Source: Candidatus Harrisonbacteria bacterium (GTDB lineage Bacteria > Patescibacteriota > Minisyncoccia > UBA6257 > 02-FULL-45-10c). From it: DNA of 43,173 nt. The stretch is from assembly GCA_016214655.1 (NCBI GenBank), contig JACROC010000001.1, positions 1-43,173 of the forward strand. The letters are read 5' to 3'. Shown here one piece after another: positions 1 through 43,173 of this stretch. The position numbers and the translations under genes were made by a program. The notes beneath the pieces were generated by a model. That model did not search any database, was not told the origin of the DNA, and worked only from the letters and a program-made list of their open reading frames with translations. Within the stretch, counting starts at the first letter, position 1. Each line of letters begins with the position of its first letter.

Positions 1-3000
1 TACTGGCCCGGCCGAGGTTTTCAATTTTCAGTAGATAATAACGGGAAGATCCAGTATGATCCCTCCCTTGAATCATTCCTCAGTGGAGCAGGAACTTCGG
101 TGCTGAAAGTTGATGGTTTTACAGTTACGGTAGATGCCAGCATATTCTCTTCTTCCTGGTCTATAATGGGGGTTGGTGATGGTATCGCGAATAGCATTAA
201 AGATTTTATTATAATTCCAGGCCCCAATACCTTTAGTAGTCCCTTGGGGACATCCTTATTTACTCTAAATATTAATGGCACAGTCACGCCGATCTCTCTT
301 TTCTTTGGCGGCCAGGAAGTTAAATTAAGTGTCGTCACAGATACTACTTCTCCGGCAACATCTGTTTCATTTTCCGGTACTTTAGGCCAAAACAACTGGT
401 ATACTTCTGATGTTTCCGCAACACTTTCAGCCGTGGATAACATCGATGGTTCTGGCGTTAAAGAAACCAGAGCTTGCTCTGATCAAACAAATACTTGCAC
501 TCCGGTTGTTGGCGCTTCAGCTACAATCAGCAGTGAAGGCACAAGTTATGTTCGCTACCAGTCATTGGATAATGCCGGCAATCTGGAAACGCTTCAGGTT
601 GATCAGGTGAAGATTGATAAAACTGCGCCTGTCAGTCCCTCTGTAGAAGTTATGCCGCAATTTAGTAATTTAGATTCTCAAACTATAACCTGGTCAGCTT
701 CTTCTGATGCAAACTCCGGACTATACGGCTATCGGGTGTACCGCTGCTCGGTCACTAGTTCTGCTAGCAGCTGCACTCCTACTGAACAACTTGCATCGCC
801 GACACTAACCGGCTTTGTAGACCCTTCTTCTAAGCCAGATGACTCCCGCTACTATTATTTAGTTAGAGCTTATGATAATGCTGGCCTAGTGAGTTCGGAT
901 TCTAATATAGTAAATGTCACTATTGATAAGAGCGCTCCTACCCCTCCGTCTCTTTCAGCGCTAAGTTTGACCGGTTTTATTTCTTCATTGCCATCAGCGC
1001 TTAATTGGTCAGAGTCTCAAGACCCTGGCGTTTTGGCTTCCGGGGTGGATCACTATAATGTTTTTAAAGGGCCATCTTCTGGTTCGTTGAGTTTGCTTGC
1101 CACTACAGCTGCTGCTGTCAGAGCTTATTACGACATGGCTTTGACTGAAGGAAGTCGGGCTTATTATCAGGTTAGCGCCACTGACCGCGCGATTAATGAG
1201 GGCACGAAATCAAATCAAGAATCTGTAGTCTTGGATCAAACCAAGCCAATAACTATGCTCACTAAAACTCCAGCCGCTCCTGACGGTACTAATGGCTGGT
1301 ATAAAGCTCCTTTTGGCGTGACTCTGACTTGCTCGGATTCCGGCACCGGAGAAACTTCCGGCTGCCAAGCCAATGGCACAAAATATTCTATTAATGGCGG
1401 CGCGCTAGTTGCTTATACCGGCACCTTCTTGATTGATCAAGACGGCACTTATACGATTTCTTATTTTTCTTCAGATAATGCCGGGAACGTAGAAGATCAG
1501 AAAAGCGTTTCCGAAAAGTTAGACGCAACTCTTCCCGCTAGCACCGCCACTTTCTCTGATTCAGATTCTGATGGAGTTCCTAACATAGCTAATGTTGCTT
1601 TGAACGCAACCGACAGTCTAAGCGGTGTTGCCGGCATCAGCTATGCGTTAGACACCAATCCATTAACAGTTGTTAATGCCGCCATTGCCAGCGTAACTTT
1701 TCCTAGCGGAATTCATACGTTGAGATATTTTGCGACTGACAATGCTGGCAATGCCAGTTCGGAAAAAACCTTGAAGTATCCGGATAATTGTCCGAGCTTA
1801 GCCAACTCTGATCAGACTGATACGGACAGCGACGGTTTAGGCGATGCTTGTGATTCAGACAAAGATGGCGATGGAATTGCGAATGAAATTGATCGCAATA
1901 AAACTACTGGCGTTGATGAGAGCTTGGTTTCTTCAAACGACTTTAAAGATGCTGATGTCACTTTCGGAACAATTACGCAGCGCGGCGGTTGGACTATCTC
2001 AATGATTGATCTTCCGCCATTCTTGGGTGTGCCCTATGGTGTGCGAGTCGGTATCACCGGCGCTGGCACTGCTCCTGCGAGAATAGTGAGTTGTAACAGT
2101 AATGTTGAAACTGAACTTGATACTATTGGCGAAACAGCTGATATTATGTGCGGCAGTATTACTGTGCTTGCAGTGCAAGCCAACCCAGGCATTGACCTTC
2201 GCAAACCTCCTACTGGAACAACCGGCAAAGCCACCCGAGTAAGACTCTCAACCGGACAATCAGCCACCCTTGGCAGTCCGATCACTCCGAGCTCCGCTAA
2301 CACTTCTCCGATTACAGTCGAATTAATAGATGAAAATAATAATGTTCTGGCCAATGCCTCTTTGAATGTCGGCCAGATACTTGATATTGAACCGGCCCCA
2401 ACCGGAGAAGTTGCCATTAGTGTGCCTGCTACGGCGACTGGAAATGTAAGTATTTCTTTAGTGGATAGCACTGTCGTTACTTTGCCGCCGGCTTCTACAG
2501 TGGAGGTGGCCATAGTGCAAGATCCTACTACTAGCACTGTAACCTCAGTTGAATATACCAATACCTCTACTGAAACAGTAACAGTGGCATCGGGTGAAAC
2601 TACCGCTACTCTTACTGCGGACGATTCTTTGCAAGTGGCGGTAAGCACTGATCCAGTAACTCAAGAAACCACTGTGCAATACACGAATACCGGCACTACA
2701 GAAGTGACTATTGCTTCTGACACAACTTCGGCAACCCTTACCCAGGATGCCAGTGTGGCTGTAGCTACTACGGAAGCAGAGCCAGTGTTTACTAATACCG
2801 GTGAAACGGCAGTCACGGTTGTTACTGATGGCACTCCGGCTACCATTACTCCGGGCGCTAGTTTGACCGATCAATGTCCCGGAGTCAGCGGAAATGTCGC
2901 TGAGACCGGCTGTCCGTTTGCAGACAAGACTACGGTAATTCTCCATTTAGTTGATCAGCAGAAATCCGGAGTGTGCGGTACTTTGCCGGATGGCAAACCG

Positions 3001-4083
3001 CGGCCAGAATGCAAGCGACCGCTTCAGGGGGTCAAAGTCAAAGTCTTTGATCGGGAACGCGCGGATTTCCTGGCAGCCTACGGCACCAAGCGTCCCAAGA
3101 AAGATCTTTTAAATGTCATTTATGAATCAGATCTTGGCAAAGTCGGCTCTTGCGTGACTGGTACGGATGGTTCTTGCTTGGCCGGTGAAGATCATCCAGG
3201 AAAGTTCCTGGTCATCGTAAAATTCCAGGACGGCAATAACTCTGTTTATACCGGCAAGTTCAAGAATTTCAAGCGTAATGTTATTCTCGCCTCCCAAGAA
3301 GAAGAGGATGATAATGATACCGATGCTGCATCGCCAAAAGATACTTTGATTACCAAAACCCTTCGATTATTAAAGACTATTAAGAAAGACGGTAAAGTTA
3401 TTTACCAGGCCGGCAAGATGACAGTAGTTAGCGGCTCCGAACTGGATGTTCTTTATCCGGAATATACTATTTGGAACGACAGCGTGGAACTCTATCCGTT
3501 TGTAATGTCCTCCAATGAGAATTGGACTGTGGATGTTTGTCTTCAGGTGCCTCCCGGGTATCAGATTGCCGGCCTTCTTGATGAAAATGGAAGTTTGGTT
3601 TCCACTTCGAATTGCACCCAGAGCTTGATTGCCGGTCAGAGCGCAGTTGTCCTTTTCAGCGTTAAGGAAATTGGCAGTCCAGAACCCAATTTCGGACTTT
3701 CCTTAACTACTAATCATAAGGGCAAGAAATTAAAACAAGATCTTAATATTGATGGCATTCGTAAGAAGACTAAAGATCTCCAGGATCAGGAACTGCGTAA
3801 AAAAGTCAGTCAGCAGAAAGATCAACGGAAAGGCAAAAGCGCGGCGAACACTAGTTCAAAGATAGTAACTTTGGAGCCTGGCGATACTCTTTGGTCTGTT
3901 ACGAAGAATGTGTTGGGCGATATACACAATGATTACCTGAAAGAAGCTAGTAGAAAGCTGGCTGAATATAATAATGTCAATGTCCCAGAATGGGGAATAA
4001 ATCACGGCAATAAAGATGCCAGAAAATTATTACTCGGTTCAGTAATTGATTTGAGTCCATTGCAGGCGTACTTGAAGAGATAG
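1..4083 (+). CDS. large exported surface protein, 5'-truncated, with Ig/FN3-like repeats, TSP3 stretch and C-terminal LysM-like domain
   Basis: The frame is open from base 1, so the true start lies upstream; 1360 residues are visible. Residues 100-590 hold Ig/FN3-like beta-domains separated by linkers of the type IDKTAP, IDKSAP and LDQTKP, with recurrent DNAGN motifs. Residues about 593-632 form a thrombospondin type 3 stretch rich in DxDxDG (DSDGLGDACDSDKDGDG), which in known proteins binds calcium. Residues about 820-950 are Thr-rich and repeat a 40-residue unit (TVTVASGETTATLT, EVTIASDTTSATLT, AVTVVTDGTPATIT). A Cys-containing domain follows, then a Lys-rich linker and a LysM-like end (residues 1288-1358, LEPGDTLWSVTKNVLGD), suggesting peptidoglycan or glycan binding. 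The product is inferred to be secreted and wall-bound; its role is unknown. A hairpin terminator follows directly. Confidence 0.85.
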   Translation, partial: YWPGRGFQFSVDNNGKIQYDPSLESFLSGAGTSVLKVDGFTVTVDASIFSSSWSIMGVGDGIANSIKDFIIIPGPNTFSSPLGTSLFTLNINGTVTPISLFFGGQEVKLSVVTDTTSPATSVSFSGTLGQNNWYTSDVSATLSAVDNIDGSGVKETRACSDQTNTCTPVVGASATISSEGTSYVRYQSLDNAGNLETLQVDQVKIDKTAPVSPSVEVMPQFSNLDSQTITWSASSDANSGLYGYRVYRCSVTSSASSCTPTEQLASPTLTGFVDPSSKPDDSRYYYLVRAYDNAGLVSSDSNIVNVTIDKSAPTPPSLSALSLTGFISSLPSALNWSESQDPGVLASGVDHYNVFKGPSSGSLSLLATTAAAVRAYYDMALTEGSRAYYQVSATDRAINEGTKSNQESVVLDQTKPITMLTKTPAAPDGTNGWYKAPFGVTLTCSDSGTGETSGCQANGTKYSINGGALVAYTGTFLIDQDGTYTISYFSSDNAGNVEDQKSVSEKLDATLPASTATFSDSDSDGVPNIANVALNATDSLSGVAGISYALDTNPLTVVNAAIASVTFPSGIHTLRYFATDNAGNASSEKTLKYPDNCPSLANSDQTDTDSDGLGDACDSDKDGDGIANEIDRNKTTGVDESLVSSNDFKDADVTFGTITQRGGWTISMIDLPPFLGVPYGVRVGITGAGTAPARIVSCNSNVETELDTIGETADIMCGSITVLAVQANPGIDLRKPPTGTTGKATRVRLSTGQSATLGSPITPSSANTSPITVELIDENNNVLANASLNVGQILDIEPAPTGEVAISVPATATGNVSISLVDSTVVTLPPASTVEVAIVQDPTTSTVTSVEYTNTSTETVTVASGETTATLTADDSLQVAVSTDPVTQETTVQYTNTGTTEVTIASDTTSATLTQDASVAVATTEAEPVFTNTGETAVTVVTDGTPATITPGASLTDQCPGVSGNVAETGCPFADKTTVILHLVDQQKSGVCGTLPDGKPRPECKRPLQGVKVKVFDRERADFLAAYGTKRPKKDLLNVIYESDLGKVGSCVTGTDGSCLAGEDHPGKFLVIVKFQDGNNSVYTGKFKNFKRNVILASQEEEDDNDTDAASPKDTLITKTLRLLKTIKKDGKVIYQAGKMTVVSGSELDVLYPEYTIWNDSVELYPFVMSSNENWTVDVCLQVPPGYQIAGLLDENGSLVSTSNCTQSLIAGQSAVVLFSVKEIGSPEPNFGLSLTTNHKGKKLKQDLNIDGIRKKTKDLQDQELRKKVSQQKDQRKGKSAANTSSKIVTLEPGDTLWSVTKNVLGDIHNDYLKEASRKLAEYNNVNVPEWGINHGNKDARKLLLGSVIDLSPLQAYLKR

Positions 4084-4108
4084 ATTTTCGGATGAATTCG
4101 GTTTTGAG

Positions 4109-4137
4109 AAAAACCTGGCAAAGAGCCAGGTTTTTCG
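4109..4137 (+). terminator. intrinsic terminator of the large surface protein gene
   Basis: Perfect 11-bp stem AAAAACCTGGC / GCCAGGTTTTT with a 5-nt loop (4120-4124), 25 bases after the stop codon. The T-run is part of the 3' arm, so it could act on both strands. Confidence 0.9.
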
Positions 4138-4201
4138 TTTATAGTTATTAATGGAGAAAGGTCTTTGATGACGGCATCTTTTCAGATTATCCCGGCTGGT
4201 T

Positions 4202-4230
4202 ATAAAAATATCCGACTTTTGAAGTCGGAT
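4202..4230 (-). terminator. intrinsic terminator of the DUF1385-like gene
   Basis: A 9-bp stem, ATCCGACTT / AAGTCGGAT (4210-4230), directly abuts the TAA stop of the minus-strand gene and is followed on that strand by ATTTTTAT. The interval between this and the convergent terminator at 4109 shows nothing else. Confidence 0.85.
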
Positions 4231-5070
4231 TTAATTTTGATAAATATCGGTTTCTTCTATAAATTCTTTCAATTCTTCAGCGGTACGCCTTAATTTTTCT
4301 TCCGAAGGTTCTTTAAGCGCAAAAAATTTTTCTCCAAGAAGCGGAATGGCGGCGATAGGAATTGATAAAACAAGAGTTAAATTGACGAATTGATACCTGT
4401 ATTTTACGGGCGATAAAATAATAGCGGTTATTGACAGGATAAGGATTGGAATCCACATACCAAAAGCGGCAATTATTGTTATTTCTAGAAAGCTGATTAT
4501 TGTTGGCGTTAAAAGAATTGACCAAAATTCTACTGGCATCAAATAAAAGAGGTTTGCGATTACGGATAATAGGCAAATTTCCATCATGATGCCCATCTGG
4601 ACGCTGCCGCAAAACATGAGATTAGCCGGACACTTTTTCAAATTCTCAACCGTTGGTTCCAGGCCGGCCTCTAGGACTACTACGCTTTTATGTTCAGCGG
4701 CATGCCACTCCCGGTTTTCTGAATCTTGGCGTAAATGCCAAAGCGTGGAGAGATTAGTGATTAATATCTGAATAGTCAGGGATAAGAAAAAACTGGTAAT
4801 TCCTATTTCCAGCAGAGATAATTTTTTTAATATGCTGGCCAGAGCAATGATGGCGGTAGAAATTAAGAATCCGACGAACATTTCCAGCAGGCGTGCGCGG
4901 TGGGAATAGCTGCGGGTAAAGTCGTTGTATTCATCAAAATCAGTGATTGAAAAATTGACCGGCTGATCTACATTAGCTTTGCGGATTTCAAGCCGGAAGC
5001 CGTTTCTGCTGGAACTCCCGCTAATGTCAAATGTTGGTTTGCCGACATAACCAAGGATTGGCACTATCAA
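4231..5070 (-). CDS. DUF1385/YqhQ-like multi-pass membrane protein
   Basis: Encodes 279 residues with about five hydrophobic segments (around residues 64-83, 88-107, 158-177, 180-205 and 230-248). The cytosolic stretch WHAAEHKSVVVLEAG, followed by EPTVENLKK and a CG pair, matches the hallmark HxAEHK...E.G...TVEN...CG pattern of DUF1385 proteins. The biochemical function of that family is unknown. Translation most likely starts at TTG 5070-5068: no in-frame ATG lies nearby and an AAGGCGG Shine-Dalgarno-like sequence sits 5-6 nt upstream. The gene is monocistronic, divergent from the tRNA, with its own promoter and terminator. The family assignment rests on motif and topology; the start is less certain. 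Confidence 0.7.
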   Translation of the reverse strand: MIVPILGYVGKPTFDISGSSSRNGFRLEIRKANVDQPVNFSITDFDEYNDFTRSYSHRARLLEMFVGFLISTAIIALASILKKLSLLEIGITSFFLSLTIQILITNLSTLWHLRQDSENREWHAAEHKSVVVLEAGLEPTVENLKKCPANLMFCGSVQMGIMMEICLLSVIANLFYLMPVEFWSILLTPTIISFLEITIIAAFGMWIPILILSITAIILSPVKYRYQFVNLTLVLSIPIAAIPLLGEKFFALKEPSEEKLRRTAEELKEFIEETDIYQN

Positions 5071-5105
5071 GCAGCCGCCTTTTTGTTATCAAAGAAGATG
5101 ATTAA

Positions 5106-5135
5106 AGTTTATCTAAGACTTGGCGTTAGAGTCAA
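5106..5135 (-). promoter_or_regulatory. sigma70-type promoter of the DUF1385-like gene
   Basis: On the minus strand TTGACT (5135-5130), 18-nt spacer, TAAACT (5111-5106), about 35 nt before the TTG start. Unlike most promoters here it leaves room for a ribosome binding site. Confidence 0.55.
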
Positions 5136-5198
5136 TTTCAGACAGCTTGTAAAAAATCCGCCTATTTTCTATTATTTGCATATAAGCTTTTATAATAC

Positions 5199-5270
5199 GC
5201 CTGTGTAGCTCAGTGGTAGAGCGAGGTCTTCATAAGGCCGAGGTCGGAGGTTCGATCCCTCCCACAGGCA
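5199..5270 (+). tRNA. tRNA with CAT anticodon (elongator Met or Ile2)
   Basis: Complete cloverleaf: acceptor stem GCCTGTG/CACAGGC, D-arm GCTC-AGTGGTA-GAGC, anticodon loop TTCATAA giving CAT at positions 34-36, and T-arm GGAGG-TTCGATC-CCTCC. The discriminator is A (5270) and the next bases are CA, so CCA is not encoded. The G1:C72 pair argues against initiator tRNA. CAT can be elongator Met or lysidine-modified Ile2, which cannot be settled by eye. The base of the anticodon stem carries an A-G mismatch. AT-rich TATAAG (5181-5186) and TATAAT (5191-5196) lie just upstream; the first is better spaced as a -10 box. Confidence 0.93.
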
Positions 5271-5272
5271 CA

Positions 5273-5301
5273 TTGAGCATTGGTCTCAAATCTTCTATAC
5301 T
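5273..5301 (+). promoter_or_regulatory. promoter of the pheS-pheT operon
   Basis: TTGAGC (5273-5278), 17-nt spacer, TATACT (5296-5301). It starts two bases after the tRNA and its predicted start point leaves a leader of only about 6-7 nt before ATG 5315. Confidence 0.7.
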
Positions 5302-5314
5302 TTAAGAAGTATTT

Positions 5315-5917
5315 ATGAGAAGAATTCTTGGTCTGCTGGTTATTTTAGGATTGGGCGGTATGAGCAGTTATTTTATCCTTACTAGAACGAATTTTTCGAG
5401 TTATGATTTTCCGGATTTTATCCGTAAGAATATTCCGGCCGGTTCGGCGACGAATGTGGTTTTAACAGGTAAAACCGAGGCGGCGGCAGGCAAGTTGTCC
5501 GGACTGTTGGATTCGGTAGCGGAAAGAAGTGAAGAGATTATTGAAAAGGCGGAAGAGAAAATAAAGGAGCAAGTTTTTAAGATCTTCAAAGATACTATTG
5601 ATAAAAAAATTGAAACCGTCGGTGAGAGTTTGGGGGTTGAGGTTAAACGGGTAGTTCAGCCAGACAGCGAATCCCCAATAGTTTTTGGGGTAAAAACCGG
5701 TATCCCAGCTTATTTTTCGATTCAGAATAGAGAACGGGAAAGTATTAGATATGAGGTAGATTGGCGAGATGGCACTAAAGATGGTGCGCGATTGGAAAGC
5801 GGGAAAGAAGAGGTATTATCTCATAAATGGGAGAAAGCCGGCAATTATTTATTAAAATTTAAAATTATTAATTTCAAGGGAGAAAAGATTTATAATATTT
5901 CCATAACTATTTTATGA
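5315..5917 (+). CDS. membrane-anchored coiled-coil protein with a C-terminal PKD-like domain
   Basis: Encodes 200 residues. Residues 4-24 are a hydrophobic N-terminal anchor or uncleaved signal (ILGLLVILGLGGMSSYFIL). Residues about 55-105 are charged and heptad-like (EEIIEKAEEKIKEQVFKIFK), consistent with a coiled coil. Residues 120-200 resemble a PKD beta-sandwich: VDWRDGT occupies the place of the usual W-G-DG turn, then SHKWEKAGNYLLKFKIIN matches the H-Y-G-Y-V strand. It is predicted to project outside the membrane; no enzymatic motif is seen. It is first in the operon, and its stop overlaps the pheS start as ATGA. Specific role unknown. Confidence 0.75.
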   Translation: MRRILGLLVILGLGGMSSYFILTRTNFSSYDFPDFIRKNIPAGSATNVVLTGKTEAAAGKLSGLLDSVAERSEEIIEKAEEKIKEQVFKIFKDTIDKKIETVGESLGVEVKRVVQPDSESPIVFGVKTGIPAYFSIQNRERESIRYEVDWRDGTKDGARLESGKEEVLSHKWEKAGNYLLKFKIINFKGEKIYNISITIL

Positions 5918-6957
5918 AAAAGTTAAATATTGATATTGAGAGATTTAGGAAATCGGCTATTCAGGCCATTAAAGAGATTAAAGACGCTACGGCTTTGGAG
6001 AGCTTAAGAATTCGATTTTTAGGAAGGCAAGGCGGGGAACTTACTGAAATTTTGAGATCCCTAAAAAATTTGGCGCTTGAGGAAAAGCGGAGAATTGGTC
6101 CCGTTGCCAATTCTTTACGCGGAGAAATCGAAAAAGCGCTGGAACAAAAATTAGAATCCCTAAAAGTTCAAAGTTCAAAGCTGAAAGTTGTTGTTGATTT
6201 GACTATGCCGGGCAAAAGAATAGAGACAGGCCATTTGCATCCGCTTACGCTAGTTGAAAAAGAAATAAGGGAAATTTTTAAAGCAATGAATTTTTCCGTT
6301 GTTGAGGGCCCGGAGGTGGAAACCGAATATTATAATTTTGACGCTCTAAATGTCCCTAAAGATCACCCGGCTCGCGAAATGCATGACACTTTTTGGCTAA
6401 AGCAATTTGGTAAAACCAGGGGCGGGCGATTATTGCTTAGAACACACACTTCTCCCATTCAGATTCATTATATGGAAACACATCAGCCTCCGTTTCAAAT
6501 TGTGGGTCCGGGGCGGGCATTTCGGTATGAAGCGACTGACGCTTCTCATGAAACTAATTTTCATCAGATAGAAGCGCTAATGGTTGGCAAGGATGTGACG
6601 CTGGCTAATTTTAAATTTGTAATCCAGGAATTTTTCAAGCGGCTTTTTAAAAAGAAGGTCCAGATTAGGCTCCGGCCAAGCTATTTCCCTTTTGTAGAGC
6701 CTGGCTTGGAAGTTGATATTCAATGCGTCAAATGCGACGGGAAGGGATGTAATATCTGCAAAGAATCCGGCTGGCTGGAAGTAATGGGCGCGGGGATGGT
6801 TCATCCTAAAGTTTTTGAGGCGGTCCGTTATAATCCGAAGGAGTGGCGTGGATTTGCTTTTGGTTTGGGACCCGAGCGTATTGCGATGATTAAATATAAT
6901 ATTCCCGATATCAGATTATTTTATTCAGGCGATCTCCGTTTTATTAAACAGTTTTAA
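5914..6957 (+). CDS. pheS: phenylalanine--tRNA ligase alpha subunit
   Basis: Encodes 347 residues of the catalytic subunit of the alpha2-beta2 PheRS, which attaches Phe to tRNA-Phe. An N-terminal coiled coil (1-85) precedes the class II core: HPLTLVEKEIREIF and EGPEVETEYYNFDALN (motif 1 region), RTHTSPIQIHYM, GRAFRYEATDASHETNFHQIE (motif 2), and GFAFGLGPERIAMIKY (motif 3). Between motifs 2 and 3 a CxxCxxxxCxxC knot (CVKCDGKGCNICK) should bind zinc; similar insertions are known in some bacterial PheS proteins. The start is fixed by the ATGA overlap with the upstream gene, and pheT follows after 3 nt, as expected for co-translated partners. Confidence 0.97.
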   Translation: MKKLNIDIERFRKSAIQAIKEIKDATALESLRIRFLGRQGGELTEILRSLKNLALEEKRRIGPVANSLRGEIEKALEQKLESLKVQSSKLKVVVDLTMPGKRIETGHLHPLTLVEKEIREIFKAMNFSVVEGPEVETEYYNFDALNVPKDHPAREMHDTFWLKQFGKTRGGRLLLRTHTSPIQIHYMETHQPPFQIVGPGRAFRYEATDASHETNFHQIEALMVGKDVTLANFKFVIQEFFKRLFKKKVQIRLRPSYFPFVEPGLEVDIQCVKCDGKGCNICKESGWLEVMGAGMVHPKVFEAVRYNPKEWRGFAFGLGPERIAMIKYNIPDIRLFYSGDLRFIKQF

Positions 6958-6960
6958 GAT

Positions 6961-8901
6961 ATGCGATTTAGCTTTTCTTTCATCAAAAAGTTAGCTCCCG
7001 GCAATTATACTAAGGCCGAGCTAGTGGAAAAATTTAATTTGCATGTTTTTGAGGCTGTTGATCTAGGCGGCGACATTCTGGAAATTTCTATTCCGCCGAA
7101 CAGGTATTCCGATGCCGCATCACATCTTGGAATTGCGCGAGAAACCGCTGTTATAATGGGATTGAAATTGAACGATCCTTTATTGAAAGCGTTTAAGCCG
7201 GACTTGAAAGAGCGGGGAATATTTACTGTAAATATTAAAGATAAGAATTCTTGCTTCCGCTACATGGCTACTTACGTGTCTGGAATCAAAATTGGCCCAA
7301 CGCCACGGTGGATGAAAAATGCTTTAGAAGTTTGCGGTCTTCGCTCTATTAATAATGTGGTTGATATTATGAATTATGTGATGCTGGAAGTGGGTCAGCC
7401 GCTTCATGCTTTTGATGCTGATAAAATTTCCGGGGGCATAATCGTCAGGAGTGCAAAAAATAATGAACAGATTGAAACGATTGACAATCAGAATTTTAAG
7501 TTATCTCCGGATGATCCAGTGATTGCGGATGCCGATTCTTTGCAGGCAATTGCTGGAATAAAAGGCGGAAAGCTTGCCGAGGTTTCTCTCAAGACAAGTC
7601 ATATTTTAGTTGAGGCGGCTAGTTTTAGCGGTATTAATATTTACCGTTCTTCGCACAAGCTTGGCCTTGTAACCGAAGCAGCATCAAGATTTGCCCATGA
7701 GTTGAGCCCGGAGCTTGCTGAGCTTGGGATGAAGCGCGCTCTGCAGCTTCTCAAGGAATTGACTGGAGCCAAAATCTACAGTTCCGTGGATGTTTATCCC
7801 AAGAAACAGGCAAGAAAATTATTTAAATTGGATTTAAAGAAAATTAATGGGATTATTGGCCATCATTTTAGTGAAAAAGAGATTTCCAAGGCGTTGCAAC
7901 CACTTGGGTTTAAAAAGATTGGAACGAAAGTTGAGATTCCGGCGCTCCGCACGGATATCAGCAGTATTGAGGATTTGGCTGAGGAAGTCGCGCGGATTTA
8001 TGGCTATAATAATTTAATCCCGCAGCCGCCGACAGTTGCCTTGGGCGCCGCAACTCAAGAAGACCAAATTACTCTTAAAGACCGCGCAAGGTCTCTACTG
8101 GTTAGCGCCGGTTATAGCGAAGTTTACAATTATTCATTTTTATCTAAAAAAGAAACCAGCAGCAGCGCCGTTCAGCTTTTGAATCCGATCAGCGATCAAT
8201 TTGAATTTTTAAGGGATAGCCTGAAGCCTTATTTGATTAGGAATTTGGAAAGCAACAGCAGATTTTTTGATAAGGTGCGTGTTTTTGAAATCGGGAAAAT
8301 ATTTTACATTAATAAGGGTGAAGTGTCGGAAAAACTTATGCTGGGTATTGCTTTGCTTCTTAAGGATAGCCTCTTGGAATCGAAAGGAATTATTGATTCA
8401 TTATTAAGCAGCATTGGCGTTACCGATTATGAAACGGTTGAAAGAGGTAATTCGCTGGAATTTATTATTGACGGCAGAAAAATCGGCGATTTAATACTGG
8501 TTCCCGGATTAAAGAATGCGTCAGTCGCAGAAGTGAGCCTGGAAGAACTCATAAAAGTTACCGGAGAAGAACGTGAATATAAACCATTGCCTAAATTTCC
8601 AGCAATTACCAGAGACTTATCGATTTTTGTTCCGGAGGATATACGCGTCGGATTGATTTTAGATTTGATTCAGCGCGTAAACCCGCGGCTTATCGGAGAC
8701 GTTGATTTAATCGACATTTACGAGCCGCCAATCGAGACTTTGCGGGACCGCAGCGCAGAACCGGAAAAAAGAAGAAAAAGTTTGGCATTTCGGATTGTTT
8801 TTCAAGCCGAAGATCGGACTTTGACCAATGCGGAGGTTGATCGGGAAATGGCCGTGATCAACCAAGTTTTAATCGATAGATTTGATGTCGAACTTCGGTA
8901 G
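6961..8901 (+). CDS. pheT: phenylalanine--tRNA ligase beta subunit, short form without the tRNA-binding OB domain
   Basis: Encodes 646 residues against about 790-800 in E. coli. After a short N-terminal segment (FSFIKKLAPGNYTKAELVEKF) the sequence jumps straight to DILEISIPPNRYSDAASHLGIARE, which in full-length PheT lies after the roughly 110-residue EMAPII/OB tRNA-binding domain. The B3/4 editing region (SINNVVDIMNYVMLEVGQPLHAFD), B5 (PALRTDISSIEDLAEEVARIYGYNN), the catalytic-like core and the C-terminal FDX-ACB anticodon-binding domain (FPAITRDLSIFVPEDI) are all present. The loss therefore looks like a clean domain deletion rather than decay. It should pair with PheS; charging probably works with weaker outer-corner tRNA contacts (inference). 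Confidence 0.96.
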   Translation: MRFSFSFIKKLAPGNYTKAELVEKFNLHVFEAVDLGGDILEISIPPNRYSDAASHLGIARETAVIMGLKLNDPLLKAFKPDLKERGIFTVNIKDKNSCFRYMATYVSGIKIGPTPRWMKNALEVCGLRSINNVVDIMNYVMLEVGQPLHAFDADKISGGIIVRSAKNNEQIETIDNQNFKLSPDDPVIADADSLQAIAGIKGGKLAEVSLKTSHILVEAASFSGINIYRSSHKLGLVTEAASRFAHELSPELAELGMKRALQLLKELTGAKIYSSVDVYPKKQARKLFKLDLKKINGIIGHHFSEKEISKALQPLGFKKIGTKVEIPALRTDISSIEDLAEEVARIYGYNNLIPQPPTVALGAATQEDQITLKDRARSLLVSAGYSEVYNYSFLSKKETSSSAVQLLNPISDQFEFLRDSLKPYLIRNLESNSRFFDKVRVFEIGKIFYINKGEVSEKLMLGIALLLKDSLLESKGIIDSLLSSIGVTDYETVERGNSLEFIIDGRKIGDLILVPGLKNASVAEVSLEELIKVTGEEREYKPLPKFPAITRDLSIFVPEDIRVGLILDLIQRVNPRLIGDVDLIDIYEPPIETLRDRSAEPEKRRKSLAFRIVFQAEDRTLTNAEVDREMAVINQVLIDRFDVELR

Positions 8902-8917
8902 CAATTAATAAATTTTT

Positions 8918-9241
8918 ATGGGAGAAAAATTTGAAGGAAAAAAATCTCCTAAAGATATATTGAAAGAGTCTGAGCGGGGATTGATAGAAGTTAAGGAGAG
9001 GGCTATGACATTGCTCAATGATTGGATACTGCTTAGAAAAGAAGTAGAAATTCTCATAGAAAAAAATAAGGGTGATAAAAAAATGAAAGAGGAGCTAGAA
9101 GAGCAATTGCGAAATTTCGATGAAGAAATTATGGAAAACTTGAATATTATGGGTTCTATGGATTTGAAAGCTGAACGGTATAAACAAGCAGGAGATTTAA
9201 TAAAAGAAGCCATCAAAAAGGTACGAGGTGAAACAGAATAA
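8918..9241 (+). CDS. small charged coiled-coil protein, unknown function
   Basis: Encodes 107 residues, almost wholly helical and rich in Glu and Lys (KEEVEILIEKN-like stretches, EELEEQLRNFDEEI), with no signal or membrane segment and no recognised domain. It starts 16 nt after pheT and overlaps the glycosidase start by 14 nt in another frame, so it belongs to the same transcript. The tight coupling and intact frame support a real gene. No function can be assigned. Confidence 0.65.
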   Translation: MGEKFEGKKSPKDILKESERGLIEVKERAMTLLNDWILLRKEVEILIEKNKGDKKMKEELEEQLRNFDEEIMENLNIMGSMDLKAERYKQAGDLIKEAIKKVRGETE

Positions 9242-10343
9242 TAAAAATTTTTTTCTTTGGGGCGCAGCAACGTCTTCTTATCAAGTTGAGGGCGGAATTA
9301 AAAATGACTGGACCCGCGCGGGATTCGATTCTGGAAGAGCCGCAGACCATTATTCTCGTTTCAAGGAGGATTTCGATTTAGCGAAAGAACTGGGGCATAA
9401 CGCCCATCGTTTTTCCATCGAATGGTCTCGGATTGAGCCGGAAGAAGGAAAATTTGATAAGAAAGAAATTGAACACTACCGGAAAGTGGTTACGGCGCTC
9501 CAGGAACGAGGATTGGAGCCATTTGTAACTCTTTGGCATTTTACTAATCCAGTTTGGTTTGCTGAGTCGGGAGGCTTTGAGAGTCCCAAGGCCGTTTTTT
9601 ATTTTGAGCGTTATATAAATTTTGTAACCGAGAATTTAAAAGACGTAAAGTTTTGGATAACTATTAACGAACCGATGGTTTATACGAAAAATTCCTATTG
9701 GTTGGGTATTTGGCCTCCGGGCAGGCCATTATCGCCCCTATCTTATTTTAGAGCCATTAAAAACTTAATTCAGGCGCATAAAAAAGCTTCTGTTGTAATA
9801 AAAAAAGTTAATCCGCGGGCGCAGGTCGGCATAGCTAAAAATATTATTTATTTTGAGGAAGATAAACACCCTTGGCACTATCTTCAAAAACTCGGAGAGT
9901 ATTGGTGGAATGAATATTTTTTGAATAAAATTTTTGACCATCAAGATTTTGTTGGTTTAAATTATTATTTTCATAAGCATATTCGCAGAGAAACGCATCC
10001 GGTCAGTGATTTGGGATGGGGGATTTACCCGGAAGGCTTATATCAGGTTTTAGGGGTTTTAAAAAAATATAATAAACCGATTTATGTTACTGAAAACGGT
10101 ATTGCTGATGCCAAAGACGAAAAACGCGCGCAGTTTATAAAAGATCATATTGACTGGATGAAAAAGGCTATGGCTGAAGGCGTGGACGTGCGCGGTTATT
10201 TTTATTGGTCGCTTCTGGATAATTTTGAATGGGAAAAAGGCTTTGGCCCGCGTTTCGGTTTAATTGAAGTGGATTATAAGACCATGCGGAGAAAAATCCG
10301 GGGAAGCGCCTATCTTTATAAATATTTTATTAAACATTCATGA
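9228..10343 (+). CDS. glycoside hydrolase family 1 (beta-glucosidase-like)
   Basis: Encodes 371 residues, compact compared with the usual 440-480 for GH1. N-terminal FLWGAATSSYQVEGG and HRFSIEWSRIEPEEGKFD are family signatures. TINEPMVYT contains the acid/base Glu, IYVTENGIAD contains the nucleophile Glu, and YFYWSLLDNFEWEKGF forms the aglycone/glycone site near the C-terminus. Retaining hydrolysis of beta-linked glucosides or galactosides is expected; the substrate is unknown. No signal peptide, so it is probably cytoplasmic. Translation begins at GTG 9228 inside the previous gene, and the stop overlaps the next start as ATGA. The shortening lies mainly between the catalytic residues. Confidence 0.93.
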   Translation: MKQNNKNFFLWGAATSSYQVEGGIKNDWTRAGFDSGRAADHYSRFKEDFDLAKELGHNAHRFSIEWSRIEPEEGKFDKKEIEHYRKVVTALQERGLEPFVTLWHFTNPVWFAESGGFESPKAVFYFERYINFVTENLKDVKFWITINEPMVYTKNSYWLGIWPPGRPLSPLSYFRAIKNLIQAHKKASVVIKKVNPRAQVGIAKNIIYFEEDKHPWHYLQKLGEYWWNEYFLNKIFDHQDFVGLNYYFHKHIRRETHPVSDLGWGIYPEGLYQVLGVLKKYNKPIYVTENGIADAKDEKRAQFIKDHIDWMKKAMAEGVDVRGYFYWSLLDNFEWEKGFGPRFGLIEVDYKTMRRKIRGSAYLYKYFIKHS

Positions 10344-11332
10344 GCCGTTTAATTAAAGGTGCTGCGATTTTATTGATAGTCAGCTGGCTGATTATCTTAT
10401 TTTTTATTCAGAAACCGGCGGATTTAACTCCGGGCTTAAAAACTTTTGGCGTGACTTTTAGCAAGCAAGCAGCAGAAAGTTTTGGCCTTGATTGGCAGGA
10501 AGCATTCCGTGCGATTTTGGACGATCTGGGCGCTAAGAATTTGCGTTTATCTGTTTATTGGACAGAGACCGAGCCATCGGAAGGACAATATGACTTTTCT
10601 ATTTTGGATTGGCAACTTAAAGAGGCAGAGAGGCGCGGCGTAAAAATTATTGTTGCGGTTGGTCAGCGTTTGCCTCGGTGGCCAGAATGCCATATTCCGG
10701 ACTGGGCTAAAAACTTGCCGACAGAAGAGCGGCGGGAAAGATTGTTGAAATTAATTGATGTTGTAGTTAATCGCTATAAGTCGCTGTCAGCAATCAAGTA
10801 TTGGCAAGTAGAAAACGAACCGTTTTTGATCGGTTTTGGAGAATGCCTGCCGTTTGATAAGAAATTTTTGGATAAAGAAATCGCGTTCGTGCGCTCGCTG
10901 GATAGCCGTCTGATTATTGTCAGTGATAGCGGTGAATTGAGTCTTTGGCTGCAAGCTGCGCGAAGGGCGGACATTTTTGGAACAACTATGTATCGCAGTG
11001 TCTGGAGCAATAAAATTCCTGGCGGTTATTTGCGTTATCCATTGCCGCCGAGCTTTTTTTATTTAAAAGCAAATTTGATTAAATATTTTGCCAGTACAAA
11101 AAATATAATCGTTACCGAACTTCAGGCTGAGCCATGGGGACCAAAGCAAATCAAGGAAATGGCTCCTATGGAAAGAGACACATCCTTGAGTCTGGAAAAG
11201 TTTAAAGCAAACATTGAATATGCCCGCCAGGTTGGCTTCCGTGAAGCATATTTGTGGGGCGCAGAGTGGTGGCTATGGGAGAAGATGAGCGGGAGACCGG
11301 AGTTTTGGGAGTATGCAAAGAGTCTTTTCTAG
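10340..11332 (+). CDS. membrane-anchored clan GH-A glycosidase
   Basis: Encodes 330 residues. Residues 7-23 are a hydrophobic anchor (GAAILLIVSWLIILFFI), placing the rest outside the membrane. The remainder is a (beta/alpha)8 barrel of clan GH-A type: NLRLSVYWTETEPSEGQYDF, then YWQVENEPF with a probable acid/base Glu after strand 4, and IIVTELQAEPW with a probable nucleophile Glu after strand 7. AYLWGAEWWLWEK is typical of the final strand. GH39-, GH42- or GH5-like families are all possible. It is translationally coupled to the GH1 gene (ATGA), suggesting successive steps on one polymer or glycoside, one outside and one inside the cell (inference). Confidence 0.85.
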   Translation: MSRLIKGAAILLIVSWLIILFFIQKPADLTPGLKTFGVTFSKQAAESFGLDWQEAFRAILDDLGAKNLRLSVYWTETEPSEGQYDFSILDWQLKEAERRGVKIIVAVGQRLPRWPECHIPDWAKNLPTEERRERLLKLIDVVVNRYKSLSAIKYWQVENEPFLIGFGECLPFDKKFLDKEIAFVRSLDSRLIIVSDSGELSLWLQAARRADIFGTTMYRSVWSNKIPGGYLRYPLPPSFFYLKANLIKYFASTKNIIVTELQAEPWGPKQIKEMAPMERDTSLSLEKFKANIEYARQVGFREAYLWGAEWWLWEKMSGRPEFWEYAKSLF

Positions 11333-11339
11333 GTCAAAA

Positions 11340-11385
11340 TTATGCACAAAAATCGATTGATTTTAGGCCCGGGTCTTGGTATACT
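11340..11385 (+). promoter_or_regulatory. gyrB promoter with an adjacent DnaA-box-like site
   Basis: TTGATT (11357-11362), 17-nt spacer, TATACT (11380-11385). TTATGCACA (11340-11348), which fits the relaxed DnaA consensus TTWTNCACA, lies just upstream. The leader to ATG 11441 is about 48 nt. Confidence 0.65.
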
Positions 11386-11405
11386 AAGAAAGTAAATTTA
11401 TATCT

Positions 11406-11424
11406 AAAAAGCCGCGGCTTTTTT
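11406..11424 (+). promoter_or_regulatory. palindromic hairpin in the gyrB leader (terminator or attenuator)
   Basis: AAAAAGCCGCGGCTTTTTT is a perfect palindrome ending in a T-run, between promoter and start codon. A second CGGCTT at 11430-11435 can compete for AAGCCG (11409-11414), giving two exclusive pairings. It may also serve as a terminator for the upstream operon. Confidence 0.5.
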
Positions 11425-11437
11425 AGTTTCGGCTTAA

Positions 11438-13390
<1,953 letters not shown>

Positions 13391-13394
13391 ATAA

Positions 13395-13423
13395 TTGACA
13401 ATAGATAAATAATCAATTATAAT
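13395..13423 (+). promoter_or_regulatory. consensus sigma70 promoter of secE-nusG
   Basis: TTGACA (13395-13400), exactly 17 nt, TATAAT (13418-13423): both boxes match consensus. Only 8 nt separate the -10 box from ATG 13432, so the mRNA should be leaderless or nearly so. Confidence 0.92.
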
Positions 13424-13431
13424 TTAATACA

Positions 13432-13620
13432 ATGTTTTCAAAACTTTCTTCATTTTTACAGGAATCCAGGCAGGAGCTGGCCAGAGTTAATTGGCCGAGC
13501 CGGCAGGATACCATCAGATTAACGGGGGTGGTAATTTTGCTGTCGCTTTTGGTGGCGGTCTTTTTAGGCGGGCTGGATTTTTTGTTTACTTATTTGTTGG
13601 AATTATTATTACTAAAATAA
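13432..13620 (+). CDS. secE: preprotein translocase subunit SecE
   Basis: Encodes 62 residues, the short single-span form. The amphipathic N-terminal helix carries the SecE signature (ESRQELARVNWPSRQDTIRLT), followed by one transmembrane helix (VVILLSLLVAVFLGGLDFLF). SecE clamps SecY in the protein-conducting channel. The position just before nusG is conserved in bacteria. Confidence 0.95.
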   Translation: MFSKLSSFLQESRQELARVNWPSRQDTIRLTGVVILLSLLVAVFLGGLDFLFTYLLELLLLK

Positions 13621-13688
13621 GCTTTTAGTTTTAAGCTTTTAGCTTTTAGAAATTAACTAATAGCTAACAGCTAACAGCTAACAGCTAA
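13619..13688 (+). repeat. 7-bp-period inverted repeat array between secE and nusG
   Basis: The left arm repeats AGCTTTT; the right arm (13661-13687) repeats AGCTAAC three times plus a partial unit. Read as reverse complement the right arm gives GTTAGCT units, pairing imperfectly with TTTAGCT on the left. It fills the whole gap between the two genes. Confidence 0.75.
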
Positions 13689-13693
13689 ATGTT

Positions 13694-14272
13694 GTGGTTG
13701 AAGATAAAAATCCGGAATCTAAAAAAATGGTGGAGATTAAGAGTAAGGAGCGCCATTGGTACGCTATCCATACTTATTCGGGTTATGAAGATGCGGTGGC
13801 TCGTTATTTGAAACAGCGCGTGGATTCTTTATCGATGAATGATAAGATTTTTAATGTTTTAGTTCCTAAGGAAACTAAGATTAAAATTAAAAACGGCAAA
13901 AGGCGCACCGTAGAAGAGAAGATTTATCCCGGATATGTCTTGGTGGATATGATCTTGACCGAAGATTCTTGGTATGTAGTCCGCAACACTCCTCGGGTAA
14001 CTGGTTTTGTTGGTCCGGACTCCACTACTCCATTGCCGCTTTCCAGAGATGAAATAGATATGTTGATGGCCAGGATGGGCGGCGGCGAAAAGAAATTTAA
14101 AGTTGATCTTAAGCCGGGAGATATGGTAAAAGTTATAGACGGTCCGTTCAAAGATTACGATGCGAAAGTTTCGGAGGTGGATGAGGATAAAGCTAAAATC
14201 AAGGTACTTATTCCAATCTTCGGTCGAGATACGGTAGTGGAACTGGATTCACTTCAGATACAGAAAATGTAA
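13694..14272 (+). CDS. nusG: transcription termination/antitermination protein NusG
   Basis: Encodes 192 residues from GTG 13694; the in-frame ATG at 13727 (MVEIKSKERHWYAIHTYSG) is an equally plausible start giving 181 residues. The NGN domain shows HWYAIHTYSGYEDAVARYLKQR, VPKETKIKI, KIYPGYVLVDM and WYVVRNTPRVTGFVG. The KOW domain has KPGDMVKVIDGPFKDYDAKV. NusG binds the RNA polymerase clamp and links elongation to Rho or the ribosome. It sits between secE and rplK, the conserved order. Confidence 0.96.
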   Translation: MVEDKNPESKKMVEIKSKERHWYAIHTYSGYEDAVARYLKQRVDSLSMNDKIFNVLVPKETKIKIKNGKRRTVEEKIYPGYVLVDMILTEDSWYVVRNTPRVTGFVGPDSTTPLPLSRDEIDMLMARMGGGEKKFKVDLKPGDMVKVIDGPFKDYDAKVSEVDEDKAKIKVLIPIFGRDTVVELDSLQIQKM

Positions 14273-14274
14273 TT

Positions 14275-14344
14275 TAAGGGTATAGGGTATAGGGTAGAGG
14301 GTTTAGTAAATTTCTAACCCCTAACCCCTAACCCCTAACCCCTA
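14275..14344 (+). repeat. 7-bp-period inverted repeat array between nusG and rplK
   Basis: The left arm (about 14277-14306) repeats GGGTATA; the right arm (about 14314-14344) repeats CCCCTAA four times. The arms are largely complementary around an AT-rich centre, TAAATTT. The sequence looks telomere-like but is internal. Confidence 0.85.
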
Positions 14345-14351
14345 TGACCAA

Positions 14352-14780
14352 ATGGCAAAACTAATAAAAACAGTTTTAAAATTACAAATTGAAGCCGGTA
14401 AGGCAAATCCGGCGCCGCCAATCGGGCCGGCTTTGGGCCAGCATGGCGTGAATATCCAGGATTTTTGTAAGAAGTTTAACGATGCCACCAAAGAGATGAC
14501 CGGCGATGTTATTCCGGCGGAAATTACTATATACGAGGACCGGAGTTTTGATTTTAAATTAAAAACTCCCCCGGCTTCGGCGCTTTTGAAAAAAGCTGCC
14601 GGTATAGAAAAGGGATCCGGTGATCCGCTGAAAAATAAAGTTGGCAAAGTGACCAGAGAAGACCTTAGAAAAATTGCGGAAAAGAAAATGGTGGATCTGA
14701 ATGCCTATGACGTGGATGCTGCCATGAAAATCATCGCCGGCACTGCCAGGAATATGGGAATAGAAGTAATTGAGAAATAA
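14352..14780 (+). CDS. rplK: 50S ribosomal protein L11 (uL11)
   Basis: Encodes 142 residues, normal length. The N-terminal domain has [27 protein letters not shown], the proline-rich L11 signature that contacts 23S rRNA and factors; the C-terminal domain has [14 protein letters not shown] and the [18 protein letters not shown] rRNA-binding end. It forms the L7/L12 stalk base. rplA, usually next, is absent: a terminator and tmk follow. ATG 14344 is out of frame; ATG 14352 gives the canonical N-terminus. Confidence 0.97.
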
Positions 14781-14784
14781 ATAA

Positions 14785-14819
14785 AAATCGTCCCGAGCAT
14801 AGTCGAGGGGCGATTTTTT
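14785..14819 (+). terminator. intrinsic terminator after rplK
   Basis: Stem AAATCGTCCC (14785-14794) / GGGGCGATTT (14807-14816) with one G-T pair and a 12-nt loop, followed by T residues, four bases after the stop codon. Confidence 0.85.
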
Positions 14820-14886
14820 GTTGCTCTTTATAAAAGGTTTATGTTATTTTTAAAAGAGTAAATTTTAATTGAATATCGGATAAATA

Positions 14887-15516
14887 GTGGCTAAGAAACG
14901 AGGGAAATTTATTGTGTTTGATGGGTTGGATGGTTGTGGCAAGGGAAGCCAGCTTTTGCGGCTGCATGCGCATCTTTTTAATAAAGATAAGCGTAATCAT
15001 GTTGTAGCGACTCGGGAACCTTATAATTCGGAGTATTACGACGAGATTCGCAGGATTTTGAAGGAAAGCACTAACCCGGGAGAAAATGCGGAATTGCTGG
15101 CGGAACTTTTTGTGAAAGACCGGAAAGTTCACGTACGCTTCATTGAATCTTTGCTTCGCGAAGGATTTCATGTTGGCTGCGACCGCTATAAATACTCAAC
15201 TCTTGCTTATCAGCAAACGCAGGGAATTTCTTTAGAGAAGCTGATGGAAATGCATAAAGGTGTCTTAGTTCCCGACCTGGTTATGTTTATTGATGTTCCG
15301 GCAGAAGTAGCCATGAAGAGGCTGGCCACTGACGAAGGCAGGGAATACAAGGAAGTTTTTGAGAAATTGGAATTTCAGGAGCAGTTAAGGAAGAACTTTC
15401 TGGCGTTGCCCGGTCAGTTGTCCGGAGAGAATATTGTCGTCATAGACGGCAACCAGTCCTTTGAGGAAGTTTTTGAATCAGTAAAGAGAGAGGTTGATAA
15501 ATTATTGACCACCTAA
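14887..15516 (+). CDS. tmk: thymidylate kinase
   Basis: Encodes 209 residues and starts at GTG 14887. The P-loop is FDGLDGCGKGSQ; TREPYNSEYY is the DR/TREP nucleotide-binding turn and CDRYKYSTLAYQ the TMP-binding DRY-type motif. MFIDVPAEVAMKRLATDEGREYKE forms the LID. It phosphorylates dTMP to dTDP using ATP, in the cytoplasm. The gene lies between two hairpin terminators, so it is probably transcribed alone; its promoter is not clear to the eye. Confidence 0.92.
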   Translation: MAKKRGKFIVFDGLDGCGKGSQLLRLHAHLFNKDKRNHVVATREPYNSEYYDEIRRILKESTNPGENAELLAELFVKDRKVHVRFIESLLREGFHVGCDRYKYSTLAYQQTQGISLEKLMEMHKGVLVPDLVMFIDVPAEVAMKRLATDEGREYKEVFEKLEFQEQLRKNFLALPGQLSGENIVVIDGNQSFEEVFESVKREVDKLLTT

Positions 15517-15530
15517 AGAGGTGGTCTTTG
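15507..15530 (+). terminator. intrinsic terminator of tmk containing the stop codon
   Basis: Perfect 8-bp stem GACCACCT / AGGTGGTC with loop AAAG, then TTTG. The TAA stop (15514-15516) spans the stem-loop junction, so the last three codons form the 5' arm. Confidence 0.88.
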
Positions 15531-15566
15531 ATTATTTTGAGCTAGTAAAGAAGTAAAATTTCGTTT

Positions 15567-15572
15567 TATAAT
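15567..15572 (+). promoter_or_regulatory. -10 box of the HD phosphohydrolase gene
   Basis: TATAAT (15567-15572) only 6 nt before ATG 15579, predicting a leaderless transcript. The -35 region (15544-15549, AGTAAA) is weak. Confidence 0.6.
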
Positions 15573-15578
15573 AAATTT

Positions 15579-16883
15579 ATGGCAATTAAGCTTCCGGTTC
15601 AGAAAATTGTTTCCGATCCGATTTTAGGACTCATTAATATTCATGGTTTTTTGCCGATGATTGATACCCAGAAATTCCAGGCTTTGGCGTTTAAGTACCA
15701 GCTTGGTTTGGCCTTTTTGCTTTTTCCTTCGGCGACTCATACGCGTAAACAGCATTGTCTGGGAGCCTTTCAGCGCACCAAGGATTTAACTCGCCGCTGG
15801 GTGGAAAGCGGCATGATTACCAAAGATCAGGCCCACACGGTCACAGCTTTCGCGCTTTATCATGATATTGGTCACGGCCCGTTTTCCCATACCGTGGAAC
15901 CGCTTTTTGAGCTTTTGCCTGGAGCCAAGAAAACCAAATTGCGCGCCGATGATGCTATGGGTATGGAGATTATAAGGGGACTTCAGAAAGAAATTGAGGC
16001 CTGCGGAGTGAACTTTGATGCTTTGCTGAAAGTTTTTAAGCACGAAGACCCATTATATTTGGCAGTGCATGATAAAAATTTAGGGATGGAAAAATTTGAT
16101 TATTTAACCCGCGATGCTTATTACACAATTTTAGAATTACCAGGAGTGGAATATTTATCCAGATATATCTATTTCGTAGATAATCAAGTAGTGGTGGATG
16201 AAAGGGTGATTGATCAGGCAAAAGCTATTCAAGATTTTTATATTAAAATGTCTAAGCACGTTTATCTGCGTAAAAAATCCGCAATTCTTCAGAGGCTGGT
16301 TCAAAAAATGGCATATGAGCTTGTGAAAGAGGGAATGAGCGTGCAGGAGATTTGGAGTCTGACCGACTTCGGACTTTTGGGAAGGTTTGAGATATCTTCC
16401 AATCCCAAGATTCAATTCTATTATAACCGTTTAATGTCCGGCGATTTTCCAAAGGCGGCAATTGATTTTAAGTATGAGCAATTTGTCCAGCTGGATGAGA
16501 AAAGGCGGGATAAATCTTTATACACCTTTGGTTTGTCGGAAAAAGTTTTAAATAAAATTGTTGCTCATGAAGAAGTTTCTAGTGTGAAATTGCTGGCGGA
16601 TTTTGAAAAAGGGGTGGCCGAATTAGTCGGTATTCCGGAAGACAGCGTAATTGTGGTGCCGCCGATGTCGCATCATCGGTTTGTGCCAGAAGATGTTAAA
16701 GTTTACGGCCGAGACGGGAATATTGTGATGCTTAGCGATTTTTATCCGCAGCACTTTGCCGCTATGGTAGAATATGGGCAATCCCATCAAATGCTTAGAA
16801 TTTGCGCTATGCCTGAATATCGGGAAAAATTAACTAAGAATGCGGAAAAGATCAAGGATTACCTTTTAGAGTTCGCCAAATAG
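15579..16883 (+). CDS. HD-domain phosphohydrolase (SAMHD1/dGTPase-like, COG1078 type)
   Basis: Encodes 434 residues. The metal-binding HD set is visible: H in SATHTRKQHCLGAF, HD in ALYHDIGHGPFSHTVE (with the extra catalytic His), and D in MEKFDYLTRDAYYT. This order and spacing fit the SAMHD1/dNTP triphosphohydrolase-like group more than Dgt itself. A dNTP or related nucleotide substrate is likely, which would fit the preceding tmk, but the substrate is not shown by sequence. No membrane segments. It ends at an inverted repeat array before gatB. Confidence 0.85.
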   Translation: MAIKLPVQKIVSDPILGLINIHGFLPMIDTQKFQALAFKYQLGLAFLLFPSATHTRKQHCLGAFQRTKDLTRRWVESGMITKDQAHTVTAFALYHDIGHGPFSHTVEPLFELLPGAKKTKLRADDAMGMEIIRGLQKEIEACGVNFDALLKVFKHEDPLYLAVHDKNLGMEKFDYLTRDAYYTILELPGVEYLSRYIYFVDNQVVVDERVIDQAKAIQDFYIKMSKHVYLRKKSAILQRLVQKMAYELVKEGMSVQEIWSLTDFGLLGRFEISSNPKIQFYYNRLMSGDFPKAAIDFKYEQFVQLDEKRRDKSLYTFGLSEKVLNKIVAHEEVSSVKLLADFEKGVAELVGIPEDSVIVVPPMSHHRFVPEDVKVYGRDGNIVMLSDFYPQHFAAMVEYGQSHQMLRICAMPEYREKLTKNAEKIKDYLLEFAK

Positions 16884-16959
16884 GGTATGGGGTATAGGGT
16901 ATAGGGTATAGATTTTTTAAAGAATTTCTAAACCCTAAACCTTCGCCCCCTAAACCCTT
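16881..16959 (+). repeat. 7-bp-period inverted repeat array between the HD gene and gatB
   Basis: The left arm (16881-16911) repeats GGGTATA and includes the HD gene's TAG stop. The right arm (about 16928-16958) has CTAAACC-type units with one interrupted copy. The arms are partly complementary around an AT-rich centre. Confidence 0.8.
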
Positions 16960-16965
16960 CAATGA

Positions 16966-18462
16966 ATGAAATATGTTCCTACAATTGGTTTAGAGATTCA
17001 TGCCGAGCTTAAGACGGCTACGAAAATGTTTTGCGATTGCCCGAATGATCCGGAGGAAAAGCATCCTAATACTAATATTTGTCCGATTTGTCTTGGTCAT
17101 CCGGGAGTTCTGCCGACTATTAATAAAAAAGCCATAGAGTCTATGATTCAAATCGGCTTTGCCGTGAATGGAGAAATAAATCAAACTTTTAAGTTTGATC
17201 GAAAAAATTATTTTTACCCGGATTTGCCAAAGGGTTACCAGATTTCCCAATATGACTTGCCGCTGGTGAAAGGCGGACAAATTGATATATCAGCGCGTTT
17301 AGGTGAATCGAAAATTGTGAAATTAAATCGTGTTCATTTAGAGGAAGATGCCGCAAAGCTTTTACATGCGGAAAGTGAAGAGGGAAAAGCGGCAAGTTTG
17401 GTGGATTTTAATAGAGGCGGGGTGCCGTTGATGGAGCTGGTCAGTGAGCCAGACATGCATGGTGCAAAAGAAGCTGTTGCTTTTGCCAAGGAATTGCAGC
17501 TTATTCTGCGTTATCTAGGCGTGGCTGATGCGGATTTGGAACGGGGACAGATGCGGTTTGACGCAAATGTCAGTATAGCGAAAAGTGAGAAGGAAAAAAC
17601 GAAAAGTTTGGGAACTAAGGTTGAAATAAAAAACCTTAATTCATTTGCGGCGCTGGAAGAAGCGATTAATTATGAGATTAAGAGACAAGAAGAAATTTTA
17701 GAATCTAGAAAGGGGGTGAGTCAAGAAACTCGCGGCTGGGATGATGTTAAAAAGCACACGGTATCGCAGCGTTCCAAAGAGGAAGCGCATGATTACCGCT
17801 ATTTTCCGGAGCCGGATTTGCCGCCGCTGGAAATCGCATCCCTGAAAGAAATTGGCGTGAACCTGGAAAATTTGAAACTGGCAATTCCGGAGATGCCGGC
17901 TGAAAAACGCAGGAGATTTAAAGATCAATTTAAAATTAATGATGAACAAGCGAATATTATGACAGAAGACAGAGCGGAAGCGGAGTTTTTTGAAAATGCG
18001 GTTTCAGAGTTAGAAGCGGACAGCGGTTCGTCGGCTCGTGATGAACAAATACAGCTTCTATTCAATTATTTAAACAGTGATTTGAAGGGGTTACTGCGGG
18101 ACAGGGAGTCATCGCTTGCAGAGTGCAAGATTACTCCGGAAAATTTTGCCGATCTAGTCACAATGGCCGGCAAAAAAGAAATTACCAGCCGGACTACAAA
18201 GGATTTGCTGGTTAAGATGCTTGATTCTGGCGTGGATCCCAGGACTTTGGTAGAGAATGAAGGATTAGCGCAGGTTTCCGGAGAAGCCGAGTTAGGTGTT
18301 GCAGTGGAAAAAATTATTACGAGTAATTCGAAAGCGGTTGAGGATTACAGAAAAGGCAAAATGAACGCACTCCAGTTTTTAGTAGGAAAAGCCATGGCCG
18401 AATTAAAGGGGAGGGGTAATCCGGAAGTTTTAAGATCTTTACTTGACAAAAAATTGAAATAA
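16966..18462 (+). CDS. gatB: aspartyl/glutamyl-tRNA amidotransferase subunit B
   Basis: Encodes 498 residues. GatB binds misacylated Asp-tRNA-Asn or Glu-tRNA-Gln and phosphorylates the side chain before GatA supplies ammonia. GLEIHAELKTATKMFCDC and NTNICPICLGHPG carry the Cys residues of the zinc site; FDRKNYFYPDLPKGYQISQYD, VHLEEDAAKL and DFNRGGVPLMELVSEPDM are family blocks. The C-terminal YqeY-like tail (from about residue 390) is complete. gatA and gatC are not adjacent. ATG 16966 gives MKYVPTIGLEIHAELK, the usual N-terminus. Confidence 0.96.
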   Translation: MKYVPTIGLEIHAELKTATKMFCDCPNDPEEKHPNTNICPICLGHPGVLPTINKKAIESMIQIGFAVNGEINQTFKFDRKNYFYPDLPKGYQISQYDLPLVKGGQIDISARLGESKIVKLNRVHLEEDAAKLLHAESEEGKAASLVDFNRGGVPLMELVSEPDMHGAKEAVAFAKELQLILRYLGVADADLERGQMRFDANVSIAKSEKEKTKSLGTKVEIKNLNSFAALEEAINYEIKRQEEILESRKGVSQETRGWDDVKKHTVSQRSKEEAHDYRYFPEPDLPPLEIASLKEIGVNLENLKLAIPEMPAEKRRRFKDQFKINDEQANIMTEDRAEAEFFENAVSELEADSGSSARDEQIQLLFNYLNSDLKGLLRDRESSLAECKITPENFADLVTMAGKKEITSRTTKDLLVKMLDSGVDPRTLVENEGLAQVSGEAELGVAVEKIITSNSKAVEDYRKGKMNALQFLVGKAMAELKGRGNPEVLRSLLDKKLK

Positions 18463-18471
18463 GATTATCAT
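18443..18471 (+). promoter_or_regulatory. promoter of the small charged protein gene, inside gatB
   Basis: TTGACA (18443-18448), 17 nt, TATCAT (18466-18471), then 6 nt to ATG 18478. The -35 box and part of the spacer lie within the last codons of gatB. Confidence 0.8.
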
Positions 18472-18477
18472 GTAGAT

Positions 18478-18747
18478 ATGTCAATGGAAAAACCTATGCG
18501 GCGTGAGAGGCCTCCAGTTAAATTAAGAGAAACCCCGGAGGAGGCGGCTATGAGGGCTAGGATTGTTGCTGATATGGAAAATGAACAAAAACGGGCGCAG
18601 GCAGAGAAGGATCGTGAAGAAGTAGCGAGATTACAAAGACTTGGGCAACAAGCAGCGGCTGAGGAAGCCGGTCCGCACATTATTACCGCAGAAGATGCAA
18701 AAGAAGCAGAAAAAATGATTGGAAAGGAATCTGAGAAGTTAAAATAA
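18478..18747 (+). CDS. small charged helical protein, unknown function
   Basis: Encodes 89 residues, rich in Glu, Lys, Arg and Ala (EEAAMRARIVADMENEQKRAQAEKDREEVARL), predicted as one long helix. No membrane segment and no known domain. A near-consensus promoter and a shared downstream terminator support expression as a single gene. A second ATG at residue 3 is possible, but the leaderless spacing favours 18478. Confidence 0.65.
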   Translation: MSMEKPMRRERPPVKLRETPEEAAMRARIVADMENEQKRAQAEKDREEVARLQRLGQQAAAEEAGPHIITAEDAKEAEKMIGKESEKLK

Positions 18748-18780
18748 ACAGACACCCCTACCTGGGTGCCTGTTTATTTA
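18747..18780. terminator. bidirectional terminator shared by two convergent genes
   Basis: Stem AACAG-A-CACCC / GGGTG-C-CTGTT (18747-18774) with one mismatch and loop CTACCT; A/T-rich tracts flank both sides. The thrS TAG stop (18760-18758) is inside the loop and the stop of the plus-strand gene (18745-18747) abuts the stem. Confidence 0.85.
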
Positions 18781-20491
18781 TTTCTTCAATAAATTTTTCT
18801 GGAATCATTGCGCCGAGATTGCCCTTTTGCCTTTCCCGTACACTTACGGTTTTGTTGGTTTCTTCGTCAGCTCCAACCACTATTATATAAGGAATTTTTT
18901 CCATTTCTGCCTGCCGGATTCTTTTGCCAAGACTTTCATTTGCGTCATTTAGTTCGGTCCGGATTCCAGCATTTTTTAATTGAATAAAAATTTTATCGGC
19001 ATAATCTTTTTGTTTTTCGCTGATCGGAAGAATTATTGCCTGCACCGGAGCCAGCCAGGCCGGAAAAGCGCCGCCTAAGTGCTCAATCAGGATTCCGAGG
19101 AATCTTTCGGTGGATCCCAGGATGGCGCGATGGATCACTACCAGCTGCCGTTTTTTGCCTTCCGCGTCAGTGTATTCCAATTCAAATCTTTTCGGCAGGT
19201 TCATATCCAGCTGGATAGTGGAAAGCTGCCATTCCCGGCCGATCACGTCTTTGAAAATGAAGTCCAGTTTTGGGCCGTAAAAAGCCGCTTCGCCCACGCC
19301 GATCTCATGCTTCCAGCCGCGCTTTTGAATCAAATGGGTCAGAGCTTCTTCTGATTTCTGCCAGACTTTTTCATCCCCGATATATTTGGATTTATTTTTC
19401 GGATCGTGGGTAGAAATTCGGACCCAAAAATCATTGAATCCGAATTTTTTATAAACCTCTTCAATTGTATCCAGTAACAGGTTAATTTCCTGTTCTATCT
19501 GATCGGGCCTGGCGAAGACGTGGCAATCGTCTTGACTGATTGAACGAACGCGAGTCAGGCCGGACAGCTCGCCGGATTTTTCATGGCGGTAAACTGTGCC
19601 GGTGTAAGTCCAACGCACGGGAAGTTCTTTATAAGAGTGGGGGAGCGATTTATAAAGCATCATAAAGTGCGGGCAGCTCATCGGTTTGAGGTAGTAGTCT
19701 GCCTCGTCTTTCAGCTTCATCGGCGGATACATCGCGTCGTACTTATCCAAATGCCCGGAGATCTTGTAGAGTTCGCCTTTAGTAATGTGAGGAACCCAGA
19801 TCGGCAGATAACCGTGGCGTTCCTGGAGTTCGGTAATATAGTTTTCTACCAGACGACGGAGGATCGCCCCCTTGGGATAAAACAGCGGCAGACCCGGGCC
19901 GACTTCATCAACTATCTCAAATAACTGCAGTTCTTTGCCGAGCTTCCGGTGGTCGCGTTTCTTCGCTTCCTCCATCATTCTTAAGTGGTCTTCGAGCGTC
20001 TTTTTGTCGGCAAAGGCCAATCCATAGATACGGGTAAGCATCGGGTTTTTTTCACTGCCTTTCCAATAAGCGCCGGCCAGGTGGGTGAGCTTGAATCCTT
20101 CCGGGTTTATTTTTTTGGTATTTTTAACGTGTCCGCCGCGGCAAAGATCGGTAAATATATCTCCAGTATGGTAGGCGGTTAGAGATTTTTTCTCTTTAAC
20201 AAATTCTTTAATTAATTCCTGCTTAAACGGCTGGCCGCGAAACATTTTTTTGGCTTTAATCGGAGTTAATTTTTCTCCTTTAAAATCCAGACCCAGATGA
20301 ATAAGCCGGCGCATTTCTTTTTCCAATTCCGGCAAATCGGCATCGCTGATCGACTGAGGCAAGAGAAAATCATAATAAAAGCCGTTTTCAATCACCGGGC
20401 CGATGCCCAGTTTGGTTTTAGGATATTTTTTAAGCACTGCCGCTGCCAGCAGATGGGCAAGTGAGTGGCGGATTTCTTCTAGAGATGACAT
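18758..20491 (-). CDS. thrS: threonine--tRNA ligase, form without the TGS domain
   Basis: Encodes 577 residues against about 640 in E. coli. It opens directly with the editing domain (IRHSLAHLLAAAVLKKYP, the HxxxH site, and TDLCRGGHVKNT with the Cys/His site), so the N-terminal TGS domain of about 60 residues is missing. The class II core shows KPMSCPHFMMLYKS (motif 1 area and zinc Cys), VRWTYTGTVYRHEKSGELSGLTRVR (motif 2) and HRAILGSTERFLGILIEH (motif 3, zinc His nearby). The anticodon domain ends the protein. ATG 20491 is chosen over TTG 20494 because the promoter predicts a transcript starting at about the ATG. Confidence 0.96.
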   Translation of the reverse strand: MSSLEEIRHSLAHLLAAAVLKKYPKTKLGIGPVIENGFYYDFLLPQSISDADLPELEKEMRRLIHLGLDFKGEKLTPIKAKKMFRGQPFKQELIKEFVKEKKSLTAYHTGDIFTDLCRGGHVKNTKKINPEGFKLTHLAGAYWKGSEKNPMLTRIYGLAFADKKTLEDHLRMMEEAKKRDHRKLGKELQLFEIVDEVGPGLPLFYPKGAILRRLVENYITELQERHGYLPIWVPHITKGELYKISGHLDKYDAMYPPMKLKDEADYYLKPMSCPHFMMLYKSLPHSYKELPVRWTYTGTVYRHEKSGELSGLTRVRSISQDDCHVFARPDQIEQEINLLLDTIEEVYKKFGFNDFWVRISTHDPKNKSKYIGDEKVWQKSEEALTHLIQKRGWKHEIGVGEAAFYGPKLDFIFKDVIGREWQLSTIQLDMNLPKRFELEYTDAEGKKRQLVVIHRAILGSTERFLGILIEHLGGAFPAWLAPVQAIILPISEKQKDYADKIFIQLKNAGIRTELNDANESLGKRIRQAEMEKIPYIIVVGADEETNKTVSVRERQKGNLGAMIPEKFIEEINKQAPR

Positions 20492-20497
20492 CAATTG

Positions 20498-20526
20498 ATT
20501 ATAAAATGATTCAGGCTAATTTTCAA
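20498..20526 (-). promoter_or_regulatory. leaderless promoter of thrS
   Basis: On the minus strand TTGAAA (20526-20521), 17 nt, TATAAT (20503-20498), then 6 nt to ATG 20491. This excludes a long regulatory leader such as a T-box for thrS from this promoter. Confidence 0.85.
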
Positions 20527-20554
20527 AACATCTTGAATCCGCTGTGCCTATTTA

Positions 20555-20703
20555 AATATCCGAAATTATGTTCCGTGCGGCAACTACGGACCCAGCCGGA
20601 GCTTGGTCTTCGCGTAAGGGAAGTCCGGCTGGGGAGGCGTAGGAGCCGCTTGTCGCCGGAGCAAGCGGACTCCGGTGCCGTCAGGAATATAATTTCGGGT
20701 ATT
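20555..20703 (+). ncRNA. structured RNA, copy A of a two-copy family
   Basis: Nested helices: a 20-bp outer stem (20555-20574 / 20684-20703, including CCGAAATTATGTTCC), GCGGCA/TGCCGT (20577-20582 / 20676-20681), CTACG/CGTAG (20584-20588 / 20638-20642), a hairpin CCCAGCCGGA/TCCGGCTGGG (20591-20600 / 20624-20633), and a hairpin CCGCTTG/CAAGCGG (20646-20652 / 20662-20668). The core GTGCGGCAACTACGGA, GAGGCGTAGG and CCGGTGCCGTCA is identical to copy B at 30139-30276, while helix sequences differ but still pair. The plus strand is favoured because both copies lie upstream of plus-strand genes; the minus strand is not excluded. It does not match a riboswitch or ribozyme I recognise. Confidence 0.8.
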
Positions 20704-20745
20704 AGCCAATTGATAATCTCCAAGATTTATTTAACAATTAAGGCA

Positions 20746-23700
20746 ATGGAAACACCCGGTTTTGGCAAAGAATCGGCTCCGAGGCAGAAAAGCCGCGAAG
20801 AAGTAAGATCGCAGGAACGTAAGACGCTCAGGCATTTATTGCCGCCGGATTTACAATTAAAGTTTGAACCGAAAGGCAGGTGGAATTTTGAGGGGGAACT
20901 GTTGCGCCGCCGGCATTCTGAAATAAAAGAAGATCAGACCTTTTTTGATTTTTTAAAAATGAAAAAAGAGGCAAAAGAAAGAACGGGTATGCCTCCGGAA
21001 GGCGGAGATGCTTTTGTATTGGAGTTTAGTAAGGCGCGCCACAAAGTTTCTTCTGAACTTGCCTTGATAGACACACTCTATAGCATCGAGATAGAGATTC
21101 TGCAAAATGATGATTTGTCGGCGGCGGAAATCGGAAAAATTTTGGCAGATAAAGACCCGCAATTTGCCCGCGAAATAATGAATTTGCTGATTAATAAAGG
21201 AGGTATTTATGAACTTTATGAAGGAACAGAGCTGGCGCTTAAGCTGGGAGAGCGGCAGCTGGCTGAGAAAAATTTGCAGACTTTTCTTGATCAAAAACAA
21301 TATTCGTATGCCGGGAAGATTGCCCTTGGCCTTGGAAATCTGGAGCTGGCTAAGCAATCTTTGGAAAATTTATATAAAAAAGAATCAAGAACCACTAAGA
21401 AAGAATCTGAGGTGCGCAAGAAATTCGGCTTGACGATTTTTTCAGCCGATATGGCAGAGCTGGGCCGGAGAATCGCCGAACAAGATCCGGAATTCGGCCG
21501 GAATTTTCTGGAAAAGCTTTTAAGCAAGAAAAGGGTGTTTGAAGCTGCTAAGGTTGCGATTGGATTGGGCGATCCGGAATTGGCAGAGCGGTTGAGATCA
21601 GAATTGTATAATGGCGGTATCCCAGAATTAAGCATGGAGATTGGTTTGGATATGGCTAAGCTGGATTTTGATTTTGGCTGGAAATGGATGGAAAGGAATT
21701 TAGCTCATGGCGATCCGATTTTGCCCCCGATTGCCGTCGGGAAAATTGTGGCAGTGCTGGCGGAAAGACAAAATTTAACCGGAGAGCAAACTTCAAAAAT
21801 TAAAGAGATCCGGGATAAATTGCTAAAAGCCGGCGGCCACGAAAGCCTTTTTGTTGCCGGTAAAATAGCCCTGGCTTCCGGGGATGTGTCTGCTTATAGA
21901 TTGGCCCAGAAAGATTTGCAAGAATCTAAAAGTGAACCGGCTAGATTAAAAAGCAATAAGTTGGTCATTGAATATCTTAAAAGAAAGGAAATTTCTCCGG
22001 AGACTAAGCGGTTAATCGGAGTATTGTCGGATGTTACCAAGGAGAAGAGGTATGCCGTAGATATGGTTAAAAATCTTTTACTCGGCGGGGATTTATTGGA
22101 TTTTCAGTCTAAATATTTGCCAACTTTTCTGGCCCTGAAGGATTACGGAATGATTATTAATAATAAGGCGGAAGAGGGAAAAAAGTGGGAGAACCCGGAA
22201 TTATTTTTTGAGATTAATACCGATATTATAGTTAATTTACAGCTACTGGATAATAATCTCTCTGCCGCGCTTTTGCGCTCATGGATGTCCAGAGGCTTTT
22301 CTTTTGCAGACTCTAACTTGGTCGGTTGTGTGCCGGTTTTGGAAGATATAGATTCTTTTAATGCAGTTCAGAAATTTATAAAAAGCCAAAAAGGCAATTT
22401 ATCATATTATGAATTCGGCAAGCTGTTGGAAATCGCTTCCGGATACATAGCCAGCGGCCGGAAGGAAATTTTTGTTTCTTTACTCGGGAAAGCCAGCCCT
22501 TACAAAGAGACTCTGGATATTTTGAACGGCAAATTATTTGAAATTATCGCGCGGAAAGCAGGCGTTAAAGGTGAAATAGCTTTTTCATCGGCAGAGCATT
22601 GGCCGCTTAGATTTCTCCCGAATTTAGTCAATCATTACCAGTTTTTAAAAACAGAATCCAAAGTTACGCAGGATCTGTATGGCGGAGTATTGCGGGCGGC
22701 GTTCGAAAATAGATTTTCAAAATTTATTTCCGATGAGGGTCAAACGGATAAGCTCGGCAAAAAAATAGCTTTGCACAATCAGGAAGTGGAAAAAACTTTT
22801 AAAAAGTCTGGAATTAACTGGGAGAATTGGGAAAATTTTTCCGGTCAGGAGGCGTTTGAAGTCGGGGCCGGCAAGAAAATATCGCCGGAAGAAAGCTGGG
22901 GCGAACTCATGCAAAAATTAACCGATCTTCAGGAATTGCTTGGTAATTTGCCGGTGGCCGGAAGTTTGCGGAAAGACATGATCAGAATTCAAAAAGAAAA
23001 AGGCAAATTTGATTTTTCTGGAATTGATTTATCAGATCCGGAGTGGCAAAAGAAAAATTTTCCTAATTATGCCCGCGGTCTGGAATATCTTATTTCTAAA
23101 AATCCAGGTTTTGTTTTGCCGGGTCAGGCGGCGGAGTTATGGAAACAAATTCAGGAATTCGTTGGCGTTGTTCAGCGGCGCGGAAAAGATCAGCATGCCA
23201 AGAAAAGATTTTTGGTTAAAAAATGGGACCGCGATCCGCGGCGGGATTTGTTTCAGGGCAATTACAGCCGGTGCTGCATTTCTATCGGCGAGAAGGGTAT
23301 CGCTCCACAGCAGCTTCCGGGAGTAGAATTTGATGTTTATCCCCCGGGAATTTTGGAATTTTTGGTAGATAAAGGCGTTCAGGTAGCGGAGGTGATAGAC
23401 GAGGAAATCGGAGAGCCGATAGGGCAATGCTGGCTGTATGTTTCTTTAGATAAGAACAATCAGCCGGTACTGGTGGCGGATACTTTTGATATTCAGGCCA
23501 GTTATGGCATTGGTAAAAATGAGAATCGCGGAATTCGGGAGGCTATGTTTAAGTTTCTAAGAAATTATGCGGATGCGGCCGGAATTAAGAATGTCGTACT
23601 TGGTAAAAAATGGGGGAATGGAGATTCAATCGTGAATAAAGTGGAAGTTGGAGATTTGCCGAAGACTAGTTTACCCCCGATAAAAAAATTAGGCGGGTAC

Positions 23701-23763
23701 GTCAATAAAAAACAGTATTATTTGGAAACTACCGGCTCAAGAGAAGTTTATTTGATAGAGTAA
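20746..23763 (+). CDS. large alpha-solenoid protein with a possible acyltransferase-like C-terminal domain
   Basis: Encodes 1005 residues from ATG 20746; the frame stays open back to 20461 but that stretch overlaps thrS and the structured RNA. Residues about 80-800 are helical-repeat rich, with recurrent units like AKVAIGLGDPELAERL, GKIALGLGNLELAKQSL and GKIALASGDVSAYRLA, resembling TPR/HEAT solenoids. The C-terminal 190 residues differ: KKWDRDPRRDLFQGN, then RCCISIGEKG, GQCWLYVSLDKNNQPVLVADTFDI and a final alpha/beta segment, an arrangement that recalls GNAT folds (weak inference). No signal peptide or membrane helix, so it is probably cytoplasmic. It ends 10 nt from convergent dnaE. Confidence 0.8.
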   Translation: METPGFGKESAPRQKSREEVRSQERKTLRHLLPPDLQLKFEPKGRWNFEGELLRRRHSEIKEDQTFFDFLKMKKEAKERTGMPPEGGDAFVLEFSKARHKVSSELALIDTLYSIEIEILQNDDLSAAEIGKILADKDPQFAREIMNLLINKGGIYELYEGTELALKLGERQLAEKNLQTFLDQKQYSYAGKIALGLGNLELAKQSLENLYKKESRTTKKESEVRKKFGLTIFSADMAELGRRIAEQDPEFGRNFLEKLLSKKRVFEAAKVAIGLGDPELAERLRSELYNGGIPELSMEIGLDMAKLDFDFGWKWMERNLAHGDPILPPIAVGKIVAVLAERQNLTGEQTSKIKEIRDKLLKAGGHESLFVAGKIALASGDVSAYRLAQKDLQESKSEPARLKSNKLVIEYLKRKEISPETKRLIGVLSDVTKEKRYAVDMVKNLLLGGDLLDFQSKYLPTFLALKDYGMIINNKAEEGKKWENPELFFEINTDIIVNLQLLDNNLSAALLRSWMSRGFSFADSNLVGCVPVLEDIDSFNAVQKFIKSQKGNLSYYEFGKLLEIASGYIASGRKEIFVSLLGKASPYKETLDILNGKLFEIIARKAGVKGEIAFSSAEHWPLRFLPNLVNHYQFLKTESKVTQDLYGGVLRAAFENRFSKFISDEGQTDKLGKKIALHNQEVEKTFKKSGINWENWENFSGQEAFEVGAGKKISPEESWGELMQKLTDLQELLGNLPVAGSLRKDMIRIQKEKGKFDFSGIDLSDPEWQKKNFPNYARGLEYLISKNPGFVLPGQAAELWKQIQEFVGVVQRRGKDQHAKKRFLVKKWDRDPRRDLFQGNYSRCCISIGEKGIAPQQLPGVEFDVYPPGILEFLVDKGVQVAEVIDEEIGEPIGQCWLYVSLDKNNQPVLVADTFDIQASYGIGKNENRGIREAMFKFLRNYADAAGIKNVVLGKKWGNGDSIVNKVEVGDLPKTSLPPIKKLGGYVNKKQYYLETTGSREVYLIE

Positions 23764-23773
23764 ATTTATTGAG

Positions 23774-26700
23774 CTATAATTCCCTGACGTTATCGCAGAT
23801 GAATTTCGGTTCGCCGTTCCGCCAGGACATTTTTCCGGAAACCATGACAATATTATTTTCTCTCCACATCGGCAAAGTTCTGGCGAGGGTATCGGAGAAA
23901 ACAATGACTTCCATGGTATTGCTGAGATCTTCCACTTTGGCAAAAACCATCGGCTGTCCGAGTTTGGTATTAATTTTCTGGACTTTGGCGATGATGCCGG
24001 CGATGCGGGATTTCCTTTCCCCGGCGGAGCTATTGGTTAAAAGCAAGTTTTTAATTTCTTGGACTCCGTATTCGGACATAACTTCTTTATGGCGGTTGAG
24101 CGGATGATCGGAAATGTACAGCCCCAGCAGTTCTTTTTCCCAAGTTAATTTTTCTTGTTGGGTAGCTGGCGGGCAGGATTTTAATTTTAGCGCGTTAGCA
24201 GAGACATGAGTTTGTCCGAATAGCGAGAATTGGCTGGTTTTTTTTGATTTTCGCAGGGTACCGGCAAAATTAATAATTTCTTCCATATTAGTAAGGCCGG
24301 CGTTCCTTTCAATACCCAAATCGTCCAGCGCGCCGCACTTTAATAAACTCTCAAAAGATTTTTTATTCAAATCTTTATGTTCTACGCGCTGAAGCAGATC
24401 AACCAAATTTTTAAATGGGCCGCCTTTTTGGCGTTCGGCCACGATTGCTTCTACGATATTTTGGCCGACATTTTTTATGGCGAGAAGTCCGAACCGGATG
24501 CCACTTTCTTCCGGAGTAAAATTAGCAAGGCTTTTATTGATATCCGGAGGAAGTACGGCAATATCGGCTTTTTTTGCTTCGCTGATAAGAAAAGCGATCC
24601 GTTCCACATCTCCAGCCTCGTTATTGAAGAGGCTGGTATAGAATTCAATGGGATACCGGGCGCGGAGGTAAGCGGTTCGGTAAGCAATCATGGCGTAGCA
24701 GGCGGCATGTGACCGGTTGAAGCCGTAGCGCGCGAATGGCTCAAACCATTGCCAGATCTGTTCGGCAACGTTTTTGGCAATACCATTGGCAATCATTCCG
24801 TTAACCATTTTCTGGGCTTGTTCATCAAGGAGTGATTTAATTTTTTTGCCGACTGCTTTCCGGAGCGTATCAGCTTCAGCTAGCGTAAAACCGGCTAAAT
24901 CGCGGGCAATCTGCATTAATTGTTCCTGATAGATGGCTACGCCATAGGTTTTTTTAAGGATTGGTTCAAGTTTGGGATGAAGATAGGTTATCCGTTCTTT
25001 GCCGAATTTCCGCTTAATATACTGCGGAATAAGGTCCATCGGACCTGGGCGGTATAGCGCGACCATGGCAATGATATCTTCCAGTTCATTCGGCCGTAGT
25101 TCTTTAAGATACCGGCGCATGCCGCTTGATTCCAGCTGGAATACGCCAGTGGTATCCGCGGCCTGGAGCAGTTCAAAAGTTTTCTTGTCATCTAACGGAA
25201 TTTGGCCGATATCTATTTTTACACCGCTTCCTTCTTCAATCAGGCGCAAAGTATCTTCAATAATGGTTAAGTTTTTGAGTCCCAACAGATCCATTTTTAA
25301 AAGTCCCAGATCTTCAACGCTATGCATCTCAAATTGGGTGATGATGGTATTGTCACCCTGCGGCGCATATTGGATGGGCATATATTCGGTAAGCGGCTCT
25401 TTGGCGATTACTGTACCGCAGGCATGGACAGACGCATGCCTGACTACGCCTTCCAGATTTTTTGCGGCATCAATAACCTTTTTAGCATCCGGATTATTCT
25501 GGTATAAATTTTTTAATTCGTTAACTTCTTTAAGGCAATGGTCCAGCCAGCCCTCTTTCATTCCTTGAGTCGGATTAAAAGGAATAAGTTTAGCTATTTG
25601 ATCGCAGAATCCGTAACTTAAGCCCATAGCTCTTCCGGCATCGCGGATAGCCGCCCGCGCAGCCATAGTTCCGAAAGTGATAATGTGGGCAACCCGGTCT
25701 TTTCCATATTTTTCCTCCAGGTAGCCGAATACTTCATCGCGGCGGGTATCGGCAAAATCAATATCAATATCAGGCATTTGGATACGGTCGGGATTTAAGA
25801 ATCGCTCAAAAAGCAAATCATACTTTAATGGATCAATATCCGTAATATTCAGGATATAGGCGATAATACTGCCGGCGGCGGAGCCGCGGCCCGGACCCAC
25901 GACAATTCCGTGGTCTTTTGCCCAGTTGATAAAATCCTGAACTATTAAAAAGTAATCCGCAAAACCGGTTTTTTCTATGACTCCTATTTCGTAATCTATC
26001 CTATTTTTTATTTCCGGAGTTATTTCCGGGTAGCGCAGGGGCGTGCGTTCAGTTATCAATGAGCGAAGATAGCCGTTGGCGGTTTGATTTTCTGGAAGGT
26101 TGAATTTCGGAAGCTGAGTTTTTCCCAGCTGAAGCTCAAAATTGCATTGATTGGCGATGCGGACGGTATTTTCAATTGCCTCCGGAACATCCTGGAAAAA
26201 TCCGGCCATTTCTTCCGGCGAGCGCATGGAAAAATCATCGTCTTTGAGCGTCAGCCGGCTCTTATCGGAGAGTTTGTTTCCGGTTTGAACTGCAAGGAGA
26301 ATATCATGATATTCTGCATCGCTTGGTTTTACGTAATGGATATCTTGGGTAGCCACCAGCGGGATGCCGGTTTTTTGCGAAAGTTTTTTTAATCCTTCGT
26401 TGGCTTTAATGGTTTCTTTAATGCCGGGATGATGGCCGATTTCCAAATAAAAATTTTCCGGGCCGAAAATTTTCTGGTATTCCAGTGCGGCTTTTTCCGC
26501 GCCGGCGGCATTATTATTTAAAATATTTTTGGCGACTTCGCCGGTAATACAGGCGGAAAGGGCGATTAACCCTTCATGATATTGCTGTAAAAGATTTTTA
26601 TCTACCCGCGGTTTGTAATAAAAGCCCTCCAAATGGGCAATAGTTACCAATTTGATCAGATTTTTCCAGCCGCGCTCGTTTTTGGCGAGTAAAATAAGAT

Positions 26701-26965
26701 GATAATACTTCTCTTCTCCGCCATTGATTTCTTTTTGTTTGTGATCTCTCGGGGCAACGTAAGTTTCGATGCCGAGAATCGGTTTGATGCCGGCCTTTTT
26801 AGCTTTTTTATAAAATTCCACGGCACCGTAAAGGTTGCCGTGATCAGTGAGCGCTACCGAATCCATTCCCAATTTTTTAGCGCGATTTACCAAATCATCG
26901 ATTTTTCCAAGGCCGTCGAGTAATGAGTAATGTGAATGTGTATGGAGATGTACGAAGCGTGGCAT
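23774..26965 (-). CDS. dnaE: DNA polymerase III alpha subunit
   Basis: Encodes 1063 residues, about 100 shorter than E. coli DnaE. The N-terminal PHP domain reads FVHLHTHSHYSLLDGLGKI with DHGNLYGAVEFYK and GIETYV. The palm has GPGRGSAAGSIIAYIL and MPDIDIDFADTRRDEV with the catalytic Asp residues; fingers include GFNRSHAACYAMIAYRTAYLRARYP. A tandem HhH region and an OB fold (RIAGIIAKVQKINTKLGQPM) end the protein, so the tau-binding tail found in E. coli is absent or very short. It is the replicative polymerase. The gene runs convergent to the solenoid gene and shares a strand with the protease upstream. Confidence 0.97.
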   Translation of the reverse strand: MPRFVHLHTHSHYSLLDGLGKIDDLVNRAKKLGMDSVALTDHGNLYGAVEFYKKAKKAGIKPILGIETYVAPRDHKQKEINGGEEKYYHLILLAKNERGWKNLIKLVTIAHLEGFYYKPRVDKNLLQQYHEGLIALSACITGEVAKNILNNNAAGAEKAALEYQKIFGPENFYLEIGHHPGIKETIKANEGLKKLSQKTGIPLVATQDIHYVKPSDAEYHDILLAVQTGNKLSDKSRLTLKDDDFSMRSPEEMAGFFQDVPEAIENTVRIANQCNFELQLGKTQLPKFNLPENQTANGYLRSLITERTPLRYPEITPEIKNRIDYEIGVIEKTGFADYFLIVQDFINWAKDHGIVVGPGRGSAAGSIIAYILNITDIDPLKYDLLFERFLNPDRIQMPDIDIDFADTRRDEVFGYLEEKYGKDRVAHIITFGTMAARAAIRDAGRAMGLSYGFCDQIAKLIPFNPTQGMKEGWLDHCLKEVNELKNLYQNNPDAKKVIDAAKNLEGVVRHASVHACGTVIAKEPLTEYMPIQYAPQGDNTIITQFEMHSVEDLGLLKMDLLGLKNLTIIEDTLRLIEEGSGVKIDIGQIPLDDKKTFELLQAADTTGVFQLESSGMRRYLKELRPNELEDIIAMVALYRPGPMDLIPQYIKRKFGKERITYLHPKLEPILKKTYGVAIYQEQLMQIARDLAGFTLAEADTLRKAVGKKIKSLLDEQAQKMVNGMIANGIAKNVAEQIWQWFEPFARYGFNRSHAACYAMIAYRTAYLRARYPIEFYTSLFNNEAGDVERIAFLISEAKKADIAVLPPDINKSLANFTPEESGIRFGLLAIKNVGQNIVEAIVAERQKGGPFKNLVDLLQRVEHKDLNKKSFESLLKCGALDDLGIERNAGLTNMEEIINFAGTLRKSKKTSQFSLFGQTHVSANALKLKSCPPATQQEKLTWEKELLGLYISDHPLNRHKEVMSEYGVQEIKNLLLTNSSAGERKSRIAGIIAKVQKINTKLGQPMVFAKVEDLSNTMEVIVFSDTLARTLPMWRENNIVMVSGKMSWRNGEPKFICDNVREL

Positions 26966-26972
26966 ATATTCA

Positions 26973-27018
26973 ATCCTAATCCATTTATATATGCATCTTC
27001 AAGAAAAATTGTGGATAA
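26973..27018 (-). promoter_or_regulatory. dnaE promoter with a perfect DnaA box
   Basis: On the minus strand TTGAAG (27002-26997), 18 nt, TAGGAT (26978-26973), then 7 nt to ATG 26965. TTATCCACA on the minus strand (27018-27010) lies just upstream of the -35 box. Confidence 0.6.
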
Positions 27019-27044
27019 AATAAAAAACCGAGTTTACACCCGGT
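27015..27044 (-). terminator. intrinsic terminator of the HtrA-like protease gene
   Basis: Minus-strand stem ACCGGGT / ACTCGGT (27044-27038 / 27033-27027), 4-nt loop, then TTTTTTATTTT. It starts on the last base of the TAA stop and overlaps the DnaA box on its far side. Confidence 0.85.
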
Positions 27045-28300
27045 TATTTTCTCTTTAGTTCTATAATTTCCCAAAGTCCTTTTAGGATCATGATAGAATT
27101 TGATCCCATGAGTTCTTTCAAATCTTTCAGTTCTACCTCTTTTTTTATCACCTTTCCATTTCTAAGGACAGTTACCTTAATTCTATTTCCAGGTTTTAGT
27201 GTCAGATTTTCTCTGGCAATCTGCTCACAGGTTTTTATCGGTTTATCATTATATTCTAAAATGACATCGCCTTCGCGTAGATTGGAAAATGGCCAGAGCC
27301 TTGGTAGGCCAATAGGCGGCGCAATCTTTGGTCCTAACACTACCGGTCTGCGTAGATTTTTACTTACGCCGATTTCCTGTAATTCTTCCGGTCTTAATTC
27401 CCAACTATTCCTTATATGATAACCAATGTCGGCGATTTTAATTTCGCCACCTTTCAGTAATTTCGGCAGAATCGCCTCGAATTGGTTTATGGGAATAGCT
27501 AGGGGAATATTCGGGAATTGTCCCAAAACTGATGGATTGTTAACATTAACTCTTTGATTTAATCCGACAACTTCGCCCCTCATGTTTAAAAGTGGACCGC
27601 CAGAATTGCCGGGCATAATGCGTACATCAACTCCGATTAACCCCGGTCCGTTGTAATAAGGAACTTCGGTTACAGTTAATCGACTGATTATACCTTTTGA
27701 AAGATAATTTTTTATTCCGTAAGGATGGCCAAGGGCAACTACGGACTCTCCAACTTCGAGGGTATCTGAATTGCCTATAATCGCACTGGCACTTACTTTA
27801 AATTCTTCGTCTTTGAATTTAAGTAAGGCTACATCTAATGGAATTTCGTTATACCCGACTATTTCTACTTCTTGCCAACTTCCATTAGAAAATTCTACGC
27901 TAATTTTGAAATTCTTTAGATTAGTAAAATTATTAAGGCAGTGATTTAGGGTATAGACGTACGGTTTGTCATTAATGGTTCGGATAATGCCGCTACAAAA
28001 ACTTCCTTTTCTGGGATAATTCGGATTCTGAAAATCATTAGCGTCATCCCATTCCGTGATAACTGCAACAGTGTATCGCATGGCTTCCCGATAGATCTGT
28101 CTGGCATTTTTAAAACTTCTTTTTTCCGTAGCGGTGCTGATTATGACCGGAGAATTATCTGCCGGCTGAAGGGCTGCGGTTTCAGCTTGACGGGTCGCGG
28201 CCTCAACCTTGATGTTGGTTTCAACATTTTGTTCCTGGCCAGAAGATATAAGCCAAGTGAAAATTAATGCCATCAGAATTATCGCGGTTCTGGCATTCAT
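27044..28300 (-). CDS. exported trypsin-like serine protease with PDZ domain (HtrA/DegP type)
   Basis: Encodes 418 residues. Residues 5-20 are a signal peptide or anchor (TAIILMALIFTWLISS). The protease domain shows His in YTLNHCLNNF, Asp in EIPLDVALLKFKDEE and Ser in MPGNSGGPLLNMRGEVVGLN, the complete triad. A C-terminal PDZ domain (about 320-400) contains LREGDVILEYNDKPI and LKPGNRIKVTVLRNGK. A role in degrading or refolding damaged envelope proteins is typical of the family. It differs from classical DegP in having one PDZ domain and a long insert before it. Its 5' leader contains the rod-like element at 28324-28434 if transcribed from beyond it. Confidence 0.9.
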   Translation of the reverse strand: MNARTAIILMALIFTWLISSGQEQNVETNIKVEAATRQAETAALQPADNSPVIISTATEKRSFKNARQIYREAMRYTVAVITEWDDANDFQNPNYPRKGSFCSGIIRTINDKPYVYTLNHCLNNFTNLKNFKISVEFSNGSWQEVEIVGYNEIPLDVALLKFKDEEFKVSASAIIGNSDTLEVGESVVALGHPYGIKNYLSKGIISRLTVTEVPYYNGPGLIGVDVRIMPGNSGGPLLNMRGEVVGLNQRVNVNNPSVLGQFPNIPLAIPINQFEAILPKLLKGGEIKIADIGYHIRNSWELRPEELQEIGVSKNLRRPVVLGPKIAPPIGLPRLWPFSNLREGDVILEYNDKPIKTCEQIARENLTLKPGNRIKVTVLRNGKVIKKEVELKDLKELMGSNSIMILKGLWEIIELKRK

Positions 28301-28323
28301 CTTATTCTCTTTTTAAAGATCTT

Positions 28324-28434
28324 GGAAAGAAAAAGACCCCTGGTGATTTCCGACTTGCCCACAAAGATCAGTTGTCGTAAGACCACCGATCCGTAGGGAT
28401 AGAGTCGGACAGACCAAGAGTCTTTGCCCTTTCC
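28324..28434 (+). ncRNA. candidate 111-nt rod-like structured RNA
   Basis: Successive nested pairings make one long rod: GGAAAG/CTTTCC (28324-28329 / 28429-28434), AAAGAC/GTCTTT (28332-28337 / 28420-28425), CCGACT/AGTCGG (28350-28355 / 28403-28408), CCC/GGG (28358-28360 / 28396-28398), GATC/GATC (28366-28369 / 28388-28391), and GTTGTC/GACCAC closed by GTAA. On the plus strand the tip is a GNRA tetraloop and TTTTT follows the last arm, favouring that strand; on the minus strand it would be a leader of the protease gene. Size and shape recall SRP or 6S RNA, but the SRP symmetric-loop motif is absent. Confidence 0.45.
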
Positions 28435-28487
28435 TTTTTAGGATTAATTAATGGTAGCATAGCCGTTATTATTATGGCAAATCTTCT

Positions 28488-28515
28488 TTGACATTTGCAG
28501 ATAAAATGTGATAAT
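28488..28515 (+). promoter_or_regulatory. promoter of rpmF-nusB-rnc
   Basis: TTGACA (28488-28493), 16 nt, GATAAT (28510-28515). The predicted leader of about 95 nt contains the 7-bp repeat array, so rpmF is not leaderless. Confidence 0.75.
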
Positions 28516-28534
28516 CTTGTTGCATAAGCAAATC

Positions 28535-28608
28535 AGCGGTGAAAAGTGGTGGGTGAAGAGTGATTGGGTTTTAATTAACTAATCGCTAGTCGCTAACCGC
28601 TAATCGCT
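28535..28608 (+). repeat. 7-bp-period repeat array upstream of rpmF
   Basis: The right arm (28578-28608) has four 7-mers, TAATCGC, TAGTCGC, TAACCGC, TAATCGC. The left arm (28535-28568) is G/T-rich and degenerate (AGTGATT, AGCGGTG) but partly complementary, with TTTTAATTA between. Confidence 0.7.
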
Positions 28609-28615
28609 TTAAAGT

Positions 28616-28780
28616 ATGGGTGGTGTACCAGTAAAACATCGTTCCAAGTCTGCGGTCGGTCATACCCGGTCTCATTTGGCTTTAAAGAAAATTAAGCTGG
28701 TTGTTTGCGCTAATTGTAAAGCTCCAAATTTGCCGCACCGGGCTTGTTCAAATTGCAAACAATATAAGAAAGCTGTGTAG
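28616..28780 (+). CDS. rpmF: 50S ribosomal protein L32 (bL32)
   Basis: Encodes 54 residues: GVPVKHRSKSAVGHTRSH is the L32 N-terminus, followed by the zinc-ribbon Cys pairs CANCKAPNLPHRACSNCK. L32 binds 23S rRNA near the peptidyl transferase region. All four Cys residues are present, so it is the zinc-binding form. It is flanked on both sides by 7-bp-period arrays and starts the rpmF-nusB-rnc cluster. Confidence 0.95.
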   Translation: MGGVPVKHRSKSAVGHTRSHLALKKIKLVVCANCKAPNLPHRACSNCKQYKKAV

Positions 28781-28847
28781 GCAGTAGCCCGTAGTTCGTA
28801 GAGAATTTATTTTTTCTACGCCCTACGTACTACGGACTACGTCCTAG
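28777..28847 (+). repeat. 7-bp-period palindromic array between rpmF and nusB
   Basis: The left arm (to about 28804) has GTAGCCC and GTAGTTC units; the right arm (28815-28847) has CTACGCC, CTACGTA, CTACGGA, CTACGTC. The reverse complement of the right arm aligns with the left arm across most of its length around an AT-rich centre. Confidence 0.85.
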
Positions 28848-28850
28848 TGA

Positions 28851-29336
28851 ATGGCAACTCGACAACTTTGCAGATCAATTGTGCTTCAGTCCCTTTACGA
28901 ATGGGATTTTTATAAACAGAAAAATGATCTGACGGGAACTTTGGAAAGAAATCTGCAGGAATTCGGTCCGGGAATTGACGAACCGGAATTTGCTTGGAAA
29001 TTATTAAAAGGCGTAATTGAGCATAAAAAAGAAATTGATGCGGTTATTGAGAAAGCTGCTCCGGACTGGCCATTAGAACAAATTGCCACCATAGATCGGA
29101 ATGTTCTTCGCATCGGTCTTTATGAGCTTCTTTATGCCGACCGGAATGAAGTTCCGCCCAAAGTTGCCATCAATGAAGCCATTGAAATTGCCAAGAATTA
29201 CGGCGGACCCAATTCGGGTAAATTTATTAACGGGGTATTGGGTACGGTTTATAGAGAAATAGGGGAACCGGGGAAGGACGATAAGCCAAAATCCAAAGAC
29301 GAAAAAACTGAAGAACAAAAAAACGAAGAAAAATAA
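28851..29336 (+). CDS. nusB: transcription antitermination protein NusB
   Basis: Encodes 161 residues. [21 protein letters not shown] is the conserved N-terminal RNA-binding helix, and [27 protein letters not shown] plus [27 protein letters not shown] are the family's core blocks. NusB with S10 binds boxA in rRNA leaders. The last 25 residues are a Lys/Glu-rich tail. It begins right after the palindromic array, with no clear Shine-Dalgarno sequence. Confidence 0.95.
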
Positions 29337-29351
29337 TAACGCGATCCAAAA

Positions 29352-29409
29352 CTACGAATGCATGCGAATCAACGAATAAGTTTATTTGTAGATTCGGATA
29401 TATTTGTAG
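29352..29409 (+). repeat. 29+29 nt near-perfect inverted repeat upstream of rnc
   Basis: 29352-29380 and 29381-29409 are reverse complements at about 22 of 29 positions, several differences being G-T compatible. CGAATC/GATTCG and ACGAAT/ATTTGT form the clearest stem. It probably belongs with the other intergenic palindromes, although a 7-bp period is not obvious. Confidence 0.75.
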
Positions 29410-29426
29410 CTTCGCATCGGCACCTG

Positions 29427-30107
29427 ATGACTTTAGAAAAATTAGAGAAGTTATTATCTTACGAATTTAAAAATAAGGATTTATTAAAGGAGGCCTTAAC
29501 GCACCGTTCTTACTTGAATGAAAATCCCAAGTGGCATTTGCCGCATAACGAGCGGCTGGAGTTTTTGGGAGATGCGGTTTTGGAATTGGCGACCACTGAG
29601 GCTCTTTTTGAAAAATTTCCAAAGGAAGCGGAGGGGAAATTGACGACTTTGCGGGCCGCTTTGGTAAATTATCAGATGCTGGCAAAACTTTCCAAAAAAA
29701 TTGAACTGGAGAAATTTTTAATGATGTCTAGGGGCGAAGCTAAAGATACTGGCCGGGCGAGGGAGGTTATTTTAGCCAATGCCATGGAAGCTATTATCGG
29801 ATCGACTTATCTTGATGGCGGGTATGAAGCGGCGAGAAAATTCATTACTAAAGTCATTTTGCCGGAAGTTGGGACGGTGATTAAGCACGAACTTTATAAG
29901 GATCCGAAAAGTCTTTTGCAGGAACGCACCCAAGCGGAGATGAAAGTTACTCCTGCATATAAATTATTGGCAGAAGAAGGTCCGGATCATAAAAAAGTTT
30001 TCACTGTCGGAGCTTATTTGGGTGAAGAAAAAATTGCTGAAGGTCAGGGTCCATCCAAACAGGACGCGGAAGTGGAAGCCGCAAAGAAAGCCTTGGAAAA
30101 CATTTAG
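29427..30107 (+). CDS. rnc: ribonuclease III
   Basis: Encodes 226 residues from ATG 29427 (MTLEKLEKLLSYEFKN). The frame continues upstream to 29358, but that extra 23-residue stretch is encoded by the inverted repeat and is unlike RNase III. The catalytic domain has the signature NERLEFLGDAVLELATTEAL (about 41-60) and the second acidic cluster ANAMEAIIGSTYLDGG. The C-terminal dsRNA-binding domain shows KSLLQERTQAEMKVTPAYKL, GAYLGEEKIAEGQGPSKQDAE and a terminal helix. It processes rRNA precursors and double-stranded RNA. Confidence 0.95.
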   Translation: MTLEKLEKLLSYEFKNKDLLKEALTHRSYLNENPKWHLPHNERLEFLGDAVLELATTEALFEKFPKEAEGKLTTLRAALVNYQMLAKLSKKIELEKFLMMSRGEAKDTGRAREVILANAMEAIIGSTYLDGGYEAARKFITKVILPEVGTVIKHELYKDPKSLLQERTQAEMKVTPAYKLLAEEGPDHKKVFTVGAYLGEEKIAEGQGPSKQDAEVEAAKKALENI

Positions 30108-30138
30108 TTGTATAAAAATCTCGCAGATGATATGACGA

Positions 30139-30276
30139 ACCTCGTTTGTATTTCGTGCGGCAACTACGGAGCCGCGATTTGCTTGGTTTCTCGAAGAGAA
30201 AAATCACGGCGAGGCGTAGGCGGCGCCGACCGCAGGAGTCGGCGAACGCCGGTGCCGTCAGAAATATAAACAAGGT
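30139..30276 (+). ncRNA. structured RNA, copy B of a two-copy family
   Basis: Same architecture as 20555-20703: outer stem of 16 positions (30139-30154 / 30261-30276, one G-T and one mismatch), GCGGCA/TGCCGT (30157-30162 / 30253-30258), CTACG/CGTAG (30164-30168 / 30215-30219), hairpin GCCGCGATT/AATCACGGC (30171-30179 / 30202-30210) and hairpin CGCCGAC/GTCGGCG (30224-30230 / 30238-30244). Both copies share GCTTGGT at the head of the first hairpin's tip and a CGC-[CA]-GGAG loop in the second. An intrinsic terminator follows about 20 nt later, so it could be an independent small RNA, the 3' end of the rnc transcript, or a leader of ftsH. Confidence 0.8.
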
Positions 30277-30296
30277 GAGTAGAAATTATTATGTTT

Positions 30297-30328
30297 AGAC
30301 AAGGTATAAAAACCCTTGTCTTTCTTTT
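30297..30328 (+). terminator. intrinsic terminator after structured RNA copy B
   Basis: Stem AGACAAGG (30297-30304) / CCTTGTCT (30314-30321) with loop TATAAAAAC, then TTCTTTT. It separates rnc and the structured RNA from the ftsH promoter. Confidence 0.85.
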
Positions 30329-30339
30329 CATTTTGTAGT

Positions 30340-30368
30340 TTGATTAAGTAAACTTTGTACCTTTAAAT
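30340..30368 (+). promoter_or_regulatory. promoter of ftsH
   Basis: TTGATT (30340-30345), 17 nt, TTAAAT (30363-30368), 9 nt before ATG 30378. An AGGA at 30369-30372 would lie at about the start point, so the leader is almost absent. Confidence 0.55.
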
Positions 30369-30377
30369 AGGACAAAT

Positions 30378-32201
30378 ATGAGGAAGACAAGCGGAAATCC
30401 TCTCTTTTGGCTGTTTTGGTTATTTCTCTTTTTTATGTTAGTTCAAAATTTGAGCCGTTCCAGAGACATCTCTGTCAAGCAGTTGTCCGGGAATGAATTA
30501 ACCGAAGCAATGCAAGCTGGTAAAGTTCAGGGGATTAATTTTTATCCAACTGAAAATCCGAGAGTTACCGGAAAGATGCAGACGGAATTTAACGGAAAAA
30601 CAGTCGTGGTGGATTTTGAAGTGCAAGTTGTAGGCGCCGCTCATCTGGAATCAATCCGCAAATTAGCTGAAGAAAAGCGCATTCAATATAACACGGCAAA
30701 ACCGAATGTCCCGTGGTTTGGCACTTTATTCAATTTATTATTGATAGCATCATTTTTACTCTCGATTTTATTTTTTTGGTTTATATTCAAGGCGCAGACT
30801 AGCCAAATTAACACTATCCGCGGCGGAAATAAGAAATTCCGAACTACTTTTAAGGATAATAAAGAAAAGAAAACCTTTCAGGATGTTGCCGGCTGCGATG
30901 AAGCTAAGGAGGAGCTGCAGGAAATTGTTGAGTTTTTGAAAAATCCGGCCGTATTTAGCGGAGTTGGCGGGCATATTCCGAAAGGTGTTCTGATGATTGG
31001 CGCTCCTGGTACTGGCAAAACTCTTCTGGCAAAAGCGTTAGCCGGTGAAGCTAATGTCCCGTTTTTGTCTGCAACCGGTTCTGAGTTTATTGAGATGTTT
31101 GTTGGTGTCGGAGCGGCTAGAGTCCGCGCTTTATTTGCGGAAGCTAAAGCTTGTGCGCCTTGTATAGTATTTATTGACGAAGTTGATGCGGTCGGTAAAA
31201 AAAGAGGAGTGGCAATCGGTGGCGGCCATGATGAGCGCGAGCAAACCTTGGACCAGATTTTAACCGAGCTGGACGGATTTTCCGGCGATACGAAAGTGAT
31301 TGTCATTGCCGCTACTAACCGTCCGGATGTATTAGATGAAGCATTGGTTCGTGCCGGCAGATTTGATCGGCATGTGCAGGTTCCGAAGCCCGATGTAAGG
31401 GGCAGGGAATTAATTTTGAAAGTACACGCTAAGGGCGTGAAATTAGCATCGGATGTCGATTTGACGATAGTTGCCAAGGACACTGCCGGAATGGTTGGCG
31501 CAGATTTGGCTAATGTAGTTAATGAAGCCGCTTTGATTGCCGCCAGGCGGAAGAAAGCTGCGGCGGATAAAGCTGATTTCAGCGAAGCGGTTGATAAAGT
31601 TTCCATGGGCCCGATGAGAAAATCCACTAAGCTGACGGATAAAGAAAAGAAAATTACTGCCTATCACGAATCTGGCCATGCGCTAGTTGCCATGTTTTTG
31701 AGAGATAAAGGCGCGGATCCGGTGCATAAAGTCACTATTATCCCTCGCGGTCCGGCGCTTGGTTTTACCAAGCAATTACCGGAAGACGACCGGCATTTAT
31801 ATACTCGTCAGCAATTGGAGTCTATGGTTGCAGTCTGTGTCGGCGGAAGAGCGGCGGAAGAATTGGTGATAGGTGATGTTACTACTGGCGCTTCCAATGA
31901 TTTTCTGAAGGCAACTAGCATTTTGCGGAAGATGGTTTGCGAATTAGGAATGTCCGAAGCGGGGTTGGTAGTTTATCGCGAGAAGTCTGATTTTTGGGGA
32001 AATTCCACCGGTATGGATGCTTCGCAGAAAACTAAAGAATTGATAGAGCGCATAGTAAAGGAAACGCTGGATAAGATTTATGAAAATGTGAAAGTAATTC
32101 TTCAGGAGCATCGCGCTAAGCTGGATGCGATGGCCAATGCATTGCTGGAGCGAGAAACATTGGACGCTAAGGATGTTTTGGAAATTATTAATTCCGACTA
32201 A
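30378..32201 (+). CDS. ftsH: ATP-dependent zinc metalloprotease FtsH
   Basis: Encodes 607 residues. Two transmembrane helices (about 8-22 and 115-138) flank a small outer domain, placing the rest in the cytosol. The AAA module has Walker A GAPGTGKT (about 208), Walker B IVFIDEVDAVG and the second region of homology ATNRPDVLDEALVRAGRFDR. The protease site is AYHESGHALVA (about 430), HExxH zinc ligands with a later Asp in TTGASNDFLKAT. FtsH degrades unfolded membrane and regulatory proteins as a hexamer. The C-terminal tail is short. The stop codon sits in a terminator loop. Confidence 0.97.
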   Translation: MRKTSGNPLFWLFWLFLFFMLVQNLSRSRDISVKQLSGNELTEAMQAGKVQGINFYPTENPRVTGKMQTEFNGKTVVVDFEVQVVGAAHLESIRKLAEEKRIQYNTAKPNVPWFGTLFNLLLIASFLLSILFFWFIFKAQTSQINTIRGGNKKFRTTFKDNKEKKTFQDVAGCDEAKEELQEIVEFLKNPAVFSGVGGHIPKGVLMIGAPGTGKTLLAKALAGEANVPFLSATGSEFIEMFVGVGAARVRALFAEAKACAPCIVFIDEVDAVGKKRGVAIGGGHDEREQTLDQILTELDGFSGDTKVIVIAATNRPDVLDEALVRAGRFDRHVQVPKPDVRGRELILKVHAKGVKLASDVDLTIVAKDTAGMVGADLANVVNEAALIAARRKKAAADKADFSEAVDKVSMGPMRKSTKLTDKEKKITAYHESGHALVAMFLRDKGADPVHKVTIIPRGPALGFTKQLPEDDRHLYTRQQLESMVAVCVGGRAAEELVIGDVTTGASNDFLKATSILRKMVCELGMSEAGLVVYREKSDFWGNSTGMDASQKTKELIERIVKETLDKIYENVKVILQEHRAKLDAMANALLERETLDAKDVLEIINSD

Positions 32202-32216
32202 GGTCGGAATTTTTTT
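32190..32216 (+). terminator. intrinsic terminator of ftsH containing the stop codon
   Basis: Stem AATTCCGAC / GTCGGAATT with loop TAAG, followed by TTTTT. The loop starts with the ftsH TAA stop (32199-32201). Confidence 0.88.
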
Positions 32217-32219
32217 ATT

Positions 32220-32273
32220 GTCCTATCGGACTCATTCATCTTATTGGACCTATATGACCTATAAGATATAATA
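32220..32273 (+). repeat. 9-bp-period repeat array upstream of smc
   Basis: Six consecutive 9-mers: GTCCTATCG, GACTCATTC, ATCTTATTG, GACCTATAT, GACCTATAA, GATATAATA. The last units double as the smc promoter. The same family of units appears after smc. Confidence 0.75.
32244..32272 (+). promoter_or_regulatory. smc promoter within the 9-bp array
   Basis: TTGGAC (32244-32249), 17 nt, TATAAT (32267-32272), 7 nt before ATG 32280. Predicts a leaderless smc mRNA. Confidence 0.65.
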
Positions 32274-32279
32274 AAATCT

Positions 32280-34451
32280 ATGTATCTCAAGCATTTGGAA
32301 CTTCTCGGCTTTAAGTCTTTCGCGCAAAAGACTACTTTGGATTTTCCCGGCGGCATTGCTTCTATTGTCGGCCCGAACGGTTCAGGAAAGTCCAATATTA
32401 TTGATGCGGTCCGGTGGCTGCTGGGGGAAAGAGAAGCCAAAAATCTCCGCGGGATGAAAGCGGAAGATCTGATTTTTGCCGGCACTCCGAAAAGGCCGCG
32501 TATGGGCATGGCGCAGGTCACCGTAACCTTTGACAATAGTTCCGGATTTTTTCCGGTGGATTATAAAGAAGTTACGATTCAAAGGCGGATTGAGCGGGAC
32601 GGGAATTCCAAATATTTTTTAAATAAAGCCGAAGTCCGTTTGAAGGACATTATCGATTTTTTTGCTAAGGTCCGCTTAGGTACCCGCGGCCTTTCTATTA
32701 TTAACCAAGGCTCCAGCGATCTCTTTGTGCGCGCGACTCCGCAAGAGCGCCGGATGATGATTGAAGAAATTTTGGGGCTCCGGCAGTATCAGCTGAAAAA
32801 GCACGAGGCGGAAAGAAAGCTGAAAAATACCGGCATTAATATTGAAAAAGTTAAGGCGATGATTGAAGAAATCGCTCCGCACCTCCGGTTTTTGAAAAGG
32901 CAGACTTCCAAGTGGGAGAAGCTGGCGGATGTAGAAAAAGAACTGCGGGAATGCGAGAACAGCTATTTTTCCAATAAATTAAAAGAGCTCCGCGACGGTC
33001 TTCAGAAATTTGATCCCCAGATTAAAAGAATAGACCAGGAAATTTCCGGCAAAGAAAAAGAATTAAAAGAATTGAGAGTCCTTTTGGATAAGGTTGAATC
33101 CGGCCAGCCTAAGCAAAAAAGCCAGATGCTGGAAGCGAGAAAAAAGAGGGAAGCACTGCTTCAGGAGCGTTCTAATATTGAGCGAGAGGCCAGTAAATTG
33201 GAAGCGAAAATAGAATTTTTGCATTCGGTTGCGGCCAGCGATAATTTGGATCTCCGCGCAGGAGAATTGCTGGCGCTTCTGGGGGAAGTTAAAGAATCAG
33301 TGTTAAAACTTCTCGAGGAAAAGAATCTGGAAAAGATCCACCAGGATTTGCAGTCTCTGCTTTCCAAAATTACTTCTTTGACCGACACTGCCTCCAAGAA
33401 AAAGGCGGAGATCAATGACGTTAAACTTGCGAAAGACAATTTATTGAAAAAACTTCAGCCGATCCGGGAAGAGCTGGACAGGCTGACCAAAGCCGAGGAT
33501 GAGTCCGCCAAAGAATTGGAGCATTTTAACGAAGATTTCCGGGAGGCGTTTGATAAAGTAGAAAAAAAGAAAGAAGAAATCTCGGTTTTGGATAAAGAAA
33601 AAAATAAATTGCTTTTTGAAGTGGAACGGCTGAAGTTGCGCCAGCAGGATTTAGAAATGCAATTATCGCAGATAAATAGAAATTTGAAAGATTTCGAATC
33701 TTTGGCTGAAAATCCGCCGCTGGTGGAAGACATGGTTACGCTGGAGAGGCGGATGCTGCGGCTTCGTTCGGAGATTGCCGGCATCGGAGAAGTTGATCAG
33801 ATGCTTATTAAAGAAGCGCAAGAGACTGAGACGCGGCATAATTTTTTAACCACTCAGCTTCAGGATTTGGAAAAAGCGGCCGGAGATTTGGGGGCGCTGA
33901 TTAAGGAGCTGGAAGAAAAAATTAACACTGGTTTTACTGATTCGCTTAAAAAAATCAATGACGAGTTCGATAAATTTTTTAATCTGATGTTCGGCGGCGG
34001 GAAAGCTAAATTATTTCTGGAAAAACCGGAAGTAAAAATTGAAACAGCGGCGGAGGGAGTTGAGCCGGAAGAAAAAGAACACGAAAAAGAATTGGAAGAG
34101 GACTCGCTTTCCAGGCAGCTGGGGATTGAGATCGATGTCAGTTTGCCCCGTAAAAGAATTAAGGGTTTAGAAATGCTGTCCGGCGGCGAGAAAAGCTTGG
34201 TATCCATCGCCGCGCTTTTTGCTTTAATTTCCGTCAGCCCGCCGCCTTTTTTGGTATTAGATGAAATAGATGCGGCTTTAGATGAAAAAAATACCCGACG
34301 ATTTGCGGAAATTATCAGGGATTTTTCCAAAAAAACTCAATTTATTATCGTTACTCATAACCGCGCCACCATGGAAGCCGCGGACGTTCTTTATGGCGTG
34401 ACTATGGAAGAGGATGGAGTTTCTAAGGTTTTATCTTTGAAGTTGGAATAA
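32280..34451 (+). CDS. smc: short SMC-type chromosome segregation ATPase lacking a recognisable hinge
   Basis: Encodes 723 residues, against about 1150-1190 for bacterial SMC. The N-terminal head is canonical: YLKHLELLGFKSFAQKT, Walker A GPNGSGKSNIIDAVRWLLGE (about 31), and GSSDLFVRATPQERRMMIEEILGLRQYQ. The C-terminal head has signature LSGGEKSLVSIAALFALI (about 633), Walker B FLVLDEIDAALDEKN (about 655) and the switch His in IIVTHNRATME. The intervening 430 residues are charged coiled coil with a break near 315-350 (SVAASDNLDLRAGELLALLG). No Gly-rich hinge and no CxxC zinc hook is visible. Rad50/SbcC is unlikely because the heads are SMC-type. Upstream and downstream gaps carry 9-bp arrays. 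Confidence 0.9.
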   Translation: MYLKHLELLGFKSFAQKTTLDFPGGIASIVGPNGSGKSNIIDAVRWLLGEREAKNLRGMKAEDLIFAGTPKRPRMGMAQVTVTFDNSSGFFPVDYKEVTIQRRIERDGNSKYFLNKAEVRLKDIIDFFAKVRLGTRGLSIINQGSSDLFVRATPQERRMMIEEILGLRQYQLKKHEAERKLKNTGINIEKVKAMIEEIAPHLRFLKRQTSKWEKLADVEKELRECENSYFSNKLKELRDGLQKFDPQIKRIDQEISGKEKELKELRVLLDKVESGQPKQKSQMLEARKKREALLQERSNIEREASKLEAKIEFLHSVAASDNLDLRAGELLALLGEVKESVLKLLEEKNLEKIHQDLQSLLSKITSLTDTASKKKAEINDVKLAKDNLLKKLQPIREELDRLTKAEDESAKELEHFNEDFREAFDKVEKKKEEISVLDKEKNKLLFEVERLKLRQQDLEMQLSQINRNLKDFESLAENPPLVEDMVTLERRMLRLRSEIAGIGEVDQMLIKEAQETETRHNFLTTQLQDLEKAAGDLGALIKELEEKINTGFTDSLKKINDEFDKFFNLMFGGGKAKLFLEKPEVKIETAAEGVEPEEKEHEKELEEDSLSRQLGIEIDVSLPRKRIKGLEMLSGGEKSLVSIAALFALISVSPPPFLVLDEIDAALDEKNTRRFAEIIRDFSKKTQFIIVTHNRATMEAADVLYGVTMEEDGVSKVLSLKLE

Positions 34452-34505
34452 GTCATATCAGACTTATTAGTCCTATTAATCTTATTTATCCTATTGGTTC
34501 TATAA
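34452..34505 (+). repeat. 9-bp-period repeat array downstream of smc
   Basis: Six 9-mers start right after the smc stop: GTCATATCA, GACTTATTA, GTCCTATTA, ATCTTATTT, ATCCTATTG, GTTCTATAA. Same orientation and consensus (about GWCYTATTA) as the upstream array. Confidence 0.8.
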
Positions 34506-34528
34506 GACGAAAAATTAGGGCATCTGAG

Positions 34529-34672
34529 TTATCCACAACTCCAAATGCCGGATGATATTAGATAAAAATCTATAAAAAAGTCAATACCTCAATTGTGGAT
34601 AACTTCCTCCTGTGGATAACTAGGCATTATATAATATAGGCAATTTGATAAAATTATATATGACGTTAATTT
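34529..34672. other. DnaA-box cluster with AT-rich flank: candidate oriC
   Basis: Three perfect DnaA boxes: TTATCCACA at 34529-34537 and its reverse complement TGTGGATAA at 34594-34602 and 34611-34619. Runs of almost pure A/T follow (34625-34672, with TATATAATATA and AAATTATATATG), as in a DNA unwinding element. The 232-nt gap has no coding potential. TTGATA-16-TAATTT (34645-34672) could be a weak promoter for the next gene. Against an origin: ftsH and smc point toward it, and dnaA/dnaN are not adjacent. Confidence 0.55.
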
Positions 34673-34683
34673 AAGTCATATTT

Positions 34684-37600
34684 GTGAGTAAAAAAACCAT
34701 CAATCTTCTAGATCCAAACCACACTCGGGTATTTTCTTTACCCCGTGATCGCTTTGCGATTTTACGGGGCCTTTCTTTCCTCTCTGCCGTCACCCTAACC
34801 ACCCTCTACATCGTCTATTCTGCTTCCGGAGCTAATACGACTATCGGAAATAATATCTCCACCTCCGGAACTCTGACCGTCGGAGGTATCTCTAGATTAT
34901 CCAGCGGACTCTATGCTTCTTCTACACTCCAGGCCTCCGGAACCACAACTCTTTATGATACTCTGTCTATCGCCGGAGCTGTTTCGGCTTCCTCCACATT
35001 CCAAGTCACCGGCAATACCAGAATCTACGGCGATCTGACGGTTGACGGCACTACCAGTTTAGGAGGCATCTCTTTATCCAATCCTTCTTTCACCGGCAAC
35101 ACTTCGGTTCAACAAGATCTTTTCGTTTATGGCGGAGATATTAATCTCGGCACCGGATCGGCTACTTCAACTTTGACTTCGGCTAATGGGAAGTTAGGAG
35201 TGGGGAGTACGAGTCCATCTCAAACTCTGGCAGTGCAAGGGAATGCTCTTTTCTCCGGCAATATAACAAGTGTGGCGAATATTACTGCGACGGGAACACT
35301 CTCGCTCACCGGAACTTCCGGAACTTCTACGATTGCCAGCGGGCAAGGATTTACAATCGGTTCATCCCAATTCGTAGTCCAGCAGGGGAGCGGGAATGTG
35401 GGTATTGGAACGAGTACGCCAAGTCAGAAGTTATATGTCGAGGGCAGATCTTTTTTCAATAATAACGCCTATAACTTTATTACAGTCAATTCTCAGCTCA
35501 GTGATGCTTATTTGCGTTTGGCAGGGGGAGGCGTTGAGAAGTGGTTTATCAGAAATGATTTCGACGATAGCCATAAATTCCAAATTGGGAACGAGGCCAT
35601 GGCAACTGACAACACCGCGGCGGTGTTGACAATTTTACAAAGCGGCAACGTCGGCATCGGCACTACCACTCCATCCAAAACTTTCTCCGTCCAAGGAGAC
35701 TCTCTCTTCTCCGGTAATCTCAGTGTGGCGAATGTGACGGCTACCGGAACTCTTAACGTCACTGGACTTACTACGCTTGGGAATGCCTCCACAACTCAAA
35801 TTTCTTCAACTGGTTCTTCATATTTTGCAACAAGCGGCGGCAGCGTCGGCATCGCTTCAACTTCTCCGCTGGCCCAACTTTCTGTGGAAATGGGTACGAA
35901 TCCTTTTGCTCTTTGGGTAGGAGATAGCGGGACTTCTACTCCGGCGTTGGCAGTAAGCGGTGCGGGAAATGTCAGTATCGGAACAGTAAGTCATCCACAA
36001 AAATTAGCTGTCTACGGCGATTCAGATGGCGAGATTGGCATTGTAGTAGGCAATACTAATACCGGAGCATCTTCAGTTGCTTCTTTTGTGATGGATGGAC
36101 AAGGAAATAATTTTCGTATTAAAAACTGGGGTGACGGCACAGCTAACGCTAATCTTACTGAATTCCATTCTTCCGCCACCGGAGCCAGGTTCGCTTTTAG
36201 TGGTGGCAACGTCGGCATCGGCACCACTACTCCAAACTGGAATTTCCAGACTGCCGGCACCCGACCTTTTGCAGTTCTTTCGGATACTTCTGCCGGAATC
36301 GATGCAAAACATTGGTTTACTTCATCTCAAGGCGGTAACTTCTATGTCGGCACTTCCACTGATTCACTGAATGCCACCAGTACTTATTTGACGATTGCGA
36401 ATGGCGGGAATGTGGGGATTGGTACTACTACTCCAACCCAAAAATTTAATGTTGACGGCCCGGTCTTATTTGGAAATCAGCCTTGGCCTTCCGTATCTGC
36501 GGCGCGGACTGGGCGTATGGCGCTTACCCAGACTAGTGGCAATGCAGCTTTATTCTTTTTTGATGATACCGCGGTCGCCGCAAACAATACGTTTGGAACA
36601 ATCGCTTTTGAGGGGAGGAAAGACGATACCGGTCCAGTATATGACGTGTTTGCTCAAATTAAAGCCGCTAAAGAAAATGCTAATCAAAATGATCGTGGCG
36701 GTTATCTAAGTTTCATCACCAGTTCTAATAGCTTGGGTACACAAACTGAGCAGTTGAGGATTACTTCACTAGGATTAGTGGGCATCGGCACCACCACTCC
36801 ATCTCAAACTCTGGCAGTGCAGGGGAATGCTTTATTTTCCGGAAATCTTAGCGTGGCAAATATTACGGCGACGGGAACTTTGAATGTAACCGGCGCAACC
36901 ACCCTTTCTTCTACTCTTTCTACTGGGACTTCGACACTTAACAACCTTATTGTTACAAACACCTCTTCCTCAACCTTTGCCGGACCGATCTCTAATACTT
37001 CTGGCAATCTTATTGTTGCGCCGACTGGAACTTCTAATAATCTTTTACTTAACCCGTATGGTGGCAACGTCGGCATTGGCTCTACCACGCCAGGATTTCC
37101 TTTGAGCGTCACAAAAACCAACGGATTATCTGCATATTTTGATGGCGGAACCACTGATGCCAGTTTTTATATGAACCAAGGGTCTGTTAGTGGTCCGAGT
37201 ACGGTAGCGGGTATTCGTACTAATAGCGGCAGTCCTGCTTTTAATGCCAAAAACGGAGGCGCTATCTATTTTAACAGAGATGTTGCCTCTGCTGATGTGA
37301 TATTTCAGTATAATAGCGGAGTTAGCAATTCTCTGGTTGTTTCCGGGAGTAGCGGAAATGTCGGTATTGGGACTACTACTCCGATGAGTCTTTTTTCACT
37401 CAGTTCCTCTGAGCCTATTATTACAATCGCAGGTACGGGTGCGGCCACAGCAAAACAAATTCGTTTTGTCGGACCAGCCGGTTCTGCTACAGTTTCTAAC
37501 TGGCAAGTGGGAGCAGATGCCCAAGCTAATGATGCTTTCACCTTTACGCCATCCACTGCGGCAGGAGGATTCACCTTTTCATCTCCGGCACTGTCGATTC

Positions 37601-40600
37601 TAAATACCGGCAGCGTCGGTATTGGAACCGCTACTCCCTCTACCACTTTTGCAGTTCAAGGCAACGCCTTATTCTCCGGCAACATCTCTAGTGTGGCGAA
37701 TATCATGGCAACTGGGACTCTTACCGTAACAGGAACATCAGGGACTTCCACCATAGGTTCAATTACTATTGGCCCGAACGGAAAAATCGGAATTGGCACC
37801 ACTACCCCCAATATCGCCAATTTTGAAGTGGCGACAAGGACGATTGCTTTCAATTCCGGAGCTGACGGCTCGCTTGGCCCGTGGGCAACGACTACTAGTA
37901 TGCAGTCTGGCGTGACTTTACATACATCAGTTGCTTCTAATGGTTATATTTATGTAATGGGCGGCTTGATTTCGGGTTGCAATGCAAATGGCTGTAATGA
38001 AACTTTTTATACTAAAGTAAATAGCGATGGCTCTCTCGGTTCTTGGGCAACCAGCACTAATCTTATACCCGGTGTTCACTTCCAGCATTCTTCGGTGACT
38101 GCTAATGGCTATATTTATATACTCGGAGGATATGACGGTCAGAGCGCTGTTTATTATGCCAAAATAAATAGAGATGGTGATACCAGCGCTTGGTCAACAA
38201 ATATAAATCCATTGCCTTATGGTATTTGGCGAGCGTCAGCAGCTACGGCTAATGGATATATTTATGTAATTGGGGGTACACCTGATACTGGTGGTTCGAC
38301 TACTACCGTTAGTTATGCAAAATTAAATAGTGATGGTTCTACGAGTTCCTGGGCTTCAACAACAGCCTTAACTGTTGCGTCAATAGAGCATTCTTCAGTC
38401 GCTGCCAATGGTTATGTTTATGTTCTTGGCGATGGTACTAATAAAGTTTATTACGCCAAAATAAATAGCGATGGTACTCTTAACAACTGGCGGCAAAATT
38501 CTAATAATCTCCCAACTGCTACATCTCTTACTTCTGCAGTAGTTGCCAGTGGTTATATTTATGTTGTTGGCGGCTACAGTACCAGCGGAGTTTATTATGC
38601 CAAACTGAATAGCGATGGTTCTATTGGTCCATGGTCTACTACAAATATGCCGGCTTATAGAAATGGCCATACATCAGTTGTAGTTAATGGTTACGTTTAT
38701 GTGATTGGCGGCAAAGAATATCCAGGTAGCACAAACATGGCAACGGTTTCTTATGCTTCCACTGCCCGCACTCAAATAGCTGGGAATCTTGATTTAATTG
38801 GTCTTGCCAGTTCTACGGTTTCCGATTTAGCAGGTGACAACGGTAGCGTCGGCGGTTCAATCTTCGCCGGAAATATTTTCTCTCAAAATAGATTGGAAGT
38901 TGGAGGCAACTCATCCCTTTGGGGTGGACTGAATGTAAATGGATTATTCTCGTTAACAGCTTCTTCTTCCGCCCCACAAAATCAATCTATCTTTTCTATC
39001 CAAAACGCCACCGGCACTGCTCCGTTGTTTACAGTGCAATATGACGGAAAAGTTGGAATTGGGACATCATCTTTGACGGCTGTCTTGGGACTTCAAAAAC
39101 CATCAACTGGCTCTATATTTAATATTTCAAATAATCTCGCCGGTGATTTATTAACGGTAAATAATAGTGGACAACTGGGATTGGGCACTACTTCTCCATC
39201 TCAAACTCTGGCAGTTCAAGGCAATGCCTTATTCTCCGGCAACATTTCTAGCGTGGCGAACATTACGGCGACGGGGACAGCAACCATCGGCGGGTCAACA
39301 AACAGCAACCAGCTGACTATTAGAGAACATGCTAATCAAGCTCAAGCCACCGCTCCCTTTGTGATTGTTGGCCGTGATGGCTCAACTGCGTTAGAAATAA
39401 GAGTCGGAACTTCATCTCAATCCAATACTCTCATCGGTCTTGATGCTGGAAAATTAATTACTGTAGGAGGTACTGCAAATACCGCATTAGGGCTTTCTGC
39501 GCTTGAAGATCTTACTACCGGCGATAGCAATGTTGCAGTGGGAAATAGTGCCTTGGCTAATATTGCCACTACAAATATGAATACTGCTATTGGTTCTACT
39601 GCCTTGTATCAAACCACTTCGGGCTATCAAAATACAGCTGTAGGCGCAGAGGCTTCTTATTATAATATTTCAGGTATTAACAATGTAGCTGTTGGCCAAG
39701 GGGCTCTTACTAATAGTAGAACTGGTAATAATAATGTGGCTATTGGAGAGGCTGTTCTCAATTATAATGGTTCAGCAACTAATACTACCGCGGTTGGTTT
39801 TCAGGCAGGCTTCGGCGTTGCCGGAACCAGCAACCAAAACAATTCTCTTTTTGGATATTCGGCTGGATATGGACTTTCTACCGGCTCAAATAACCTTCTT
39901 TTTGGCTACCAAGCTGGAGATGCTCTTACCACTGGCTCAAACAATATAATAGTAGGCTACGACATAGACGCCCCGTCAAACACTGGAAGCAACCAGCTCT
40001 CCATCGGCAACCTTCTTTTTGGCACTGGCATAGACGGAACAGGAACTACTATTAGTAGTGGGAATATCGGTATCGGCACAACAACACCAAGTACCAAATT
40101 TGCAGTTCAAGGTAATGCTTTGTTCTCCGGAAATCTTAGTTTAGCTAATTTAGCGGCAACTGGAAGTATTAGTATAACTGCCAACACTAGCGGTATTCAG
40201 ACAAATTCATTATTTATTATTCAAAACGCCACTGGCACTGCGCCTATATTTACCGCACTCTATAACGGCAATATCGGCATCGGCACCTCCACTCCAAATG
40301 CCCAACTGAATATTTTTGCTTCTTCTACAGTTAACACAACAGCTTTGAAAGTAGATACAGATGGAGCGCTTGGGCCTTTTGCGAGTAGCTCTGTTTCATT
40401 GCCAGGTGTTAGAAAATATCATGGTACCGCCGCTGCTAATGGTTATGTGTATGTAGTTGGAGGTGGAAATGCAAGCAATGCCACCCAATCCTCTGTTTAT
40501 TATTCCAAGCTTAATAGTGACGGTTCCATTAATTCCTGGCAAACTAACATGAACTCTCTGCCGGCTGGTGGGGCATTTGCTCCGAGCTCTTTTGTTGCCA

Positions 40601-43173
40601 ATGGCTATATATATTCAATCGGAGGCGGCGCAAGTATTAATGATGACTCGGTAACAACACAAGTTTATTATGCCAAGCTTAATAAAGATGGTTCAACTGG
40701 TTCTTGGAAAATTAATGCCAATACTTTACCGGTTGCCGGCAGATTTGAGCATTCTACCGTTGCTGCTAATGGTTATGTATATGTAATGGGCGGCTGCCAA
40801 GGAAATTGCGGTTCAGCTACTTCATCAGTTGTTTATGCTAAATTAAATGGCGATGGTTCTATCGGCATATGGGCGAGTACGACAGCTATGGCAGCGCCTA
40901 GATTGGGCGCCGCTTCTGTTGTTGCTAACGGTTATGTGTATGTAATAAGTGGTTATAGCGGTGGCAGCAAAACAGATGTCTATTATGCCAAAATAAATAA
41001 TGATGGTTCTCTTGGAAATTGGTCAATTAATTCTTATAGTTTACCAACGTCTGGCTCATATGGGGAGGGCGTTGGTGCCACTGTTGTTAATGGTTATGTA
41101 TATGTAGGAGGAGGGGGCGTGGCAGTAAACGCACCAATATCTTATGCCAAGCTTAATAGCGATGGCTCTACCGGTCCGTGGCGGACTACAAGTATCTTGC
41201 CGTCAGCTAACGCCGCATATGGTGGATTTGTTGGCATTGTCACTGTTAATGGTTATATATACGCAATTGGCCAGTACACTAATCTAGCAACTTTTTACGC
41301 CTCAACTGCCCGCACTCAAATAGCGGGGAATCTTGATTTGATTGGACTTGCTAGTAGCACACTTTCAGATTTTGGAGGCGATAACGGCAGCGTCGGCGGT
41401 TCTATATTTGCCGGAGACATATTCAGCGCTGGAAAATTAACAGTGATGAATAATACCCAATTAATGGGCGGCTTAGCTGTTAATGATTTATTTTCCTTAA
41501 CCGCTTCTACCAGCGCCCCTCAAGATTCTTCCATCTTCAGCATCCAAAACGCTACTTCATCATCGCCGTTGTTTACAGTTCAATACAACGGTAACATCGG
41601 CATCGGAACTTCTACTCCGAATGCTCAACTGAATATTTTTGCTTCTGCCACTACCAGCGCTTTGAATATCACTACAAACGGCGCGCTTAGCGCTTGGGCA
41701 ACAAGCACTAACTTCATTACCGAGAGGAGGATACAGTCTGGCGTTGCCGCTAATGGATATATCTATACGATCGGCGGAAGGAGTACCTCCAATAATGTTA
41801 TTAAATCTATTGAATATTCCAAAATAAATAGTGACGGTTCGCCCGGCGTTTGGGCAACCAGCACCAATCCTTTGCCGCTTAATACAGAACAGCAAACTTC
41901 ACATGTTGCTAATGGCTATCTCTATGCGATTGGCGGTGAAACCACTATAGGCGGCACTGCCAGAAATACTGTTTATTACGCCAAGCTTCGCGGCGATGGC
42001 ACTAATGATTCTTGGCAAACTGATTATTTGCCGATTGGCCGTAAACTTCACAGTTCGGCAGTGGCGAACGGGTTTTTATATGTTTTTGGCGGAATTGATG
42101 AGAGCGGCAGCGCCACTTCCTCGGTTATATTTGCAAGATTAAACAGCGACGGCTCTGTTGGTTCTTGGGCAAGCACAACCGCGCTGGCTGTGGCAGATTA
42201 TCAGTTGGCTGCCGTTGTTGCTAATGGCTATATCTACACTTTTGCCGGCGATACTTCTCCTACCACTAAAACTTATTACGCAAGAATTAATAATGATGGC
42301 ACGCTTGGCAATTGGACAGCCGGTACTACGATTACCGGAACGCATGGCGACTTGGGTCAGGATGCGGTAGTTCTTAATGGCTATGTTTATTTAATCGGCG
42401 GAGGACCATCGGCTAACTCTAAAGATGTTTCTTATGCAAAGTTAAACAGCGATGGTTCTATCGGGACTTGGAAAGATGAAGCTACGTTTCCTGAAAACAT
42501 TGGCAATGCAATAACGGTCACAACTAATGGCTATATTTACATAATTGGAGGAAGTCTTAGTAACGGCGCTTTGCCAAGCAGTAAAGTTTTCTATACTTCT
42601 GCCGCCAGAACCACAATCTCCGGGTCTTTGGATTTGCTCAAAAATACGAATTTGCCGCTTACCGGTTGGGCAGGAGACAATGGCAGTGTGGGCGGCGCGA
42701 TTTATGCTGGCAGCATATTTTCTCAAAACAATTTAGAAGTTTCTGGCAACACTCAATTATGGAATGGCCTTGGCGTAAATGGAATTTTCTCTTTATCCGC
42801 CTCAACCAGCGCCCCTCAAGATTCTTCCATCTTCAGCATCCAAAACGCCACCGGCACTGCTCCGTTGTTTACAGTGCAATATGACGGAAAAGTTGGAATT
42901 GGGACATCATCTTTGACGGCTGTCTTGGGACTTCAAAAACCATCAACTGGCTCTTTATTTAATATTTCAAATAATCTCGCCGGTGATTTATTAACGGTAA
43001 ATAATAGTGGACAACTGGGATTGGGCACTACTTCTCCATCTCAAACTCTGGCAGTTCAAGGCAATGCCTTATTCTCCGGAGATTTGACGCTAGCTAATTT
43101 GACTGCGACTGGAACTCTTACTTTATCTGGCACTTCTGGAACTTCTACTATCGCCAGCGGGCAAGGATTCACA
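34684..43173 (+). CDS. giant fibre-like surface protein with tail-fibre repeats, three kelch propellers and a YadA-type head, 3'-truncated
   Basis: One frame is open from GTG 34684 to the window end, 2830 codons, with no stop in the long stretches I translated; an in-frame TAA at 34672 rules out an earlier start. Residues about 24-46 are a hydrophobic export signal or anchor (FAILRGLSFLSAVTLTTLYI). The rest is rich in Thr, Ser, Gly and Asn. At least 19 copies of a GNVGIGTTTPSQ-like motif occur, often followed by LAVQGNALFSGN and VANITATGTL; in phage and bacterial fibres such motifs form trimeric beta-structure. Kelch-like propellers lie at about 1060-1359, 1890-2209 and 2333-2639, and a YadA-head-like segment at 1595-1769. 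Its role is probably attachment to a host cell or surface. The C-terminal end, possibly an intramolecular chaperone, is beyond the window. Confidence 0.88.
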   Translation, partial: MSKKTINLLDPNHTRVFSLPRDRFAILRGLSFLSAVTLTTLYIVYSASGANTTIGNNISTSGTLTVGGISRLSSGLYASSTLQASGTTTLYDTLSIAGAVSASSTFQVTGNTRIYGDLTVDGTTSLGGISLSNPSFTGNTSVQQDLFVYGGDINLGTGSATSTLTSANGKLGVGSTSPSQTLAVQGNALFSGNITSVANITATGTLSLTGTSGTSTIASGQGFTIGSSQFVVQQGSGNVGIGTSTPSQKLYVEGRSFFNNNAYNFITVNSQLSDAYLRLAGGGVEKWFIRNDFDDSHKFQIGNEAMATDNTAAVLTILQSGNVGIGTTTPSKTFSVQGDSLFSGNLSVANVTATGTLNVTGLTTLGNASTTQISSTGSSYFATSGGSVGIASTSPLAQLSVEMGTNPFALWVGDSGTSTPALAVSGAGNVSIGTVSHPQKLAVYGDSDGEIGIVVGNTNTGASSVASFVMDGQGNNFRIKNWGDGTANANLTEFHSSATGARFAFSGGNVGIGTTTPNWNFQTAGTRPFAVLSDTSAGIDAKHWFTSSQGGNFYVGTSTDSLNATSTYLTIANGGNVGIGTTTPTQKFNVDGPVLFGNQPWPSVSAARTGRMALTQTSGNAALFFFDDTAVAANNTFGTIAFEGRKDDTGPVYDVFAQIKAAKENANQNDRGGYLSFITSSNSLGTQTEQLRITSLGLVGIGTTTPSQTLAVQGNALFSGNLSVANITATGTLNVTGATTLSSTLSTGTSTLNNLIVTNTSSSTFAGPISNTSGNLIVAPTGTSNNLLLNPYGGNVGIGSTTPGFPLSVTKTNGLSAYFDGGTTDASFYMNQGSVSGPSTVAGIRTNSGSPAFNAKNGGAIYFNRDVASADVIFQYNSGVSNSLVVSGSSGNVGIGTTTPMSLFSLSSSEPIITIAGTGAATAKQIRFVGPAGSATVSNWQVGADAQANDAFTFTPSTAAGGFTFSSPALSILNTGSVGIGTATPSTTFAVQGNALFSGNISSVANIMATGTLTVTGTSGTSTIGSITIGPNGKIGIGTTTPNIANFEVATRTIAFNSGADGSLGPWATTTSMQSGVTLHTSVASNGYIYVMGGLISGCNANGCNETFYTKVNSDGSLGSWATSTNLIPGVHFQHSSVTANGYIYILGGYDGQSAVYYAKINRDGDTSAWSTNINPLPYGIWRASAATANGYIYVIGGTPDTGGSTTTVSYAKLNSDGSTSSWASTTALTVASIEHSSVAANGYVYVLGDGTNKVYYAKINSDGTLNNWRQNSNNLPTATSLTSAVVASGYIYVVGGYSTSGVYYAKLNSDGSIGPWSTTNMPAYRNGHTSVVVNGYVYVIGGKEYPGSTNMATVSYASTARTQIAGNLDLIGLASSTVSDLAGDNGSVGGSIFAGNIFSQNRLEVGGNSSLWGGLNVNGLFSLTASSSAPQNQSIFSIQNATGTAPLFTVQYDGKVGIGTSSLTAVLGLQKPSTGSIFNISNNLAGDLLTVNNSGQLGLGTTSPSQTLAVQGNALFSGNISSVANITATGTATIGGSTNSNQLTIREHANQAQATAPFVIVGRDGSTALEIRVGTSSQSNTLIGLDAGKLITVGGTANTALGLSALEDLTTGDSNVAVGNSALANIATTNMNTAIGSTALYQTTSGYQNTAVGAEASYYNISGINNVAVGQGALTNSRTGNNNVAIGEAVLNYNGSATNTTAVGFQAGFGVAGTSNQNNSLFGYSAGYGLSTGSNNLLFGYQAGDALTTGSNNIIVGYDIDAPSNTGSNQLSIGNLLFGTGIDGTGTTISSGNIGIGTTTPSTKFAVQGNALFSGNLSLANLAATGSISITANTSGIQTNSLFIIQNATGTAPIFTALYNGNIGIGTSTPNAQLNIFASSTVNTTALKVDTDGALGPFASSSVSLPGVRKYHGTAAANGYVYVVGGGNASNATQSSVYYSKLNSDGSINSWQTNMNSLPAGGAFAPSSFVANGYIYSIGGGASINDDSVTTQVYYAKLNKDGSTGSWKINANTLPVAGRFEHSTVAANGYVYVMGGCQGNCGSATSSVVYAKLNGDGSIGIWASTTAMAAPRLGAASVVANGYVYVISGYSGGSKTDVYYAKINNDGSLGNWSINSYSLPTSGSYGEGVGATVVNGYVYVGGGGVAVNAPISYAKLNSDGSTGPWRTTSILPSANAAYGGFVGIVTVNGYIYAIGQYTNLATFYASTARTQIAGNLDLIGLASSTLSDFGGDNGSVGGSIFAGDIFSAGKLTVMNNTQLMGGLAVNDLFSLTASTSAPQDSSIFSIQNATSSSPLFTVQYNGNIGIGTSTPNAQLNIFASATTSALNITTNGALSAWATSTNFITERRIQSGVAANGYIYTIGGRSTSNNVIKSIEYSKINSDGSPGVWATSTNPLPLNTEQQTSHVANGYLYAIGGETTIGGTARNTVYYAKLRGDGTNDSWQTDYLPIGRKLHSSAVANGFLYVFGGIDESGSATSSVIFARLNSDGSVGSWASTTALAVADYQLAAVVANGYIYTFAGDTSPTTKTYYARINNDGTLGNWTAGTTITGTHGDLGQDAVVLNGYVYLIGGGPSANSKDVSYAKLNSDGSIGTWKDEATFPENIGNAITVTTNGYIYIIGGSLSNGALPSSKVFYTSAARTTISGSLDLLKNTNLPLTGWAGDNGSVGGAIYAGSIFSQNNLEVSGNTQLWNGLGVNGIFSLSASTSAPQDSSIFSIQNATGTAPLFTVQYDGKVGIGTSSLTAVLGLQKPSTGSLFNISNNLAGDLLTVNNSGQLGLGTTSPSQTLAVQGNALFSGDLTLANLTATGTLTLSGTSGTSTIASGQGFT
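37861..38760 (+). repeat. first six-blade kelch-like propeller
   Basis: Six blades of about 50 residues, each with NGYIYVIGG (variants NGYIYVMGG, NGYIYILGG, NGYVYVLGD, SGYIYVVGG), then YYAKINSDGS and a Trp before the next blade. Confidence 0.8.
39001..39239 (+). repeat. long direct repeat, copy 1
   Basis: 239 bases identical to 42841-43079 except one A/T difference at 39115 (42955). It encodes the linker after a propeller (QNATGTAPLFTVQYDGKVGI onward). Confidence 0.95.
39466..39990 (+). repeat. YadA-head-like repeats
   Basis: About ten units of roughly 14-17 residues of the type GDSNVAVGNSALANI, GYQNTAVGAEASYY, GINNVAVGQGALTN, GNNNVAIGEAVL. This N-x-A-x-G-x-x-A pattern is the left-handed beta-roll of trimeric autotransporter heads. 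Confidence 0.85.
40351..41310 (+). repeat. second six-blade kelch-like propeller
   Basis: Six blades with NGYVYVVGG, NGYIYSIGG, NGYVYVMGG, NGYVYVISG, NGYVYVGGG and NGYIYAIGQ, each followed by YYAKLNSDGS-like strands. More divergent at the last blade. Confidence 0.8.
41680..42600 (+). repeat. third six-blade kelch-like propeller
   Basis: Six blades with NGYIYTIGG, NGYLYAIGG, NGFLYVFGG, NGYIYTFAG, NGYVYLIGG and NGYIYIIGG. It is joined to the second propeller by a short connector holding one GNIGIGTSTPNAQLNIFAS unit. Confidence 0.8.
42841..43079 (+). repeat. long direct repeat, copy 2
   Basis: Second copy of 39001-39239 at an offset of exactly 3840 bases (1280 codons), so it is in frame. Flanking sequence diverges sharply on both sides. 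Confidence 0.95.

Follow-up and report, generated by a model that had tools for sequence, protein, structure and literature searches.

A family of dispersed intergenic elements in Patescibacteria with a drifting sequence and a retained three-way junction fold

The analyzed window comprises the whole of a 43,173-nucleotide stretch of Candidatus Harrisonbacteria DNA (contig JACROC010000001.1 of assembly GCA_016214655.1, positions 1 to 43,173, forward strand), in which two intergenic segments, designated copies A and B, contain the same order of paired regions (P1–P5) and conserved loops. The parts of the two copies are as follows.

~20555-20705, + strand: copy A, whole element including the closing stem of ~20 bp, between thrS (- strand) and a hypothetical gene (+ strand)
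20560-20574, + strand: copy A, P1 5' arm, pairing with 20684-20698
20578-20582, + strand: copy A, P2 5' arm CGGCA, pairing with TGCCG at 20676-20680
20585-20590, + strand: copy A, P3 5' arm TACG (pairing with CGTA at 20638-20641) and the conserved GA of the P3/P4 internal loop
20591-20633, + strand: copy A, P4 hairpin, CCCAGCCGGA/TCCGGCTGGG
20601-20607, + strand: copy A, conserved 7-nt P4 bulge GCTTGGT
20608-20623, + strand: copy A, variable apical hairpin P4b
20634-20643, + strand: copy A, conserved GAGGCGTAGG, comprising the P4/P3 internal loop, the P3 3' arm, and the first P5 pairs
20644-20671, + strand: copy A, P5 hairpin with a conserved bulged A in its 3' arm
20654-20660, + strand: copy A, conserved P5 loop CGCCGGA
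20672-20698, + strand: copy A, CCGG, P2 3' arm, TCA internal loop, and P1 3' arm (20684-20698)
30139-30276, + strand: copy B, whole element, between rnc (+ strand) and ftsH (+ strand)
30140-30154, + strand: copy B, P1 5' arm, pairing with 30261-30275
30171-30210, + strand: copy B, P4 hairpin, GCCGCGATTT/AAATCACGGC, with GCTTGGT at 30181-30187
30221-30248, + strand: copy B, P5 hairpin with loop CGCAGGA (30231-30237)

Elsewhere in the window, two intergenic telomere-like tracts (AGGGTATAGGGTATAGGG ... TTTCTAACCCCTAACCCC) lie 2.6 kb apart at 14277-14343 and 16882-16958, and a very long open frame of at least 2830 amino acids (34684-43173), rich in internal direct repeats, runs off the end of the contig.

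The fold of the element is a three-way junction formed by P2, P3, and P5. The closing stem P1 (~19–20 bp), whose sequence is barely conserved, is separated from P2 by a GTR/NYA internal loop; in copy A, ~4 extra pairs are found further out, past one mismatch. P3 stacks on P4 via a conserved GA/GAG internal loop. P4 is always 10 bp long and carries the conserved bulge below the variable P4b, while P5 has a CGCNGGA loop, the bulged A, and arms whose length does not vary. The minimum free energy z-scores relative to dinucleotide shuffles were -8.2 for copy A and -5.3 for copy B. A reading made from the sequence alone had proposed that conserved blocks occur in both copies in a fixed order, and that, despite sequence differences between the copies, pairing persists in the outer stem and in the two hairpins; both claims held, with a single C–A mismatch in P4 of copy B (GCCGCGATTT/AAATCACGGC). 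In two copies of this genome (L059 and L065), the P4b loop contains an extra hairpin followed by TTTTT, resembling an intrinsic terminator.

Copies A and B are members of a large, undescribed family of short dispersed intergenic elements in Patescibacteria. A search with an exact pattern gave a third copy in the same genome, as well as five copies in G006 and a single one in G001. With a covariance model, 17 copies were found in the present genome (0.91 Mb, 98% complete), 31 in G006 (the highest count), and 8–22 in each of five congeners belonging to another family. At least one copy is present in 102 of the 244 genomes of the order, more than half of which thus lack the element at the threshold applied; the number of copies in related genomes ranges from 0 to 31, and in a phylum-wide draw the model detected the element sporadically, in 23 of 380 genomes. 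The element measures ~130–175 bp in the present genome and up to ~290 bp in copies with an outer domain. When 84,980 named species were scanned with an exact pattern, the only matches came from two MAGs of Patescibacteria, Candidatus Harrisonbacteria JACPTS01 and Candidatus Paceibacter DYGE01; from copy coordinates and flanking sequence, G006 is inferred to be the Harrisonbacteria MAG. No Rfam 15 family matched the element at gathering or E-value thresholds, the best scores on the copies being far below threshold, and the sole Rfam match inside the window is a tRNA. No account of the element was found in the titles and abstracts of the open-access literature searched (subscription literature was not covered). 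The sequence-only reading had counted two copies of an unrecognized class and had suggested a covariance-model search of this and other genomes. The number failed, the absence of a recognizable class held, and the search, once run, yielded many homologues with covariation.

In an alignment of nine copies, which was ungapped after the apical P4b loop had been trimmed to equal length and for which structure was not used in fitting, 36 of the 49 pairs were changed on both sides, with 98.4% of the cells paired. None of 500 shuffles matched this alignment on any measure, and the pairing collapsed once the partners were slid by one column. In the order-wide alignment, which, unlike that of the nine copies, was fitted to the covariance model, all 49 base pairs vary with compensation, and 733 cells were changed on both sides versus 206 in shuffles. 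The family therefore satisfies the criterion for a structured RNA, namely compensatory base pairs in excess of shuffled controls. The core that had been regarded as invariant is only partly so, because P2 and P3 also vary order-wide, and, although P2 seems constant in the copies found first, P2 variants (GAGAA/TTCTC and GAGCA/TGCTC) occur even inside the present genome. Thus, the sequence of the element drifts freely and its folded shape is retained; its function can at most be inferred.

The strand on which selection acts was identified from stem defects. On the sense strand, G–U pairs outnumber A–C pairs by 90 to 22 in the present genome and G006 (p=6e-11), by 79 to 22 across the order, and by 177 to 89 in the genus. 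Selection acting alike on the two DNA strands, or simple copying of one arm onto the other, would give equal numbers; the G–U excess therefore shows that selection acts on the sense-strand fold, and that this strand acts as an RNA is the simplest inference. Order-wide homologues, compensated pairs, and this strand-specific tolerance of G–U altogether support the selected RNA-type fold that had been claimed for the two copies. Upstream of the copies, promoters are not enriched, and downstream there is no consistent terminator, so that transcription remains inferred and unproven; a promoter or terminator belonging to the element was accordingly rejected.

A DNA-level structure between genes (a cruciform, an insulator, a bidirectional terminator, or a fork-associated site), in which pairing would be kept by template-switch homogenization of the arms or because the hairpin itself is useful, is an unlikely alternative. 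In its favor, the element is intergenic and palindromic and occurs in either orientation, and what occupies related sites can be the complete element, just a hairpin, or some other palindromic element. Also, orientation follows GC skew at 105 of 153 loci (p=5e-6), with the sense strand preferring the C-rich (lagging) strand in G006 and the genus, though not in the present genome. On the other hand, G–U far above A–C on the sense strand is not expected from homogenization or from selection on double strands, the asymmetric bulge, loops, and bulged A are conserved, and the T-run terminators of genes stand separately beside several copies. Moreover, the lagging-strand template would expose the opposite strand, and single-stranded DNA at the fork is therefore a poor match to the G–U signal.

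The copies sit tightly between ordinary housekeeping genes in all four flank arrangements. No gene family recurs next to them, the flanks repeating just housekeeping genes and open reading frames within the element itself. Between co-directional genes, 67 copies are antisense and 29 sense (p=1e-4); the corresponding numbers are 18 and 5 in G006 alone, versus 4 and 6 in the present genome. The pooled p-values for orientation and skew are optimistic because congeners have sites in common. The antisense bias may have arisen through selection purging sense copies, which in an operon would put the fold into the mRNA, or insertion may be coupled to fork direction. A cis-acting riboswitch or leader of downstream genes, to which copy B (in sense orientation, with ftsH starting ~100 nt downstream) and the minority of copies that are sense and 5' of a gene could be ascribed, is very unlikely and is largely refuted by these context data, because all orientations occur among the copies between housekeeping genes, antisense being the most common, and the downstream genes are unrelated.

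A site between mraY and NADH dehydrogenase is common to genera G000 and G006, and is the sole G000–G006 site seen with both flanks conserved; the two elements have the same orientation, with all stems changed. Conservation of the position upstream of ftsH between G000 and G006 is not claimed, since the ftsH genes there are paralogous. Separately, back-to-back divergent pairs of copies ~23–35 bp apart are kept between species (G157 L160, G158 L167, G158 L141, and G157 L130 / G154 L132).

Turnover of the copies is evident from presence and absence, inversion, replacement, and module exchange. In one genus, most sites are common to the genomes, yet the copies diverge far more than their flanks, orthologous elements being 40–60% identical at many conserved sites. 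Sites filled in one species are empty in a congener; empty sites alone do not separate gain from loss. Two empty sites aligned in detail showed neither a target-site duplication nor a leftover hairpin, indicating that P1 comes and goes with the element; P1 as a pre-existing target hairpin is thus unsupported. Between G154 (L128) and G157 (L135), a 94%-identical unit is inverted inside intact flanks, the inverted segment of ~280 bp being bordered by imperfect inverted repeats. A site in G157 and G158 has flanks of 98.8–99.5% identity, with elements that are 61% identical and in opposite orientation. Some other inverted pairs are less certain, since their elements have low identity or the copies stand back to back. 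A full core on P1 occupies the L136 site in G158, where the otherwise near-identical G157 has a plain hairpin, CCAGCCAGTCCATGGACTGGCTGG; both are within the same outer structure. Copy A and the copy at C3:72762 have an identical entire P1 and different P4 and P5, and the distances for P1, P4, and P5 are nearly uncorrelated (Mantel rho, 0.13, 0.18, and 0.09). As a separate observation, a 1.2-kb flank plus element is 100% identical between G154 L147 and G157 L162, from species that differ by ~15% elsewhere; it resembles the terminal part of a 23S rRNA gene, and conservation, transfer, or a binning error are all possible.

Neither a transposase nor an autonomous element or other partner was found linked to the copies. 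Genes for Y1 transposase are weakly associated with the element (odds ratio 2.1, p=0.01, uncorrected for phylogeny) and are absent from G006 and G158, which have 31 and 22 copies, respectively. Reverse transcriptase (RVT_1) shows no association, being present in 41 of 102 carriers and 65 of 142 non-carriers. Based on co-occurrence, both enzymes were rejected as obligate partners. A search of viral contigs gave no exact match and one match to a looser pattern, unconfirmed by the model, and blastn gave no match in plasmids or phages.

Multiple dispersed copies that are present in some genomes and absent from their close relatives meet the criterion for a MITE or other non-autonomous mobile repeat, and it is likely that the element is, or has been, mobile in a non-autonomous manner. 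Most paralogues are only 70–91% alike, so that transposition was not recent. The best reading of the data is a family of non-autonomous, mobile-like structured-RNA elements recognized in trans via their conserved loops, although we would give it no better than equal chances of being correct. According to this reading, a trans-acting factor would recognize the folded strand, most likely an RNA transcript, by its conserved loops, and the copies would have spread among intergenic sites as a non-autonomous mobile or selfish repeat; parts may later have been exchanged between copies by ordinary recombination across the conserved blocks and palindromic arms. Transcription, the trans partner, and the function are all inferred. 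The many sites conserved in the genus are also compatible with a host function, and count against the mobile reading.

The main rival is a multi-copy family of host small RNAs, that is, stand-alone genes for protein-binding RNAs acting in trans as a regulator, a sponge, or a component of a ribonucleoprotein, and spread by ordinary duplication and gene conversion. This remains possible, as the sense-strand fold and loops are strictly kept, many genus-wide sites persist despite the low identity of orthologous elements, and the mraY / NADH dehydrogenase site is occupied in two genera. Against it stand the variation in copy number, the empty sites, the inversions and replacements, the absence of a promoter signal, and the lack of the element, at the threshold applied, in over half the order's genomes.

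The sequence-only reading had offered three functional options, among which a small mobile RNA is best supported because of the copy number, turnover, inversion, and module mixing. A regulator acting in cis does not fit, with neither gene context nor orientation fixed, and no match to known ribozyme families was found in Rfam for the third option, a ribozyme. The objection that it had raised against itself, that the element might be only a transposon's palindrome at the DNA level, has some relevance, since the element behaves like a mobile repeat; a palindrome alone is countered by the G–U versus A–C asymmetry and the conserved bulges and loops, which show that the folded sense strand is selected. 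A bolder reading, which is possible but less likely than not, would regard the family as a new class of small mobile RNA of Patescibacteria without a protein, spreading in trans among intergenic sites via its folded RNA, and evolving by swaps of whole hairpins, with nothing conserved beyond a few bases in the loops and the three-dimensional fold.

The element belongs loosely to a known kind, dispersed intergenic structured repeats; stem-loop sequence families have been surveyed (PMC2267715). Like ERIC/IRU, REP/BIME, Correia, RUP, and MITEs, it is short, non-coding, intergenic, multi-copy, and hairpin-forming, with no internal gene. Copies of ERIC/IRU, REP/BIME, Correia, and RUP resemble each other over their whole length. 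In contrast to ERIC, REP, Correia, and RUP, the stems of the present element turn over almost base by base with compensation, it folds into a three-way junction whose internal loops are conserved, and its copies swap hairpin modules. It is set apart by how far its stems turn over with compensation, by its branched fold, and by the swapping of hairpins. REP/REPIN sequences, moved by RAYT, are likewise structured, non-autonomous, and intergenic, and RAYT-like Y1 genes occur in some of these genomes; however, the tie to Y1 genes is weak and G006 has none, and the element does not qualify as a REP/RAYT system. Integron attC sites resemble it in that structure outlasts sequence, folding is strand-specific, and orientation is related to replication, whereas the element shows no attC core motifs or cassette genes, its fold is branched, and its selected strand is not the one bared on the lagging-strand template. 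Group II introns and retrons are also mobile structured RNAs; copies of the element often start P2 with GTGCG, and some genomes have reverse transcriptases. Without an Rfam match, an encoded protein, or an association with reverse transcriptase, however, the element does not qualify as a retroelement, DGRs included. It shares with orphan structured RNA classes (e.g. PMC2864571) a covarying fold, an unknown function, and the lack of an Rfam match, but differs from them in being multi-copy and orientation-free and in turning over like a mobile repeat.

A tiny, uncultured, host-dependent phylum that is usually called streamlined thus bears up to 31 structured RNA-like copies per genome. For the RNA field, the family provides a large, easily searchable class with strong covariation support and no assigned function, and for genome biology, a repeat family that conserves shape rather than sequence while whole hairpins swap.

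Several features outside the core were observed around subsets of copies. A conserved tail, CGAGTRRAA..TTATCCACA, lies just 3' of the P1 3' arm at L053, L114, L013, and L120; it matches the DnaA-box consensus exactly in two copies, and the tail-bearing subset reads CGAG at both ends. In the present genome, L014 and L056 have flanks in common beyond P1, with an outer inverted repeat, AAATACTTTTCYGCCAT / ATGGCGAAAAAGTATTT, ~45 nt out, and CCCACYGCCAGCCCGAAT on their 3' side, which recurs beside L058. A second, larger structured repeat was found in the genus of G112, with 13 distinct instances among the loci examined (e.g. L136:1436-1722, L220 ~840-1010, and L223 ~1200-1580). It is composed of a conserved GAGAGCGAGCG, a covarying hairpin with the loop TCGCYGGG, and A.AGCGTGTTTG, together with AAACCGTCTCG. 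In some copies it surrounds the core, and in others a plain hairpin takes the place of the core; its loop resembles the CGCNGG of the P5 loop.
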